From positions 2,521,574-2,585,573 of the forward strand of contig NZ_CP025803.1 of the NCBI RefSeq assembly GCF_003352065.1: 64,000 nt of DNA. The letters are read 5' to 3'. Below the pieces are notes generated by a model. That model was not told the origin of the DNA and made no database searches. It worked only from the letters and a program-made list of their open reading frames with translations. This DNA comes from Sulfitobacter sp. SK011 (lineage in GTDB: Bacteria > Pseudomonadota > Alphaproteobacteria > Rhodobacterales > Rhodobacteraceae). Positions 1-64,000 of the stretch are shown in pieces. Position 1 is the stretch's first letter, and every line of letters starts with the position of its first letter. Position numbers and translations under genes: made by a program.

Positions 1-260
1 GACTTGTCCATTTCGTTCTCGATCATTTTTTCGGTGACAGCGAACTGACCTGGAAATACGAAAACCACCAAGGCATGAATTGCCACCGCAATCCCCCATC
101 CCAGCATTGGCCAGTGGAACCAGATGCTACCGGATGAGGTCAGTAGATTGATGACCACAAGGAATAGAATGACCGCGACATAAACGGACAGGTGAGTGTA
201 AAATCCCATCTTGGATTCAACGCGCTTTTTGGCTGATTGATATGCTTGGGATTTCTCCAT
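1..260 (-). CDS. 2TM-domain membrane protein (partial, 3' end outside window)
   Basis: About 86 codons are visible; the gene runs off the left edge. The start ATG (258-260, reverse) follows a GGAGAAAGG ribosome binding site. The N-terminus is charged (MEKSQAYQSAKKRVESK), followed by two hydrophobic segments (about residues 20-42 and 52-71) joined by a short aromatic-rich loop containing IWFHWP. This is the pattern of the small 2TM domain often found alone or ahead of a histidine kinase domain. The visible part does not show whether a kinase or regulatory domain follows. Inner-membrane location is expected; function is unknown. Confidence 0.6.
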   Translation of the reverse strand, partial: MEKSQAYQSAKKRVESKMGFYTHLSVYVAVILFLVVINLLTSSGSIWFHWPMLGWGIAVAIHALVVFVFPGQFAVTEKMIENEMDK

Positions 261-401
261 GGCCTTTCTCCACCAATTTTGCATGATCAGACTAAATTAA
301 CACACCGGAAGGCTGCCGGTATTGAGCCAGATCAATGGATATTTCCACACAGATCGTGTTTTCGGACCGGCCTGCCCCAACTGAGTATTCCAAAATGAAA
401 G

Positions 402-530
402 TTAGTGGATGATTGGCTTTTGGCTTATCGCCACGACAGCTTCTGGCGCAAGCGGGCGGTAATCCAGAGCACGATCTGGCCGTCTGGTGTTGTCGTGTTT
501 CCACCAGCTTTCGATGGTGATGTGGGAATC
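402..530 (-). pseudogene. IS transposase C-terminal remnant (integrase-core type)
   Basis: The reverse strand reads ESWWKHDNTRRPDRALDYRP, then LAPEAVVAISQKPIIH and a stop codon at 402-404. This is the typical tail of IS3/IS481-like DDE transposases, which end in a pattern close to NTxRPHxxLxYRPPAPE. Only about 43 codons remain, with no catalytic DDE residues, so it is a dead fragment. Reading upstream, the similarity stops near position 530, where a fragment of an unrelated membrane enzyme begins on the other strand. The name rests on the motif alone; the exact IS family cannot be told. Confidence 0.6.
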
Positions 531-763
531 TGATCACCTTCGGTTTCGCCGCCCATGTGATGTTCTACGGCACCCTGCCCGCGCTGGTGATCACCGCGAT
601 CAAGATCAAGCCGCAGGGAACGATCCGGACATTAGCTGTGCCCGTGGTGATGTTCATCCTCAGTTTCGCACTGGCGGCCGCTTTGCTGATGGCGGATCTG
701 AAAACCTACGCGTCCATCCTGCGCCTCCTGACTTCAAGGATCAGGTCCAGAGCACTGGTTTAA
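531..763 (+). pseudogene. lipid A phosphoethanolamine transferase (EptA-like) fragment
   Basis: The forward frame from about 533 reads ITFGFAAHVMFYGTLPALVI and further on contains FALAAALLMADLKTYASILR, then unrelated residues and a stop at 761-763. The pattern of two hydrophobic segments followed by a KxYASxLR motif matches the N-terminal membrane domain of EptA/YjdB-type phosphoethanolamine transferases. The catalytic periplasmic sulfatase-like domain is absent. The left edge abuts a transposase remnant, which suggests the gene was broken by an IS. From 764 to 904 there is no convincing gene; a 45-codon open stretch on the reverse strand (about 745-885) is not recognisable. Confidence 0.5.
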
Positions 764-904
764 ATGAGCCCGACCGGCAAAGGTTTCTTCATAAGCGTCC
801 TTGAGCCCCATCTTATATGCGCCACTGAAATGCCCGGCCACGCTGCGCACCTCGTCAAAACACCCGCTTGTGTCCCTGATGTGATCCGGGCAATCCTAGC
901 GGCC

Positions 905-1864
905 ATGACCAATCAACAATCCATCACCATCAGCTCCGACACCCTGTGCGCCACCATATTGCCGCAAGGGGCCGCATTGGTGGGTGTGCGTTTTGCGGGT
1001 CAGACCCGAAATCTCGTCATCGGGTTCGCAGATCCCGCGGATCATACCAAAGTGCCGATTTGCGCAGGATCGCTGGTCGGGCCGATCGCCAACAGGGTGC
1101 AAGACGGGCGGGTCACACTGGACGGCCAGACCTACCAGATGCCACAGAATGAAAACACAAATTGCCTGCATTCGGGGCCAGACGGCCTGCACACACGCCT
1201 CTGGCAAATCGAATTGCAAACCCCTGAAAGCGTGACGCTATCCTGCGCGCTCGCGGACGGTATGAATGGCCTGCCCGGCAATCGGCAGATCCTGGCGCGT
1301 TACAGCGTTGAGGCAGACACATTGACCCTCACCATCACGGCCACCACGGACCGGGCGACCCCGATGAACGTCGCCGCGCACCCCTATTGGAACCTTGATG
1401 GGACACCCGACGTCGGCGGGCATCGCATCGCCGTCAATGCCACCCAATATCTGCCGACCGACCCACAAGGGCTGCCCACAGGTGAAAGACACATAACGCG
1501 CGGTAGTGAGTTCGACTTTGAAACCGAGAAACCCGTGCCGCTCAGCCCGGCGCTCGATGTAAACTTTTGCCTCGCGTCGGCCCCTCTTGCCACGCCAACC
1601 CATGCCGCGACCCTCACGGGCAGCGACGGCACCCGGCTTGATATCGCCACCACGGCCCCCGGTTTGCAGGTCTATGCGGGGGCTTCCCTGCCTGATCTGG
1701 CAGTTGAAATGGCCGATTGCCCACCGCTGAAACCCTATTCCGGGATCGCCCTTGAACCCCAGCATTGGCCGGATGCACCGCATCACGATCATTTTCCGCA
1801 AATCACATTGGTACCGGGCCAAACCTATGCCCAAAGCACCCATTTCAGGCTGACCCCGCCCTAA
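905..1864 (+). CDS. galM: Aldose 1-epimerase (galactose mutarotase family)
   Basis: 319 residues. The enzyme interconverts alpha and beta anomers of aldoses such as galactose or glucose in the cytoplasm. The family pattern is clear: an ANRV segment near residue 63 (substrate-binding Asn-Arg), a LHSG motif near 88-91 (LHGG in many relatives), an AHPYWNL motif with the catalytic His near 159, and a late ALEPQHWPD segment whose Glu near 284 is the expected catalytic base. Upstream in-frame codons (from 764) belong to the relic zone, so the ATG at 905 was chosen, although its ribosome binding site is weak. It stands alone with no sugar operon nearby. Confidence 0.88.
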   Translation: MTNQQSITISSDTLCATILPQGAALVGVRFAGQTRNLVIGFADPADHTKVPICAGSLVGPIANRVQDGRVTLDGQTYQMPQNENTNCLHSGPDGLHTRLWQIELQTPESVTLSCALADGMNGLPGNRQILARYSVEADTLTLTITATTDRATPMNVAAHPYWNLDGTPDVGGHRIAVNATQYLPTDPQGLPTGERHITRGSEFDFETEKPVPLSPALDVNFCLASAPLATPTHAATLTGSDGTRLDIATTAPGLQVYAGASLPDLAVEMADCPPLKPYSGIALEPQHWPDAPHHDHFPQITLVPGQTYAQSTHFRLTPP

Positions 1865-1976
1865 GATTAACGTCCAATCACCTCAATTGCGCCCTTCCCC
1901 GGACCAAATCTGCCAGCATACTTGCTCTGGGGCAAATCCGACCGGCCTGCCTGCCGGGGGAAAGGAGCATGCTGCA

Positions 1977-2129
1977 ATGGCCCGTTTTGATAAGAGTGAC
2001 CTTGGTAAAGATGACCCCGCGCAGGAACCGCCACTGCGCCCTGAGCCTGTGCCACAACCGAAGACCGACACCTCAGATAAGACACCGCCACCACCGGAGC
2101 CTGAAATCACGGATTACGCCAGCCTCTGA
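1977..2129 (+). CDS. Small acidic proline-rich protein of unknown function
   Basis: 50 residues starting MARFDKSDLGKDD and ending ITDYASL. The middle is rich in Pro, Glu and Lys and looks disordered. An AAAGGAG ribosome binding site lies about 9 bases upstream of the ATG at 1977; a nearer ATG at 1969 is too close and out of frame. No signal peptide or membrane segment is seen. No family is recognised. It is counted as a gene because of the strong ribosome binding site and the coherent, hydrophilic composition; it could still be a spurious short frame. Confidence 0.45.
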   Translation: MARFDKSDLGKDDPAQEPPLRPEPVPQPKTDTSDKTPPPPEPEITDYASL

Positions 2130-2169
2130 GCCCCGTGACATGACCGCGCGTTCATCCTAAAACCAGCAG

Positions 2170-2496
2170 ATGAAAACACCCGTTTCGTCGATCCGCAACC
2201 TTGGCCCCGCGTATGAGGCCAGTTGCGCCAAAGCCGGCATCAACAGCGCCGAAGAATTGCGCGCCCTTGGTGCCGATACCGCCTATGCGCAATTGCTCAA
2301 AAGCGGCATGCGCCCCCATTTCATTGGCTATTATGTATTGGTCATGGGCCTGCAGGGACGTCCATGGAATGATTGCAAAGGGGCGGAAAAAACCGCCCTG
2401 CGCGCAAAATTCGACGCCATAAAGGCCCAAAGCCACGATCCTGGCACATCAGAATTTGAACGGATGATGAATGTCATTGGGGTGCGCCATACTTAA
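2170..2496 (+). CDS. TfoX C-terminal domain protein
   Basis: 108 residues. Residues 5-85 match the TfoX/Sxy C-terminal domain: an opening SIRNLGPAYEASCAKAGI helix-hairpin-helix-like segment, then AEELRALGADTAYAQLL and the late LQGRPWND motif. In gammaproteobacteria full-length TfoX/Sxy works with CRP to switch on competence genes; this protein lacks the N-terminal domain, as do many alphaproteobacterial relatives whose role is not established. The domain may bind nucleic acid or protein, but this is inference. It is followed by an independent gene for a DUF4112 protein. Confidence 0.8.
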   Translation: MKTPVSSIRNLGPAYEASCAKAGINSAEELRALGADTAYAQLLKSGMRPHFIGYYVLVMGLQGRPWNDCKGAEKTALRAKFDAIKAQSHDPGTSEFERMMNVIGVRHT

Positions 2497-2560
2497 AGAC
2501 ACGCCTAATGCTTCGTCAGAAGCTGTTGAAACAAAGTAATCAACACCTAACTTCAACCAT

Positions 2561-2959
2561 ATGAACCTTGATCATCACCCCCATGCCACTGATCTGGCCC
2601 GACTGCGCAAATTGGCGCAGCGCATGGACAGTGCATTTCGCGTGCCGGTCCTTGGCATTCGCGTGGGCTGGGATTCGGTGTTTGGTCTGGTGCCTGTCGT
2701 CGGCGATGCGCTGACACTGGTACCCTCGATCTTTATCTTGCGGGAATCGCTCAGTTTGGGGGCATCGAAATCCATCATGGCCCGTATGGGCCTCAATGTT
2801 GGCATCGATCTGGCCATCGGGGCGATCCCGCTGGTGGGCGATGTCTTTGACATCGGCTGGCGGTCCAACACCCGCAACGTTGACCTGCTGCACAGCCATC
2901 TGGCGCAACAGGGTCGGGTTGGTCCGCTCCCGGATCAAAGCGTGGCCGATACCCCGTAA
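2561..2959 (+). CDS. DUF4112 family membrane protein
   Basis: 132 residues. The conserved DUF4112 pattern is present: a leading RLRKLAQRMDSAFRVP segment, a GxRVGWDSVFGLVPVVGDA segment (about residues 43-62), a middle Arg-containing helix, and GIDLAIGAIPLVGDVFDIGW near 86-105, followed by a conserved Asn-containing RSNTRNVDLL. The two PxVGD motifs are probably re-entrant or membrane-embedded. The function of the family is unknown; inner-membrane location is expected. No strong ribosome binding site precedes the ATG. A bidirectional terminator separates it from ndk on the other strand. Confidence 0.8.
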   Translation: MNLDHHPHATDLARLRKLAQRMDSAFRVPVLGIRVGWDSVFGLVPVVGDALTLVPSIFILRESLSLGASKSIMARMGLNVGIDLAIGAIPLVGDVFDIGWRSNTRNVDLLHSHLAQQGRVGPLPDQSVADTP

Positions 2960-2963
2960 CGAA

Positions 2964-2989
2964 AAAGGGCCGCATCGCTGCGACCCTTT
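2964..2989. terminator. Bidirectional rho-independent terminator between DUF4112 gene and ndk
   Basis: The hairpin has an 11-bp stem with one mismatch (AAAGGGCCGCA against TGCGACCCTTT) and a TCGC loop. T-rich sequence follows on the forward strand and A-rich sequence precedes it, so it can stop transcription from both converging genes. Confidence 0.8.
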
Positions 2990-3014
2990 CTTGTTTGTGC
3001 TGAACTCTGGCGGC

Positions 3015-3437
3015 TTAACCGACCAGTTCAAGACCCGAAAAGAAATAGGCAATCTCAACCGCTGCGGTTTCCGGCGCGTCCGACCCGTGCACAGAATTCT
3101 CGCCAACACTTTCAGCAAAATCTGCACGCACTGTGCCTGCTGCGGCATCTGCTGGGTTTGTCGCCCCCATGACTTCACGGTTCTTGGCAATGGCCCCTTC
3201 GCCTTCCAGAACCTGTGCCACAATCGGTGCCGACGCCATGAATTCGCACAGCTCGTCATAGAATGGACGCTCGGCGTGCACCTTGTAAAACTCGCCCGCC
3301 TGCGCCTTGGTCAGGTGGATGCGCTTTTGTGCAACGATGCGCAGACCCGCATCTTCAAACTTCTTGTTGATCGCACCTGTCAGGTTGCGGCGTGTTGCAT
3401 CGGGCTTGATGATCGAAAATGTACGTTCGAGGGCCAT
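3015..3437 (-). CDS. ndk: Nucleoside diphosphate kinase
   Basis: 140 residues, the normal length. The enzyme moves the gamma phosphate of ATP to other nucleoside diphosphates through a phosphohistidine. The N-terminal [15 protein letters not shown] segment and the active-site motif [10 protein letters not shown] with catalytic His117 are intact. The start at 3437 follows AGGAG at good spacing; an upstream extension in the frame is not conserved in the family. It is convergent with the DUF4112 gene through a shared terminator and divergent from the ABC-F gene. Confidence 0.97.
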
Positions 3438-3542
3438 GTGGCGTGCTCCTATCGGTGTTGAATTTGGCCGCTCCCTAACATGGGGTCCGGCCCATGAAAA
3501 GCTGTGATTGACGCCGCGCACCCGTTGGTCCACACCGCGCCC

Positions 3543-5408
3543 ATGTTACGCATCTCAGAAATCAACTATTCCGTCGAAGGCCGGCCCCTGTTTGAAGAGG
3601 CCAGCGCCGTCATTCCAGATGGTCACAAGGTTGGCCTTGTCGGCCGCAACGGTGCTGGCAAGACAACGTTGTTCAAAATCATCCGCGGCGAATTGGGGCT
3701 GGACGCCGGTGCCATCTCATTGCCGTCACGCGCCAAGATCGGCGGCGTCGCACAAGAGGTGCCGTCGTCCGAGGTCTCCTTGATCGACACAGTTCTGGCC
3801 GCCGACACCGAACGTGCCGCGCTGATGCTGGAATCAGAGACCGCCACCGAGCCTGCCCGCATTGCCGACATTCAGGCGCGGCTGGCCGACATCGACGCAT
3901 GGTCTGCCGAAGGCCGCGCCGCCTCGATCCTCAAAGGCCTTGGCTTTGACCACGAAGAACAGCAAATGCCCTGCTCCGAATTTTCGGGCGGCTGGCGCAT
4001 GCGTGTGGCCCTGGCGGGCGTGCTCTTTGCCCAACCTGACCTGCTGTTGCTGGATGAACCGACCAACTACCTCGATCTTGAGGGCGCGCTTTGGCTTGAA
4101 AGCTACCTCGCCAAATATCCGCACACCGTCATTATCATCAGCCACGACCGCGGCCTGCTGAACCGTGCCGTCAACGGGATATTGCATCTCGAAGACCGCA
4201 AACTGACCTTTTACCAAGGCCCCTACGATCAATTCGCCCGCCAGCGTGCCGAAAAACGCGCGCAACTGACGGCGATGGCCAAGAAACAACAGGCCCGCAA
4301 GGAGCATATGCAAAGCTTTGTGGACCGCTTCAAAGCCAAGGCATCCAAGGCCAAGCAAGCCCAGTCACGCCTGAAAATGATCGAAAAGATGGACATGATC
4401 ACCCCGCCGGAAGAGGCAGCGCGCAAGGTGTTCACCTTTCCCGAACCCGAAGAACTGTCGCCCCCGATCATCAACATCGAAGGTGGCTCTGTCGGCTATT
4501 CCGACGACCACCCCGTTCTGACGCGGCTCAACCTGCGCATTGATCAGGACGACCGGATCGCGCTTTTGGGCAAAAACGGTCAAGGCAAATCGACACTGGC
4601 CAAACTGCTGTCTGACCGCCTGCCCCTGATGGCGGGCAAACAGGTCAATTCCAACAAACTCAGGGTGGGTTTCTTTGCCCAGCATCAGGTCGAAGAACTG
4701 ATTGTTGCGGAAACCCCACTGCAACACATGCTCACCGCCCGCCCCGGCGTGATGCAATCCAAACTGCGCGCACAGCTTGCGGGATTTGGCCTTGGCCCCG
4801 ATCAGGCCGAAACCGAAGTGGGCCGTCTGTCGGGCGGCCAAAAGGCGCGCCTGTCGCTGCTCTTGGCCACCCTGCACGCCCCACATCTGCTGATTTTGGA
4901 TGAACCGACCAACCACCTCGACATCGAATCGCGTGAAGCACTGGTCGAGGCGCTGACCCGGTACTCCGGTGCAGTCATCCTTGTGAGCCACGACATGCAC
5001 CTTTTGTCGATGGTCGCCGACCGCCTGTGGCTGGTCTCGGAGGGCACGGTCACCCCCTATGACGACGACCTTGAGGAATACCGCAAAATGCTGCTGACCC
5101 CGGTCAAACCGGTCAGCAAGAACCCCAACAAGGCCGCCAAAGAGGCCCCAAAACCCAAACGCGCCAGCCGCGACGAGGTGATCGCCCTGCGCGCAGATGC
5201 CCGTAAATCAGAGGACCGGGTGAACAAGATCAACGCCATGCGCGACAAGCTGGCCAAGAAACTCGCCGATCCCGACCTTTACGAAGACGCCAAAAAAGGC
5301 GAGCTTGAGGTCTGGAACAAAAAATATGCCGAAGTGATGCAAGCGCTCGACCGCGCCGAAGCGCTCTGGATGACCGCACTCGAAAAACTCGAAAAAGCCA
5401 CCGCCTGA
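3543..5408 (+). CDS. ABC-F family ATPase (YheS-like)
   Basis: 621 residues with two ABC ATPase domains and no membrane segments, as in ABC-F proteins that act on ribosomes. Walker A motifs are GRNGAGKT (residues 34-41) and GKNGQGKS in the second half; signatures are FSGGWRMR and LSGGQKAR; Walker B motifs are [12 protein letters not shown] and [12 protein letters not shown]. The linker after the first domain contains the YheS-like stretch [19 protein letters not shown] lysine-rich coiled-coil tail follows (about 525-621). The ATG at 3543 aligns with relatives; a GTG at 3504 could add 13 residues. The exact role in translation is unproven. A second ABC-F, Uup, is encoded at 42755-44563. Confidence 0.88.
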
Positions 5409-5409
5409 C

Positions 5410-5456
5410 CTTTCTTTTCGCCTTAAATACTCGGGGGTTTGGGGGCAAAGCCCCCA
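5410..5456. repeat. Gene-end motif (copy A) plus G/C hairpin
   Basis: The reverse strand of 5410-5436 reads CGAGTATTTAAGGCGAAAAG, and similar sequence occurs at three other gene ends in this window (15391-15417, 21471-21494, 59711-59737). It is followed by a 7-bp hairpin, TGGGGGC-AAA-GCCCCCA (5440-5456), which may serve as a terminator for the ABC-F gene although it lacks a U-tract. The interpretation as a dispersed intergenic element is inference from the four copies. Confidence 0.45.
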
Positions 5457-5469
5457 TTCAGAATAAACA

Positions 5470-6102
5470 ATGACACTCGACACCGCCTATATGATCACCG
5501 CCCTTGTCACCATGTTTGTGGTGGTCGATCCGATTGCCATTGCACCGCTGTTTCTGGCGCTGACCCCCGGCATGACCGATGCAGAGCGCCGCCGCGTGGC
5601 CTGGCGTGCCTGTATCATTGCCGGTGCCGTGCTGATCATTTTTGCGGCATTTGGCGAGGCGGTGCTTGGCTTTATCGGCATCTCGATGCCCGCTTTCCGG
5701 GTCGCGGGCGGTATCTTGCTGTTCATCACCGCCCTCGACATGCTTTTTGCGCGGCGCACCAAACGCCGCGCCGACACCGCCGAGGAAGACGACCACAACG
5801 ACCCATCCGCCTTTCCGCTTGGCATTCCCCTGATTGCCGGTCCCGGTGCCATCGCAACCGTGATTCTGCTCACCGGCGAAAAACCCGGCTGGGAAGGGTT
5901 ATTGACTGTCAGCGGCATTACTCTTTTTGTGCTTGTGGTGATGGCCCTGACCCTACAGGCCAGTGGCTATCTGGAACGGGTGATTGGCAAATCGGTGATC
6001 AACGTCATCACCCGGTTGCTGGGCATGTTGCTGGCCGCATTGTCCGTGCAATTTGTGCTCGATGGCCTTTCCGCCTTTGGTTTTGGACCGGGCGTGGGCT
6101 GA
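5470..6102 (+). CDS. MarC family integral membrane protein
   Basis: 210 residues with six predicted hydrophobic segments. Family landmarks are FVVVDPIAIAPLFLALTPGM near the N-terminus, the MPAFRVAGGILLFITALDML segment near residues 75-94, FPLGIPLIAGPGAIATVILL in the middle, and a C-terminal RLLGMLLAALSVQFVLDGL helix. MarC proteins (UPF0056) sit in the inner membrane; they were once linked to multiple antibiotic resistance but their transported substrate is unknown. The charged loop RRADTAEEDDHND between the halves is cytoplasmic or periplasmic. The gene stands alone between the ABC-F gene and the retropepsin gene. Confidence 0.88.
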   Translation: MTLDTAYMITALVTMFVVVDPIAIAPLFLALTPGMTDAERRRVAWRACIIAGAVLIIFAAFGEAVLGFIGISMPAFRVAGGILLFITALDMLFARRTKRRADTAEEDDHNDPSAFPLGIPLIAGPGAIATVILLTGEKPGWEGLLTVSGITLFVLVVMALTLQASGYLERVIGKSVINVITRLLGMLLAALSVQFVLDGLSAFGFGPGVG

Positions 6103-6153
6103 CAACCCGGCAAACCAGCCCTATATGACTTCAGACTCCATAAAGGGCATCAA

Positions 6154-6729
6154 ATGGCCGATTTCGACACCTCACGCCTGATCTATCTCATTGTCCTTTT
6201 GGTCATGGTTGCCGGATGGTTCCTGATGCAGACCCGCGAAGGTCTGAACAAAACCCTGCAACATGCTGCGGTTTGGGCGATGATCTTTGTTGGCGGTGCC
6301 GCAGCCGTGGGGCTGTGGCAAGACATCAGCCGCCCCGCATCCCAGACCCGCATGACAGACGCCGGACAGATCATTGTTCCGCGCAGTGCGGATGGCCACT
6401 ATTACCTGACGGTTCAGATCAACGGTGCCGATGTGCGCTTTGTGCTGGATACGGGCGCAACCGACATGGTGCTCACTCAGTCTGATGCACGGCGCGCCGG
6501 GCTGGACCCCGATCAACTGACCTATCTGGGGCGCGCAAACACGGCCAATGGCGAGGTACGGACCGCTTTTGTGCGCCTAGATGCAGTGCAACTGGGCGAT
6601 GTGACCGACCGCGACGTCGCAGCGGTGGTCAATGGTGGCCAGATGGAGGATTCGCTGCTTGGCATGGGATATCTGCAGCGCTGGGGCCGTTTGGAAATCG
6701 CCAATGGCGAGCTGATCCTGACCCGTTAG
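6154..6729 (+). CDS. Membrane-anchored retropepsin-like aspartic protease (TIGR02281 type)
   Basis: 191 residues. Two hydrophobic segments (about 8-25 and 37-55) anchor the protein, and a single aspartic-protease domain follows in the periplasm. The active-site motif LDTGATDMVL contains Asp99-Thr-Gly. Downstream VNGGQMEDSLLGMGYLQRWG resembles the second conserved segment of clan AA proteases. Like retroviral proteases it should work as a dimer, since only one catalytic Asp is present. Substrates are unknown. An AAGGG ribosome binding site precedes the ATG. Its stop overlaps the stop of holC on the other strand by 4 bases. Confidence 0.87.
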   Translation: MADFDTSRLIYLIVLLVMVAGWFLMQTREGLNKTLQHAAVWAMIFVGGAAAVGLWQDISRPASQTRMTDAGQIIVPRSADGHYYLTVQINGADVRFVLDTGATDMVLTQSDARRAGLDPDQLTYLGRANTANGEVRTAFVRLDAVQLGDVTDRDVAAVVNGGQMEDSLLGMGYLQRWGRLEIANGELILTR

Positions 6730-7184
6730 GTTTCGGCCTTCTTCTCCCAGCGACCTGAGGCCTCGGACCAATATTGCGCCGAGCCTCCGGCATCTTTCAG
6801 CGTTTTCCATTGCCCACGTGCGCGGTCCAATGCGACCTCGTCATCGCCATCAAACAAGATACAGACCCGGTCCAGCGCTGCGACCTCATCCACACCAACA
6901 TCCGCCCCCTGCACCGACATGACACACTGTGGCGCGTTGGCTGCCTCTGTCCCCAAGGTCAACAAAACAGGCTGATCGGCGTCATGCGGCCCGCCTGCAA
7001 GCCCATGCGGCAAAAATCCATCCTCCGGCCCCAGCCACAGCGCCTTGTCCAGCGCTTCAAGCCCCGCCATATCCGTTCCGCGCACCGCGACCTTCCAATC
7101 GTTTTCCAACGATTTGCCCAAGAGCATTATCAGCGTGTCCGCCAATGGCTTGCGCGAAAATTGATAGAAATAGGCGGCACCCAT
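6726..7184 (-). CDS. holC: DNA polymerase III subunit chi
   Basis: 152 residues. HolC belongs to the clamp-loader complex and links it to single-strand binding protein. The protein shows the family pattern: an N-terminal YFYQFSRKPLADTLIMLLGKS segment, a central WLGPEDGFLPHGLAGG segment, and a later RVCILFDGDDE strand-helix before a C-terminal helix. It lies 7 bases downstream of pepA and is almost certainly cotranscribed with it, an arrangement common in Proteobacteria. The ATG at 7184 was chosen because the longer frame would start inside pepA. Confidence 0.92.
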   Translation of the reverse strand: MGAAYFYQFSRKPLADTLIMLLGKSLENDWKVAVRGTDMAGLEALDKALWLGPEDGFLPHGLAGGPHDADQPVLLTLGTEAANAPQCVMSVQGADVGVDEVAALDRVCILFDGDDEVALDRARGQWKTLKDAGGSAQYWSEASGRWEKKAET

Positions 7185-7191
7185 GACCTGA

Positions 7192-8664
7192 TTAATCCTT
7201 CTCAAACATATCGGATATCAGACGGTTCAGTGTCGCCACGCCCCATCCGGTCGCGCCTTTAGGGGCCAGCGTTGTATCGGTCTTGACCGACGCCACGCCT
7301 GCAATGTCCAGATGGATCCATGGTACCCCGTCCTTTACGAACCGTTGCAGGAACTGCGCTGCCGAAATGGCCCCGGCCATGCGACCACCGATGTTCTTCA
7401 TATCGGCAATGCGGCTTTTCAGCAGATCATCATAGGCTTTGCCCAATGGCATCCGCCAGGCCCCTTCACCTTCGGTTTTGGCGGCTTTCAAAAACGCAGT
7501 GCAGAATGCGTCATCATTTGAAAACACGCCTGCATTCTCGTGGCCAAGACTGACGATTATTGCCCCCGTCAGTGTTGCAAGATCAATCATCGCCGCAGGT
7601 TTGAACCGATCCTGCGCGTACCACATCACGTCACACAAAACCAAACGCCCTTCGGCGTCGGTGTTGATCACTTCTACCGTGTCGCCTTTCATCGAGGTGA
7701 TGACATCGCCGGGGCGCGTGGCATTGCCCGAGGGCATGTTTTCGACGATGCCCACCAGCCCCACGACATTGGCCGCCGCCTTGCGCCGCGCCAGTGACCG
7801 CATCACACCCGAGACCACGCCCGCACCGCCCATGTCCATGGTCATGTCTTCCATGCCAGCGCCGGGTTTCAGGCTGATCCCGCCCGTGTCAAAAACCACG
7901 CCTTTGCCAACCAGCGCCAGCGGGGCCGCGCCTTTTTTGCCGCCGTCCCAACGCATCACCACGACATGCGATGGGCTATCTGATCCCTGACCAACAGATA
8001 AAAGCGTTCTCATTCCGAGCCTTGCAAGATCATCCTCATTCAGAACCTCAACTTTTAGTCCAATGCTCTTCATCTGCGCCAATTGATCCGCAAACGCGGT
8101 CGTGGTCAGCACATTTGCTGGTGCATTGGTCAGATCGCGTGTCATAAACGCGCCTTCGGCAATGGCCATCAACGGGGCATAGGCCTCTTGCGCGGCATCC
8201 GGCTTGCTGCACATCACACGCACGGCACCTTTGCGCGCTTCCGCGTCGCTTTTATGATCATCAAAGCGGTAATCCCGCAGTGCGACCCCATAGGCGACCT
8301 CGGCCACCCGCCGGGTTCCTGCCGCAAGGATCAACACATCCGACTGACCGCGCAATTTGGCCAAAGATGCGCCCGCGCGGCGCGCCACATGGCGGTCCGC
8401 CCCTTTTGGCAGGCACACCACATCCACCGCGTCAGCAGTCAAGCCGCCGGGATAGGCCATCGCCACCGCATCCCCCGGTTTGAGCTTGGCAAAGGGCGCA
8501 CCCTCGATCAGACGCGCCAAAGCGCCACGCGTTAATTTATTCACCCGCCGCGCCCCGGCATCCAGGCGGCCATCCTTGTCAACAAGCACCGCAATCCGGC
8601 CAGCATGGCCAGCTATTTGATCAATATCTGTATCGGCAAATGAGATAGGGGTCAGGTCAGTCAT
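7192..8664 (-). CDS. pepA: Leucyl aminopeptidase (M17)
   Basis: 490 residues. This cytoplasmic two-metal exopeptidase removes N-terminal residues from peptides. The C-terminal catalytic domain is intact: GKGVVFDTGGISLKP (about 254-267, metal ligands), DMGGAG near 277-282, and the family signature NTDAEGRL at 334-341. The N-terminal domain is more divergent, as usual. The ATG at 8664 follows GAGGCG; a TTG 30 bases upstream is less likely. It is divergent from lptF across a 149-base region that should hold both promoters, and is followed by holC. Confidence 0.95.
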   Translation of the reverse strand: MTDLTPISFADTDIDQIAGHAGRIAVLVDKDGRLDAGARRVNKLTRGALARLIEGAPFAKLKPGDAVAMAYPGGLTADAVDVVCLPKGADRHVARRAGASLAKLRGQSDVLILAAGTRRVAEVAYGVALRDYRFDDHKSDAEARKGAVRVMCSKPDAAQEAYAPLMAIAEGAFMTRDLTNAPANVLTTTAFADQLAQMKSIGLKVEVLNEDDLARLGMRTLLSVGQGSDSPSHVVVMRWDGGKKGAAPLALVGKGVVFDTGGISLKPGAGMEDMTMDMGGAGVVSGVMRSLARRKAAANVVGLVGIVENMPSGNATRPGDVITSMKGDTVEVINTDAEGRLVLCDVMWYAQDRFKPAAMIDLATLTGAIIVSLGHENAGVFSNDDAFCTAFLKAAKTEGEGAWRMPLGKAYDDLLKSRIADMKNIGGRMAGAISAAQFLQRFVKDGVPWIHLDIAGVASVKTDTTLAPKGATGWGVATLNRLISDMFEKD

Positions 8665-8813
8665 GGTGCGCGCCTCGGTTAGAAATTCAAACAAGACCTA
8701 TCGCGGCACAACGCCCATGACCAGAATTATGGACAGATATCAGTTTTCCCGCACCACATTATGGGTTACGATGCCGAAAAACAGCCGTCAGAGCATCTTT
8801 TTGGGGGATCGCA

Positions 8814-9944
8814 GTGGCCAAATTCGACCGCTATATGCTGTCGCAGCTTCTTGTGCTGTTTGGCTTTTTTGCGCTTGTGCTTGTGGCGTTGTTCTGGATC
8901 AACCGTGCGGTCGTTTTGTTTGACCGGTTGATCGGTGACGGCCAATCCGCCCTTGTTTTCCTTGAATTTACATCACTTGGCCTGCCCAAACTGATCACCA
9001 CCGTTCTGCCCATCGCGGCATTTGCCGGCGCGGTCTATGTGACCAACCGGATGATGAGCGAATCTGAATTGACCGTGCTGCAATCAACCGGGACCGGCCC
9101 ATGGCGGTTGGCGCGTCCGGTGCTGGCCTATGGCATCTGCGTCGCCCTCATGATGTCGATTTTGACGCATATTCTGGTGCCGCTGGCGCAGGCGCAGCTG
9201 AACCAGCGGGAAAATGAGATATCTCAGAACGTGACCGCGCGGCTCTTGACCGAAGGCACATTTTTGCATCCCACCGAAAAAGTCACCTTCTATACCCGCA
9301 CTATCGACGCCGATGGGGTGCTGCGCGATGTGTTTCTGTCTGATCGCCGAACCCCGAATGAAGGTGTGATCTACACCGCTGCCGAGGCATATCTTGTGCG
9401 CAACGGCGATGGGACAACCCTGATTATGGTCGATGGTCTGGCGCAACGGCTGAGCACCGTCGACAAACGTCTGGCCACGGCAAAGTTTCGCGATTTCTCG
9501 TTCGATATTTCTGCCCTTGTGGACAAAAGCACATCCGGCAGCCAATCCATCGGCAATATCACCACACCGGATCTCATATCAGATTGGTCAAATCTCGAAA
9601 AACGCACCGGAGCCACTGCGGGCGTCATTGCCGAGGAATACCATTCACGTTTTGCCCAACCCTTGTTTTGCATCATCGCGGCGATGATCGGGTTTTCGAC
9701 GCTGATGGTCGGCGGTTATTCACGGTTCGGCGTGTGGCGCGAAGTGGTGATCTCGTTTGGTCTGTTGATCACAATCGACGGCATCCGCGGGGTGTTGGTC
9801 GACCCTGTGCGCAGTGATGGATCTGCCTGGCCGCTGATGTATGTCCCGTCGGCAATTGGAATTATTCTGGTGCTGGCGATATTGTGGCAGGCATCACACC
9901 CCAATTGGCTGCGCCGTTTGCGCCGCAAAGAGGTTGCGCCATGA
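8814..9944 (+). CDS. lptF: LPS export ABC transporter permease LptF
   Basis: 376 residues. LptF and LptG form the inner-membrane part of the LptB2FG complex that extracts LPS toward the periplasmic bridge. The protein has the YjgP/YjgQ architecture: membrane segments near residues 14-34, 58-80 and 98-120, a periplasmic beta-jellyroll domain (about 125-265), and three C-terminal membrane segments. The start is a GTG at 8814 preceded by GGGGGA. It heads a long operon with lptG, lptD, surA, pdxA and rsmA, which couples LPS transport to outer-membrane biogenesis. Confidence 0.95.
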   Translation: MAKFDRYMLSQLLVLFGFFALVLVALFWINRAVVLFDRLIGDGQSALVFLEFTSLGLPKLITTVLPIAAFAGAVYVTNRMMSESELTVLQSTGTGPWRLARPVLAYGICVALMMSILTHILVPLAQAQLNQRENEISQNVTARLLTEGTFLHPTEKVTFYTRTIDADGVLRDVFLSDRRTPNEGVIYTAAEAYLVRNGDGTTLIMVDGLAQRLSTVDKRLATAKFRDFSFDISALVDKSTSGSQSIGNITTPDLISDWSNLEKRTGATAGVIAEEYHSRFAQPLFCIIAAMIGFSTLMVGGYSRFGVWREVVISFGLLITIDGIRGVLVDPVRSDGSAWPLMYVPSAIGIILVLAILWQASHPNWLRRLRRKEVAP

Positions 9945-11038
9945 TCCTGCACCTTTATTTCGCCCGCCGCTTTGCTGCGGTGTTCATGATGATCACCATT
10001 GTGCTCTTTGCGCTTGTGGTGCTGATTGATGGCGTTGATCAGGCGCGCAAATTCGGCAGCCTCAACATCGGCTGGAAAAACATCATGGGTCTGACCCTGC
10101 TGAACACGCCGCAAACCATTAACCTGATCCTGCCGCTGATCGTAATTCTGGCCACCGTCGCGCTGTTTATCTCACTCGCCCGGTCATCAGAAATGGTGGT
10201 CACGCGGGCAGCGGGGCGCTCTGCCATGCGGGCGCTGATTGCCCCTGTGGTTGTTGCCTTTATCATCGGTGTGATGGCAGTGGGTGTGTTGAACCCTATC
10301 GTTGCGGCCACTGGCAAACGGTATCTGCAATTGTCCGAGAGTTACCGCGCCGGTGGTGCCTCGGCCTTGTCGATCAGCGACGAAGGGTTGTGGCTGCGTC
10401 AGGGCAGCGCCCTGGGCCAGACCGTGATCCGGGCGTGGCGGTCAAACGATGATGCCTCTGTCCTTTATGACGTGACCTTCCTGTCGTATGCGCCGGATGG
10501 CGGACCAACACGCCGCATTGAGGCGGCGAGCGCGGCGCTCACCGATGTGGGATGGTCGTTGCGCGATGCAAAATCCTGGCCGCTGCAGGCAGGCACCAAT
10601 GCCGAAGGCAACGCGCAATACTACAAGAACCTGACCATACCTTCGACGCTGACCCTTGAACGCATCCGCGAAAGTATTGGCAAACCCGCCGCCGTTTCGA
10701 TCTATGATTTGCCTGAATTTATACTGCAACTTGAACAGGCAGGGTTCAGCCCGCGCCGCCACAAAGTGTGGCTTCAAACCGAGCTTGCGCGGCCATTTTT
10801 CCTGATCGCGATGGTTCTTGTTGCGAGCGCCTTTACCATGCGTCATACCAGATTTGGTGGTACAGGGATGGCTGTACTGGCATCTGTGCTATTGGGGTTT
10901 GGTTTGTATTTCATCCGCAGCTTTGCGCAAATCTTGGGCGAGAACGGTCAGATACCTGTGGTTTTGGCCGCTTGGGCCCCGCCGACGGCCGCCATCCTGC
11001 TGGCGTTGGGCTTGATCTTGCATGCAGAGGACGGCTGA
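9941..11038 (+). CDS. lptG: LPS export ABC transporter permease LptG
   Basis: 365 residues. It is the partner of LptF in the LptB2FG exporter. The layout is the same: N-terminal membrane helices (the first opens with LYFARRFAAVFMMITIVLFA), a periplasmic jellyroll domain with the SDEGLWLRQG segment, and C-terminal helices starting near residue 265. Its ATG overlaps the lptF stop as ATGA, which indicates translational coupling; longer upstream readings would lie inside lptF. The ATPase LptB is not encoded in this window. Confidence 0.95.
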   Translation: MILHLYFARRFAAVFMMITIVLFALVVLIDGVDQARKFGSLNIGWKNIMGLTLLNTPQTINLILPLIVILATVALFISLARSSEMVVTRAAGRSAMRALIAPVVVAFIIGVMAVGVLNPIVAATGKRYLQLSESYRAGGASALSISDEGLWLRQGSALGQTVIRAWRSNDDASVLYDVTFLSYAPDGGPTRRIEAASAALTDVGWSLRDAKSWPLQAGTNAEGNAQYYKNLTIPSTLTLERIRESIGKPAAVSIYDLPEFILQLEQAGFSPRRHKVWLQTELARPFFLIAMVLVASAFTMRHTRFGGTGMAVLASVLLGFGLYFIRSFAQILGENGQIPVVLAAWAPPTAAILLALGLILHAEDG

Positions 11039-11042
11039 TCAC

Positions 11043-13190
11043 ATGCGCCTTGTCCTTGCACTTATTGCCCTGATCTCGCTGCCAGCAGTGCTGGCGGCAC
11101 AGGACGCGCCCCCGGCGGCCGCCGTTTTGGTGGCAGATCAGGTGTTTATCACCCGCGACCGCACGTTGGTGGCACAAGGCAATGTCGAGGCATTTCAGGG
11201 CACGACCCGTATCCGCGCCCGGTCCATCCGCTACAGCCGACAAACCGGGTCCTTGGTCATTGAAGGTCCGATTGTACTAAGCGAAGGCGATGACACCATC
11301 ATTCTGGCCGATGCAGCGCAGCTTGATCAGGATCTGCAAACCGGCCTTCTGACGGGTGCGCGGCTGATCCTGGATCAGCAATTGCAACTGGCAGCAGTTC
11401 AGATCAATCGGGTCGAGGGTCGCTACAGCCAGCTTTACAAAACCGCCGTGACCTCTTGCAAGGTTTGCGAGGACGGCGAAGCGCCCCTTTGGCAAATCCG
11501 CGCAAGACGCGTTGTACATGACCAGCTCGAACAGCAGCTTTTTTTCGACGATGCGCAGTTTCGCATCAAGAACATCCCGGTCTTTTACCTGCCCCGGCTG
11601 CGGCTGCCAGATCCGACATTGGACCGCGCCACTGGCTTTTTGACGCCCTCCATCCGCACCACATCGCAGTTGGGCACCGGCCTCAAGATCCCGTATTTCA
11701 TCAAAATAGGCGACAGGCGCGACCTGACCGTGACACCCTATCTGTCCAGCAGTACCCGTACCCTTGAGTTGCGCTATCGGCAGGCATACAGAACCGGACG
11801 CATTGAATTCAACGGCGCAGTGTCGCGCGATGATGAACGCCCCGGCAAAACCCGCGCGTATCTTTTCGGGTTCGGACACTTTGATCTGGCGCGCGATTAC
11901 AAGCTGAACTTTGCGATTGAGACAACCGGCGACCACGCCTATCTGACGGAATATGGGTATTCGGGCAAAGACAGGCTGACATCAGAACTGACCGTAAGTC
12001 GGGCGCGCCGGGACCAATATGTCCGTGCCAGCCTCTTTAATTTTGAATCCCTGCGCGACAACGAAGACAATGACACTTTGCCCACGCTGGTATTGGACGG
12101 TGAATACGAGCGGCGTTACTTCCCCGCGTCCATGGGTGGCGAGGTGCGCGTAGCATTGCAGGCGCACAGCCATCGGCGCAGTTCCGACCTGAGCATCGAT
12201 GGACCGGACCCAGACCTGATCGTGGACGGACGCGATGTGGCGCGGATCAATGGCGAGGTTGACTGGCTGCGGCGTCTGACATTGCAATCAGGGGTGGTGG
12301 CAGATTTTCGTGTCGGTGCCAATTTTGGCTTTTTCGACATCACGCAGGATTCAACCTTTGCCCAGAACCATTCGGACTTTGTGCCACATGCAGCGCTGGC
12401 GGTGCGCTATCCGATGGTGCGCCGGGGCCGCAACGGTGTCGTGCAAACCTTGGAACCCGTGGCACAGCTTGGGTGGATTGGTGGCGACCGCCTTGTCATT
12501 CCCAACGAAGAAAGCACCCGCGTCGAATTCGACGAAGGCAACCTGCTGGCATTGTCACGTTTTCCACGCCCTGATCGCCGCGAACGCCATGGGATCGCCG
12601 CCGTGGGCCTGAACTGGTCCCGCATCGATCCCGCAGGCTGGGACGCGCATATCACCGTGGGTCAGGTGCTGCGCGAAAAGGCGGACCCGGCATTCACCAA
12701 CACCTCCGGATTGGCCGGCACCTCGTCTGATCTGTTGCTTGCGGGCCAGATCAAGACCGCGAACGGCCTGTCACTGACGGGGCGCAGCATTTTTGACAAA
12801 GAGTTCAAGTTCTCCAAAGCCGAACTGCGCGGCGACTGGGACTTCGCGCGGGGCAGCATGGGCGGCAGTTATGTCTGGCTTGACGCTGACCCGGCCGAGG
12901 CCCGCCCCCAGGACATCTCGGAAATATCACTGGATGGCCTGTACAAAATCAGCAGCGCATGGTCTGCCAGCGCAGACTATCGCTTTGACATCGCCGATGA
13001 CCGCTCCGCAACGGCGGGCTTTGGTCTGACCTATTACAATGAATGTGTCACGGTCGACCTTTCGGTCAATCGCCGCTATTCGTCCTCAACAAGTGTTGAG
13101 CCCTCTACCAATATCGGGTTTAACATCGGCCTAAGGGGTTTTGCCGCCTCAACCGGAAAAGAAAGATACGTGCGCTCATGTCGGAACTAA
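11043..13190 (+). CDS. lptD: LPS assembly outer-membrane protein LptD
   Basis: 715 residues. LptD inserts LPS into the outer leaflet together with LptE. A signal peptide (residues 1-19) is followed by an OstA/LptA-like beta-jellyroll domain (about 25-130) and the large beta-barrel domain (about 200-715). Two cysteines follow the jellyroll (139 and 142, in TSCKVCED) and two lie near the C-terminus (in NECVT and the terminal SCRN), matching the two-plus-two cysteine arrangement that forms the essential disulfides in relatives. It follows lptG by 4 bases and its end overlaps the surA-like gene. Confidence 0.94.
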   Translation: MRLVLALIALISLPAVLAAQDAPPAAAVLVADQVFITRDRTLVAQGNVEAFQGTTRIRARSIRYSRQTGSLVIEGPIVLSEGDDTIILADAAQLDQDLQTGLLTGARLILDQQLQLAAVQINRVEGRYSQLYKTAVTSCKVCEDGEAPLWQIRARRVVHDQLEQQLFFDDAQFRIKNIPVFYLPRLRLPDPTLDRATGFLTPSIRTTSQLGTGLKIPYFIKIGDRRDLTVTPYLSSSTRTLELRYRQAYRTGRIEFNGAVSRDDERPGKTRAYLFGFGHFDLARDYKLNFAIETTGDHAYLTEYGYSGKDRLTSELTVSRARRDQYVRASLFNFESLRDNEDNDTLPTLVLDGEYERRYFPASMGGEVRVALQAHSHRRSSDLSIDGPDPDLIVDGRDVARINGEVDWLRRLTLQSGVVADFRVGANFGFFDITQDSTFAQNHSDFVPHAALAVRYPMVRRGRNGVVQTLEPVAQLGWIGGDRLVIPNEESTRVEFDEGNLLALSRFPRPDRRERHGIAAVGLNWSRIDPAGWDAHITVGQVLREKADPAFTNTSGLAGTSSDLLLAGQIKTANGLSLTGRSIFDKEFKFSKAELRGDWDFARGSMGGSYVWLDADPAEARPQDISEISLDGLYKISSAWSASADYRFDIADDRSATAGFGLTYYNECVTVDLSVNRRYSSSTSVEPSTNIGFNIGLRGFAASTGKERYVRSCRN

Positions 13191-14419
13191 TCAAAATGAA
13201 ATTTTCCAAACTGATCCGATGCATTGCCGCCTTTGGCCTGATCGCAGTGATGGGTCAGGGTGCTGCGGCGCAGAACTTGTATGCACCGGTTGCGCAGGTC
13301 AACGATTCTGTGGTGACGGAATTTGAGGTCCAGCAGCGGCAGCGGTTCCTGCAATTGCTGAATGCGCCCGGTTCTGATCGTAAAAGCGTGGTTGACGGGC
13401 TGATCGATGACCGGTTGCGCAGCGCACTGATGCGCCAGGCGGGCGGCGAGCTTTCCCCCGAAGAGGTCCGACAGGGCCAGACCGACTTTGCCGCAAGGGC
13501 AAACCTGACCGCAGAAGAATTCATCACCGCTCTGGGCCAGTCTGGTGTGGACGAGGAAACCTTTCGCGATTTTGTGACCATATCAGTGCTGTGGCGTGAT
13601 TATGTCCGCGCCCGCTATGGCAACACCGTGACCATTTCGGACGCCGAAATTGACCGCGCCCTTGGGGCGGACGGGTCAGGCTCCGGCATTCGCGTTCTGT
13701 TGTCCGAGATAATCATTCCCGCCCCTCCCCAAAACGCCGCGCGGGTTGCGGCATTGGCGGATCAGATTTCCCAAACCCAGTCCGAGGCAGAGTTCTCAAG
13801 CTATGCGCGCCGCTATTCCGCAACAGCATCGCGCGGCAACGGCGGCCGGATGCCCTGGACACCGCTTGAAAAGCTGCCGCCTTCCTTGCACCCGATCATT
13901 CTGGCTTTGGCCCCGGGTGAAGTGACCGCCCCGCTGCCAATTCCGAACGCTATCGCGCTCTTCCAGCTGCGCGGGATTGAGGAAACCGGAACCCCCTCAC
14001 GCGCCTATTCCGAGATTGACTATGCAGCCTATTACATTCCCGGTGGCCGGTCAGAGGCTGGATTGGCGCAAGCGGCCAAAGTGCGCGCCAAGGTTGATGT
14101 CTGTGATGATCTTTATGGCATCGCCAAGGGACAGCCCGCCGAAGTGCTTGACCGTGGGGCCAAAAAGCCCGGCGAAATTCCGCAAGATGTCGCCATTGAA
14201 CTGGCCAAGCTTGATCCCGGTGAATCCTCCATTGCGCTGACCCGCGCGGATGGCCAGACGCTGGTGTTCCTGATGCTGTGCAACCGCACCGCCGAAGCCA
14301 ACGCTGAGGTTGACCGCGACAGCGTGATCGCATCCATCCGCCAGCGCAAATTGCAGGGCTACGCCGATCAATTGCTCGAACAGCTGCGTGCGGATGCCCA
14401 AATTTCGATAAATGAGTAA
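13178..14419 (+). CDS. surA: Periplasmic SurA-like chaperone/peptidyl-prolyl isomerase
   Basis: 413 residues. SurA carries unfolded outer-membrane proteins to the BAM complex. A signal peptide follows the residues MSELIK: the core KLIRCIAAFGLIAVMGQGAA ends at an AQ cleavage site. A SurA N-terminal domain comes next, with a parvulin-like domain around residues 165-265 (the RGNGGRMPW segment is recognisable) and a helical C-terminus. A second ATG at 13196 gives a more typical signal peptide, so the true start may be there. It overlaps lptD by 13 bases and pdxA by 8. Placement after lptD, its best-known client, is conserved. Confidence 0.88.
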   Translation: MSELIKMKFSKLIRCIAAFGLIAVMGQGAAAQNLYAPVAQVNDSVVTEFEVQQRQRFLQLLNAPGSDRKSVVDGLIDDRLRSALMRQAGGELSPEEVRQGQTDFAARANLTAEEFITALGQSGVDEETFRDFVTISVLWRDYVRARYGNTVTISDAEIDRALGADGSGSGIRVLLSEIIIPAPPQNAARVAALADQISQTQSEAEFSSYARRYSATASRGNGGRMPWTPLEKLPPSLHPIILALAPGEVTAPLPIPNAIALFQLRGIEETGTPSRAYSEIDYAAYYIPGGRSEAGLAQAAKVRAKVDVCDDLYGIAKGQPAEVLDRGAKKPGEIPQDVAIELAKLDPGESSIALTRADGQTLVFLMLCNRTAEANAEVDRDSVIASIRQRKLQGYADQLLEQLRADAQISINE

Positions 14420-15389
14420 CGGCACCGGCCCGGTCGTCATTTCCTGCGGCGAACCTGCGGGGATCGGACCGGAGGTTGCCGCGCAAGCTTGGTCGGCCAT
14501 CGGCGCTGAAATCCCGATGCTCTGGCTTGGCGATCCGCGTCATCTGCCGCGCGACATACCGCACCGTATCATCCAATCCGCAGATCAGGCGATGACGATC
14601 TGCGCCGATGCCTTGCCCGTTCTGGCCTTTGATTTTGGCAGTGACGCGGTCCAAGGACACCCGCAACCGGGTCATGCGCAAGGGGTGATTGACATGATTG
14701 CAAAAGGCGTTGCGATGGTGCGTGACGGTCAGGCCGCAGCGCTGTGCACAGCGCCCATTCACAAAAAGGCGCTGAAAGACGGGGCCGGTTTCGCCTACCC
14801 CGGCCATACCGAATATCTGGCGGCCCTTGGCGGGGTGGATGATGTGGTGATGATGCTCGCCTCTGACCAATTGCGTGTGGTCCCGGCAACCATCCACATC
14901 GCCTTGGAACAGGTCCCGCATCAACTGACCCCAAAGGGGTTGCGCCGCACGATCGAGATCACCCATGCCAGCCTGAAGGGCCATTTCGGCATTGCGTCTC
15001 CACGCATCGCCGTTGCGGGTCTGAACCCGCATGCGGGTGAAGGCGGCACAATGGGCACGCAGGAACGTGACTGGATGACACCCTTGCTGGCTGAAATGCG
15101 GTCAGAAGGGTTTGATCTGACCGGTCCCCTGCCGGCCGACACGATGTTTCACGCCACCGCGCGCGCGCGCTATGACGTGGCCATCGCCATGTACCACGAT
15201 CAGGCGCTGATCCCGATCAAGACACTTGATTTCGACAAAGGTGTGAATGTGACCCTCGGCTTGCCGTTCATCCGCACCTCGCCCGACCATGGCACCGCCT
15301 TTGATATTGCCGGAAAGGGCATCGCCAACCCAACCAGCATGATTGAGGCTGTTAAACTGGCGCACCACATGGCCAAGCGCAGCCGATGA
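14412..15389 (+). CDS. pdxA: 4-hydroxythreonine-4-phosphate dehydrogenase
   Basis: 325 residues. PdxA oxidises 4-phosphohydroxy-L-threonine in the DXP-dependent route to pyridoxal phosphate. Landmarks are the opening [15 protein letters not shown] segment, [17 protein letters not shown] with a metal-binding His, [16 protein letters not shown], and [20 protein letters not shown]. The ATG lies inside the surA stop region (8-base overlap). The surA-pdxA-rsmA order is widespread in Proteobacteria. Confidence 0.96.
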
Positions 15390-15390
15390 T

Positions 15391-15417
15391 GTTTCATTGT
15401 TCCAAAAATACACATAT
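15391..15417. repeat. Gene-end motif (copy C)
   Basis: The reverse strand reads GTGTATTTTTGGAACAATGAAA, a relative of the sequences at 5410-5436, 21471-21494 and 59711-59737. It sits in the 61-base gap between pdxA and rsmA, followed by a G/C-rich stretch that could fold. Confidence 0.35.
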
Positions 15418-15450
15418 CCCGGCCCCGCCCCCCGGCGCGAGGTGCGCAAG

Positions 15451-16302
15451 ATGAGCGCCATCGACACCCTGCCGCCCCTGCGCGACGTGATCGCCAGCCA
15501 CGGCCTCTCCGCGCGCAAATCACTGGGGCAGAACTTCCTGCTGGATCTGAACCTGACGGCCAAGATTGCCCGGCAGGCCGGTGACCTGAGCGCCTGTGAT
15601 GTGCTTGAAATCGGTCCCGGCCCCGGCGGGCTGACCCGTGGATTGCTGTCTGAGGGGGCGCGCCATGTGCTGTCGATTGAAAAAGACGCACGCTGCCTGC
15701 CGGCTTTGGCCGAGATCGCAGCGGCCTATCCCGGCAGGCTGACGGTCATCGAAGGGGACGCCCTTGAAATTGATCCCCTCGCCCATCTGACACCGCCGAT
15801 CCGGGTTGCAGCGAACCTGCCATACAATGTCGGCACTGAACTCCTGGTGCGTTGGCTGACCCCGCCGACTTGGCCGCCGTTCTGGCAAAGCCTGACGTTG
15901 ATGTTTCAGCGCGAGGTCGCAGAGCGGATCGTCGCCGCCCCCGGCTCCAAGGCCTATGGTCGTCTGGCCATACTCGCGCAATGGCGCAGCGATGCCCGCA
16001 TTGTCATGCAATTGCCGCCCGGTGCCTTCACGCCGCCGCCAAAGGTATCCTCAAGCGTGGTGCATCTCACCGCCCTGCCCGCTCCGCGCTTTCCCGCTGA
16101 TCCCGCCACGCTCAGCCGGATTGTCGCCACCGCTTTTAATCAGCGCCGCAAAATGCTGCGTGCAGCCCTCAAAGGGGCGGCACCAGACATCGAAGACCAT
16201 CTGCGCGCCGCTGGCATCAAACCCACCGACCGCGCCGAGCAGATCCCGCTTGAAGGCTTCTGTGCGCTGGCCCGCGAAATCGAAAAGGCTGCCAAAGCAT
16301 GA
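15451..16302 (+). CDS. rsmA: 16S rRNA dimethyladenosine transferase
   Basis: 283 residues. RsmA (KsgA) dimethylates two adjacent adenines near the 3' end of 16S rRNA during 30S assembly. Motifs are SLGQNFLLD at the N-terminus, the SAM-binding [14 protein letters not shown] segment, and the catalytic NLPYNV motif; ending FNQRRKMLR and a C-terminal helical domain are typical. The ATG at 15451 follows an AGGTG site; the longer upstream reading lies within pdxA. The next gene starts within its stop codon. Confidence 0.96.
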
Positions 16303-16880
16303 TCAGATTACTCGCCCTGCTCTTTTCACTTGCAGTGCTGAGCGCCTGTGCCGCCGGACACGGGGAAAACGGACCGCCACGCGGATCAGAGGCTCAGATC
16401 GCCCAACTGGCCCAAAGCCTGCGCGCACTTGACCCGCAGGTGGACCCCAGCGAGGCCGCCCGCGCGGCGCGAATCTCCTATGAATATTCCCACACCCTTG
16501 CGATTGCCTATCAAATCACCGATGCGCCGCTGGTACACAACGCCAAGGTCAACCGCGGTGAAAAACCACGCGGCCTGTGCCGCCACTGGGCCGAAGATAT
16601 GGAGGCACGCCTGAACCAAGAGGGCTTTAAAACGCTTGAGGTTCACCGCGCCATCGCCAACGCCAACAAACGCTTCCTGATCGAACACAGCAGCGCCGTG
16701 ATTTCGGCGCGCGGCGATTCGATGGAACAAGGCATCGTGGTAGACCCCTGGCGCATGGGTGGCGTGCTGTTTTGGTCGCGCGTTCCCGAGGACCCCAAAT
16801 ACCCGTGGCGGCGTCGATTTGACGTGCAGCGCGAAAAAGGGCTGGTGCGCTATGCGCTGCCGGGGGAAATGCAAGGCTAA
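16299..16880 (+). CDS. Lipoprotein with a possible Cys-His-Asp catalytic triad
   Basis: 193 residues. A short signal peptide ends in the lipobox LSAC with Cys17 as the lipidated residue, so the mature protein should be membrane-anchored in the periplasm. Three short motifs stand out in order: [10 protein letters not shown] with Cys94, IEHSSAVI with His130, and VVDPWR with Asp149. This order and local sequence resemble transglutaminase-like or papain-fold peptidases, but no named family is recognised and the activity is inferred. The ATG overlaps the rsmA stop as ATGA, making it the last gene of the lpt operon. Confidence 0.7.
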
Positions 16881-17069
16881 ACGCACCGCTGCACTGCACC
16901 TGCCTTGGGCGATTTGACGCAGGCTTCATCTGGGGAAACTGGCTTTTGTGCCGAAACATCCGGACGTTCCCCACTGGCCTGATCAGCGTATTGAAATGAC
17001 GGCTTGAGGTGTTTGGCATGACGGGAAGGCTACCCGCTCATAATTTGATCAAATTCCAGATGAGACGTA
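16881..17069. other. Intergenic stretch with a possible coding remnant
   Basis: No intact gene is seen. On the reverse strand, about 45 codons (17025 down to 16882) stay open and read like protein, including SFQYADQASGERPDVSAQKP and ending QRCV, but there is no start codon and an in-frame stop precedes it. It may be the decayed tail of a gene. Together with the GNAT pseudogene it marks a small degraded patch next to the lpt operon. Confidence 0.3.
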
Positions 17070-17501
17070 ATGATGGCACCGCAACCGATTGAAACAAACG
17101 ATCCAATCCTCTTACTGCGCATGGCCACAGCAGAGGATGCGGGCTTGTTGGTAGACTTCATGAAAACTTGGTGCCTACCAGGAAATGGCTGATGAGATCA
17201 CTGCAACCACAGCAGAGATAGAAAGATTGCTCCGCGAAAACCTTGGCGAAGCGGTGATCGGCTACTACTCCGGCAAACCTGCCGGGTTTGTATATTCTTG
17301 CAAAAAATCATCCGCTTTCACGGGCCGCTCTGGGCTCTTTATAGATGGTTTTCTAATAGACGATGATGTGCGGCACAAAGGTCTGGGTAAGATCATGATG
17401 GCCTATATGTGCAAGTACGCAATTGAGAGGAACTGCCAAATGCTTGAGTGGGGTGCCTCGACTGGAACGCGCCGACAATCCAGTTTTACAGGCAATTATA
17501 G
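17070..17501 (+). pseudogene. GNAT N-acetyltransferase with two frameshifts
   Basis: Three pieces of one acetyltransferase lie in different frames. Frame 0 from the ATG at 17070 gives ILLLRMATAEDAGLLVDFM, then stops. Frame +1 picks up near 17167 with LGAYQEMADEITATTAEIER, and continues through the acetyl-CoA motif DVRHKGLGKIMMAYM to MLEWG. Frame 0 resumes near 17457 with LDWNAPTIQFYRQL, the usual GNAT ending, and stops at 17499-17501. The shifts fall at an A-run (about 17163-17166) and a G-run (about 17450-17453), so sequencing error is possible, but the early stop also truncates the C-terminus. An intact frame from 17185 to 17520 exists but lacks the N-terminal strand. Confidence 0.7.
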
Positions 17502-17536
17502 CGTTTTCGAACTAACTTGAGACATCTTGCATCACC

Positions 17537-17596
17537 TAACGCGTTGAAATCTTTGATTTCAGTCAGCGTTAGTTGATTCAGTTTTTTCGAAAACTG
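17537..17596. repeat. Two consecutive hairpins downstream of the GNAT pseudogene
   Basis: The first is a two-part inverted repeat: CTAACGC (17537-17543) pairs with GCGTTAG (17566-17572), and inside it GAAATC (17546-17551) pairs with GATTTC (17555-17560). The second is CAGTTTT-TTCG-AAAACTG (17579-17596), a perfect 7-bp stem with a stable TTCG loop. They could be terminators of the decayed gene or ends of a small mobile element. Confidence 0.6.
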
Positions 17597-17810
17597 CTTT
17601 AGGAGCCTACAGCATCGACAACATGCGGATTTACAGATTTGGTCCGGATCAGCTGCATGCGAATGCTGCAACTTTCAAGGGATAGGAAATCTCGAGACGC
17701 TTCCGAAGCGGGGGGGGGGGCGGACGGCATGCAAGCAGGCTTGAGAAAAATAGCCAATTCATCAGACCGGCAACAATTCTTACACGATCAAAAGGACCGC
17801 TCCCTCCAAG
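17597..17810. other. Non-coding stretch with an 11-G homopolymer
   Basis: No gene with a credible start, ribosome binding site or protein-like translation is seen on either strand. The only landmark is a run of eleven G (17710-17720), unusually long for a bacterial genome, which is a candidate for slippage or assembly error. Confidence 0.5.
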
Positions 17811-17836
17811 AAAAAGGCCCCGCATCCCGCGAGGCC
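17811..17836 (-). terminator. Rho-independent terminator of the DUF4167 gene
   Basis: On the reverse strand the stem GGCCTCGC pairs with GCGGGGCC (one mismatch) around a short loop, followed directly by TTTTTC. It lies 11 bases past the stop codon of the DUF4167 gene. Confidence 0.8.
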
Positions 17837-17846
17837 CTTGTCTAAA

Positions 17847-18572
17847 TCATTCTGCCGCTTCGGGCTGATCGCCGCCGCCATCGCCGCCGTTGCCATCTGC
17901 TTTTGGCTGGTCGGGTTTGCGGCGCGGGGCACGCTTTGGCTTGGGTTTGCTTTCAGGCGTCTCAACCAGACCATTGTCGGGTTCTGCCGCTTCGCCTTGC
18001 GTCACAAAATCAGGCAGCTGTGACACGGTTTCAGGTTTGCGCCGTGATCTCGGCTTGGGCTTGGGCTGTTGCTGTGGCTGGTCACCGCTGCGATCGGCAT
18101 CGCGACGCGAACCGCCCTCGTTTTGTTGATTGTCATTCTGCTGCGCGTGCGGCTGTTGGCCCTCGCCCTGATGCTGCGGGGCGTTGTCTTGCTGATTGGC
18201 ATCCTGAGGGTTGCCTTCGCGCTCCTGGCGGTCCTGGCGTTCCTGGCGCTCGCGGTCGCGCTCAATCTGGCGTTCGCGGTTCTGGCGCTCCTGCTCTTCC
18301 CGCTTTGCATCTATTTCACGCTGTGCCTCAGCCAGCAGCCGCAGGTAATGCTCTGCGTGTTGCTGGAAATTCTCCATCGCAACGCGGTCATTGCTAAGCT
18401 GGGCGTCACGGGCCAATTGATTGTATTTCTCAATCACCTGGCTTGGCGTGCCACGCACTTTGCCTTCCGGGCCTGAGCTGTCGAATACCCGATTGACGAC
18501 ATTGCCGCCTTGATTGTTCTGCGAACGGTTGCGGTTGCTCTTCGACCGGCCCCGAGATCTGGTTGATTTCAT
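17847..18572 (-). CDS. DUF4167 domain protein
   Basis: 241 residues. The N-terminus is Arg/Ser/Asn-rich (MKSTRSRGRSKSNRNR), then comes the conserved DUF4167 core (about 20-85) with NRVFDSSGPEGKVRGT and the helix SNDRVAMENFQQHAEHYLRL. The rest is low complexity: a charged coiled coil rich in Gln, Glu and Arg (85-120) and basic Lys-Pro-rich segments. The strong charge suggests RNA or DNA binding, but the role is unknown. It follows prmC on the same strand, a pairing widely kept in Alphaproteobacteria, which hints at a link with translation. Confidence 0.88.
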   Translation of the reverse strand: MKSTRSRGRSKSNRNRSQNNQGGNVVNRVFDSSGPEGKVRGTPSQVIEKYNQLARDAQLSNDRVAMENFQQHAEHYLRLLAEAQREIDAKREEQERQNRERQIERDRERQERQDRQEREGNPQDANQQDNAPQHQGEGQQPHAQQNDNQQNEGGSRRDADRSGDQPQQQPKPKPRSRRKPETVSQLPDFVTQGEAAEPDNGLVETPESKPKPKRAPRRKPDQPKADGNGGDGGGDQPEAAE

Positions 18573-18786
18573 GTAAACTTTTCAGCCTTCAATGCTGTTA
18601 TTCGTAAAACCCGGGTGGCGTAGCAGCACCAATGAATATCCCGGATGTGCGAGTTGTTGGGCATAATGCCGCGCGGGACCGCCCGTAAGCATCCACCGCT
18701 GCAACATCTTTGAATAAGCATGCCAAATCGCCCACGGCAAGTGTAAAGTGTAATATTAATCCGATGATAGGTTGTTTTTCGCCGTT

Positions 18787-19629
18787 TTAGGCGGGTCTGT
18801 CGGCACAAACGACACGCGCGCGGCCATCAAGATCATGTGCAAGCGTAACCCGCCCCCATCCTGCGGCGCTGAAGATATCGCTGACCTCGCTGCCCTGTTG
18901 CCAGCCGATTTCCACCATCACACGCCCCTTTGCCGTCAGATACCCATGCGCCTGCTCGGCAATTATGCGGTAGGCCGACAAGCCATCAGCGCCATCCGTC
19001 AGCGCAATGGCAGGCTCATGCAAGGCAAGTTCAGGCGCAATATCGGCCATTTCACCCAGCCCCAGATACGGCGGGTTCGACACGATCAGATCAAAGCGCC
19101 CTTCGACGGCCTCAAACCAATCGGACTGACCGATCTCTGCGCGGTCCTGAACCCCATGCGCCACCGCGTTTGCGCTGGCCTGAAGGCATGCAGCCTCCGA
19201 CACGTCCACGCCAAGGCCGCGCGCGTCCTGCTGCTCGGCCAGCAGCGTCACCAGAATGCACCCCGATCCGGTGCCAAGGTCCAGAACCCGCTCAAACGGT
19301 TCCATCAACGCCAATTCAATCAACGTCTCCGTCTCAGGGCGCGGGTCCAGCACATCGCGGCTGATTTTGAAATCACGTCCATAAAATGCACGACTGCCGA
19401 TCAGATGCGACACCGGGACCCGCACCACCCTGAGCGCGATCAGATGCTCGAACCGTTCGGCAATTTCGGGCGCGATTTCTTCAGGCGCTATCAGGGTCAC
19501 GCGGGCGGCATCAACCGATGCCGCATGGGCCAGCAATATTCGCGCATCCCGCGCCGGGTCTGGCACCCCAGCCGCACGGAGCCGCGATGCGGCCGCCGCC
19601 ATCGCCTGGGCTGCAGTCGGCGCGCTCAT
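18787..19629 (-). CDS. prmC: Peptide chain release factor N5-glutamine methyltransferase
   Basis: 280 residues. PrmC methylates the glutamine of the GGQ motif in release factors, and prfA is directly upstream. The N-terminal helical substrate-binding domain is followed by the SAM-dependent domain with [14 protein letters not shown] and the catalytic motif SNPPYLGL. Its ATG overlaps the prfA stop as ATGA, so the two are translationally coupled. The 214-base gap to the DUF4167 gene downstream contains no gene and may hold a promoter. Confidence 0.96.
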
Positions 19630-20681
19630 CCGTTCATCTCGGCCAGCATCCGTGCCTGGGCATCGGCGGTCAGCGCATCGACAATCTCGTCCAGATCGCC
19701 CTGCATCACCGCATCCAATCGATAAAGCGTCAGGTTGATCCGGTGGTCCGTCATCCGCCCTTGCGGGAAATTATAGGTTCTGATCCGCTCTGACCGATCA
19801 CCCGATCCCACCTGTGCCGCCCGGTCCGCCGAACGTTCGCTGTCCATCCGGGACCGCTCCAGATCATAGAGCCGCGCCTTGAGCACCTGCATGGCTTTTT
19901 CACGGTTGCGGTGCTGGGATTTCTCCGATGATGTGACCACAATGCCGGTCGGCAAATGGGTGATGCGCACAGCCGAATCAGTTGTGTTTACGTGCTGGCC
20001 GCCTGCCCCGGAGGACCGCATCGTATCAATGCGCAGATCGTTCTGGTTGATCTCGATGTCGACGTCTTCGGCCTCCGGCAGCACCGCCACAGTGGCCGCA
20101 GAGGTATGGATGCGCCCACCGCTCTCTGTCGTCGGAACCCGCTGCACCCGGTGCACGCCGCTTTCAAACTTCAACCGTGCAAACACGTTTTGCCCGGTAA
20201 TATGCGCCACCACTTCCTTGACACCGCCAAGTTCGGTCATCTGTTCTTCGATCAACTCGAAGCCCCAACCGCGCGCTTCGGCATATCGTTGATACATCCG
20301 CAACAAATCAGCAGCAAAAAGCGCGGCCTCGTCGCCACCCGTACCCGGTCTGATCTCAAGCATTGCGGGCTTGGCATCCGCCGCATCGCGCGGCAAAAGC
20401 GCCAGTTGCAACGCCGCCTCTGCACGTGGCAGCGCCGCCCTGAGCGTCGGCATTTCTTCTTGCGCCAATTCCGCCATTTCAGGGTCCGCCAGCATCGCCT
20501 TGGCCTCAGCCATGTCGCTCAGCAATTGCTTATAGGCATCAATCTGTTCAACCACCGGGCGCAGATCGGCATATTCCTTGGCCAAAGCCGCAAAATCCGC
20601 CCCGTCCGAGCCAGCCGCCATAGACGCTTCCAAATACTGAAAACGCTGCGAAATTTGTTCAAGGCGGTCCATCGGGATCAT
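19626..20681 (-). CDS. prfA: Peptide chain release factor 1
   Basis: 351 residues. RF1 recognises UAA and UAG stop codons and triggers peptide release. The catalytic motif is in [17 protein letters not shown] near residue 230, and the domain order (helical N-terminus, codon-recognition domain, GGQ domain, C-terminal helix) is complete. Two starts are possible (20681 and 20672, MIP before MDRLEQI); the first was chosen from relatives. It is divergent from a small secreted-protein gene and forms an operon with prmC. Confidence 0.97.
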
Positions 20682-20707
20682 ATTGTCGTGTCGCTGATGA
20701 AACGGCT

Positions 20708-20736
20708 TTGGTCAAGAGCCTCCGCTGTGCTATATA
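20708..20736 (+). promoter_or_regulatory. Candidate sigma-70-type promoter for the small secreted protein
   Basis: TTGGTC (20708-20713) and TATATA (20731-20736) are separated by 17 bases. Transcription would begin very near the ATG at 20743, so the message may have almost no leader. An AAGG just before the ATG is the only ribosome binding site candidate. Confidence 0.4.
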
Positions 20737-20742
20737 AGGCAC

Positions 20743-21015
20743 ATGATACGCTACGCCATGATCCTCTCGCTCCTGCCTTTCAGCGCTTTGGCCGATGTCG
20801 CGGCACCGGGCGGCAAGACCAATGATTGCTATTGCACCGACCGCAACCACAACCGCGTTGAGCTGGGCGAAACGATCTGTCTGCAGGTCGATGGGCGCAT
20901 GTTCATGGCGCAATGCCAGATGTCGCTGAATGTGCCGATGTGGCGCGAAGTGCAACAAGGGTGTCTGAGCAGCCAACTGTCTCCGCAAATATCGAAAATA
21001 CCTGAGGCCGGTTAA
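20743..21015 (+). CDS. Small secreted cysteine-containing protein, unknown function
   Basis: 90 residues. A signal peptide (residues 1-17, MIRYAMILSLLPFSALA) is followed by a compact domain with five cysteines: NDCYCTDR, ETICLQV, FMAQCQMSLNVPMW and QGCLS. The even spacing suggests disulfides in the periplasm. The pattern is familiar from short conserved proteins of Rhodobacterales, but no function is known to me. A second ATG at 20758 is less likely because it would shorten the signal peptide too far. The stop is 2 bases from the stop of the convergent DUF1499 gene. Confidence 0.65.
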   Translation: MIRYAMILSLLPFSALADVAAPGGKTNDCYCTDRNHNRVELGETICLQVDGRMFMAQCQMSLNVPMWREVQQGCLSSQLSPQISKIPEAG

Positions 21016-21017
21016 AC

Positions 21018-21455
21018 CTATTTCAGGTCTGCGCGGTCTGCCCAATACTTCATACGCGCTTCATTCACCCCAAAATCCGCCTTCCCAAACCGAAGCCGTC
21101 CGAAAAGCTGCAGCGTGGACTTGCCGGTGCCTGGCAGCGGCGTCAGCGTTACGGTGGAAAAATCGGGAAATCCGATTACCTTTGAGCGGGTCATATAGGT
21201 GATCTTCCCCGCGTCAGGGCTGCCCGCAATCACCTGCGTGTGCGGCGTGGCCAGTGCCACCGCATGCAGTCGAGCCAGGGCGTCGCGCCCATCACCCTCC
21301 TGCACATACTGACCGACAAAACGCCCCACGCCGGGATATTCACCCGGCCCCATCACCGGCAATTGCGGATTATGCCATTTGTCGACATCCACAGGGGCAA
21401 GACGGACATAGGCCAAAACCCCCGCAATCAAGATCAGCACGATCCATCCAACCAT
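21018..21455 (-). CDS. DUF1499 family protein
   Basis: 145 residues. One N-terminal membrane segment (about 3-21, WIVLILIAGVLAYVRLAP) is followed by a soluble domain. The conserved stretch THTQVIAGSPDAGKITYMTRSKVIGFPDFSTV, given here only as a landmark by its parts THTQVIAG and KVIGFPDFSTV, is that of DUF1499, whose function is unknown. The start at 21455 was taken because the upstream part of the frame overlaps a gene-end repeat. It follows the ureohydrolase gene by 49 bases on the same strand and might be cotranscribed. Confidence 0.8.
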   Translation of the reverse strand: MVGWIVLILIAGVLAYVRLAPVDVDKWHNPQLPVMGPGEYPGVGRFVGQYVQEGDGRDALARLHAVALATPHTQVIAGSPDAGKITYMTRSKVIGFPDFSTVTLTPLPGTGKSTLQLFGRLRFGKADFGVNEARMKYWADRADLK

Positions 21456-21470
21456 GCGCAGCCGCCCCCG

Positions 21471-21494
21471 CTTCTTTTCGCCAAAAATACTCAA
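21471..21494. repeat. Gene-end motif (copy B)
   Basis: The reverse strand reads TGAGTATTTTTGGCGAAAAG, close to copies at 5410-5436, 15391-15417 and 59711-59737. It lies in the 49-base gap between a ureohydrolase gene and the DUF1499 gene. Confidence 0.45.
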
Positions 21495-21504
21495 TCCCGC
21501 CCGC

Positions 21505-22452
21505 TCAACGATACGCAACGCCGGGCAGGACACACAACATCTCATAGAGGATATTCGCTCCGGTCAGCGCGGTATTGCCAGAGGTGTCATAGGGGGGCGA
21601 TACCTCAACCAGATCGCCGCCAACAATGTTCAACCCTTTCAGCGCGCGGATCAGCTCCAGCGCCTGCGGCGTGGTCAGCCCGCCAATTTCCGGTGTGCCG
21701 GTCCCGGGCGCATAAGCCGGATCAAGGCTATCGATGTCATAGGTTACATAGACAGGCACATCGCCAATATCGCGCCTGATCTCAGCGCCTAGGGACGCAA
21801 GCGACCGTCCCCATAATTCGTGGGCCGGAAATTGCTGAAATCCCCAACCGGCGGCCTCACTGAAATCTTCCGCCGAATATCCAGTGCCGCGCAACCCGAT
21901 TTGATATGTTTTCTTAGGGTTTATCAGCCCTTCTTCATGCGCGCGGCGAAACACCGTGCCATGGGTTTCGCGTTCACCAAACATATCCTCATTCACGTCT
22001 GCATGGGCATCGACATGGACCAATGCCAGGGGGCCATGACGCTTCGCCATCGCGCGCAAAATCGGCAGAGTGATGGAATGGTCGCCGCCAATCGCCAATG
22101 GCATCGCGTCATACTTGAGGATCGCATCATAACTTTCTGAAATAATGCGCAAACTATCGCTCAGTGAAAACGTATTGATCGCCAGATCACCAATGTCCGC
22201 CACCTGCAAACTGTCAAAGGGTGCCGCCCCGGTCGCCAGATTATAGGGCCGCAGCATCGCGCTTTCGCTGCGCACCTGTTTGGGCCCAAACCGGGTGCCA
22301 GACCGCCACGAGGTGCCGATATCCATCGGAATGCCCAGCACCGCCACATCAAGGCCCTTCAGGTCATTGACCGACGGCAGGCGCATAAATGTGTTCGGCC
22401 CGGAAAACCGGGCCAGATCATTGCCGCTGATCGGTTGGTTCTTGGTACTCAT
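21505..22452 (-). CDS. Ureohydrolase (agmatinase/guanidinobutyrase type)
   Basis: 315 residues. Members split guanidino compounds into urea and an amine with two Mn ions. All metal-binding motifs are present: IGGDHSITLP, VHVDAHADVNEDMFGE, and TYDIDSLDPAYAPGTGTPE. The HADVNEDMFGE variant differs from the neighbouring paralog and is, from memory, closer to guanidinobutyrase or guanidinopropionase than to classical agmatinase, so the substrate is uncertain. The start ATG overlaps the upstream paralog as ATGA. It is the third gene of an operon with an M20 amidohydrolase. Confidence 0.85.
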   Translation of the reverse strand: MSTKNQPISGNDLARFSGPNTFMRLPSVNDLKGLDVAVLGIPMDIGTSWRSGTRFGPKQVRSESAMLRPYNLATGAAPFDSLQVADIGDLAINTFSLSDSLRIISESYDAILKYDAMPLAIGGDHSITLPILRAMAKRHGPLALVHVDAHADVNEDMFGERETHGTVFRRAHEEGLINPKKTYQIGLRGTGYSAEDFSEAAGWGFQQFPAHELWGRSLASLGAEIRRDIGDVPVYVTYDIDSLDPAYAPGTGTPEIGGLTTPQALELIRALKGLNIVGGDLVEVSPPYDTSGNTALTGANILYEMLCVLPGVAYR

Positions 22453-23414
22453 GTGGTCCTCATCCGATGTCCCAAAAGGCACAAAATCTCGGTCGCAATA
22501 TGCGCGCCCGCAATGGCCGTGGCCCCCGTGGTGTCAAAGGGCGGCGACACTTCGACAACATCACCGCCCATGATGTTGATCCCCGCCAGATCACGCAGCA
22601 TGATGGCGCATTGTGCCGACGTCAGACCACCCCAGACCGGCGTCCCGGTGCCGGGGGCAAAGGCCGGGTCGAGCGCATCAATATCAAAGGTCAGATAGGT
22701 TGGGGTATCTCCCAGAACCTCTTTGATCCGCGCAACCGTGGCCACCGGCCCTTTTTCATGCACCTCGCGGGCGTCAATGACGGTAACCCCCAATGTGTCC
22801 TCATTGGTGGTCCTGATCCCCACCTGCACGGATGTTTTCGGGTTCACGATCCCCGACTTGACCGCTTTGTAAAACATCGTGCCATGGTCAATCCGGTCCA
22901 TGTCATCATCGGGCCAGGTGTCGGAATGGGCATCAAATTGCAGCAGGCTGATCGGCCCATATTTCTCTGCATAGGCCTTGAGTACCGGAAAGGTGATATA
23001 GTGATCGCCGCCCAAGACCACGCTGGCCGCTCCTGCATCCAATATCCCCTTGATATGCGCCTTGAGCGCACCAGGAAACTGGCTGACATGGCCATAATCA
23101 AACGCCAGATCGCCATAATCCGCTATGGCAAATTCGCTGAGCACATCAAAATCCCAGCCATAGGGCGGATCAAAAGGTTGCAACGTGCTGGCCTCACGGA
23201 TCGCGCGGGGGCCAAGCCGGGTGCCGGTGCGGTTGGTCACGGCCTGATCGAACGGAATACCCGTCACCGCGATGTCCACACCGCGCAGGTCCTTGGTATA
23301 GCGCCGCCGCAAAAACGACGTGGCCCCACCAAAGGCATTCTCGAAACTCGGCCCCTTGAGGTCCTCACGGGTAAACGCCTGATCTACTTGGGTTTTTGCA
23401 TCCTCTAATGCCAT
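22449..23414 (-). CDS. speB: Agmatinase-type ureohydrolase
   Basis: 321 residues. Metal-binding motifs are LGGDHYITFP, LQFDAHSDTWPDDD and TFDIDALDPAFAPGTGTP; the FDAHSDTW form is the classical agmatinase one, suggesting conversion of agmatine to putrescine and urea. A Tyr replaces the usual Ser after the GGDH motif. The start codon shares one base with the stop of the upstream M20 gene (TAATG), and its own stop overlaps the next ureohydrolase, so the three genes are tightly coupled. Related in sequence but clearly diverged from its neighbour. Confidence 0.85.
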   Translation of the reverse strand: MALEDAKTQVDQAFTREDLKGPSFENAFGGATSFLRRRYTKDLRGVDIAVTGIPFDQAVTNRTGTRLGPRAIREASTLQPFDPPYGWDFDVLSEFAIADYGDLAFDYGHVSQFPGALKAHIKGILDAGAASVVLGGDHYITFPVLKAYAEKYGPISLLQFDAHSDTWPDDDMDRIDHGTMFYKAVKSGIVNPKTSVQVGIRTTNEDTLGVTVIDAREVHEKGPVATVARIKEVLGDTPTYLTFDIDALDPAFAPGTGTPVWGGLTSAQCAIMLRDLAGINIMGGDVVEVSPPFDTTGATAIAGAHIATEILCLLGHRMRTT

Positions 23415-24583
23415 TATTTCCCTCCCAACGGCTGGGCCTGTTCCACAATCTGCGCAAAGAACGAGGCACCAACCGGGGCCACCTCATCGTTGAAGTTATA
23501 CTCGGGATGATGCAGTCCCGGCCCCTCACCCTGACCCAGAAAAAGGTAAGCACCGGGGCGTTTTTCCAGCATGTAACTGAAATCTTCGGCGCCCATTTCG
23601 CGGCTGTATTCCGCGATCACATGATCCGCGCCCGCCACGTCCTGTGCCACCTGCGTTGCAAATCTGGCCTTTTCGGCATCGTTTACAGTCGCAGGGTATC
23701 CAATCTCATAGATCAACTCTGCGTCAACGCCGTAACTTGCGGCCTGTCCCGCAGCGATCTCTTTCAGCCGCCGCATCACCATGTCCTGCACGTCCTTGTC
23801 AAAAGTCCGCACGGTGCCGTTGATATAGGCGGTATCGGGGATCACATTGTCAGCAGACCCGGTATGGATTTGCGTGACGGACACAACCAGTTCCTTCGTG
23901 GCCAAATGATTGCGGCTGACAATCGACTGGACGGCCTGTGCAATGCCGCAGGCCGCAATCACCGGATCACAGGTCTCATGCGGCATCGCGCCATGTCCGC
24001 CCTTGCCCTTGATGTGAATGTGAAAGGTATCAACCGCCGCCATGATGGCCCCGGTTGTGGTATAAAACCCGCCCTGTTCAAACCCCGGCGCATTGTGCAG
24101 CGCATAGACCTCGGCGATGTCGAACCGGTCCATCATGCCCTCGTTGACCATCACCTCGGCCCCGCCGCCGGTTTCCTCTGCCGGTTGAAAGATCAGCGCA
24201 ACGCGGCCCGCAAAATTGCGGGTCTCGGCCAGATACTTTGCCGCACCAAGCAGCATGGTCGTATGCCCATCATGCCCGCAGGCGTGCATTTTGCCTGGGT
24301 GGGTGCTGGCATAATCCACCCCCGTCGCCTCGATAATCGGCAGACCGTCCATATCGGCGCGCAACCCGATGGTCGGCCCGTCACCCTGGCCATTGATGAT
24401 TGCCACAATCCCCGTCGTCGCCAACCCTTCGTGCAGTTCATCCACGCCAAATTCGCGCAGCCGTTCTGCCACAAAGGCTGCTGTCTTGTGACATTCCATG
24501 CCCAGTTCAGGGATGGTGTGCAGATATTGCCGCCATTCTTTCATCACAGGCGCAAAGGCGGCAATACGGTTCACCACTGGCAT
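23414..24583 (-). CDS. M20 family amidohydrolase (hippurate hydrolase/HipO-like)
   Basis: 389 residues. These metal-dependent enzymes cleave N-acyl amino acids and related amides. Motifs include LRADMDGLPI, MHACGHDGHTTMLLGAA (metal ligands), IFQPAEETGGGAEVM with the catalytic Glu pair, and a dimerisation domain starting GKGGHGAMPHET. The start at 24583 has a strong AAGGAG site. As first gene of an operon with two ureohydrolases it may release an acylated guanidino compound or amino acid that they then process; this is inference. Divergent from mazG. Confidence 0.88.
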   Translation of the reverse strand: MPVVNRIAAFAPVMKEWRQYLHTIPELGMECHKTAAFVAERLREFGVDELHEGLATTGIVAIINGQGDGPTIGLRADMDGLPIIEATGVDYASTHPGKMHACGHDGHTTMLLGAAKYLAETRNFAGRVALIFQPAEETGGGAEVMVNEGMMDRFDIAEVYALHNAPGFEQGGFYTTTGAIMAAVDTFHIHIKGKGGHGAMPHETCDPVIAACGIAQAVQSIVSRNHLATKELVVSVTQIHTGSADNVIPDTAYINGTVRTFDKDVQDMVMRRLKEIAAGQAASYGVDAELIYEIGYPATVNDAEKARFATQVAQDVAGADHVIAEYSREMGAEDFSYMLEKRPGAYLFLGQGEGPGLHHPEYNFNDEVAPVGASFFAQIVEQAQPLGGK

Positions 24584-24645
24584 GGGCTGGACTCCTTGAG
24601 TGCATTCTTGTTGAGGTATCTGACACCAGACAGGACCCAGCCGCA

Positions 24646-25491
24646 ATGCCAGATACACCAAACAATGACGCCCTGATCCACGATACGAGTGCCGGCATTG
24701 AGCGCCTGTTGGAAATCATGCGCCGCCTGCGCGATCCCGCGTCGGGATGTCCGTGGGATATCGAACAGGATTTTGACAGCATCGCCCCCTACACCATTGA
24801 AGAGGCTTACGAAGTCGCCGACGCCATCGCACGCCGTGATTGGCCGGAACTTGAGGGCGAATTGGGCGACCTGCTGCTGCAATCGGTCTATCACACGGCC
24901 ATGGGCGAAGAGGCCGGGCATTTCAGCTTTCAATCCGTGGTCCGCAACATCTCGGACAAGATGGTCGCGCGGCATCCACATGTTTTTGGCACCGAGAGCC
25001 GGGATAAATCTGCTGAACAACAGACCGCCGATTGGGAAGCGATCAAGGCGCAAGAACGCGCTGGCAAAGCACAAGGCGGCGCATTGGAAGGTGTGGCTAT
25101 TGGCCTGCCTGCCCTGCTGCGCGCGCTCAAGCTGCAAAAACGCGCGGCAAGGGTTGGCTTTGATTGGCCCTCAACCACGCAGGTCATTGCCAAGATCACC
25201 GAAGAGGCAACCGAACTGGTCGAGGCCCGCGAATCGCTAAGCCCCGCAGAGGTCGAAGAGGAGTTTGGCGATCTGATGTTTGTCATGGCCAATCTGGGTC
25301 GTCATCTGGGCCTTGATCCAGAGGCAGCTTTGCGTGCGGCCAATGCCAAGTTTACCAGACGCTTTGAGGCGGTCGAGGCGCGCCTGGCGGCCCTTGGCAA
25401 GACACCTGCAGAAAGCGATCTGGCCGAAATGGACGCGCTTTGGGATGCGGTTAAGGCGGACGAGCGCGCAGGCAAAACAACGCCGACGTAA
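24646..25491 (+). CDS. mazG: Nucleoside triphosphate pyrophosphohydrolase MazG
   Basis: 281 residues. MazG hydrolyses NTPs and dNTPs to monophosphates, cleaning the pool of unwanted nucleotides. Two tandem MazG domains are visible, the first with CPWDIEQDFDSIAPYTIEEA and the EEAYEVADAI / ELGDLLLQ metal-binding pattern, the second with EEATELVEARESL and EEEFGDLMFVMANL. The ATG at 24646 has an AGGA site about 12 bases upstream. The last codons merge into a short tandem repeat. It is divergent from the M20 operon. Confidence 0.94.
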   Translation: MPDTPNNDALIHDTSAGIERLLEIMRRLRDPASGCPWDIEQDFDSIAPYTIEEAYEVADAIARRDWPELEGELGDLLLQSVYHTAMGEEAGHFSFQSVVRNISDKMVARHPHVFGTESRDKSAEQQTADWEAIKAQERAGKAQGGALEGVAIGLPALLRALKLQKRAARVGFDWPSTTQVIAKITEEATELVEARESLSPAEVEEEFGDLMFVMANLGRHLGLDPEAALRAANAKFTRRFEAVEARLAALGKTPAESDLAEMDALWDAVKADERAGKTTPT

Positions 25492-25522
25492 TACCGACAC
25501 GATACCGACGCGGTGCCGACGC
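25479..25522. repeat. Four imperfect 11-bp tandem repeats at the end of mazG
   Basis: Four consecutive 11-base units share the core CCGAC: AACGCCGACGT, AATACCGACAC, GATACCGACGC and GGTGCCGACGC. They straddle the mazG stop codon (25489-25491). Slippage during replication is the simplest origin; a protein-binding role is possible. Confidence 0.6.
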
Positions 25523-25574
25523 CCTTTTACTCAGCCGGTACTTGCCCTATCTCTACGCCGAAAAAGGACGCCTT

Positions 25575-26516
25575 ATGCCCGCACGCAAGATCATTATCGA
25601 CACCGACCCCGGCCAGGATGACGCAGTGGCGATCCTGCTGGCGCTTGCCTGCCCGGATGAGCTGGAGGTGCTGGGTCTGACATGTGTCGCGGGCAATGTG
25701 CCGCTGGAACTGACCGCAAAAAACGCACGCATTGTCTGCGAATTGGCCGGGCGCACAGATATGAAAGTGTTCGCAGGCTGTGACCGGCCCTTGGGACGCG
25801 ATCTGGTCACGGCGGAACATGTGCACGGCAAAACCGGCCTTGATGGCCCAAACCTGCCCGATCCGACCATGCCTTTGGCAGACGGTCATGCCGTCGATTT
25901 CATCATTGACCAACTGCGCGAATATGCCCCCGGTACCATCACATTGTGTCCGCTCGGCCCGCTCACCAACATCGCAACAGCCCTGCAAAAAGCCCCTGAC
26001 ATTGCCAAACGGGTGGCCAAGATCGTATTGATGGGCGGCGGCTATTTCGAGGGGGGCAACATCACCCCCACGGCTGAATTTAACATTTACGTCGATCCGC
26101 AGGCCGCTGATATTGTTTTTAAATCTGGCATTCCGATCGTGGTGATGCCACTGGATGTCACGCACAAGGCCTTAGTCACGAAACCACGCAATGATGCGTT
26201 TCGCGCGCTGAACACACCTGTTGGCACTGCCGTGGCCCAGATGACCGATTTCTTTGAACGTTTTGACAAGGAAAAATATGGATCAGCCGGTGCGCCGCTT
26301 CATGACCCCTGCGTCACCGCCTATCTGTTGAAGCCTGACCTCTTTTCCGGCCGCCACATCAACGTCGAGATTGAAACCCAATCGGAACTCACCATGGGCA
26401 TGACCGTCGCCGACTGGTGGGGCGTCACCGACCGCGCGCCCAACGCCACGTTCATGGGCGACATTGATGCGGATGGCTTTTTTGCCCTGCTGACGGAACG
26501 GCTGGCCCGTTTATGA
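25575..26516 (+). CDS. Inosine/uridine-preferring nucleoside hydrolase family enzyme
   Basis: 313 residues. The enzyme cleaves the N-glycosidic bond of nucleosides, releasing the base and ribose. The N-terminal calcium-binding motif IIIDTDPGQDDAVAILLAL is intact, as are TLCPLGPLTNIATAL, KIVLMGGGYF, the AEFNIYVDPQAADIV segment, and the late HDPCVTAYLL with the Asp ligand. The start at 25575 follows AAGGACG. The next gene, a GNAT enzyme, overlaps by ATGA. Its exact base preference cannot be told. It likely feeds nucleoside salvage. Confidence 0.92.
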   Translation: MPARKIIIDTDPGQDDAVAILLALACPDELEVLGLTCVAGNVPLELTAKNARIVCELAGRTDMKVFAGCDRPLGRDLVTAEHVHGKTGLDGPNLPDPTMPLADGHAVDFIIDQLREYAPGTITLCPLGPLTNIATALQKAPDIAKRVAKIVLMGGGYFEGGNITPTAEFNIYVDPQAADIVFKSGIPIVVMPLDVTHKALVTKPRNDAFRALNTPVGTAVAQMTDFFERFDKEKYGSAGAPLHDPCVTAYLLKPDLFSGRHINVEIETQSELTMGMTVADWWGVTDRAPNATFMGDIDADGFFALLTERLARL

Positions 26517-26962
26517 GCGCCGCCCTGACCCTCGCCAAACCCGAACATCTGAACAGTTTGACGGCACTTGTTGCTGCGTTTCATGCCGAAGAAAACATCA
26601 CGATGTCAGATGAGGCGCTGACGGCGGGCATCTCGCCCCTGCTGGATGGCATTCCGCACGGGGCGGCCTATCTGATCGGACCGCCGCGCGCACCCATCGG
26701 CTATGTCGTGATCACGTTCGGCTGGTCGGTGGAATTTGGCGGTCTCGATGCCATCATTGACGAACTTTACATCCGCCCCGGCGTGCGCGGGCGCGGCATT
26801 GCGTCAGAGGCATTGATTGCCCTGCCCCGCGCCCTGGCAGGCGGCGGATTGCGGGCCATTCATCTGGAGGTGGACCGCGACAATGCAGCAGCGGTCAAGC
26901 TTTACCGCCGCGCCGGATTTCGCGAGCGTGATCGCTATATGTTCATGTCAAAGACCCTTTGA
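26513..26962 (+). CDS. GNAT family N-acetyltransferase
   Basis: 149 residues with a single acetyltransferase domain. The acetyl-CoA motif A is IDELYIRPGVRGRGIASEAL (about residues 82-101), followed by the usual late NAAAVKLYRRAGFRERDRY segment. The N-terminal part includes FHAEENITMSDEAL, seen in small-molecule acetyltransferases. Substrate unknown. It is translationally coupled to the nucleoside hydrolase and directly followed by selO, so the three are probably one transcript. Confidence 0.85.
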   Translation: MSAALTLAKPEHLNSLTALVAAFHAEENITMSDEALTAGISPLLDGIPHGAAYLIGPPRAPIGYVVITFGWSVEFGGLDAIIDELYIRPGVRGRGIASEALIALPRALAGGGLRAIHLEVDRDNAAAVKLYRRAGFRERDRYMFMSKTL

Positions 26963-28372
26963 ATGCTGATCCCTTTCGACAACAGCTATGCTACTTTGCC
27001 AGACGGGTTTTTCACCCGGCTGAACCCAACACCGGTGAAAACGCCACAGGTTTTGGCCTTTAACGACGGGTTGGCGCAGGTGCTGGGCATTGAGGTGGGC
27101 GATCTGGCCGAGGTGGCGCAGGTGTTTTCTGGCAATCAAATCGCTGACGGCGCGGCCCCCTTGGCGCAGCTTTATGCGGGCCATCAATTCGGCAACTTCA
27201 ATCCGCAATTGGGCGACGGCCGCGCCATTCTGTTGGGCGAAGTGATCGATAAAAGCGGCACCCGCCGCGATATCCAGCTGAAAGGGTCTGGCCCTACCCC
27301 CTATTCGCGCAGTGGCGATGGCCGCGCCTGGGTTGGCCCTGTGTTGCGCGAATACGTGGTCAGCGAAGCGATGCATGCACTTGGCATCCCCACCACCCGC
27401 GCGCTGGCCGCCATCAGCACAGGCGAGCCGATTTTCCGCGAACAGGGCGCGCTGCCCGGTGCGATATTGACCCGCGTGGCGCAAAGCCACCTGCGGGTCG
27501 GTACGTTTCAGGTCTTTGCCCATCGCGGCCAGACCGAAAACCTCAAAACCCTCACTCATTACGCGATAAAGCGCCATTACCCGGATTCAAAAGATGCGAT
27601 GGACCTGCTGCGCGCCGTTTGTGCGGCCCAGGCTGAACTGGTCGCTTCATGGATGTCCGTGGGGTTTATTCACGGCGTGATGAACACCGATAACTGCAGC
27701 ATTGCGGGCGAAACCATCGACTATGGCCCCTGCGCTTTTATGGATGCATTTCACAGTGGCCGGGTGTTCAGCTCTATCGATCAGCAGGGCCGCTATGCCT
27801 TTGGCAATCAACCCAATATCGTGATCTGGAACATGGCGCAGCTTGCCACCAGCCTGCTGCAACAGATGGATGACAAAGACGCAGCAGTCGCGCAGGCAAC
27901 CGAGATTGTGCACGCCATGCCTGCACAGGTTGAGGCCGCCTGGCTGCGCCGTTTTGCACCCAAGATCGGCATTTCAGACCCGCAGCCAGATGATGTTGCG
28001 CTGATCGAAAACCTGCTCAACCTGATGCAGACAGACGGCGCTGATTTCACCAATGCCTTCCGCGCCTTGGCCACGGCCACGGCGCAAGATCAGTTCACCA
28101 ACCGCGACGCGTTTCAGGGCTGGACCGAAATCTGGCAACAGCGCATCGCCAAAGAACCGGACCCGACGGGTTTGATGAATGCCACAAACCCTGCGGTCAT
28201 CCCGCGCAATCATCGCATGGAACAGATGATCGAAGCCGCGGTTGCGGGCGACATGGCCCCGTTTGAGCGGTTGATGAAGGCGCTATCGACACCCTTCAGC
28301 GATACCGATACCGATCTGCACCGCCCACCGACACAAAGCGAAATTGTGCCCGCGACATTCTGCGGCACCTGA
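26963..28372 (+). CDS. selO: Protein adenylyltransferase SelO (YdiU family)
   Basis: 469 residues. SelO is a pseudokinase-fold enzyme that transfers AMP to Ser, Thr or Tyr of proteins and is linked to redox homeostasis. Family landmarks are LAQLYAGHQFGNFNPQLGDG, LKGSGPTPYSRSGDGRA (nucleotide binding), SEAMHALGIPTTRAL, GFIHGVMNTDN with active-site Asn and Asp, and YGPCAFMDAF. The protein ends FCGT; the C-terminal Cys stands where eukaryotic SelO has selenocysteine or cysteine. The start at 26963 is immediately after the GNAT stop. It overlaps none of the genes downstream, where a convergent transporter ends 2 bases away. Confidence 0.94.
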   Translation: MLIPFDNSYATLPDGFFTRLNPTPVKTPQVLAFNDGLAQVLGIEVGDLAEVAQVFSGNQIADGAAPLAQLYAGHQFGNFNPQLGDGRAILLGEVIDKSGTRRDIQLKGSGPTPYSRSGDGRAWVGPVLREYVVSEAMHALGIPTTRALAAISTGEPIFREQGALPGAILTRVAQSHLRVGTFQVFAHRGQTENLKTLTHYAIKRHYPDSKDAMDLLRAVCAAQAELVASWMSVGFIHGVMNTDNCSIAGETIDYGPCAFMDAFHSGRVFSSIDQQGRYAFGNQPNIVIWNMAQLATSLLQQMDDKDAAVAQATEIVHAMPAQVEAAWLRRFAPKIGISDPQPDDVALIENLLNLMQTDGADFTNAFRALATATAQDQFTNRDAFQGWTEIWQQRIAKEPDPTGLMNATNPAVIPRNHRMEQMIEAAVAGDMAPFERLMKALSTPFSDTDTDLHRPPTQSEIVPATFCGT

Positions 28373-28374
28373 GA

Positions 28375-29265
28375 TCAGGCCGTAGGTTTGGGCCTGCGGT
28401 TGATCAGGTAAATGCCGCTGGCCACCAGCACCAGCGCGCCCCAAACCGACGGCGCTACATCCTCTGACAACAACAACCAGCCCAAAAGCACGGAAAACAC
28501 CGGGGATAAAAAGCTGAACGAGGCGACCGAGGACGCTGGATAGATCGACATCAGCCAAAACCACACCAAAAAGCCAAGGCTTGCCACCGCGATGATTTGA
28601 AACAACATTCCTGCCAGATGGATCGGTTGCAGATCACGGATCAGGGGGCCAAGAAGCGGTGCAAACAGCAACATGATCGGGGCCGACACAGCCACCTGAA
28701 ACATCAATTGCTGCGCGGGCGGCACCCGGGACAGCGGGGTGATCCGCACACACAGAACAATCCCGGCCCAGCAAAACGCCGATGTCAGCGCCAGCAAATC
28801 TCCGGTCCAACTCACCTCACCACCGCTTCGATTGCTCAGCGCCAGCGCAACGCCCGCCATGGCCAGCAACAGCCCCACCCCTTTGAGACGGGTCAGGCTT
28901 TCGCCCGGCAACAGATAATGCGCGATCAGGGCCAGCCACACCGGCATGGAATAAAAAATCACCGAGGCCCGGCTGACGGTGGTGATATCAAGCGCTACAA
29001 ACAAACAGGTAAATTCAAGCGCAAAAAGCAGCCCGGCAACCAGTCCCGCCGTCCAGGCGTCGCGCGGCACATGCAAGCTGACCCCGCGCAACCGCATCCA
29101 GATTAGCAAGACCACAACAGCCCCCGCCGACCGCAAGCCGGCAGCAAATACCGGGTTGAACCCACCCGCAGTGACCTTGATGACGACCTGATTAAAAGCG
29201 AGATTGAAGGCAAAGGCGATCAGCGCAGCAGCGCCAAAAAGATCAATGTGTGCTTTGCGCTCCAT
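28375..29265 (-). CDS. EamA/DMT superfamily permease
   Basis: 296 residues with about ten hydrophobic segments and two EamA repeats (about 10-140 and 150-290), the usual drug/metabolite transporter arrangement. The first repeat contains FNLAFNQVVIKV and the second SAFCWAGIVLCVR and FSFLSPVFSVLLGWLLLSE. Such permeases move small metabolites or export amino acids across the inner membrane; substrate unknown. The start at 29265 follows a G-rich site; a longer reading to 29307 is less likely. Convergent with selO. Confidence 0.87.
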   Translation of the reverse strand: MERKAHIDLFGAAALIAFAFNLAFNQVVIKVTAGGFNPVFAAGLRSAGAVVVLLIWMRLRGVSLHVPRDAWTAGLVAGLLFALEFTCLFVALDITTVSRASVIFYSMPVWLALIAHYLLPGESLTRLKGVGLLLAMAGVALALSNRSGGEVSWTGDLLALTSAFCWAGIVLCVRITPLSRVPPAQQLMFQVAVSAPIMLLFAPLLGPLIRDLQPIHLAGMLFQIIAVASLGFLVWFWLMSIYPASSVASFSFLSPVFSVLLGWLLLSEDVAPSVWGALVLVASGIYLINRRPKPTA

Positions 29266-29403
29266 CCCCCCAAAAGCAGTTCCAGGGGGTGCGATGTCAA
29301 TGCGCAATTGCTTGCCGCTGAGGCCGGTTCACGTTTTTTCCCCTCAACCGCGCATAAAAACATGCCACAGTAAGGCAATGTGATTCATTTCCGGGGGAAA
29401 ACA

Positions 29404-30282
29404 ATGAGTTTGATGAAAACACTGGCCAAAGTGGCCATCGGTGTCGCCGTGGCCAAAGGCGCGAACGCCATGATCAAAAAGGGCGGCGGTGGCAGCACCA
29501 GCCGCGCGGGTCAATCCGGCGGTTTGGGCGGCCTGCTGGGCGGTCTGATGAATCAGGCGGGCGGCAATCCTGGCGGGTCACGCCCGCATGGTGGCGCGCA
29601 CAGTCCCGGTGCCGGCGGTGGTCTTGAGGACATGTTGGGCGGCCTGCTGGGCGGTGCCGGCGGATCAACTCAACGCGGTGCCGGGGGTGGCATGCCCGGC
29701 GGGCTTGGCGGCCTATTGGAACAATTGGGCGGCGGGTCCAAAGGCGGCGCAGGCGGCCTTGGCGGATTGCTGGGCGGCCTTGCAAGTGCCGCCGGTGCCG
29801 GAGGCCTTTTGGCGGGCACCGATGAAACCCTGCGTCGCCGTCCCCAACGCGAAAGCGGCAGCTTTGGTGAAGTGCTCAATTCACAGTTTGACGCAACACC
29901 CGAGCCCGCAATCGAACCCTCGCAAGATCAGGAAGCCGCGGCCGCGCTGATGCTGGCCGCAATGATTCAGGCCGCAAAATCTGATGGCACTTTTGATGCC
30001 GCAGAGCGGGACAAACTGCTGGGCAGGCTTGGCGATGTCGATCCTGAGGAAGCCGCGTTTGTGAACGCCCAGATGAAAGCGCCCGTTGACGTCGATGCAT
30101 TGGCCAAACAGACACCCAAGGGCATGGGACCGCAGATTTACGCGATGTCGCTGCTGGGCATTGATCTCGATACCCAGGACGAGGCGAAGTATCTGCATAA
30201 GCTGGCCAAGGCATATGGGATGAAACCCGCAGAGGTGAATGACGTTCACGCGCAAATGGGCGTCCCATCTCTTTACACCTGA
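29404..30282 (+). CDS. DUF533/TerB-like protein with glycine-rich N-terminal half
   Basis: 292 residues. A short N-terminal hydrophobic or amphipathic helix (MSLMKTLAKVAIGVAVAKGA) precedes a long Gly-rich region (about 28-145) with repeated GGLGGLLGG units. The C-terminal domain (about 175-292), with AAALMLAAMIQAAKSDGTFD and a late LDTQDEAKYLHKLAKAYGM, is the DUF533 (YebE-like, TerB-related) helical domain. Role unknown; inner-membrane association is likely. It is followed by a strong terminator. Confidence 0.82.
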   Translation: MSLMKTLAKVAIGVAVAKGANAMIKKGGGGSTSRAGQSGGLGGLLGGLMNQAGGNPGGSRPHGGAHSPGAGGGLEDMLGGLLGGAGGSTQRGAGGGMPGGLGGLLEQLGGGSKGGAGGLGGLLGGLASAAGAGGLLAGTDETLRRRPQRESGSFGEVLNSQFDATPEPAIEPSQDQEAAAALMLAAMIQAAKSDGTFDAAERDKLLGRLGDVDPEEAAFVNAQMKAPVDVDALAKQTPKGMGPQIYAMSLLGIDLDTQDEAKYLHKLAKAYGMKPAEVNDVHAQMGVPSLYT

Positions 30283-30303
30283 CCACAGCGACCACCGATA
30301 AAT

Positions 30304-30342
30304 AAAAAAGGCGGCGTTCTAATGTGGACCGCCGCCTTTTTT
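30304..30342. terminator. Bidirectional rho-independent terminator
   Basis: AAAAAAGGCGGCG (30304-30316) pairs perfectly with CGCCGCCTTTTTT (30330-30342) around a 13-base loop. It serves the DUF533 gene on the forward strand and the small membrane protein gene, whose stop lies at 30344, on the reverse strand. Confidence 0.9.
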
Positions 30343-30343
30343 C

Positions 30344-30586
30344 TTAATCTTGTGGCGCGGCCCTGTGCAGCCGGAAAATCACCCAGATCAGGACGATGGC
30401 CAGCACCAACGGTGGCATCCAGATCATCGCAAGCTCGCCCTTGAACCAATCTGACATGGTCACGGTACGGCATGCGGCCCCGGTCGGGTTCATGCACATG
30501 CCGGACAAGAGTGCGGCAAATATCGGCGGCACAGAAACCAGCAGCGCCACCGCGACATAAAGCAGACCAAGGGCAAATTTGCGCAT
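30344..30586 (-). CDS. Small membrane protein, unknown function
   Basis: 80 residues with two hydrophobic segments (about 4-31 and 53-73) separated by a short loop containing two cysteines (SGMCMNPTGAACR), which may form a disulfide in the periplasm. No family is recognised. It begins 3 bases after the stop of the DEAD-box helicase gene and shares its strand, so it is probably cotranscribed with it. Confidence 0.7.
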   Translation of the reverse strand: MRKFALGLLYVAVALLVSVPPIFAALLSGMCMNPTGAACRTVTMSDWFKGELAMIWMPPLVLAIVLIWVIFRLHRAAPQD

Positions 30587-30589
30587 CGG

Positions 30590-31903
30590 TTACGCGGCCT
30601 TTTGCCCACCGGGCTTGCCACCACCACCGCCACCCCGACGGCGGTTACGCCCCCCGTTCGGCTTGCCAGCAGCGCCACCGCCGCCGCCGCCATTCGGACG
30701 ACCGCCGCCGCCGCCCGGACGACCACCGCGCCCGCGACCACGGCCCGTGGGCTTGTCGGGGATTTCCATCGCCTCCCACGCGCGGCCAGAGGCCACGGGG
30801 ATCGCAGTGCCCATTGTCTTTTGGATCGCTTTCAATTCGCCCATTTCATCGGGCGCACAAAATGCAATTGCTGCCCCATCCTTGCCCGCCCGCGCAGTGC
30901 GGCCAATGCGGTGGACGTAATTATCAGGCACATTCGGCAGGTCGTAGTTATAAACGTGTTTCACATCCGGGATATCGAGCCCCCTTGCCGCCACATCCGT
31001 GGCCACCAGAATCGTCACATTCCCGGATTTGAACCCGGCAATCGCGCGGTCCCGCTGACCCTGGCTTTTGTTGCCGTGGATAGACGCCGCATCAAAGCCC
31101 GCCTTGACCAGCGTTTTCATCAGTTTTTCACAGCCGTGTTTGGTACGGCCAAACACCAGCGCCCGTTCGCCGCGGTGCTTGCCCAACAGCTCCTTAAGCA
31201 GTTCGGTCTTTTCCGCCTTGGCGATAAAGTGCACCTCTTGCGTCACCTTGTCCGCCGCCTTGCCCGGAGGCGAGACTTCAATGCGGATCGGGCTATTCAG
31301 ATAGGTGTTGGCAATCTCGTTCATCAACTTGGGCATTGTCGCCGAGAACAGCATGGTCTGGCGGTTCTTGGGGATGACAGACGCGATCTTGCGCAGGTCA
31401 TGGATGAAACCCATGTCGAGCATCTGATCGGCCTCGTCGAGAACCAGAAATGTCGCTTCGTCCAGACGCACGGCGCGGCGGTCCATCAGGTCCAGCAATC
31501 GGCCCGGTGTTGCGACCAAAAGGTCAACACCGCCGCCCAACCGCTTGATCTGCGTATTGATCGACTGTCCACCAACGACCATCGCAACCTGCAGGGATGA
31601 TCCCTTGGCATAGTCGCGCAGGTTCACGGAAATCTGGGTGGCCAGTTCGCGGGTTGGGGCCAGAACCAATCCACGCACACAGCGCGGGTTCGGGCGGCCT
31701 TCCATGGCCATCATCTGGGCCACCAGAGGCACACCAAAGGCGGCCGTCTTACCGGTACCGGTTTGGGCCAGACCCATCACATCTCGGCCATTCATACCGT
31801 GCGGGATCGCCTGTTTCTGGATCGGTGTCGGGTCTTTGAGACCCATATCATGCAGCCGTTGCACCAGTTTTCTGGGCAGGCCCATCATGTCAAAATCGCT
31901 CAT
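30590..31903 (-). CDS. DEAD-box ATP-dependent RNA helicase (RhlE-like)
   Basis: 437 residues. All helicase motifs are intact: the Q motif (PTPIQKQAIP), Walker A AQTGTGKT, APTRELA, TPGRLLDL, DEAD in LVLDEADQMLD, SAT, and HRIGRTARAGKDG in the second RecA-like domain. The C-terminus (about 385-437) is a Gly/Arg-rich RGG-type tail rich in GGGG blocks, likely to bind RNA. It should act in ribosome assembly or RNA turnover, especially in the cold. Three nearby ATGs exist; 31903 was chosen because AGAAAGA is then well spaced. Confidence 0.93.
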   Translation of the reverse strand: MSDFDMMGLPRKLVQRLHDMGLKDPTPIQKQAIPHGMNGRDVMGLAQTGTGKTAAFGVPLVAQMMAMEGRPNPRCVRGLVLAPTRELATQISVNLRDYAKGSSLQVAMVVGGQSINTQIKRLGGGVDLLVATPGRLLDLMDRRAVRLDEATFLVLDEADQMLDMGFIHDLRKIASVIPKNRQTMLFSATMPKLMNEIANTYLNSPIRIEVSPPGKAADKVTQEVHFIAKAEKTELLKELLGKHRGERALVFGRTKHGCEKLMKTLVKAGFDAASIHGNKSQGQRDRAIAGFKSGNVTILVATDVAARGLDIPDVKHVYNYDLPNVPDNYVHRIGRTARAGKDGAAIAFCAPDEMGELKAIQKTMGTAIPVASGRAWEAMEIPDKPTGRGRGRGGRPGGGGGRPNGGGGGGAAGKPNGGRNRRRGGGGGGKPGGQKAA

Positions 31904-32267
31904 ATTCATTCTTTCTGGACGCACACAAAAAGCGACGCCCTGTCGGTGCGCAGCACCCCGCCCTCAAAGGGGTCGGATGTGCCACGTGGGTCACGCAAAA
32001 CAGATCGCAGGCAACGGCCAAATGCCGGAAACCTGTCTGATCGCGTTTTGGCCCCACGCGTGATTTTGGGAACATCGGCGCGCCTTAAAACCCGGAAAAT
32101 ACGTGGATCATTGATCCAGAACCGGCACTGCTCACGCGGCAGAAGGCATCGCTTGACCCCCACATGGCCCTCTCGCCGCGATAAGTCAACCTTTGCGGCA
32201 AAAGCATGTGGCAGCGCGGCGCAAATGCCGCTACACCATGGGCCGATTACCCCAAAGGCCCAACGCC
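31904..32267. other. Divergent promoter region between the helicase and fur, no gene seen
   Basis: This 364-base region should hold promoters for both flanking genes. It contains a perfect inverted repeat TGGATCA-T-TGATCCA (32104-32118), which could be an operator. Open frames on either strand (for example reverse 31906-32274) lack a ribosome binding site and recognisable motifs and are not called. Confidence 0.4.
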
Positions 32268-32678
32268 ATGTCAAAACCCATCATCAAACGCTGCGAGGCC
32301 ATGGGCCTGCGCATGACCGGTCAACGCCGGATCATCGCACAGGTCATCGAGGATGCCGATGATCACCCCGACGTAGAAGAGCTGTTCACCCGCGCCTCGG
32401 CTCTGGATGCGGCGATTTCGATTGCGACGGTCTATCGCACGGTAAAGCTGTTTGAAGAGGCGGGCATCCTCGACAAGCTTGAGTTTGGCGACGGCCGGGC
32501 GCGCTATGAAGACGCAGAGCGCGATCACCACGATCATCTGATCGACATGCATTCGGGCGAAGTGATCGAATTTGTCGACGCCGATATTGAGGCGTTGCAG
32601 GAGCGTATCGCGCAAAAACTGGGCTATGAGCTGCGCGGTCATCGGCTTGAGCTCTACGGCGTGCCGATCAGGAAGTGA
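32268..32678 (+). CDS. fur: Fur family metal-dependent transcription regulator (Fur/Mur)
   Basis: 136 residues. The N-terminal winged helix includes GLRMTGQRRIIAQVIEDADD and AISIATVYRTVKLFEEAGI. The metal-sensing region has the HHDHLIDMHSGEVIEFVD segment. The CxxC zinc pairs of classical Fur are missing, as in the Fur/Mur proteins of Rhodobacterales, which respond to manganese as well as iron. It probably represses metal uptake genes when metal is sufficient. The start at 32268 follows AAAGGCC; readings from 32193 are not conserved. A NYN-domain gene follows after 45 bases. Confidence 0.9.
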   Translation: MSKPIIKRCEAMGLRMTGQRRIIAQVIEDADDHPDVEELFTRASALDAAISIATVYRTVKLFEEAGILDKLEFGDGRARYEDAERDHHDHLIDMHSGEVIEFVDADIEALQERIAQKLGYELRGHRLELYGVPIRK

Positions 32679-32723
32679 GCCACCGCGCTGCTTTGAGAAA
32701 CACAGATACCGAAGGAATACGTG

Positions 32724-33434
32724 ATGCCTGACCGTGACCGCCCATTGCTTGCCGTGCTGATCGACGCCGACAATGTACGCGCACGAGATGCGGCCAAAAT
32801 CATGCGCGAAATCGCCGCTATTGGCGAACCTGCGCTGCGGCGTGTCTATGGTGATTGGTCCAGCGAACATCTGAAAGGCTGGCGGGAGCCGATACATGCT
32901 CTTGGTCTCGTTGCCCATCAGGAAACTGCCAATTCGAGAGGCAAGAACGCAACTGACATCGGCCTTGTTATTCATGCGATGGACATCCTGCACTCAGGCA
33001 AATTTGACGCTTTTGTCATCGTGTCGTCCGACAGCGATTTCACAGCACTTGTGAACCGATTGCGTGAGGACGGACTAACTGTCATTGGCATTGGCGAGGA
33101 AAAGACCAACCCGGCCCTGCGAAACGTCTATAACCGTTTCATTCTGGTCGAAAACCTCAAAGACGAAGAGGACAGCAACGATACCGCTGCCAAGCCCAAA
33201 CCGAAAGCTGACATGAATCATGCGTATCAGTTGATCCGGACTGCAATTGAGCGTTGTGATACAGAAGACGACTGGGTAGCGCTTGGTCCGCTAGGTGTAA
33301 ACTTGATGGCAGCACACCCCGACTTTGACACCCGCAGCTATGGATTTGCCAAGCTCAGCAGTCTGATCAAAGCGATGCCAAAGCTGGAGTTTGCCAACAA
33401 AGACAACCGCCCGATGGTTCGGCCAAAGACCTAG
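32724..33434 (+). CDS. NYN-domain protein with C-terminal OST-HTH/LOTUS-like domain
   Basis: 236 residues. The N-terminal domain (about 8-150) is a PIN-like NYN/LabA nuclease fold: AVLIDADNVRARDA with the first acidic residues, KNATDIGLVIHAMDIL, and VIVSSDSDFTALVNRLRE with further acidic residues, all as expected for a metal-dependent RNase. The C-terminal part (about 165-230), AYQLIRTAIERC to SYGFAKLSSLIKAMPKLEF, resembles the OST-HTH/LOTUS domain thought to bind RNA. The ATG at 32724 has AAGGA 8 bases upstream. It overlaps the convergent AbrB-type gene by 4 bases. Likely an RNA-processing enzyme; target unknown. Confidence 0.87.
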   Translation: MPDRDRPLLAVLIDADNVRARDAAKIMREIAAIGEPALRRVYGDWSSEHLKGWREPIHALGLVAHQETANSRGKNATDIGLVIHAMDILHSGKFDAFVIVSSDSDFTALVNRLREDGLTVIGIGEEKTNPALRNVYNRFILVENLKDEEDSNDTAAKPKPKADMNHAYQLIRTAIERCDTEDDWVALGPLGVNLMAAHPDFDTRSYGFAKLSSLIKAMPKLEFANKDNRPMVRPKT

Positions 33435-34465
33435 CGCCGCCCCAGCATCCACGGCAACAGCACGCTGAGCACCAGCAACCGGGCAATGTGACAGGCCGCG
33501 ACAAATCCCGGGATGACCCCTAAAACAGCGCCCATCGCGATCATCGTCTCTAATCCGCCGGGGGCGAAAGCAACCAAAACATGCGCAAGTGGCATGTTCA
33601 GGGCCCAGGCAACCGGCAAGGCCCCCAACCCCGCCAGCCCCACAGCAACCAGCGTGATTGCGACACCCGCACCCAGGCCACCAGCAAAACGCGCCGGCGT
33701 GACCCCGCTGAACCGGGTCCCGATCAAGGATCCCAAAACCAGATAGGCAGGCAGGATGATCCACTGGGGCATGACCCCCGGCGCAAGGTCGCTCAGATGC
33801 CCGATGGCAGACACAACCATCGCGCCCAAAAGCAGCGGTGCCGGCACCGACACGCGCTGAAACAGCAGCCCGACCACGATGGCCAGCACAATCATGATCA
33901 CCAATTGAACGAGCGCGACAGGCTCGCCCTGAGGGGCAATGTTGCCTGACAACTCCACCCCCATCGCGACGGCCACAAAGGGCACGACCAGCGTCAGAGC
34001 CAGCAACCTGACCGATTGGGTGATCGAAATGCGCGCCACGTCCGATCCGGTGCTGCTGGCCATCGCAATCACAAAGCTCAGATGCCCGGGCGCAGACGCC
34101 AGAAGCGCCGACCGCGCATCAAACCCAAAGAACCGCACCAGCATCGCACGGCAAATGGCCATGATCAGCCAAATGATCACTGCCATGAACACAAACGCGA
34201 GTGGCCAGCGCAGCATGGCACCCAGAGCATCGGTGTCAAAACCGGCCCCGACCGCAAGCCCGATCACCACAAAGCACGCATCGCGCAGCCGCAGGTCAAT
34301 GGCGGTGCGCAGGCCGGCGAGGCTGGAAAGACTGACCGCAACAACCGGCCCCAACAACATGTAAACCGGCACCGACAACGCCCAAGCCAGTGCGGCCCCC
34401 ACAGCCCCAACGCAGATTGTCAGCAAAGTTTCGCGGAGCGACAGGGATAGGTTCGGCGATCTCAT
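33431..34465 (-). CDS. AbrB family membrane transporter
   Basis: 344 residues with about nine to ten hydrophobic segments and two repeats of the AbrB membrane-duplication domain. Landmarks are YMLLGPVVAVSLSSLAGLR, ASAPGHLSFVIAMASSTGSD and the matching second-half FAPGGLETMIAMGAVLGV. The family was once annotated as ammonia monooxygenase by mistake; it probably exports or regulates uptake of small molecules, substrate unknown. It is divergent from a DMT permease gene and convergent with the NYN gene. Confidence 0.87.
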   Translation of the reverse strand: MRSPNLSLSLRETLLTICVGAVGAALAWALSVPVYMLLGPVVAVSLSSLAGLRTAIDLRLRDACFVVIGLAVGAGFDTDALGAMLRWPLAFVFMAVIIWLIMAICRAMLVRFFGFDARSALLASAPGHLSFVIAMASSTGSDVARISITQSVRLLALTLVVPFVAVAMGVELSGNIAPQGEPVALVQLVIMIVLAIVVGLLFQRVSVPAPLLLGAMVVSAIGHLSDLAPGVMPQWIILPAYLVLGSLIGTRFSGVTPARFAGGLGAGVAITLVAVGLAGLGALPVAWALNMPLAHVLVAFAPGGLETMIAMGAVLGVIPGFVAACHIARLLVLSVLLPWMLGRR

Positions 34466-34567
34466 ACGCCGTTGCTATCACTCGATTAGATGCTCTGCCA
34501 GCGCCCCTTGCCCTTGCCGTGCAAAACCGTCATGGCCGTCATATTCATTTCTCAAGAGCGCAGGATC

Positions 34568-35437
34568 ATGGACAATATACGCGGCGCTGTTTTGATGGTT
34601 TTGGCGATGGCCGGTTTCGCGCTTGAGGACATGTTCATCAAATTACTGGCTGATGCCGTGTCGGTCGGGCAGATCCTGACCATGCTGGGCATCGGCGGTT
34701 CGCTGGCCTTTGGCGCAATTGTCGTGGCCAGAGGCGAGGCATTGTTCGCCCGCACCATGTTGTCCTATCCGATTGTGTTGCGCGGATTGGGTGACCTGAT
34801 TGGCGCATTGGCATTTGTTTCGGCCATTGTGCTGACCCCCCTTTCCAGCGCCTCTGCGATTCTGCAGGCAACGCCGCTGGCCGTCACCCTGGGGGCCGCG
34901 GTATTTCTGGGCGAACCTGTTGGCTGGCGCCGGTGGAGCGCGATTTTCGTGGGCCTGATCGGCGTCTTGCTGATCATCCGCCCCGGTCTGGACAGCTTTG
35001 AGGTTCTGTCGCTTTTGGCGCTGCTTGCGGTCTTTGCCCTCGCCCTGCGCGATCTGGCCACACGCAGGACGCCCGCGTCAATTACCACCATGCAGCTCAG
35101 CTTTCTGGGGTTCGTGGTGATTATTCCTGCGGGCATCTTGTTGATGATTTTCACCGGCTCACAGGTTGTGGCATTGAACGCCACCGAATGGATTTACATC
35201 AGCGCTGCCTTGGGCATCGGGCTTTTTGCCTATTACGCCATTGTTGCCGCAATGCGGGTGGGCGATGTGGGGTTTGTCACACCGTTTCGCTATATTCGAC
35301 TGGTGTTCGCCCTGGTGATCGGGGTGACGGTGTTTGGAGAATCCCCCGATGCACTGACACTGATCGGGGCCGCGATCATTGTCGCATCGGGCATTTACAC
35401 AATTCTGCGCGAACGCAAGGTCCGGACCAGCACCTGA
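34568..35437 (+). CDS. EamA/DMT superfamily permease
   Basis: 289 residues with about ten hydrophobic segments in two EamA repeats. The first holds GFALEDMFIKLLAD and TPLSSASAILQATPLAVTL; the second FRYIRLVFALVIGVTVFGE. The FxLxDxxxK pattern in helix 1 is typical of riboflavin- or S-adenosylmethionine-type DMT permeases, but the substrate cannot be told. The start at 34568 follows AGGA. It is not closely similar to the DMT permease at 28375-29265. Confidence 0.85.
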   Translation: MDNIRGAVLMVLAMAGFALEDMFIKLLADAVSVGQILTMLGIGGSLAFGAIVVARGEALFARTMLSYPIVLRGLGDLIGALAFVSAIVLTPLSSASAILQATPLAVTLGAAVFLGEPVGWRRWSAIFVGLIGVLLIIRPGLDSFEVLSLLALLAVFALALRDLATRRTPASITTMQLSFLGFVVIIPAGILLMIFTGSQVVALNATEWIYISAALGIGLFAYYAIVAAMRVGDVGFVTPFRYIRLVFALVIGVTVFGESPDALTLIGAAIIVASGIYTILRERKVRTST

Positions 35438-35469
35438 CCCGCCTTTTCAACCTGCCCCGTCCACGCTAA

Positions 35470-37311
<1,842 letters not shown>

Positions 37312-37315
<4 letters not shown>

Positions 37316-37728
37316 CCCCAGACCAAATCATCGCCCACCTCAACCTCGCGCCGCACCCCGAAGGCGGCCATTTTCGCCAGACCTGGGTGGCCGAAAACGC
37401 GGGCCGCCCGACCGGCACCTGCATCTATTTCCTGCTTAAAGCGGGCGAGCACAGCCATTGGCACCGCGTCGATGCCACCGAGATATGGCTCTATCACGCG
37501 GGCGCACCGCTGGTCTTGTCACTGGCTGAAACCGATGCGGGCCCTGCTGCCGATCACCTGCTGACGCCCGATCTGTCGCAAGGTGCACCCCAGATCATCG
37601 TGCCGGAAAACCACTGGCAGGCCGCGCGCAGCACCGGTGATTACACGCTGGTCAGCTGCACCGTATCACCCGGCTTTACCTTTGACGGCTTCACCCTCGC
37701 GCCCGCTGAAATGGACATACCCAGATGA
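37312..37728 (+). CDS. Cupin domain protein (DUF985)
   Basis: 138 residues. The DUF985 pattern is clear: LAPHPEGGHFRQTW at the N-terminus, TCIYFLLKAGEHSHWHRVDATEIW split here as IYFLLKAGEHSHWHR and DATEIWLYHAG (metal ligands), and a late VPENHWQAA and SCTVSPGFTFDGF. These proteins form a double-stranded beta-helix and may be sugar epimerases or binding proteins; the function is not established. It is coupled by ATGA overlaps to the GNAT gene before and the small membrane protein after. Confidence 0.88.
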
Positions 37729-38024
37729 AAAACCGCATGATCCTTTATGTCGGCATTGCCCTGATCGTTGGGCTTTATACCTATGATCGCAATTCCAGAA
37801 CCGATATCTTGCTGCCCGCTACGGTCGTGAACATCGACAGTCAGATTGCGGAAAAAGGCGGCGACACCTGGCACCTGACCGTGGCGATTGATGCCGCAGA
37901 GGTCGTGCTGGAACCGCGCCTGTCGCGCCCCGATGTGTCCGAAGGCGACCGCATCTGCGTCACCGAAGTTGTCCGTGAGGGCCAGCCTCCGGAATATCTC
38001 TGGGCACCAAATGCCACCTGTTAA
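37725..38024 (+). CDS. Small membrane-anchored protein, unknown function
   Basis: 99 residues. An uncleaved N-terminal hydrophobic segment (about 5-18) is followed by a soluble domain of alternating hydrophobic residues that looks like beta strands (LPATVVNIDSQIAEKGGD, TWHLTVAI). The C-terminus ends NATC. No family is recognised. Its start overlaps the cupin gene stop by 4 bases, so it is the last gene of the eno-GNAT-cupin run. It converges on anmK. Confidence 0.65.
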   Translation: MKNRMILYVGIALIVGLYTYDRNSRTDILLPATVVNIDSQIAEKGGDTWHLTVAIDAAEVVLEPRLSRPDVSEGDRICVTEVVREGQPPEYLWAPNATC

Positions 38025-38033
38025 GGGTCCGGT

Positions 38034-39146
38034 TTAACGGCCTGACGGCACGCTGACGGTCCCGCCGCCAACAGCCGCCCGCACCCCAGTGGTGCCGGGG
38101 CACGATGTCGGCAATCCACGCGCCACGCGCACCGCAAGATAGGCAAAGGCCTGTGCCTCCAACATATCGCCATTGAGCCCGATGTCCTCGACCGGGACCA
38201 CCGGACAATCAAGGCTCACGGTCAGCATCTGCATCAACACCGGGTTCATCCGCCCGCCACCTGTGACCAACACGCGCGTCGGCGGGCGTGGGCAATGCTG
38301 CATCGCCTCGGCCACCCCGGCGGCGCACATGGCGGTCAGCGTTGCCGCCGCATCGGCATCTGACAATTCGCCCACAAGCGCCACCATTTCGGCAAAATCA
38401 TTACGGTCCAGTGACTTGGGCGGGACACGGGCAAAGTAAGGCTCTGCCAGAAACAGCTCAAGAGCGCCCTGTTCAACCTGCCCTTTGGCAGCCAGTCTGC
38501 CCCCTTCGTCAAAAGGCTTCCCACGCCGCACCTGCATCAGATCATTCAGCGGCGCGTTCGCAGGCCCCGTGTCAAAAGCCAAAAGCGCGCCCGTATCCTC
38601 GGGACGCGCGCAAGACGGGTCCACCCAGGTCAGATTGCCAACCCCGCCGAGGTTCAGAAAAACCACCGGATCTGTCAGCCCGGCAAACCGCGCACAGGCA
38701 TGGTGGAAAAACGGCGCAAGCGGTGCCCCTTCCCCGCCAAATTCAACATCCGCACTGCGAAAATCCCAGACCACCGGCACACCCAGAACATCGGCCAAGG
38801 CCGCACCATCACCAACCTGCAGTGTGCCTTGCGCCCGCGGGGCATGGGCCAGCGTCTGACCATGAAAACCAATCAGGTCCACATCTTTGAATTCAGACAG
38901 AACCTCGATATGAGCGGCTTCAACGATCCCGGCGGCGGCCTGCACCTGAGGCCCTGACCATCTGCCAAACCCCGCAGCAATCACATCGCGTTCCTGATCG
39001 GAATAGGCGCGATAAGCGACCTGTCCAAAGCTCTCAATATCATGTCCATCCGTGCGCAGAACGGCGGCGTCCACACCGTCCAGCGAGGTCCCCGACATCG
39101 CGCCCAGTGCGGTCACCACACCTGTCTTGCTTACGGCCTTGTTCAT
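38034..39146 (-). CDS. anmK: Anhydro-N-acetylmuramic acid kinase
   Basis: 370 residues. AnmK opens and phosphorylates anhydro-MurNAc released during peptidoglycan recycling. The ATP-binding motif [15 protein letters not shown] is near residues 14-28; [39 protein letters not shown] and [12 protein letters not shown] follow in the family order. The start at 39146 was chosen because the longer reading overlaps tyrS. It is divergent from tyrS with a 76-base gap. NagZ, acting earlier in the same pathway, is encoded at 53566-54597. Confidence 0.95.
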
Positions 39147-39222
39147 GGCGTTACTCGGGGCCTTTCCCTTTGACTGCTCTGGCCCTATAGATGCCCCGCA
39201 ACAGACGCCGAGGGCAAGCGCC

Positions 39223-40473
39223 ATGACATACCATCCCAAATCGGAATTCATTCGCATCATGACGGAACGCGGGTTTCTTGCGGATTGCACCGATTATCAG
39301 GGGCTGGACGAGGCGCTGTTGCAGGGCGGGCAACCGGGTTACATCGGTTTTGATGCCACGGCAAAGTCGCTGCACGTTGGATCGCTCATTCAGATCATGA
39401 TGTTGCGCTGGCTGCAAAAAACCGGCGGCAAACCGATCACGCTGATGGGCGGCGGCACCACAAAGGTCGGTGATCCGTCGTTTCGCGCTGACGAACGCCC
39501 GCTGATGGGCCCCGAACAGATCGACGCCAACATCGCTGGCATCAAAAAGGTGTTCTCGGCCTACCTGACCTATGGCGACGGGCCTTCTGATGCGATGATG
39601 ATCAACAACGCCGAATGGCTCGATGATCTGAACTACCTCGATTTTTTGCGCGACATCGGGCGGCATTTCTCGATCAACCGGATGTTGTCGTTTGAGAGCG
39701 TCAAATCCCGGCTGGACCGCGAGCAATCGCTGTCGTTCCTGGAATTCAACTACATGATCCTGCAAGCCTATGATTTCATGGAGCTTCATCGCCGCTATGG
39801 CTGCATCCTGCAGATGGGGGGCAGCGACCAATGGGGCAACATCGTCAATGGGATCGACCTGACGCGCCGGGTGATTGACGGCGAAGTGTACGGGCTGACG
39901 TCACATCTTTTGACGACCTCGGATGGCAAAAAGATGGGCAAGTCGCAATCTGGCGCGATCTGGCTGGACGCCGACATGTTGTCGCCCTACGAGTTCTGGC
40001 AGTTCTGGCGCAACACCACGGATGCGGATGTGGGGCGTTTTCTCAAGCTTTATACCGAACTGCCCGTTGATGAATGTGATCGCCTGGGCGCGCTGGAAGG
40101 ATCCGAGATCAACGCGGCCAAGGTGCGTTTGGCCAATGAAGTCACGACCCTGTTGCACGGCGCTGATGCGGCGGCAGCAGCCGAGGCAACCGCACGCGAG
40201 GTCTTTGAAAAAGGCGGTATTGGCGACGATTTGCCAACCCTGACGTTGTCAGCGGCGGATGTGGGGGATGGCATTTCCATTGTTCAACTGTTCGTCAAGT
40301 CCGGCCTTGCCGGTTCGGGAAAAGAAGCCAAGCGGCTGATTTCCGAAAACGGTGCGCGGCTGAATGATGAACCGCTGAACGATGCGGGCATGATGATTGA
40401 TGCCAGCGCATTGGCCACACCGATAAAACTGAGTGCGGGCAAGAAACGCCATGCGCTGGTGCAATTGAACTAA
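39223..40473 (+). CDS. tyrS: Tyrosyl-tRNA synthetase
   Basis: 416 residues. The class I signature appears as [13 protein letters not shown] (HIGH-like, HVGS) and the KMSKS loop as KKMGKSQSG. The tyrosine pocket includes [20 protein letters not shown] and the GGSDQWGNI motif. A C-terminal S4-like RNA-binding domain (about 350-416, with [17 protein letters not shown]) is present. The start at 39223 follows a GAGGG site. It is followed by a hairpin that may terminate transcription. Confidence 0.97.
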
Positions 40474-40474
40474 A

Positions 40475-40500
40475 GGCAGGGGCGGATGATGCGCCCCGCC
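40475..40500 (+). terminator. Candidate terminator hairpin after tyrS
   Basis: GGC-A-GGGGCG pairs with CGCCCCGCC around a 7-base loop, giving a 9-bp stem with one bulge, 2 bases past the stop codon. A U-tract is missing, so this may be a weak terminator or an end-of-message structure. Confidence 0.5.
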
Positions 40501-40560
40501 AGCCTTCCTGTAGTGCGCATTTAACCCTTTCTTTAGCATAATGGGCGCACCCTTGCGGCC

Positions 40561-41394
40561 ATGTTTGATGCCGGACCCGCCCAAGATACACCGCTGATGC
40601 AGGACCCGGCCTTTGCTGCTGCTTTGCGCAGGTGTGGGCAAAGCCCCATTGTCCTGCAATCTGGTCTGATGCTGCTGCATCGTCGCGTGCTGGGCATACC
40701 GATCACGATGTTGCCCCGTGCGGTGCCGCCTGATGACCTTGATCGCCAATTACGCGCCCATAACCTTCACCGCACGCCACTGGTCCTCTCACCTGAACGG
40801 CCCTGCACCCTGCCCCGCGCAATGCGCCTGCGCGGACCGCAGTTTCTGGCACAGCTACGCCTGCACCCGGATGTGGATACGGCGCGCGCAGCGCTCCATC
40901 CCAAATGCCGCAATCAGCTTGGACGTGCCGAGGCCGCAGGACTACGGGTCTCGCACCGGCCCCTGCCGCCCAAACTAACGCACCCGCTGTTACGATTGGA
41001 AACCGCCCAAGCCCGCGCACGCCGCTACGCCAACTGGCCCGCCGCTTTGACGGCTGCATTTGCGGCGGTGGCCCCGGACCAGACCCGCCTTTTTATGGCG
41101 CACCAAAAAGGCACCGTGGTGGCCCATATGCTGTTTTTTCGCCACGGCGCGCGTGCGACCTACCACATCGGGCATATCACAGCGGCCGGCAAAGCATGCT
41201 CTGCCCACAATCTGCTGTTGTGGCAGGCATCGCGGTGGCTTGCCGCACAGGGGCATGACGCCCTTGATCTGGGGTTGATTGATCCGCGTACACCCGGACT
41301 TAACCGATTCAAATTGCGCACCGGGGCCGTGACCGCCCAAACCGGCGGCACATGGTTGCGCTGGCGTCCACTTGCACGGGGCGGCGACCCGTGA
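40561..41394 (+). CDS. GNAT/FemAB-like acyltransferase
   Basis: 277 residues. The C-terminal half (about 150-265) has the GNAT-like pattern used by FemAB-type enzymes: RLFMAHQKGTVVAHMLFFRH, then ATYHIGHITAAGKACSAHNL and DALDLGLIDPRTPGLNRFK. The N-terminal half is divergent. Such enzymes add acyl groups to envelope polysaccharides or peptides, but the substrate here is unknown. The composition is rich in Arg and Ala. It is separated from tyrS by an 87-base gap and from the SDR gene by a likely operator. Confidence 0.72.
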   Translation: MFDAGPAQDTPLMQDPAFAAALRRCGQSPIVLQSGLMLLHRRVLGIPITMLPRAVPPDDLDRQLRAHNLHRTPLVLSPERPCTLPRAMRLRGPQFLAQLRLHPDVDTARAALHPKCRNQLGRAEAAGLRVSHRPLPPKLTHPLLRLETAQARARRYANWPAALTAAFAAVAPDQTRLFMAHQKGTVVAHMLFFRHGARATYHIGHITAAGKACSAHNLLLWQASRWLAAQGHDALDLGLIDPRTPGLNRFKLRTGAVTAQTGGTWLRWRPLARGGDP

Positions 41395-41399
41395 TTATC

Positions 41400-41413
41400 T
41401 GAACATACGTTCA
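41400..41413. promoter_or_regulatory. Candidate operator in front of the SDR gene
   Basis: The inverted repeat TGAAC-ATAC-GTTCA lies 16 bases upstream of the SDR start codon. Its size and symmetry resemble operators of TetR-type repressors that control fatty acid or ketone breakdown genes. No regulator of that type is encoded nearby. Confidence 0.4.
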
Positions 41414-41429
41414 AATCAGGGAGGCACCT

Positions 41430-42185
41430 ATGAAACTCAGCACGTCATCAGCCATCATCACCGGCGGAGCCTCTGGATTAGGCGAAGCCACAGCGCGTCA
41501 TTTTGCGGACCAAGGTGCACAGGTGACGCTTTTGGACCGGGATGCAGAGCGCGGACCGAATGTGGCCAAAGACATTGGCGGGCATTTTATCCAGACAGAC
41601 GTCACAGATGAGGAATCTGTACAGGCGGCTGTTGCCTTTGCCCTTGAAAAGATGGGGAAAATCTCTGCAACCGTAAATTGTGCGGGGATCGCCTATGGCA
41701 TCAAGACCATTGGCCGCGATGGCCCGCACCCGCTTGATGCCTTCCAGCGCACCATTGATATCAACCTTGTCGGCAGCTTTAACGTGGCGCGGCTTGGGGC
41801 CGAGGCGATGGCGCAGAACGATCCTGAACCCGATGGTGCGCGCGGCGTGATCATCAACACTGCATCGATTGCGGCCTTTGACGGTCAAAAGGGACAGGCC
41901 GCCTATGCCGCGTCCAAGGGTGGCGTTGTCGGCATGACCCTGCCAATGGCCCGCGACCTGGCCAAGGATGGCATCCGCGTGATGACCATCGCGCCGGGCA
42001 TTTTCATGACGCCGATGCTGGCCGGACTGCCCGATGAGGTTCAGGCATCGCTGGCCGCCGATGTGCCAAACCCCGCGCGGCTGGGCGATCCGTCTGAATA
42101 TGCCCGTCTGGCCGGCTTTATCGTTGAAATGGGATATCTCAACGGCGAGGTCATCCGCATTGACGGCGCGCTGCGCATGCGCTGA
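41430..42185 (+). CDS. Short-chain dehydrogenase, 3-hydroxyacyl-CoA dehydrogenase type 2-like
   Basis: 251 residues. The NAD-binding motif is [11 protein letters not shown] (about residues 12-22), NCAG follows near residue 85, and the catalytic Ser and YxxxK pair are in [10 protein letters not shown] and AYAASKGG. The overall sequence resembles HSD17B10-type 3-hydroxyacyl-CoA dehydrogenases, including [20 protein letters not shown] and [15 protein letters not shown] role in fatty acid or branched-chain amino acid breakdown is therefore inferred. A GGGAGG site precedes the ATG. The sugar acetyltransferase gene follows 11 bases later. Confidence 0.87.
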
Positions 42186-42196
42186 GGGTGGCAGAA

Positions 42197-42745
42197 ATGT
42201 CAGCAACCGAATATGATAAAATGCTGGCAGGCCAATGGTATAGCTGCATCGACGATAGACTGGAGGCGTTGCGGATGCGGGCGCGACATGCGGTATTCGC
42301 GCACAACTCCATGTCCCCCGATGACCGTCAGCAATTGAGCACGCCTTTGGCAGACCTTATTGCACAACATGGCGAGAACTGCATGATCGAGGTGCCGTTC
42401 CACTGTTCCTATGGCTTCAACATCCACCTAGGAGATGCGGTTTACCTGAACGCAGGGTGCATTATTCTTGATTCCGCCCCGGTTGTGATCGGCAGTCGCA
42501 CCATGATCGGACCCGGTGCGCAGATCCTTTGCGCCCAGCATCACAAGGACCGCGACAAGCGCAAAGCCGGCATTGAAATTGCCAGACCCGTGACGCTTGG
42601 GGACGATGTCTGGATCGGTGCAGGTGCGATCATAATGCCGGGGGTGCGCATCGGCGACGGTGCAATTGTCGGCGCAGGTGCTGTTGTGACGCGTGATGTG
42701 GCCGCAGGGCAAAGCGTTATTGGCGTGCCGGCGCGGCGGATGTGA
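42197..42745 (+). CDS. Sugar O-acetyltransferase (maltose acetyltransferase type)
   Basis: 182 residues. An N-terminal maltose-acetyltransferase helical segment (EYDKMLAGQWYSCIDDRLEA) is followed by a left-handed beta-helix of hexapeptide repeats. The family motifs VPFHCSYGFNIHLGDAVYLN, QILCAQHHKDRDKRK (catalytic His) and WIGAGAIIMPGVRIGDGAIV are present. It transfers acetyl groups from acetyl-CoA to a sugar; the substrate is unclear. The ATG at 42197 was preferred over a GTG 9 bases upstream because GAGGGTGG is then correctly spaced. Probably cotranscribed with the SDR gene. Confidence 0.86.
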   Translation: MSATEYDKMLAGQWYSCIDDRLEALRMRARHAVFAHNSMSPDDRQQLSTPLADLIAQHGENCMIEVPFHCSYGFNIHLGDAVYLNAGCIILDSAPVVIGSRTMIGPGAQILCAQHHKDRDKRKAGIEIARPVTLGDDVWIGAGAIIMPGVRIGDGAIVGAGAVVTRDVAAGQSVIGVPARRM

Positions 42746-42754
42746 TCATCCGTC

Positions 42755-44563
42755 CTAGCCGCCCGCTTTTTCCTCAAGGAGCAGCCATTCTTCCTCACAG
42801 GAACCTAGTTTTTTCTGCCTTTCGGCAAGGGCTTGCGTGGCTTTGTTAAACTTGACCGGTTGTTGCGTGAACAGATCAGGATCGGCCAATAACCCTTCAA
42901 GCTTGGCAATCTCCGCCTCCAGCCGCGCGATCTCATCGGGCAGTGCCTCAAGCCTGTGCTTTTCGGTGAAGCTCAGCCCCGATTTGGCCTGTTTGTCCTG
43001 CTTGGCTTTAGCGGGCTGCGCTTTGGATTTGGTCACGCTTTCCGAAAAGTCATCCTGCCCCCGCTGCGACAGATAGTCGGTCCATCCGCCCGCATAAATC
43101 GTGGCCTTGCCATCGCCTTCCATTGCAATGGTGGTCGCGGCAACCCGGTCCAGAAAGTCGCGGTCGTGGCTGACCAGAATGACGGTGCCGTCGTAATTGC
43201 CCAGCAGTTCCTGCAACAGATCCAGTGTTTCTACATCCAGATCGTTGGTGGGTTCATCGAGAACCAACAGATTGCTCTGCCGTGCCATGATCTTGGCCAA
43301 CAGCAGCCTCGCCTTTTCGCCCCCCGACAAAGACCGGACCGGCGCGCGTGCCTGTGCTTCGTCAAACAGAAACTCTTTAAGGTATCCAACCACATGCTTG
43401 GGGTTGCCCCGCACCAGCACTTGATCTGCCTTGCCCGACACCCGCATATCAGGATCGCCTGTCAGGCTTTCCCAAAGCGTCATATCACCGTCCAGTTGCG
43501 CCCGCGCCTGATCAAACAGTGCAATTTCCAGATTGGTGCCAAGCGACACAGTCCCGCTGTCGGGTTCTTCGCGGCCAATCAACATATTCAGAAGAGTGGT
43601 TTTGCCCACGCCATTTGGCCCCACCAGCGCAATGCGATCGCCGCGTTGCACCTTGAGGGAAAAACCGCTCAGAATCGTCGTGTCACCGAAGCTTTTGCTG
43701 ATGTTATCAGCCTCGATCACCTTGCGCCCTGACTTGGGTCCGGCATCCAGCGCCATCGCGGCGGTGCCTTGGCGCGTGATCTGGGCAGAGCGTTCTGCAC
43801 GCAGTTCCTGCAACGCACGCACCCGGCCCTGGTTGCGCTTGCGGCGCGCTGAGATGCCTTCAACGGCCCACCGCGCCTCGGACTTGATCTTGCGGTTCAG
43901 CTTGTGCCGCTGCATGTCCTCTTCGTCCCATACCTGGTCGCGCCATGCCTCAAACCCAGCGAAACCGGTTTCTTGCCGCCGCACCTTTCCTCTATCAATC
44001 CAGAGGGTTGCGCGTGTAAGTTCACGCAAAAATGCACGGTCGTGGCTGATGATCACAAAGGCTGTCCGGGTTTGCTTTAGCTCGGCCTCAAGCCACCGGA
44101 TAGCTTCAATATCCAGATGGTTCGTCGGTTCATCAAGCAGCATCAATTCAGGTTCTTCGGCCATCAGCCGCGCCAGTGCCGCGCGCCGCCGTTCGCCGCC
44201 GCTGGCGGTGGCCACCGGACGCGTAGGATCGAATTTGAGCCCCTCGCCCGCGCGTTCAACCTTGTACATCTCGCCGGGGTCCAGCCCGTGCGCCGCAAAA
44301 TCACCCAGCGTGTCGAACCCGGCCAGATCAGGATCTTGTTCCATGTAGCCGACGGACACACCGGGGCCTGCAATGACATCGCCCTTGTCCGCCTCAACAA
44401 GGCCGGCCATCACCTTCATCAGTGTTGATTTGCCTGACCCGTTGCGCCCGACCAGGGCCACCCGGTCACCCGGCTGAATGACCAACGACAGGTCGTCAAA
44501 AACAGGATCACCGCCAAAGGTCAGTGATATTTCATTGAGTTGCAAAAGAGGTGCACGTGCCAT
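42755..44563 (-). CDS. uup: ABC-F family ATPase Uup
   Basis: 602 residues with two ABC domains and no membrane segments. Walker A motifs are GRNGSGKST (residues 39-47) and GPNGVGKTT in the second half; signatures are ASGGERRR and LSGGEKAR; Walker B motifs are [12 protein letters not shown] and LLVLDEPTNDLD. The C-terminal region (about 520-602) is a Lys-rich coiled coil, DEIARLEAEIAKLEGLLADP, of the type that binds DNA or ribosomes in Uup. Uup affects transposon precise excision and ribosome function in E. coli. It converges with the sugar acetyltransferase gene. Confidence 0.92.
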   Translation of the reverse strand: MARAPLLQLNEISLTFGGDPVFDDLSLVIQPGDRVALVGRNGSGKSTLMKVMAGLVEADKGDVIAGPGVSVGYMEQDPDLAGFDTLGDFAAHGLDPGEMYKVERAGEGLKFDPTRPVATASGGERRRAALARLMAEEPELMLLDEPTNHLDIEAIRWLEAELKQTRTAFVIISHDRAFLRELTRATLWIDRGKVRRQETGFAGFEAWRDQVWDEEDMQRHKLNRKIKSEARWAVEGISARRKRNQGRVRALQELRAERSAQITRQGTAAMALDAGPKSGRKVIEADNISKSFGDTTILSGFSLKVQRGDRIALVGPNGVGKTTLLNMLIGREEPDSGTVSLGTNLEIALFDQARAQLDGDMTLWESLTGDPDMRVSGKADQVLVRGNPKHVVGYLKEFLFDEAQARAPVRSLSGGEKARLLLAKIMARQSNLLVLDEPTNDLDVETLDLLQELLGNYDGTVILVSHDRDFLDRVAATTIAMEGDGKATIYAGGWTDYLSQRGQDDFSESVTKSKAQPAKAKQDKQAKSGLSFTEKHRLEALPDEIARLEAEIAKLEGLLADPDLFTQQPVKFNKATQALAERQKKLGSCEEEWLLLEEKAGG

Positions 44564-44630
44564 GACCGCCAGCTATCTGCGCTGATCTCAGAGGTCAATG
44601 TCCCCTGACCCTATGACGCATAAATTCCTG

Positions 44631-45380
44631 CTAGACCAACGCCCGCAGGATCCGTTTCCGGGGTGCCGGGATCAACCCGATTTCAAGCCCTGTGAACACA
44701 TGCAGGGTGTTCATCTGATGATCGACCACCGCATGATCGCTGACCCAGCCGCCCATCAAAAGATACGTTCGCAAAAGCGGTGGCAATCCCAACATCGCCT
44801 TTTTCGCATCAGGCTTTTGGCTGAGCTGGGCCGCAAAGCGAAACACATCTGGGGCCTTGACCCCGGGTCGCCAGCATAAGGGGCCCAGATGGCGGGCCTT
44901 GAGCATGGCGAAAGCATCCAGATAGGCATCGGGGTCAACGCCGGCAAAGGATGAACACCCAAACAGCATCCGGACATCATTGGAATCGACCACATCGGTC
45001 ATCGCGGCCCATGCCACCCGCAAAATATCAGGATCGCACCAATCGGGGTGTACACAAAAGCGGCCCATTTCCATCATCAGACCCTTGTACCGCTGCAAGG
45101 CGCTCAACTCATAAAATTGCGCGGCGTAACTGCTTGCGAGGTCACGACCGTTGACCGCAAAGAGCCGGAAACAGCACACCACCGTATTGTTCGACACTTC
45201 TTTTATCAGAACATGCGTGCTGATGGCATCAAACGCATCACAATCATGGGGCTGCTGGCACCCAAAGCAGCGCGCGCGCAATTGCTGGGCGGCTGCAATG
45301 TCACGCGGCGATTTGGCTTGATAGGCGCTGAATTTACCTTTGGTCAGCGTCTTGATCTGTGCGGTCAACGGAGCGGCCAT
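44631..45380 (-). CDS. olsB: L-ornithine N(alpha)-acyltransferase (OlsB)
   Basis: 249 residues. OlsB attaches a 3-hydroxyacyl chain from acyl carrier protein to ornithine, the first step to ornithine lipids, common membrane lipids in this group. The protein has the GNAT-like fold with QQLRARCFGCQQPHDCDAFD near the N-terminus, the conserved EMGRFCVHPDW segment, and LFGCSSFAGVDP. A partner acyltransferase OlsA is not in the window. It lies between uup and bamE, all on the reverse strand; the gap to bamE is 46 bases. Confidence 0.88.
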   Translation of the reverse strand: MAAPLTAQIKTLTKGKFSAYQAKSPRDIAAAQQLRARCFGCQQPHDCDAFDAISTHVLIKEVSNNTVVCCFRLFAVNGRDLASSYAAQFYELSALQRYKGLMMEMGRFCVHPDWCDPDILRVAWAAMTDVVDSNDVRMLFGCSSFAGVDPDAYLDAFAMLKARHLGPLCWRPGVKAPDVFRFAAQLSQKPDAKKAMLGLPPLLRTYLLMGGWVSDHAVVDHQMNTLHVFTGLEIGLIPAPRKRILRALV

Positions 45381-45426
45381 GCGCCAGACACCCTATGGCC
45401 GATCCCGCAGGACCGCACAAACGGCC

Positions 45427-45888
45427 TTAACTGCCGAAGGCAGGACTGAACCGGCCAATGTTGCCCAAAAGCTGACGCAACAGCGATTGATCCCTGACCG
45501 ACGACGATGTCACACGCCGTGACAATGGCACAACCCGACCGCGTTCCAGACCAAAGCGTTCGACATTTGTCACGACACCATTGTCGGAAAAGCTGATTGC
45601 GACCACCTGTCGGTCGATTTCTTTGGGGGCCAATGGACCGATCACCCGTTGCCGCATCTTGACGTAATAAAAGCCGCTGTTGCTTAGAACCCCGGCGGAA
45701 GTTGGCACACCAACTTTTTCTGTGACACTCTCGCGGGTGTCTGTGCCAACCTGAATTTGGTCGAGATCCTCTTGGGGTGGGATATATCCATGGTTTTCAA
45801 ACTGCGGGCTACAGGCCGCAAGCGCCAGCACTGCGGCAAATGTCGTGGCTTTAAATGCCCTAACACGAGTCTGACTTTTGATGCGCAT
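45427..45888 (-). CDS. bamE: Outer-membrane assembly lipoprotein BamE
   Basis: 153 residues. BamE supports the BAM complex that inserts beta-barrel proteins. A signal peptide ends in the lipobox LAAC (Cys near residue 26). The SmpA/OmlA domain follows, with DLDQIQVGTDTRESVTEKVG (the conserved helix) and a strand-rich part SGFYYVKMRQRVIGPLAPKE. The start at 45888 gives the usual lipoprotein signal peptide; a start 45 bases upstream is possible. Divergent from yceD. Confidence 0.92.
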   Translation of the reverse strand: MRIKSQTRVRAFKATTFAAVLALAACSPQFENHGYIPPQEDLDQIQVGTDTRESVTEKVGVPTSAGVLSNSGFYYVKMRQRVIGPLAPKEIDRQVVAISFSDNGVVTNVERFGLERGRVVPLSRRVTSSSVRDQSLLRQLLGNIGRFSPAFGS

Positions 45889-45992
45889 ATGGTCTGGCCC
45901 TTGCCCTTGGAAGTTATGGCTTTTATTCCGCATACACCAATGCCCCCCCCGGTATCAAGAAACTAGGTTCAAGAAACGAAAGGTGACATCCC

Positions 45993-46544
45993 ATGTCGCG
46001 CACTCCACCAAGCCCCACAGCCCTGCGTGTGGCTGACCTGTCACACAATGTTGATAATACATTTGATCTGCGCCCCGACGCTGCCGCGACAAAAGCGCTT
46101 GCAGAAATGCTGGACGTGTCCGCCCTGCGCAAGCTCAGCTTTGTCGGGCGCATTATCTCTATGGGCAGCACCGATTGGCAGCTTGAGGGCCGTCTGGGTG
46201 CCACTGTGGTACAGCCCTGTGTGGTGACGTTGGACCCTGTGACCACCCGGATTGAGGCAAACGTGGCGCGCCGGTTCATCCACGATTTCAGCGATCCTGA
46301 TGAACCCGAGGCCGAAATGCCAGAAGATGAAACCGCTGAACCCCTTGGCCCGTGGATTGATCCGGCCATCGCAATGCAAGAAGCACTGGCACTGGCGATC
46401 CCTGATTATCCGCGCAAGGATGACGCCGAACTGGGCCAGTTGGTTTATACCAAGCCCGGAGAGGCCCCGATGACCGACGAAGACACCCGTCCCTTTGCCG
46501 GTTTGGCCGACCTCAAGGATCAGATGAAAAAGGGCGGCCACTAG
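45993..46544 (+). CDS. yceD: YceD family protein (DUF177)
   Basis: 183 residues. Members are encoded immediately before rpmF in most bacteria and appear to help 23S rRNA maturation or ribosome assembly. Conserved parts are SFVGRIISMGSTDWQLEGRL, TVVQPCVVTLDPVTTRIEA (the Cys motif), and a late acidic segment IDPAIAMQEALALAIPDYPR. A good AAAGGTGA site lies in front of the ATG at 45993. It starts the yceD-rpmF-plsX-fabH-ihfA-merR group and is divergent from bamE. Confidence 0.9.
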   Translation: MSRTPPSPTALRVADLSHNVDNTFDLRPDAAATKALAEMLDVSALRKLSFVGRIISMGSTDWQLEGRLGATVVQPCVVTLDPVTTRIEANVARRFIHDFSDPDEPEAEMPEDETAEPLGPWIDPAIAMQEALALAIPDYPRKDDAELGQLVYTKPGEAPMTDEDTRPFAGLADLKDQMKKGGH

Positions 46545-46571
46545 CCAAGCGGCAATTCGTCGCTGGCAGCC

Positions 46572-46614
46572 GCAAAATACCTGCTTGCATCATACCGCGT
46601 TCGCAGTATTTTGC
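46572..46614 (+). promoter_or_regulatory. Inverted repeat between yceD and rpmF
   Basis: GCAAAATAC (46572-46580) pairs perfectly with GTATTTTGC (46606-46614), and the pairing extends by three bases across a one-base bulge (TGC with GCA). No U-tract follows, so it is either a factor-assisted terminator or an RNA leader element upstream of rpmF. A possible promoter (TTGGAC at 46635-46640, TAAAGC at 46659-46664, 18-base spacer) lies just downstream. Confidence 0.5.
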
Positions 46615-46752
46615 CGCCCTTACCCCAATTAAGGTTGGACATTGCGAGGCCTTGCGCCTAAAGCGACGACACGCCCGAATGGGACCCAGATTGAAACATG
46701 GTTATTACATGGCTTGGCTCATGTCCTGACCCCAAAGACAAAGGCACCAGAC

Positions 46753-46959
46753 ATGGCTGTCCAGCAGAATAAAGTTTCCAAGTCGCGTCGCAACAACCGT
46801 CGTGCGCATGATTCGCTCTCAGCAGCGAATCCAAACGAATGTACAAACTGTGGTGAGCTGAAACGCCCGCATCACATTTGTCCGTCTTGCGGTCACTATG
46901 CCGACGCGGAAATCGTCGCATTGACCGAAGAGATCGACTTGGAAGACGACGCGGCATAA
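46753..46959 (+). CDS. rpmF: 50S ribosomal protein L32
   Basis: 68 residues, the normal length. The basic N-terminus [19 protein letters not shown] is typical, and the zinc-ribbon CxxC pair ([18 protein letters not shown]) is complete, so this is the zinc-containing form. The tail is acidic, as in alphaproteobacterial L32. An AAGG site is well placed. It is the second gene of the conserved yceD-rpmF-plsX order, which couples ribosome and fatty acid synthesis. Confidence 0.98.
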
Positions 46960-47004
46960 GCTGAGTTCACTATCGCTCCAGATCACAAGAGGTTTTCGCA
47001 ACAG

Positions 47005-48096
47005 ATGACGGCCCCGACCGATCACAGCTCCGCGAATGCCAAACCTGCAGGTTCAGGTCGTACCCTCATTTCGGTTGACGCGATGGGGGGCGATCAAGGT
47101 GCGGCTGCCGTTGTTGCCGGATGCGCTTTGTCCGCATCGGCCAATTCCGATATCGCATTTATCCTGCACGGTGACGAAAAGCTGCTGACCCCGCTTGTGG
47201 CCAAACGCCGCGAACTGGCCGGACGCTGTGAAATTCGCCATACGACAGACGTTGTCACCATGGACGACAAGCCCAGCCAGGTGTTGCGCACTGGCAAGGA
47301 CACGTCGATGTGGTCGGCCATTGAATCGGTGCGTACAGGCGATGCGGCGGTTGCCGTTTCATGTGGCAACACCGGTGCATTGATGGCCGTCTCGATGATC
47401 CGCCTCAAAAAACTGCCCGGTGTGAACCGTCCTGCGATTGCGGTGCTTTACCCCTCTTCTAACCCTCAGGGCTTTAACGTGATGCTGGATGTGGGCGCTG
47501 ATATTCGTGCTGATGCGGATGACCTTATGCGCTTTGCCCTGATGGGCATGTCCTATGCCCGCAACGGGATGAACATGGAACGCCCCCGCGTGGGTCTCTT
47601 GAACGTCGGCACCGAAGAACACAAAGGCCGAAGCGAATTGAAAGAAGCCTATGACTTGATTCGCGACCAATCCGAGATTGCAGGCTATGAATTTGTCGGT
47701 TTTGTCGAAGGCGGCGATATTTCGGGCCACCGCGCAGACGTCATCGTCACCGATGGTTTCACTGGTAACGTGGCAATCAAAACCGGCGAAGGCACGGCAA
47801 GCATGATCGGTGCCCGGTTGCGCGAGGCGTTCAGATACTCGCCTTTGTCACGGCTGGCGTCGCTGCTGGCCTACACATCGCTGATGCGGCTGCGCAAAGC
47901 GATTGATCCGCGCCGCGTGAACGGCGGTGTGTTTCTGGGACTGAACGGCACGGTGGTGAAATCACACGGGTCTGCGGACGCCACCGGCGTTTCTGCGGCG
48001 ATCAAACTGGCCGCACAGCTGTCAGCAAACAAATTTAATGACAAACTGGCGGCCCGAGTTGCTGCTGCTTTGCCGGTTGAGGAAACGGAAGAATGA
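47005..48096 (+). CDS. plsX: Acyl-ACP:phosphate acyltransferase PlsX
   Basis: 363 residues. PlsX makes acyl-phosphate from acyl-ACP, the donor for the first acylation of glycerol 3-phosphate. The Rossmann-like pattern is complete: ISVDAMGGDQGAAAVVAGC at the N-terminus, AAVAVSCGNTGALMAVSM, GLLNVGTEEHKGRSEL and VTDGFTGNVAIKTGEG. The gene ends in ATGA shared with fabH, so the two are translationally coupled. It follows rpmF by 45 bases. Confidence 0.97.
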   Translation: MTAPTDHSSANAKPAGSGRTLISVDAMGGDQGAAAVVAGCALSASANSDIAFILHGDEKLLTPLVAKRRELAGRCEIRHTTDVVTMDDKPSQVLRTGKDTSMWSAIESVRTGDAAVAVSCGNTGALMAVSMIRLKKLPGVNRPAIAVLYPSSNPQGFNVMLDVGADIRADADDLMRFALMGMSYARNGMNMERPRVGLLNVGTEEHKGRSELKEAYDLIRDQSEIAGYEFVGFVEGGDISGHRADVIVTDGFTGNVAIKTGEGTASMIGARLREAFRYSPLSRLASLLAYTSLMRLRKAIDPRRVNGGVFLGLNGTVVKSHGSADATGVSAAIKLAAQLSANKFNDKLAARVAAALPVEETEE

Positions 48097-49064
48097 CCCA
48101 GCGCGCTGTTGTCATTGGCTGCGGCCATTACTTGCCATCGCGCGTGGTCGAAAACGCCGAATTTGAAAAAACGCTTGATACAGATGACGCATGGATCAAA
48201 TCCCGCAGTGGAATTGAGCGGCGTCATTTTGCGGCTGAGGGTGAAACCACATCCTCTATGGCCACCGCCGCGGCACAGGCGGCCCTCAAAGATGCTGGCC
48301 TGACCGCTGACGATGTCGATGCCATCATTTTGGCGACCTCTACGCCTGATCTGACCTTCCCTTCAGCGGCGACAATGGTGCAGGCGCAACTGGGTATGAC
48401 AAAAGGCTTTGCCTTTGACGTTCAGGCCGTTTGCGCCGGTTTCATCTATGCTTTGTCAAACGCCAATGCGCTGATCGCGTCGGGCCAGGCACGTCGCGTG
48501 CTGGTCATTGGTGCCGAAACATTCAGCCGGATCATGGACTGGACGGACCGATCCACCTGCGTGCTGTTTGGGGACGGTGCGGGTGCGATGCTGCTTGAGG
48601 GCCAAACTGGTACCGGTGCACCCACGGACCGGGGTATTCTGGCGACCGACCTGAATTCGGACGGGCGTTACCGCGATCTTCTCTATGTTGATGGTGGTGT
48701 CAGCACCGGCACGACCGGATACCTGCGCATGCAGGGCAACCAGGTGTTCCGCCATGCGGTTGAAAAACTGGCATCGACCGCGACCACCGCGATGGAACGC
48801 GCTGGCGTCAATGCCGATGACGTCGACTGGATTGTCCCCCATCAGGCCAACATCCGCATTATTCAGGGCACTGCCAAAAAGCTGAACCTGCCGATGGAAC
48901 AGGTTGTGGTCACAGTGCAGGATCATGGCAACACGTCTGCGGCGTCAATTCCCCTTGCGATGTCCGTCGGGCGCGCCCGCGGTCAGATCAAAGATGGCGA
49001 TCTTATCGTGACCGAGGCCATTGGCGGCGGACTGGCCTGGGGTGCGGTTGTACTGCGCTGGTAA
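48093..49064 (+). CDS. fabH: 3-oxoacyl-ACP synthase III (KAS III)
   Basis: 323 residues. FabH starts type II fatty acid synthesis by condensing acetyl-CoA with malonyl-ACP. The catalytic triad is intact: Cys114 in VQAVCAGFIYA, His250 in VPHQANIRII and Asn280 in DHGNTSAASIP. FGDGAGAML is also typical. It is coupled to plsX by a 4-base overlap and is followed by 109 bases before ihfA. Confidence 0.98.
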   Translation: MTQRAVVIGCGHYLPSRVVENAEFEKTLDTDDAWIKSRSGIERRHFAAEGETTSSMATAAAQAALKDAGLTADDVDAIILATSTPDLTFPSAATMVQAQLGMTKGFAFDVQAVCAGFIYALSNANALIASGQARRVLVIGAETFSRIMDWTDRSTCVLFGDGAGAMLLEGQTGTGAPTDRGILATDLNSDGRYRDLLYVDGGVSTGTTGYLRMQGNQVFRHAVEKLASTATTAMERAGVNADDVDWIVPHQANIRIIQGTAKKLNLPMEQVVVTVQDHGNTSAASIPLAMSVGRARGQIKDGDLIVTEAIGGGLAWGAVVLRW

Positions 49065-49121
49065 ATACTTACAACCACACGTTAATAATTGGCAGAAACA
49101 AGCCCGTCCAAGTCATTGATA

Positions 49122-49151
49122 TTGACTCCTAAATTCCGCAGGGCCTAAGGT
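49122..49151 (+). promoter_or_regulatory. Candidate promoter for ihfA
   Basis: TTGACT (49122-49127) and TAAGGT (49146-49151) with an 18-base spacer lie about 23 bases upstream of the ihfA start codon. The -35 fits the housekeeping consensus well, the -10 less so. Confidence 0.4.
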
Positions 49152-49173
49152 AGCCAAAACCACGGGGGACGGA

Positions 49174-49476
49174 ATGGCGAATAAAACTTTGACGCGGATG
49201 GATCTTAGCGAAGCTGTATTCAGCGAGGTTGGTCTGTCGCGCAATGAAAGTGCACAGCTGGTAGAAGCCGTGCTGGATCATATGTCGGACGCGCTGGTCG
49301 CTGGCGAACAGGTCAAAATCTCATCCTTTGGCACGTTTTCCGTGCGTGACAAAACGGCACGCGTGGGCCGTAATCCGAAAACTGGCGAAGAAGTCCCGAT
49401 CAACCCGCGCCGCGTGCTGACGTTCCGGCCATCACACCTGATGAAGGACCGCGTCGCAGACGGGAACAAGTCCTGA
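49174..49476 (+). CDS. ihfA: Integration host factor subunit alpha
   Basis: 100 residues. IHF bends DNA and supports replication, recombination and transcription. The HU/IHF signature [20 protein letters not shown] is intact, including the Pro that intercalates into DNA; the N-terminal [18 protein letters not shown] helix is the alpha-subunit form. A GGGGGA site lies upstream. The merR gene begins 3 bases after its stop, a widespread arrangement in Proteobacteria. The beta subunit is not in this window. Confidence 0.96.
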
Positions 49477-49479
49477 TCC

Positions 49480-50487
49480 ATGGCCAAATCCCCAGACGCC
49501 TTTCGCACCATTTCTGAGGTCGCTGAGTGGCTGGGCATTCAGGCCCATGTGCTGCGCTTTTGGGAAAGCAAATTTACCCAGGTAAAACCGATCAAACGGG
49601 CCGGCGGGCGTCGATATTATCGCCCGTCGGACATGTTGTTGTTGGGTGGCATCAAGCAACTGTTGCATGAAGACGGGCTGACCATCAAAGGCGTGCAAAA
49701 AATTCTGCGCGAAGAAGGGATGAGCCATGTCGCTGGGATGTCTGCCCCCCTTGATGATCTGACCCTGTCACAGCTTGGAGAAGACAAGCCGAAAACGCCA
49801 GCACCCACCGCCGCAAGAACGCCGGAAGACGAAAAAGGTGTCGTGCTCAATTTTGACGGTGGCGCTGAGGCAAAATCAGATAAGGACGTCTCGCAAGACG
49901 TTGAAATATCGGAAAACCTCACAAAGATTCTTGACGCCGAAATGGCCGATGATGAACCAGAAGTCGCGGTGGATGCAGCGCCGGATGACATCGCGGAACC
50001 ACAGCAACCACAAGTTCAGGAAGATCAGATCGAGGCATCTGAGCCAGCACAAGACAGCGCAGAAGAACCGTCGTTTTCTGAGCCCGACGAAGCAAAAGAA
50101 CCTGAACCTCTGGATGCCACAGCCGAGGATGAACCCGCGCCGGAAGACGTGGAGGAACCTGCCTCCGTTGACGCATTACCGGCCTTCCTGCGGCATCCGC
50201 TGACGGATCAGGACGGGCAGGATGAAAAGCCCGACGTCGCCGCGCAACCGGACGCAGAGCCGCAAATCGAAACACCCAGGAAGCCACGTGTCATTGACCT
50301 GCCGGCATTCGCAACTGAGGCTGATTTTGACGCAGCCCCTGCGGCGCTCACCGCGGCATTCAGAGCCCGTGAGATCGCACCGGAGAACCGCGAAAAAGCC
50401 ACTACATTGCTGCGCCAGCTCATTGCACTGCGTGATTCGATGGCAACACGGCCCAGACCTTCCCCGCCGCCATCAAACCAAGACTGA
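49480..50487 (+). CDS. MerR family transcriptional regulator with long acidic tail
   Basis: 335 residues. The N-terminal winged helix (about 9-80) is a MerR domain: [40 protein letters not shown], and a second helical part with [15 protein letters not shown]. The rest is a long low-complexity region dominated by Glu, Asp, Pro and Ala, followed by a small helical C-terminus (about 290-325) with [20 protein letters not shown]. The same ihfA-merR pair occurs throughout Alphaproteobacteria, but the ligand and target genes are unknown. The tail is much longer than in metal-sensing MerR proteins. Confidence 0.85.
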
Positions 50488-50557
50488 CCTCGGCAATGTC
50501 ACATCTGGCAATTCCCTCTTGCGTGCGGGGCAAGATCGGTTATGTACCGCCCCAAGT

Positions 50558-50634
50558 CGGGCTATGGCGCAGCCTGGTAGCGCGTCCGTCTGGGGGACGG
50601 AAGGTCGCAGGTTCGAGTCCTGCTAGCCCGACCA
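50558..50634 (+). tRNA. tRNA-Pro (anticodon GGG)
   Basis: 77 bases including an encoded CCA. The acceptor arm CGGGCTA pairs with TAGCCCG, the D arm contains AGCCTGGTAGC, the anticodon stem TCCGT/ACGGA encloses the loop CTGGGGG with anticodon GGG, and the T arm contains GTTCGAGTC. It would read CCC and CCU proline codons. Confidence 0.95.
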
Positions 50635-50698
50635 ATCATCAACAACACGCCCGCTTCCCTGGGATGCGGGCGTTTGTCATTGCGAAAGGCCCCACCAG

Positions 50699-51793
50699 AT
50701 GACCACCCCGGTGCATGGCGTTATTCCAAACCAAGAAATCTCAGCGATGATCAGGGACGGTGCAATTCTCGCCGATCCTGCGGTGATCCCTGCGCAAATC
50801 CAGCCTGCCAGCCTGGATTTGCGACTGGGTACAAAAGCATACCGCGTGCGTGCCTCTTTTCTGGCAGGCAAAGACGCCAAGGTTGCGGACCGTCTGGCCG
50901 AGTTTGAGATGCATCAGGTCGACTTGACCAATGGTGCGGTGCTTGAAAAGGGCTGTGTCTATGTGGTGCCCCTGATGGAGCACCTCGCCCTGCCCGCAGA
51001 CCTGTCGGCGGTGGCCAACGCCAAAAGCTCAACCGGTCGTCTTGACCTGCTGACACGCACGATCACCGATGGCGGTACAGAATTTGACCGTGTCGCGCCG
51101 GGATATCAAGGGCCGCTCTATGCCGAGATTTGCCCACGGTCTTTTTCGGTGCTGGTACGTCCGGGGATGCGGCTGAACCAGATCCGGTTTGGCCGCGGCG
51201 ATGCAACGCTGAACGATACTGATCTGCGCGCCCTGCATGCACAGACGCCATTGGTGAATGGTGATGCGGTGATTGATGACGGGTTGGGGTTTTCAGTGGA
51301 CCTGAAACTGCCGGACACCACGCTTGTTGGATACCGTGCCAAGCCCCATACCGGCGTCATAGACCTTGATAACATTGGATATTATGACCCTGCTGAATAT
51401 TGGGAAGAGGTCCACACCAGTAATGGTCAGATCATTCTCGACCCCGGCGCGTTCTATATCCTGGTGAGCCGCGAGGCCGTCACCATTCCCCCGGAATACG
51501 CAGCCGAAATGGCCCCATATCTCGCGATGGTCGGGGAATTTCGGGTGCATTACGCGGGCTTTTTTGACCCCGGCTTTGGCTTTGCTGATGCAGGTGGTGC
51601 CGGTTCCCGAGGTGTGCTTGAGGTCCGATGCCATGAGGCCCCGTTTGTGCTTGAACACGGTCAGGTCGTCGGGCGGCTGGTCTATGAGCGCATGGCGGAC
51701 GTCCCGTCGCATATCTACGGCGCGGGCATCGCATCAAACTATCAGGGTCAGGGCCTGAAGCTCAGCAAACATTTCAAAACGGTTGCAGCTTAG
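50699..51793 (+). CDS. dcd: 2'-deoxycytidine 5'-triphosphate deaminase (long form)
   Basis: 364 residues, about twice the size of E. coli Dcd, consistent with the two-domain form known from Alphaproteobacteria. Dcd converts dCTP to dUTP. The first half contains QPASLDLRLG and ANAKSSTGRLDLLTRTITDG, the second an equivalent NIGYYDPAEYWEE and AGFFDPGFGF, matching the trimeric dUTPase-like fold twice. The start at 50699 lies 64 bases after the tRNA and follows AAAGG. It converges on a small gene by a 4-base overlap. Confidence 0.9.
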   Translation: MTTPVHGVIPNQEISAMIRDGAILADPAVIPAQIQPASLDLRLGTKAYRVRASFLAGKDAKVADRLAEFEMHQVDLTNGAVLEKGCVYVVPLMEHLALPADLSAVANAKSSTGRLDLLTRTITDGGTEFDRVAPGYQGPLYAEICPRSFSVLVRPGMRLNQIRFGRGDATLNDTDLRALHAQTPLVNGDAVIDDGLGFSVDLKLPDTTLVGYRAKPHTGVIDLDNIGYYDPAEYWEEVHTSNGQIILDPGAFYILVSREAVTIPPEYAAEMAPYLAMVGEFRVHYAGFFDPGFGFADAGGAGSRGVLEVRCHEAPFVLEHGQVVGRLVYERMADVPSHIYGAGIASNYQGQGLKLSKHFKTVAA

Positions 51794-52056
51794 AACTTCA
51801 TGATCCGGCGCATGGCCTTCATCGACTGATTTGCATTGCCTGTATTCAAATGCCGCTGCTGGCGCGCCTGACGGCGGGCCTGACGTTCTTCGCGGCTCAT
51901 TTGCGGCTGCACGGGGTTGCCATAGTCGTCAATCTCGCCCTGCGGCTGCTGGCGGCGCTTGCCAATCTTGCCCGCTTGTTCAAATCCGGCGTTCACACCG
52001 CGTCTGACCAATTGATTCATCACCTGACGGATAATCATGTTAATAATCTGGTTCAT
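51790..52056 (-). CDS. Small basic protein, unknown function
   Basis: 88 residues. A short hydrophobic/amphipathic N-terminus (MNQIINMIIRQVMNQLVRRG) is followed by a basic, Gln- and Arg-rich region (KIGKRRQQ, EERQARRQARQQRHL) that looks disordered or nucleic-acid binding. No domain is recognised, though similar short proteins occur in Rhodobacterales. The start at 52056 gives the natural N-terminus; the open frame extends upstream to 52095. It lies between dcd and scpB. Confidence 0.65.
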   Translation of the reverse strand: MNQIINMIIRQVMNQLVRRGVNAGFEQAGKIGKRRQQPQGEIDDYGNPVQPQMSREERQARRQARQQRHLNTGNANQSMKAMRRIMKF

Positions 52057-52126
52057 TGCCCGTTTCCCTTTTTGCCTCAGCGCGCAATATAGCATGGAAT
52101 ACGGCGATTTTCAGGCCACCATTTGA

Positions 52127-52786
52127 TTAATCTTCAAAAAGCTCGCTTTGACCTTCTGTGCTTTCTTCCTCATCGCCGTCGCTTTCCCCCATGATCGGCA
52201 AGGTGCCCGGCGGCGGTCGGTTCTCAAGCAGCCCGGCAGAACGCAATTCCTTGAGCCCCGGCAGATCGCGGGCATTTTCGAGGCCAAAGTGATCAAGAAA
52301 CCCTTGTGTCACCACGAAAGTCACAGGCCGCCCCGGCGTCATTTTGCGCCGTCCAAAGCGAATCCATTCCAGTTCAAGCAGCTGGTCCACCGTGCCCCGC
52401 GACACCGAAACGCCGCGAATTTCCTCAATCTCGGCGCGGGTAACGGGCTGATGATAGGCGATGATGGCCAGCGTTTCGATAGCGGCGCGGCTCAGCTTGC
52501 GGACCTCAACGGTTTCCTTTTGCATCAGGAATCCCAGATCAGAGGCCGTCCGAATGGCGTAAGCATCGCCGATCTTTGCCACCTGCACGCCGCGCCCGTC
52601 ATAGCGTTTGCGCAGATGCACCATCGCTTCGGCCGCGTCACAGCCATGCGGCATCCGCCCCTCAAGTTCCTTGAGGGTGATCGGTTCCGAGGTTGCAAAA
52701 AGCACCGCCTCCAACATGCGTTCCTGTTCAGCAATTGGCGGGGCCTCAAACAGGCTTTCTTCTTTTTCTTCAAATTCTTCCGACAC
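52127..52786 (-). CDS. scpB: Segregation and condensation protein B
   Basis: 219 residues. ScpB binds the SMC/ScpA complex and helps compact and separate chromosomes. Two winged-helix domains are visible: LEAVLFATSEPITLKELEGR and IETLAIIAYHQPVTRAEIEE, with GRRKMTPGRPVTFVVTQGFL following. The start is a GTG at 52786, preceded by an AGG site; the longer reading overlaps scpA. It lies 4 bases downstream of scpA, as expected. Confidence 0.92.
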   Translation of the reverse strand: MSEEFEEKEESLFEAPPIAEQERMLEAVLFATSEPITLKELEGRMPHGCDAAEAMVHLRKRYDGRGVQVAKIGDAYAIRTASDLGFLMQKETVEVRKLSRAAIETLAIIAYHQPVTRAEIEEIRGVSVSRGTVDQLLELEWIRFGRRKMTPGRPVTFVVTQGFLDHFGLENARDLPGLKELRSAGLLENRPPPGTLPIMGESDGDEEESTEGQSELFED

Positions 52787-52790
52787 GCAC

Positions 52791-53573
52791 CTAATCCTTT
52801 TTGCGCAACTGGATCGGGGCGAACAACGCGCTCTGCCTAATCTCAACTTGGCCTTCTTTTACCAGCTCCAGTGACGCCGCAAAGGTCGACGCGGTGGCGG
52901 ACCTGCGCCGCATCGGGTCGGCCTCCCACCCTTCGGGCAAAAAGCTCATCAGGTCCCCCCAGTCGCCTGCATACCCGATCAATCCCCGCAATCGGTCCAG
53001 CGCCTGTTCCATGGTGAAAACGGAATCCCGATCCATGACAAAGGGGCGAAAATCATCACGTGTGCGGATGCGCGCATAGCCTTGCATCAGATCCAGCAGG
53101 GTCGCGGTATATGTCACACGGCGTGTCCGCGTTACCTCGTGGGTTTGGCCACGGGCAAAGAAATCACGCCCCAGCTGGTCACGGGCCATCAGTCGGGCGG
53201 CAGCGTCGCGCATCGCCTGCAATCGCTCCAGTTGAAATGCCAGATGTGCGGCCAGTTCTTCACCAGACGGGCCATCTTCGGTCGGGTCGGGCGGCAGCAA
53301 CAAGCGAGATTTCAGGAACGCCAGCCATGCGGCCATCACCAGATAATCCGCAGCCAGTTCAAGCCGCAGCGCTTTGGCTTTTTCCACAAAGGAAAGATAT
53401 TGCCGCGCCAATTGCAGAACGGAGATTTTGCGAAGATCGACCTTTTGGGTACGGCTGAGTGTCAGGAGCAAATCAAGCGGCCCCTCGAACCCATCCACAT
53501 CGACGATCAACGCCTCGGCGGCCATCCGCTCTGCGACAGATACCGGGTCTTCTTCAAATGTGGTTTCAGCCAT
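52791..53573 (-). CDS. scpA: Segregation and condensation protein A
   Basis: 260 residues. ScpA is the kleisin that closes the SMC ring. The N-terminal helical domain has the family pattern VDGFEGPLDLLLTLSRTQKV, and QLARQYLSFVEKAKALRLE and SRLLLPPDP follow; the C-terminal winged helix includes LELVKEGQVEIRQSALFAPI. The start at 53573 was chosen from relatives; it overlaps the nagZ stop by 8 bases. scpB follows within 4 bases. Confidence 0.92.
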   Translation of the reverse strand: MAETTFEEDPVSVAERMAAEALIVDVDGFEGPLDLLLTLSRTQKVDLRKISVLQLARQYLSFVEKAKALRLELAADYLVMAAWLAFLKSRLLLPPDPTEDGPSGEELAAHLAFQLERLQAMRDAAARLMARDQLGRDFFARGQTHEVTRTRRVTYTATLLDLMQGYARIRTRDDFRPFVMDRDSVFTMEQALDRLRGLIGYAGDWGDLMSFLPEGWEADPMRRRSATASTFAASLELVKEGQVEIRQSALFAPIQLRKKD

Positions 53574-54597
53574 GTCCAGCCCCGCCCAAAAGCGCCTCAA
53601 GCTGGGCGTCCATGGCGGAAATGTCAACATCATCGGGGGCTTTGCGCATCGACAATGCACGCCGGGCGCGGGTCATTGCGGCAGGCGTCATTTCACCTGC
53701 GGCCTCAACAACGCGACGGCGGTCTTCCAAAGGGGCATTGCAGTACAAAACAACGTCACAACCCGCCTCGATCGCTCCTTTGGCATTTTCCGCTGGCGTG
53801 CCACTAAGCGCATTCATCGAAATGTCATCGGTCATGATCAGATTGTCAAAGCCGATGTCCTCGCGGATCAATTGCATCATGACCGCCGACAGCGTCGCGG
53901 GGCGCGGATCAATCGCGTCAAAGACCAGATGCGCTGTCATGCCCATGGGCAGATCATTCAAGGCCCTGAACGGGGCAAAATCGAGCGCATCGAGATCGGC
54001 GCGAGCGGCATCGACGCAGGGCAGGTCAAAATGGCTGTCCATTGTGGCACGGCCATGACCGGGGATATGCTTGACCACAGGCAAGACACCGCCAGCCAAC
54101 AGAGCGTTCGCCACAGCGCGCCCGATATTCCCAACCCGCGCCGGATCGCTGCCATAGCAACGGTTGCGCAGAAATTCATGGGTGGCGTGGCCTGCAACAT
54201 CAACCATGGGCGCACAATTGCTGTCGATGCCAACGGCTCTCAGCTCATCGGCGATAATCCGATATTTCAGATACATCGCCTCTTCGGCGCGCGCACCCGC
54301 GATCGCCACAAAATCAAGCGGCGGCAGCCATTCACGCCAATGGGGCGCGCGCATTCGCTGAACGCGGCCGCCCTCCTGATCAATGGTGATCACTGCATCA
54401 TGGCCCACGGCTTCGCGCATTTCATCGCACAGCGCGCGAACCTGATCTGGCGTGTCGATGTTGCGGGCGAACAGAATGAAACCAATAGGATTGGCATCCC
54501 GAAAGAACGCTTTTTCATCCGCCGTCAGACGCTGGCCCGTTGCATCAATGATCGTTGCCCCAAAAGGACGCACCTGATCAGAGCCAACAGGGCGCAT
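53566..54597 (-). CDS. nagZ: Beta-N-acetylhexosaminidase NagZ
   Basis: 343 residues. NagZ removes GlcNAc from anhydromuropeptides in peptidoglycan recycling. The glycoside hydrolase family 3 signature is complete: FARNIDTPDQVRALCDEMRE, TIDQEGGRVQRMRAPHW, the catalytic loop KHIPGHGRATMDSHFDLP with the acid/base His-Asp pair, and LIMTDDISMNAL with the nucleophile Asp. The start at 54597 overlaps the upstream SPOR gene stop as TAATG. In relatives the order SPOR-nagZ-scpA-scpB is often kept. AnmK at 38034-39146 works on the same sugar. Confidence 0.95.
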   Translation of the reverse strand: MRPVGSDQVRPFGATIIDATGQRLTADEKAFFRDANPIGFILFARNIDTPDQVRALCDEMREAVGHDAVITIDQEGGRVQRMRAPHWREWLPPLDFVAIAGARAEEAMYLKYRIIADELRAVGIDSNCAPMVDVAGHATHEFLRNRCYGSDPARVGNIGRAVANALLAGGVLPVVKHIPGHGRATMDSHFDLPCVDAARADLDALDFAPFRALNDLPMGMTAHLVFDAIDPRPATLSAVMMQLIREDIGFDNLIMTDDISMNALSGTPAENAKGAIEAGCDVVLYCNAPLEDRRRVVEAAGEMTPAAMTRARRALSMRKAPDDVDISAMDAQLEALLGGAGHG

Positions 54598-55586
54598 TAC
54601 CGGGTCACGACCGGAATACAATCGGCGTTTTCAGCCACAAGGGCCGCGCAAAAGCGGCGCGCATCCGCGATATCCTGAAAACCCATCGCGCGCAGACGAT
54701 AGAATATGCGCCCGCCACTGGTTGCTTTTTGCACAATGCGCTGCTTGCCATCCAGAAACGCACTAAAGCGTCCCTGCAAAACGTCCCATTGTTCACGCGC
54801 CACCTGAGGGCTGTCGAAGGCACCCAATTGTGCCAACCGCGTCCCCGCGGCCAAACTTGTGGCATCCACTTCGACCGCATCTGTGGCGGTGTTAAGCGAT
54901 GCCTGAACCACAACTGCGCGGGTGGCGGGGCGTTTCTTGGGGCGCAGCGACTGGCGAACGCCGGGCGCATCAAGGACGGCGGGGACTTGCTCTTGCTCCA
55001 GCACGGCCTCCGCGACCTCGGCGGCGACGGTTGCCGCAACCTCTTCGGGGTCGGCGCTTAATTCAATCATCGGGGCGACGCCGGTGGTCAATTGTTCAAC
55101 CAAGTCATCCACATTCCCTGATTGCAGCGCCGCCGTCACATCCACCGGCTCAGGCAGCGGCAGATTCTGGGGCAGCGCGTCCTGTGGCGCAGGTGCAACC
55201 ATTGCGACGGGCGTGGCCTGATCATCGTCGGTCAAATCGACAGGCCGGGGGGCCAAACGCAGTTCATCGGCTGGCAAACCTGCGGTGCCGTTCGCTGCTA
55301 TTTCATTCACGGACAACCCTTGATGCTCGGCCAATTCGCCACCCGGATCACTGGGCCGCACCCGCATGTCGCCGGTCACAGCACGCACCACAGGTATCCC
55401 GCTGACATCGCGCACCAGCAACTTGTACCCCCAGACACCAATCCCAACAACCAGTGCCAGCGATATCGCCGCACCAGCCAAATTCGTTATTTTTTTCAAT
55501 CCATTAGCCGTTGCTGCGACGCTATAGGATTCACCTGAATCAGCGCCGAAGCCCCCCGCCATCGGGGAGGAAGTGAATTCTGCCAT
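54597..55586 (-). CDS. SPOR-domain membrane protein
   Basis: 329 residues. One membrane segment (about 37-54, AGAAISLALVVGIGVWGY) anchors the protein with a short cytoplasmic N-terminus. A long Pro/Ala-rich region follows (about 70-245) and then the SPOR domain (about 250-329) with TRLAQLGAFDSPQVAREQWD and GGRIFYRLRAMGFQDIADAR. SPOR domains bind denuded glycan strands at division sites, so a role in septation is likely. It is coupled to nagZ and lies 77 bases downstream of argS. Confidence 0.87.
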   Translation of the reverse strand: MAEFTSSPMAGGFGADSGESYSVAATANGLKKITNLAGAAISLALVVGIGVWGYKLLVRDVSGIPVVRAVTGDMRVRPSDPGGELAEHQGLSVNEIAANGTAGLPADELRLAPRPVDLTDDDQATPVAMVAPAPQDALPQNLPLPEPVDVTAALQSGNVDDLVEQLTTGVAPMIELSADPEEVAATVAAEVAEAVLEQEQVPAVLDAPGVRQSLRPKKRPATRAVVVQASLNTATDAVEVDATSLAAGTRLAQLGAFDSPQVAREQWDVLQGRFSAFLDGKQRIVQKATSGGRIFYRLRAMGFQDIADARRFCAALVAENADCIPVVTR

Positions 55587-55663
55587 CTCTGCCTCGCTGC
55601 CCACATTAGTACATTGCCATGCGGGTCTATCTTTGGGTTTGCCTGTGTCAGCGCGCGTGCGAC

Positions 55664-57409
55664 TTATCGCATCTCTTGCGCCGGAGTGACCCCCAGAATA
55701 CCAAGACCAGCCGCAATTACAATCGCCGTGGACCGCGCGAGGGCAATTTTTGCCTGCGAGGTTTCGGGATCGTCGTCCTGAATAAAGCGCAACGACGAGA
55801 CATCGTGGCCGCGGTTCCAAAGCCCATGCAGTTCGCCCGCAAGCTCATAGAGGTAAAATGCGACCCGGTGCGGTTCATTGGACCGGGCGGCGGTTTCGAC
55901 CAGACGCGGCCATTCACCAAGCTTTTGCAGCACCTTCAGTTCCGCTTCGTGATCAAGCTTGCTCAGGTCCGCAGCTTGCAAACTGGCATCATCCACCGCG
56001 ATCCCGGCCTCAGCCGCCTTGCGCAGCACCGATGCGACGCGCGCGTGGGCATATTGCACGTAAAACACCGGGTTTTCGCGGCTTTGTTCCAGCACCTTGT
56101 CAAAATCGAAATCCAGCATGGCGTCGTTCTTGCGGGTCAGCATGACAAACCGCGTCACATCCGCACCCACCTGCTCGACCACATCGCGCAGGGTCACAAA
56201 CGTGCCTGCCCGTTTCGACATCTTGAACGGCTCGCCGTTCTTAAAGAGCTTCACCAGTTGCGTCAGCTTGATATCAAGTGACACCTTGCCATCCGACAGC
56301 GCGCTGACCGCCGCTTTCATCCGTTTGACATAGCCGCCGTGGTCGGCACCAAAAACATCAATGAGCGCGTCAAATCCACGCTGAATTTTATCATAGTGGT
56401 AAGCAATATCGGGCGCGAAATAGGTCCAGCCCCCCGTAGATTTCATCACCGGGCGATCCACGTCATCGCCATGCTCTGTTGATTTGAACAAGGTTTGAAC
56501 CCGCGGCTCCCAATCTTCGGGCATTTTGCCCTTCGGCGGCTCCAGGGTGCCCTGATAGATCAGGCCCTTCGATCTAAGGTCCTCAATCGCGGCTTCAATG
56601 CGCCCTGTGCCATAGAGCGACTTTTCGGAATAAAACACATCCATCTCGACGCCCAACGCTTTGAGATCACTGCGGATCAGCGCCATCATGGCATCGGTGG
56701 AGAACTCCCGCACATCCGCAAGCCAGACCTCTTCGTCCTGATCGACATAGGCATCCCCAACCTTGGCCTTCAGCGCCTCGCCGACCTCGATCAGATAATC
56801 ACCGGGATAGGTCCCTTCGGGCCAATCGACGGTCAGATCGTGCGCCTCAAGATAGCGGTTATAGACCGAGCGTGCCAACACATCGACCTGCGCGCCACCG
56901 TCATTAATGTAGTATTCGCGCGTCACGTCCCAGCCCGCGTAATCCAGCAGACTGGCCAGCGCATCGCCAAAAACCGCACCCCGCGTGTGGCCGACGTGCA
57001 AAGGTCCGGTGGGATTGGCCGACACGTATTCAACGTTGACCTTTCGCCCCTGCCCCAACGTGGCGCGGCCAAAGTCCGTACCGCTGGCTAATACGGCCCG
57101 TGCAACACCTTGCCATTCCGAAGGCGCAATCCGCAGGTTCAAAAACCCCGGCCCCGCCACCTCTGCTGATGTGATGCGGACATCTTGCGCCAATTGCGCC
57201 GCCAATGCATCCGCAATGTCGCGCGGTTTCATGCCCGCTGGTTTGGCCAGCACCATTGCCGCGTTTGTGGCCATGTCGCCATGTGCCGCATCGCGCGGAG
57301 GCTCTGCCGTGATGGCGTCCATGTTCAGATCAGCGGGCAATGTGCCCTGAGCCACCATATTTTCAAGCGTGGCGATGATCAGCGTGCGAATTTCAGCAAA
57401 GAGGTTCAT
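55664..57409 (-). CDS. argS: Arginyl-tRNA synthetase
   Basis: 581 residues. The N-terminal additional domain is followed by the class I core with [15 protein letters not shown] (HIGH-like, HVGH), [20 protein letters not shown], and the KMSKRAG loop. The C-terminal anticodon-binding helical domain ends with [20 protein letters not shown]. The ATG at 57409 matches relatives; a longer frame to 57460 is not conserved. It is followed 77 bases later by the SPOR gene, a pairing common in Rhodobacterales. Confidence 0.96.
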
Positions 57410-57481
57410 TTCAGCAATCCTTATTCCCTGCCCATGTATCACTTGGAAAAATGCAGTCAATCAACCGCACCGGGGAATGCG

Positions 57482-58081
57482 TTATTGGGTCAAATCGAAT
57501 GTCGTGCTCTTGATCCGCCGGGCCTGCGCGCCCACCAGAAAAAGCAGGGTATCTACCGCCCGCTCAGGTGTCTGTTTTGGCACCGTCACAGTATGCACGC
57601 GCATCGATTTTGACGCCACAGCATCGCCCAAGGCCGCCCCCGCTGCACCAAGCGCACCACAAAGGCCCTGTTCGACAAGGGCAAGCGGATCATCTGGCCG
57701 TGCAACCACACTGACCAACGACCCCTTGCCTGCAACCAAACCATGTCCAAATGTGCGCATGATCATTGACAGTCCGCGCATCTGTTCGGTGATGTGGTGG
57801 GGATAGGCCAGCGGCATCAGGTTCACCACCAGATCAATCGGCTCTGCGCCCCATGCATCCGCAAGAACCCGCAGCGCCTCAACCTGACCGCCTTTAACAA
57901 AAAGTGGTTCGATCCGTTCCGGGGACGCGGCCGCGATCTGTCCCAATCCCTGTGCATCGCCGCCCATCACGATCACATGGGCATCCGTTTCAGCAAAAGC
58001 CTGCGCAATCTCTGCGCCCGGCGTTTGACAGGCGGAAAGGACAAGAATTGTGCAGGCAGAACGTGAAATGACAGTAGACAA
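57482..58081 (-). CDS. Degenerate Rossmann-fold (SDR-like) protein
   Basis: 199 residues. Strand and helix pattern follows a short-chain dehydrogenase: CTILVLSACQTPGAEIAQAF at the N-terminus, a GGDAQGLGQI segment in place of the second strand, LVVNLMPLAYP at the expected NxAG position, and KGSLVSVVARPDD where the catalytic Ser would lie. The GxxxGxG motif and the YxxxK pair are absent, so it cannot be a normal dehydrogenase. It might bind a nucleotide or serve a structural or regulatory role. It lies between argS and dgt on their strand. Confidence 0.6.
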   Translation of the reverse strand: MSTVISRSACTILVLSACQTPGAEIAQAFAETDAHVIVMGGDAQGLGQIAAASPERIEPLFVKGGQVEALRVLADAWGAEPIDLVVNLMPLAYPHHITEQMRGLSMIMRTFGHGLVAGKGSLVSVVARPDDPLALVEQGLCGALGAAGAALGDAVASKSMRVHTVTVPKQTPERAVDTLLFLVGAQARRIKSTTFDLTQ

Positions 58082-58142
58082 ATGTGCGAACCAGAAATTG
58101 TTAACAAAAGGTTAGCACGAGTTTGATCAAATAAGAAGCCAT

Positions 58143-59288
58143 CTAAGCATTCGTAATTAATCTCGCATGTTCCTGAAGCGCATATCGGTCGGTCATGCCC
58201 GCGATATAATCGGCGACCATCCGCGCCAGAGCGGTGCGATCTTGCGCCGCCGCGTCAATCTGGCGCGCCCAGTGGCGCGGCAACAACACCGGGTTCTCCA
58301 GAAACAGGGGAAACAGGTCTTCGACAACCTGCGTGACCTCGGCGCGTTTTTTCATAACCGGGCCTGCGCGGTACATGCGCTGGAACAAAAAGCTGCGGAT
58401 GTCGCGCAGGTCACGCCACATCTGATCGGAAAAGCGGATCACCGGGTGCCCCAAGTGACGAATACCTGCCGCATCTGTTGCCCCCGCTTGCGCCAGCAAA
58501 AGCCTTGATGTTTCAATCACATCGCTGACCATGACCCCAAACACCCGGCGCAGCGCCTCATGCCGACGCCGATAAGGGTCGGTATCGGGATAAAGCGCAT
58601 CAACCCGCGCATAGGCATCCCCAACCAAGGGCAACTCCGCAATCTCCGCCTCGGTAAACAGTTGCGCGCGCAGCCCGTCGTGCAGATCGTGATTATTATA
58701 CGCAATGTCATCAGACAGGGCTGCCACCTGCGCCTCGGCACTGGCATGGGTGTGCAGTTCCAGATCATGCACTGCGTCATAGTCCGCCAGGGCATGCGGC
58801 AGATCACCGGTGACGGGGCCGTTGTGCTTGGCAATCCCCTCCAAAGTCTCCCAGGTCAGGTTCAGCCCATCAAATTGCGCATAGTGCCGCTCAAGCGAGG
58901 TCACAATCTTGATGGCCTGTGCATTGTGATCAAACCCGCCGTAGGGGGCCATCAGCGCATGCAGGGCATCCTCGCCCGTGTGACCAAAGGGAGTGTGACC
59001 CAGATCATGGGCCAAAGCGACGGCCTCGGTCAGCTCTCCGTTCAGGCCCAGGGCCCCCGAAATGGTCCGCGCCACCTGTGCGACCTCAATCGAATGGGTC
59101 AGCCGCGTGCGGTAATAATCGCCCTCATGCTCCACAAAAACCTGCGTCTTGTGCTTGAGCCGCCGAAAGGCGCTGGCATGAATGATCCGGTCCCGATCCC
59201 GCTGAAAGCAAGACCGATGGGTGCTTTCCTCTTCCCAGACCCGCCGTCCCCTGCTGGTCTTGGGATCAGAGGCAAAAGATGCGCGCAT
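58143..59288 (-). CDS. dgt: Deoxyguanosinetriphosphate triphosphohydrolase-like protein
   Basis: 381 residues. Dgt-type HD-domain enzymes cleave dNTPs to deoxynucleosides and triphosphate. The N-terminal RDRDRIIHASAFRRLKHKTQ and the metal-binding HD residues in TRLTHSIEVAQVART and ALAHDLGHTPFGHTGE are intact, as are NLTWETLEGIAKHNGP and LSDDIAYNNHDLHDGL. The length fits the short bacterial dGTPase type 2 group. The start at 59288 has an AAGGACC site. It lies opposite the IscA-type gene. Confidence 0.94.
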   Translation of the reverse strand: MRASFASDPKTSRGRRVWEEESTHRSCFQRDRDRIIHASAFRRLKHKTQVFVEHEGDYYRTRLTHSIEVAQVARTISGALGLNGELTEAVALAHDLGHTPFGHTGEDALHALMAPYGGFDHNAQAIKIVTSLERHYAQFDGLNLTWETLEGIAKHNGPVTGDLPHALADYDAVHDLELHTHASAEAQVAALSDDIAYNNHDLHDGLRAQLFTEAEIAELPLVGDAYARVDALYPDTDPYRRRHEALRRVFGVMVSDVIETSRLLLAQAGATDAAGIRHLGHPVIRFSDQMWRDLRDIRSFLFQRMYRAGPVMKKRAEVTQVVEDLFPLFLENPVLLPRHWARQIDAAAQDRTALARMVADYIAGMTDRYALQEHARLITNA

Positions 59289-59371
59289 TGCGGCTGGTCC
59301 TTGTGGCCTGTCCTATGGGTTTCTATATTGTACTCACAGACGGATTGAAACCGACCTGCGGAGCTTAGCCG

Positions 59372-59695
59372 ATGAACCTGCCCCCCAAAGTGACCAGCCG
59401 AGCCTTTGAACGCCTTGCCGAAATCGGTGCTGCCGGTGATGGCAAAGCTTTGCGTGTCGCGGTCGAGGGCGGCGGCTGTTCCGGTTTTCAATATGAAATC
59501 ACTATGGACGAGCCAAAAGACGATGATCTTATCCTTGAAGGATCCGGGCAAAAGGTTGTGGTCGACGCCGTATCCCTGCCCTTTCTCGCGAATGCGGTGA
59601 TTGATTTCTCAGAAGAGCTTATCGGCGCGCGCTTTGTCATCGAAAACCCCAACGCAACATCGGCTTGCGGGTGTGGAACATCCTTTTCGATGTAA
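59372..59695 (+). CDS. A-type iron-sulfur cluster carrier (IscA/ErpA family)
   Basis: 107 residues. The HesB/IscA fold is clear: [14 protein letters not shown] at the N-terminus, [13 protein letters not shown] with Cys36, and the C-terminal [10 protein letters not shown] with Cys99 and Cys101. These three cysteines hold a [2Fe-2S] or [4Fe-4S] cluster that is passed to target enzymes. It could be ErpA or IscA; the window has no isc or suf operon to decide. A GGAG site lies 8 bases before the ATG. Divergent from dgt. Confidence 0.93.
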
Positions 59696-59710
59696 ACGCG
59701 GGCCCTCTTT

Positions 59711-59737
59711 GCTTTCACCCTTTTAAAAATACCGATG
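59711..59737. repeat. Gene-end motif (copy D)
   Basis: The reverse strand reads CGGTATTTTTAAAAGGGTGAAA, related to copies at 5410-5436, 15391-15417 and 21471-21494. It lies 15 bases after the IscA-type gene. A separate 7-bp hairpin, AGCCACC with GGTGGCT (59754-59776), follows and touches the stop of the convergent gene. Confidence 0.4.
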
Positions 59738-59775
59738 CACGACATTGCCACGCAGCCACCACATCTTTTGGTGGC

Positions 59776-60837
59776 TCAAACGCTGCCCGCCCGTGCAAAT
59801 CCTTCAAAAAACGCATCAAACTTGTCGCTGGACTGCTCTGCATTTGCCAGCACCTCATGGCCATCCGGCCCAAGGTACGGGGCCACATGGCCACGCATGT
59901 GGTGCCAATCCCCGCTGCGGGTCTGGCCCAACTCAAACATCCGTTCTGACATGGTGCGCAGGGCACCGACGGGGATGGATGGGCGCGCAAACCGAACCGG
60001 CCCTTCTGGCACTTCAGCGGCAAAGGCGGGCGCTCCGGCCACCTGTGATGCCCAGCCAGTCACCAGATATTCGTGGTAGGGATCGTTCAAACCACTGCCC
60101 GCATCCGCGACCATCACGCAGCCCCGGTGGGCCGCAAGCACCGCGTCGTCCCAAATCGGGCTTGGCACATGGCCTGCGAAACGCAAGGCGGCACAGACCT
60201 CAGCCAGCAGATCGATGTTCTGATCGAGATAGGCCAGCAGCCCCGCAAATTCGAGGCTCAGCAACGCCTGTGCTGAAATCTCAGGGTCGCGTTTGCCATA
60301 GCCGGACAGATAGAAAACGATATGGGTCAGCTCATAGGCGGCTTTTTTGTTGGGCATCGAAAAGGTACCTGGCCGATTGATAAACCGGTGCAACCGCGCA
60401 TCCAACGCCGCATCCGGCACCCTTGCAGCTCCGCGCCGCGCCAACAGCCGCCGTGCCTCGGCACGTTGCAAATCTGACAATTCCGCTTCTGCAAGCCCCT
60501 GATCAGCGGCCCAGTCACAAAGAGCGGCCCCTTTGTCGCCGCCGCTCAGCCCCAGATCTTCCAGGTCGAGGCAAATGGAAATAAGAAACCGATAATATTG
60601 CGGGAAAAACCGCAGCCGGTCTTCGATCTGTCCGTAAAACGTATCGAAAGGGGCCAAAGCGTCAGGCCCAAGTTCCGCCCCTGTGGCGCACAGAATGCCC
60701 AAAAGTTCAGCGTTTTCCTTGAGCCAGAACACATCATCCGCCAGACGGCGATGATCGGCAAATGCGCGGATCAGCCGGGTCTGGCGGGTGGCAAGCGTAC
60801 TGCGCTCGGGACGGTGGAGTGTGATGACATTGGACAT
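59776..60837 (-). CDS. Unknown helical protein paired with a repeat peptide gene
   Basis: 353 residues, no signal peptide and no membrane segment. The composition predicts an all-alpha protein. Landmarks are FFPQYYRFLISICLDLEDLG (about 77-96), KKAAYELTHIVFYLSGYGKR (164-183), AYLDQNIDLLAEVCAALRFA (202-221) and DPYHEYLVTGW (252-262). The YELTHIVFYLSGYG pattern recalls helical-toroid proteins of unknown role found near modified-peptide or natural-product genes, but I cannot name the family. The start at 60837 follows AGAGAGG. It is 90 bases downstream of the repeat peptide gene, behind an 11-bp hairpin, and converges on the IscA-type gene. A role in processing or binding the peptide is inferred from position only. 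Confidence 0.7.
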   Translation of the reverse strand: MSNVITLHRPERSTLATRQTRLIRAFADHRRLADDVFWLKENAELLGILCATGAELGPDALAPFDTFYGQIEDRLRFFPQYYRFLISICLDLEDLGLSGGDKGAALCDWAADQGLAEAELSDLQRAEARRLLARRGAARVPDAALDARLHRFINRPGTFSMPNKKAAYELTHIVFYLSGYGKRDPEISAQALLSLEFAGLLAYLDQNIDLLAEVCAALRFAGHVPSPIWDDAVLAAHRGCVMVADAGSGLNDPYHEYLVTGWASQVAGAPAFAAEVPEGPVRFARPSIPVGALRTMSERMFELGQTRSGDWHHMRGHVAPYLGPDGHEVLANAEQSSDKFDAFFEGFARAGSV

Positions 60838-60878
60838 GGGCGTGCGCCTCTCTGGTCCGATCGGGACCTCAGGACTGG

Positions 60879-60908
60879 AAAGACCCGGCAATTGCCCGCC
60901 GGGTCTTT
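60879..60908 (-). terminator. Hairpin between the repeat peptide gene and its partner
   Basis: AAAGACCCGGC (60879-60889) pairs perfectly with GCCGGGTCTTT (60898-60908) around an 8-base loop. On the reverse strand it begins 19 bases past the peptide stop codon and ends with only a short T-run (TTTCC). Such an imperfect terminator would let some transcription continue into the partner gene, giving more peptide than partner. Confidence 0.6.
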
Positions 60909-60927
60909 GGTCATTTCAGAACCGAAT

Positions 60928-61146
60928 TCAGCAGCTTGTTGTGAACATTTCCACTTTATCGCCGCCGCCTGCAGAGCTTTCGGACGTGATGCAGCTGGTG
61001 GTGAACATATCAACGCCATCACCGGCCATCATATCGGTGGTGTTCAAAGCAAGCCCTGTTGTAAACATTTCGGTGCCAGCGCCATTCATGATGCTGGTCT
61101 CGTCAGCCATCGGAACAAAGCTCTGGATGTGTGCAAGTGCTGTCAT
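60928..61146 (-). CDS. Repeat peptide with three MFTT motifs (possible modified-peptide precursor)
   Basis: 72 residues. A leader-like part (MTALAHIQSFVPMADETSIM) is followed by three repeats centred on MFTT at residues 27-30, 47-50 and 67-70, an exact 20-residue period. Each is preceded by Gly-x-x-x-[Asp/Glu]. The second and third continue with Ser-Cys, the first with Gly; the third Cys is the last residue. The DNA of the repeats differs at many third codon positions, so the peptide sequence has been kept by selection. ATG 61146 has AGAGGA 7 bases upstream; longer readings (61152, 61164) are possible. No membrane segment is seen. The layout resembles precursors of ribosomally made modified peptides, but no known modifying enzyme is adjacent. 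Confidence 0.72.
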   Translation of the reverse strand: MTALAHIQSFVPMADETSIMNGAGTEMFTTGLALNTTDMMAGDGVDMFTTSCITSESSAGGGDKVEMFTTSC

Positions 61147-61498
61147 TTTCATTTCCTCTTTCATTGGTTTTTCAGGTTTAGGTTGCAGTGCCAAAACGCT
61201 TACCCGTTTAACGCGATCTGCCAATGAGATTTTTTCGACCAGCCGCGGAACTCACACCTTTATCCCCAAGCACCGTCCCGACAGTCAGTTCCACCCACGC
61301 GGGAAACCTGTGATCTCCACAGGCGAAAAAATTCTTATCCACACGTCTGATTTTCGGATTTTTCGAGGGTCTCCAAACCCACACTTCTCCTTATACGGGA
61401 ATTTGGTTTTGGAGAATCACCTCAGGCGGTTGCACCTTGCACTTGCCCCATGCCGTGCTTTGCGCGATAGCAATGGGCGGCAGCGCAGGGACAGTCAG
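61147..61498. promoter_or_regulatory. Divergent regulatory region with DnaA-box-like sites
   Basis: This 352-base region separates the repeat peptide gene from xth and holds no gene. It contains TTATCCACA (61335-61343), a perfect DnaA box; TTATCCCCA (61260-61268), one mismatch; and ATCTCCACA (61313-61321), two mismatches, all in the same orientation within 84 bases. A/T-rich blocks lie between them. A possible -35/-10 pair for the peptide gene (TTGGCA, TAAGCG on the reverse strand, 16-base spacer) lies near 61189-61216. Confidence 0.5.
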
Positions 61499-62281
61499 AT
61501 GAAAATCGCAACCTTCAACATCAACGGTATCAAAGCCCGGATCGAGGCCCTGCCCAACTGGCTTGATGACGCACAACCGGATGTCGTGCTGCTGCAAGAG
61601 ATCAAATCGGTAGACGAGAATTTCCCCTCGGAAATTTTCGAAGACCGGGGATACAACGTCGAAACCCACGGCCAAAAGTCTTTCAACGGCGTCGCGATCC
61701 TGTCCAAACACCCGTTGGAGGATGTCACACGCGGCTTGCCCGGTGACGACACCGACGAACAGGCGCGCTGGATTGAGGCGACAGTGGTGGGCGAAAAGGA
61801 AGCGTTGCGCATTTGCGGGCTTTACCTGCCCAACGGCAATCCGGCCCCGGGGCCAAAGTATGACTATAAACTGGCGTGGATGGCGCGATTACAGGCCCGC
61901 GCCGAAGCCCTTTTGGCTAAAGAAATGCCATTTCTGATGGCGGGAGACTATAACATCATTCCACAGGCGGAAGACGCGGCGACCCCTGATGCGTGGCGTG
62001 ATGACGCCCTCTTTCGCCCGCAATCGCGGGCTGCATGGCGCAAGCTGTTGAACCTTGGCCTGACAGAAGCGTTTCGTGCCCGCACCCAGGGACCGGGCCA
62101 CTACAGCTTTTGGGACTATCAGGCCGGAGCTTGGAATCGCAACAACGGCATTCGGATTGACCATTTCCTGCTGTCGCCGCGATGTGCCGATATGTTGCGT
62201 GACTGCCAGATCGACAAGGACGTGCGCGGACATGACAAACCATCCGACCACGTGCCGGTTTGGGTTGACCTCGACTTTTAG
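61499..62281 (+). CDS. xthA: Exodeoxyribonuclease III
   Basis: 260 residues. XthA is a 3'-5' exonuclease and AP endonuclease in base-excision repair. The endonuclease/exonuclease/phosphatase fold is complete: IATFNINGIKARIEALPNWL, VVLLQEIKSVDENFP with the metal-binding Glu, YLPNGNPAPGPKYDYKLAW, LMAGDYNIIPQ with Asp and Asn, and GIRIDHFLLS and SDHVPVWVDL with the final Asp-His pair. The ATG at 61499 opens with MKIATFN as in relatives; the frame remains open far upstream only by chance. An HNH gene converges on it. Confidence 0.95.
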   Translation: MKIATFNINGIKARIEALPNWLDDAQPDVVLLQEIKSVDENFPSEIFEDRGYNVETHGQKSFNGVAILSKHPLEDVTRGLPGDDTDEQARWIEATVVGEKEALRICGLYLPNGNPAPGPKYDYKLAWMARLQARAEALLAKEMPFLMAGDYNIIPQAEDAATPDAWRDDALFRPQSRAAWRKLLNLGLTEAFRARTQGPGHYSFWDYQAGAWNRNNGIRIDHFLLSPRCADMLRDCQIDKDVRGHDKPSDHVPVWVDLDF

Positions 62282-62296
62282 CGGCTGAAATTCAGG

Positions 62297-62884
62297 CTAA
62301 GCCTGCAACTCCGCATCCCAATACAGAAAATCCATCCAGCTTTCATGCAGGTGGTTTGGCGGAAACTTGCGGCCGGTATTGCGCAATTCTTCTGCGGCCG
62401 GTTGGCGCGGTGGTTTGCGCAGATTCAGACCCGTCTGGTGCAACGCCTTGGACCCTTTACGCAGATTGCAGGGGCTGCACGCGGCCACCACGTTCTGCCA
62501 TGAGGTGACGCCCCCGGACGCACGCGGCACCACATGATCAAAGGTCAGATCGCCCCGCGCACCGCAATACTGGCAACAAAACTCATCCCGCAGGAAAAGA
62601 TTAAATCGGGTGAAAGCCACGCGCTTTTGCGGTTTCACATAGTCTTTGAGCACGACCACCGACGGTATCTTGATCACCATTGAGGGGCTGCGCACCACAT
62701 CATCATATTCAGCGACGATATCCACCCGGTCGAGCCATTTGGCCTTTATCGCCTCCTGCCAGGGCCAAAGCGACAGCGGGTAATAGCTGAGCGGGCGGTA
62801 ATCCGCATTCAGCACCAGTGCGGGGCGATGTTTCAGCCCCCCCTTGACCCGTGTAAATTCGGTTCTGAAATCGCCTTCTATCAC
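62297..62884 (-). CDS. HNH endonuclease family protein
   Basis: 195 residues. The HNH core (about 105-160) has the zinc-binding CxxC pairs CQYCGARGDLTFDHVVPRAS and AACSPCNLRKGS, with the catalytic His in FDHV. The N-terminal part, ALVLNADYRPLSYYPLSLWP and FTRFNLFLRDEF, matches a chromosomal group of HNH proteins present in most Alphaproteobacteria. They are not linked to restriction systems; a role in DNA repair is possible but unproven. The start is a GTG at 62884 behind GGGGA. Confidence 0.87.
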   Translation of the reverse strand: MIEGDFRTEFTRVKGGLKHRPALVLNADYRPLSYYPLSLWPWQEAIKAKWLDRVDIVAEYDDVVRSPSMVIKIPSVVVLKDYVKPQKRVAFTRFNLFLRDEFCCQYCGARGDLTFDHVVPRASGGVTSWQNVVAACSPCNLRKGSKALHQTGLNLRKPPRQPAAEELRNTGRKFPPNHLHESWMDFLYWDAELQA

Positions 62885-63118
62885 GTCTGGGTCCCCTGCC
62901 CGTTTGATATGACTATATCTCGTGGTTTGTAACAGGCAAGTGTAAGGTTAGGCACAAGATGTCGGGAATTGAGCGCGCCAAGCCGACCGGCGATATCGCA
63001 AGTGATTCCGCGATTTTCAAAGCGTCTTCTTTGCTGTCATGGAAATCACGAAAAATCTGCACCAGGTCCCCGACACCCTGAATACCAAAAACATATCAGT
63101 TTGGGGCGTAATCGATGG

Positions 63119-63625
63119 TTAAGCTGACGCCCCAAGCAGGCTGTCGATTACCACGCTCAGCAATTCACCGCGGTTGCGGGTGTCGGATTTTCGGTAGATC
63201 GCATTCAGATGTGCCTTGACCGTCCCCTCGGCGCAACCGCGCATTTCTGCGATCTGGGAAATCTCAAGTCCCTTGACCAGAAAGTTGGCCACATCTGTCT
63301 CAGCGGGCGACAGCTTCCATGTCTCAAAATGGGCAGCGATCACATCATGCACTGCAGTGCTAGCGATGGTCAGATTACGTTCCAGATGGGCCTTGCGCCG
63401 CAACAACACAAACAGGAAACGCACCTCAACCACGATCGCAGCCAGCAGGCTGAAAGACGCCAGCGCTTCGATGTTGAGATGCCCGGACAGGCCGTCACCC
63501 GGCGCTGCAGCACGATAATCTGCCAACACATCAGTCAGGAAAAATATCACGCATGCGAACTGTACCGCGATCAGCACAGCCATCCCAATCGGGACTTTTG
63601 TTTCAGTTTCAAGTCGTATCGACAT
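63119..63625 (-). CDS. Membrane-anchored LuxR-type transcription regulator
   Basis: 168 residues. Two hydrophobic segments (about 12-32 and 53-74) are followed by a short linker and a LuxR/FixJ helix-turn-helix (about 105-165): KLSPAETDVANFLVKGLEIS and EGTVKAHLNAIYRKSDTRNR. There is no receiver or ligand domain; the sensor is probably the membrane part, or partner proteins signal to it. It lies 11 bases downstream of the cytochrome b561 gene, suggesting control linked to respiration or redox state. Confidence 0.82.
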   Translation of the reverse strand: MSIRLETETKVPIGMAVLIAVQFACVIFFLTDVLADYRAAAPGDGLSGHLNIEALASFSLLAAIVVEVRFLFVLLRRKAHLERNLTIASTAVHDVIAAHFETWKLSPAETDVANFLVKGLEISQIAEMRGCAEGTVKAHLNAIYRKSDTRNRGELLSVVIDSLLGASA

Positions 63626-63636
63626 AGGTTCGGTGA

Positions 63637-64000
63637 TTAGCCTGATGGAACGTCCTTGTAACCCCTGATCATTGCCGCAGGCAGGTTGACGCCGGTCCTT
63701 TTGCTCTCAAAAATCACCGCCAGAATATGCAGAACCACGGACACCTCTGTCCATGTGACCGCAAATTCATGCAGATGTTCGGGCCATTCTACCCCCCAAA
63801 ACATATCGGTCGTCATCAGGTGACCGGAAACCCCCACCACCAGCAGCGCCAGCAAAAGATTGTAGATCATCAATGCCCCAAGTGGCGTATGGCCGATATG
63901 GATCTTGTTCCGACCCACCGCGATATCCGCAATCTGTTCTTTTGATCCCTGAACGCTTGGCGGAAAGCTTGAAAATCGCGCATAACCCTTACCGGCAAAA
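63637..64000 (-). CDS. Cytochrome b561-type protein (partial, 5' end outside window)
   Basis: About 121 codons of the 3' part are visible, running off the right edge. The segment HIGHTPLGALMIYNLLLALL with its His residues, then DMFWGVEWPEHLHEFAVTW and VVLHILAVIFESKRTGVNLP, is typical of the C-terminal half of bacterial di-haem cytochrome b561 proteins, where His residues bind haem in the inner membrane. It may reduce quinones, oxygen radicals or a periplasmic partner. The LuxR-type gene follows by 11 bases. Confidence 0.85.
   Translation of the reverse strand, partial: FAGKGYARFSSFPPSVQGSKEQIADIAVGRNKIHIGHTPLGALMIYNLLLALLVVGVSGHLMTTDMFWGVEWPEHLHEFAVTWTEVSVVLHILAVIFESKRTGVNLPAAMIRGYKDVPSG

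Follow-up and report, generated by a model that had tools for sequence, protein, structure and literature searches.

Cyanobactins, graspetides and dikaritins are RiPPs with multi-core precursors that carry many near-identical core units. The precursors linked to the DUF6902 family, which are the subject of this work, likewise contain many near-identical cores, but they differ from those systems in that there is a single candidate enzyme, Phe is conserved and each core carries a four-residue code. With respect to enzymes, two described systems are relevant. MslH is a lasso-peptide epimerase that works by two His/Asp pairs, according to PMC10406935. An epimerase of the DUF6895 family (PF21836) acting on a lasso peptide is reported in the title of Shi et al. 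(ACS Catal. 2026; cited in PMC13352647). With respect to gene arrangement, RRNPP propeptide-receptor pairs are two-gene systems in which, as in the precursor-DUF6902 pair, adjacent genes encode a small peptide and a helical protein (PMC10075063). RiPP genes reported for Sulfitobacter are of the DUF692, P450 and S9 peptidase types in PMC11278168. Searches of open PMC text on lasso epimerases, Roseobacter RiPPs, multicore precursors and epimerase repeats listed nothing on a pair of this precursor with DUF6902. In the repeat-peptide/DUF6902 cassette we probably have a modified-peptide system of a kind not described before.

The peptide gene P0002

The window, i.e. the whole 64,000-nucleotide stretch of Sulfitobacter sp. 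SK011 DNA that was analyzed, contains the following features of the cassette and its edges.

59372..59695, plus strand: flanking Fe-S_biosyn (ErpA-like) gene, one edge of the cassette site, with no EamA gene between it and the DUF6902 gene
59776..60837, minus strand: DUF6902 protein, 353 aa, candidate peptide-modifying enzyme of the DUF6895 superfamily (Pfam profiles)
60879..60908, minus strand: 13-pair hairpin, possible attenuator, between the P0002 and DUF6902 genes (folding of the spacer)
60928..61146, minus strand: P0002, multi-core precursor-like peptide, 72 aa (ORF 61146-60928, translated as MTALAHIQSFVPMADETSIMNGAGTEMFTTGLALNTTDMMAGDGVDMFTTSCITSESSAGGGDKVEMFTTSC; family in relatives)
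60931..60945, minus strand: core 3, FTTSC, the C-terminus of P0002 (repeat analysis and P0002 sequence)
60991..61005, minus strand: core 2, FTTSC (repeat analysis and P0002 sequence)
61051..61065, minus strand: core 1, FTTGL (repeat analysis and P0002 sequence)
61087..61146, minus strand: putative leader, residues 1-20 of P0002 (start residues of relatives)
61155..61158, minus strand: Shine-Dalgarno-like GAGG, 8 nt ahead of the P0002 ATG (sequence)
61499..62281, plus strand: flanking ExoIII-type gene, the other edge of the cassette site (Pfam and neighbor clustering)

The first-pass annotation of this DNA had described a 72-residue ORF with MFTT at residues 27, 47 and 67, written with different codons in each repeat. 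Translation bears this out, the three motifs being encoded by ATGTTTACAACA, ATGTTCACCACC and ATGTTCACAACA, respectively. Ser-Cys, which had been said to follow two of the motifs, follows the second and the third, the first being followed by Gly-Leu, and the third unit closes the protein, as had also been stated. When the P0002 protein was shuffled, at least two MFTT motifs appeared in 8 of 200,000 shuffles. The putative leader has Ala at residue 3 and His at residue 6.

P0002 had no match in the Pfam and NCBIfam peptide families. Among its relatives Herpes_UL35, CH, DBD_Tnp_Hermes, UBA_HYPK and perm_prefix_2 exceeded their cut-offs through summed repeats alone, and every Pfam or NCBIfam match having a stretch stayed below cut-off. 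DUF6749 may be a name for the repeat peptide. A search of open PMC text gave no paper on DUF6749 or DUF6902 and one on DUF6895.

The P0002 stop codon is separated by 90 bp from the start of the same-strand DUF6902 gene. The 93-nt spacer folded with -37.5 kcal/mol (z -2.34), and 2 of 200 shuffles were equally good; the hairpin was absent from the output of a fixed-pattern terminator scan. A survey of 115 spacers, with 60 shuffles each, was mixed: the median z was -1.6 and z was below -1.5 in 59. Several relatives have a different short GC-rich hairpin, e.g. GGGGCGTTCAGAGAACGCC, at the corresponding place.

Distribution and linkage to DUF6902

A search detected DUF6902 in 82 of the 295 genomes of the window's family. 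Relatives of P0002 were found by peptide search in 42 of the 295, all of which also hold DUF6902, and there were no matches in the 213 family genomes without it. P0002 thus has many relatives in the Rhodobacterales family genomes, where a search for homologues and for a conserved neighbor gene had been proposed. The neighbor gene was found as well: in the cross-genus set, the window counted, 79 of 81 genomes have a repeat ORF ahead of DUF6902 (the 81 loci are the window and 80 fetched neighborhoods; a genome with a 97-residue DUF6902 fragment was left out). The repeat ORF mostly ends 30-140 bp from DUF6902, with extremes of 11 bp in L140, 217 bp in L126 and 343 bp in L071. No repeat ORF was recognizable beside DUF6902 in L124 and in L141, the latter having the most divergent DUF6902 (26% identity). 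In the window's genus DUF6902 is present in 44 of 62 genomes, two of them already counted in the cross-genus set, and a repeat ORF precedes it in all 42 further genomes. The precursor of one of these, L189, is identical letter for letter to that of L002, a Sulfitobacter MAG.

The statement that no standard modification enzyme is adjacent needs amending, as the next gene on the same strand, DUF6902, also exceeds Pfam's cut-off for DUF6895. The proposed role as a precursor is backed by the homologues, the variable repeat number, the near-fixed period and the conserved neighbor gene; modification and cutting of the units are inferred, and the repeats may instead serve for binding, the other role considered in the first-pass annotation.

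Organization of the repeat units

The precursors contain 2-20 repeats, mostly 20-21 residues apart, and so vary in repeat number, one of the points that had been proposed for checking. Of the fixed 20-residue spacing named in the same proposal, a near-fixed period of 20-21 residues remains and an exact 20 throughout does not: among 523 repeats of 75 precursors 407 of 448 intervals were 20 or 21 residues, and intervals of 8, 13, 17 and 19 were also present. Similarly, a constant MFTT[SG] core proved too narrow a description: what stays constant is Phe together with a Gly at -6 from it, and positions +1 to +4 vary between genomes. In the same 75 precursors position -6, counted from the conserved Phe, is Gly in 96%, position 0 is Phe in 91% and +6 is Pro in 81%. 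Because the repeats of this set were selected for their resemblance to the majority core, a choice biased towards uniform cores, the core counts given below were redone with flanking anchors.

The protein ends exactly at +4 in 42 of 72 cross-genus precursors and within 6 residues in 24 more; 28 of 41 precursors of the window's genus terminate at +4. Starts were picked by a Shine-Dalgarno-like stretch alone, which gave a start in 61 of 78 cross-genus precursors. The putative leaders of these 61 have Ala at residue 3 in 48 cases and Lys at residue 6 in 46. The precursors of L068, L074, L079, L089 and L128 have extra cores at 8-residue spacing, e.g. FTSGLVQMFTSGL, between units of 20-21 residues.

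Core sequences within and between genomes

Outside the genus there were 77 precursors. Repeats were located from flanking residues only, which yielded 491 repeats in 70 precursors; the other seven had fewer than two anchors. The cores were identical within 62 of the 70 precursors by script and within 65 after inspection by eye, by which three of the eight non-uniform cases (L062, L065 and L089) were judged to be spurious anchors. Mixed cores remained in L088, L097, L104, L116 and L117. L138, a further precursor from outside the genus but not part of this set of 70, has eight cores, one of which deviates. For the 70 precursors identity at positions +1 to +4 was 0.98, 0.97, 0.97 and 0.97 within a precursor and 0.35, 0.71, 0.34 and 0.40 between genomes. 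At these positions 39-50% of codon pairs differed synonymously and 2-3% non-synonymously; at linker positions 65-71% of codon pairs differed non-synonymously.

Since the core codons differ synonymously while the residues are alike, recent duplication does not explain all of the repeats. The four core residues are kept alike within a genome by selection, and the codon and identity pattern at +1 to +4 is what one would expect if several copies of a single product were selected for. An expanding repeat that has no function and is maintained by slippage would account for the long near-identical arrays of some precursors, such as the 20 units of L063; it is very improbable given the low share of non-synonymous relative to synonymous differences between core codons and the near-complete linkage to DUF6902. 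A repeat arising by chance or slippage was rejected on the core codon pattern.

Judged from their sequences, the four residues after the conserved Phe behave as a code that is the same within a precursor and varies between genomes. The codes that follow the Phe-like residue include TSGS, SSGS, TSWS, VSWS, TNWC, TTSM, TCGL, ITSC and SPSC. On one FastTree tree of DUF6902 the majority code changed about 65 times; on this tree 43 of 114 inner branches are weak, majority cores stand on 113 of 117 rows and at least one core label (L124) is spurious. Duplicates and sequences with partial or uncertain ends (L126, L133, L139, L140 and L141) were omitted from the tree.

Of 42 precursors from the window's genus, 19 were uniform and 23 had mixed cores. 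This count covers 42 of 44 genomes, L183 being excluded for too few anchors and L189 as a duplicate of L002; L002 itself was left out of the count. In many of the 23 mixed precursors cores of the SGS/TGS/TGL type come first and those of the TTSC/TTSV/TTSA type last. The cores of the window are FTTGL, FTTSC and FTTSC, and L002 has FTTGL at the fully readable units. Precursors of the genus that carry the two core types in blocks, SGS/TGS and then TTSC/TTSV, include L164, L168, L170 and L181.

Relationship of DUF6902 to DUF6895

The window protein matched DUF6902 (PF21843) over residues 1-350 with 479.9 bits (cut-off 27; E 5.2e-144) and DUF6895 over residues 19-237 with 76.6 bits (cut-off 23.8). 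No other family, and in particular no TPR or DNA-binding family, was detected in the Pfam scan. Comparison of the two profiles aligned 141 columns with E 2.6e-9 and 21% identity, covering residues 81-224 only of DUF6902. Within this region Y168, H172, F175, G181, D209 and E213 are aligned and invariant in both alignments (33 and 6 sequences), so that a Y-x3-H and a D-x3-E motif are common to DUF6902 and to the family of the lasso-peptide epimerase reported in the title of Shi et al. A later Y-H pair lies outside the profile alignment and was matched to DUF6895 by eye: in DUF6902 H255 is invariant and the Tyr nearly so, and in DUF6895 the pair is invariant. This pattern of conserved residues is the predicted active site of DUF6902.

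MslH is a stand-alone epimerase acting at the C-terminus of its peptide, and since it uses His/Asp pairs the His/Asp/Glu set of DUF6902 is plausible for epimerase chemistry, the likeness being by analogy only (PMC10406935). MslH has a calcineurin-like fold with Ca(II) in that source, whereas the weak model of DUF6902 (pLDDT 43.9) is helical, and neither the DUF6902 nor the DUF6895 profile gave a PDB sequence match below E 0.2. Judging by the homology to DUF6895 and the title of Shi et al., the reaction of DUF6902 is probably epimerization. DUF6902 may do something else: it is a separate Pfam family, and the alignment with DUF6895 is confined to the central region given above. That it modifies the cores by a different reaction nevertheless seems rather improbable to us, as the sole described superfamily member found is, in that title, called an epimerase.

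The same data bear on a signal-receptor arrangement in which the repeats would be cut to unmodified short peptides and DUF6902 would be their intracellular receptor, as in RRNPP pairs. Such an arrangement is consistent with a small gene adjoining a helical protein (helical according to a poor prediction), with a short peptide at the C-terminus, with the frequent exporter and with the fast-changing code. Unlike RRNPP receptors, however, DUF6902 has no TPR or DNA-binding match and matches DUF6895, and H172, D209 and E213, common to the two families, suit an active site better. We regard a receptor role as unlikely and favor that of an enzyme.

Third gene and cassette site

A linked exporter is a frequent but not an obligatory part of RiPP loci. 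In 61 of 81 loci the gene after DUF6902, in the same orientation, encodes an EamA-type transporter; the two genes overlap by ATGA in 35, and all six such genes that were tested passed Pfam's EamA cut-off. The 20 loci without it include the window; L133 ends before the EamA position is visible. The gene was missing from each of the 31 genus loci whose sequence runs on for 1700 bases or more past the DUF6902 start, as it is from the window, and from all 24 ExoIII loci of genomes without DUF6902. EamA relatives elsewhere in the window's genome are distant (22-32% identical).

The linked transporter also bears on the possibility that the whole repeat protein is a scaffold offering many identical docking sites to DUF6902 or to another partner. 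A partner that forces the cores to match would explain their uniformity and the variable copy number with no need of a peptidase. The linkage to EamA argues against a scaffold, as do the separate blocks of two core types that many genomes of this genus have and the number of core changes on the DUF6902 tree, and we consider it improbable.

Clustering of the genes within about 5 kb on each side of the 81 loci, with some labels assigned by eye, gave ExoIII, ErpA, dGTPase and ArgS-like genes and EamA as recurrent neighbors. A divergent ExoIII gene is upstream in 75 of the 81 loci, and ErpA-like and dGTPase-like genes are present in 70 each. We also inspected 24 genomes without DUF6902, namely 16 of 18 in the genus and 8 of 213 others. 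The ErpA-like gene was no more than 1.35 kb from ExoIII in 22 of them and no more than 131 bp in 11; one locus begins at a contig end and one had no ErpA match. Four of these gaps exceed 600 bp, some contain other ORFs, and 11 gaps of 245-1347 bp beside ExoIII held no DUF6902 remnant better than E 0.12. Since the ExoIII and ErpA edges persist with and without DUF6902, the cassette is gained and lost at a single site. A phage or defence origin was rejected: neither P0002 nor DUF6902 matched anything in PHROGs or PADLOC, and a DUF6902 relative was found in no plasmid record and no viral contig.

Proposed function of the cassette

On balance we lean towards a cassette of the RiPP type whose cores would each be modified by DUF6902, probably through epimerization. 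This type is suggested by units of one code, a leader, a recognition stretch, a near-obligate neighbor whose superfamily includes a reported peptide epimerase, and a frequent exporter. The small gene would encode a leader and 2-20 units, each consisting of the recognition stretch Gly-[Asp/Glu]-x-[Val/Thr]-x-[Met/Leu/Ala]-Phe and a four-residue core, often followed by an Ala/Gly-Pro boundary and then by a free linker. DUF6902 would bind the repeated recognition stretch and modify every core, most likely by epimerization of an alpha carbon through its acid-base residues. Peptidases, none of which was found linked at the cassette loci, would then free several copies of one short peptide; for many genomes of the window's genus there would be two such peptides. 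Export would fall, in most other genera, to the EamA-type transporter whose gene comes right after DUF6902, and in the window's genus to a different transporter or to none. The peptide may have a role such as signalling or antagonism.

If this is true, more than a quarter of the sampled genomes (82 of 295) of a major marine family carry an unnoticed peptide system, and one composed of a single precursor and a single candidate enzyme would be simple enough for rebuilding in E. coli. The precursors constitute a natural library in which dozens of cores are joined to the same recognition stretch, so that the specificity of a new family of epimerases could be tested directly. Cores that are uniform within a precursor and different between genomes raise the question why the code is made to agree in the one case and to change in the other.

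DUF6895 loci in other groups

In nine loci of other groups a small ORF lies directly upstream of the DUF6895 gene. These are plasmids of Kitasatospora, Pseudalkalibacillus and Streptomyces and six proteobacterial contigs; G613 (L157) and the weak matches L152 and L153 are not part of the count. Eight of the nine small ORFs have in common, by eye, a hydrophobic aromatic stretch, e.g. AGYVLAWDKYVLVV or GPWFVLKEG, and two core-like stretches are present in those of L155, L156 and L211, L210 being less clear. DUF6895 genes thus resemble DUF6902 in standing after small, sometimes two-core, peptides, but the type of precursor differs, and the small ORFs with the aromatic stretch are apparently a second, rarer precursor type for the superfamily. 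No lasso gene was named among the annotated neighbors of the three plasmid loci. A small upstream ORF of the DUF6895 type was not seen in G242 (L159), and G646 (L158) proved to be a DUF6902 accompanied by repeats of its own and by an EamA-like gene. When three DUF6895 proteins of the same phylum, but of other families, were scored against DUF6902, they stayed below its cut-off.

A wider proposal, which we offer as tentative and somewhat doubtful, is that of a new modified-peptide class made by precursor, DUF6902 and often an EamA exporter: DUF6902 would set D-residues in a multi-copy tetrapeptide, a genome-specific tag that diversifies among marine Rhodobacterales in the manner of a pheromone or antagonist code, with two codes per precursor in many genomes of the window's genus, and DUF6895 in other phyla would be distant cousins with another type of precursor.

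The DUF6895 loci with a directly upstream small ORF include L160 (7708-9737), L161 (5398-6669), L162 (7329-9455), L154 (8506-9741), L155 (8452-10368), L156 (8769-10463), L209 and L211, and belong to Actinomycetota, Bacillota and Proteobacteria. The actinobacterial DUF6895 proteins of L160 and L162 are longer (577-584 aa), with a C-terminal part that has no Pfam match, and their genes lie near type I polyketide synthase genes on the plasmids.
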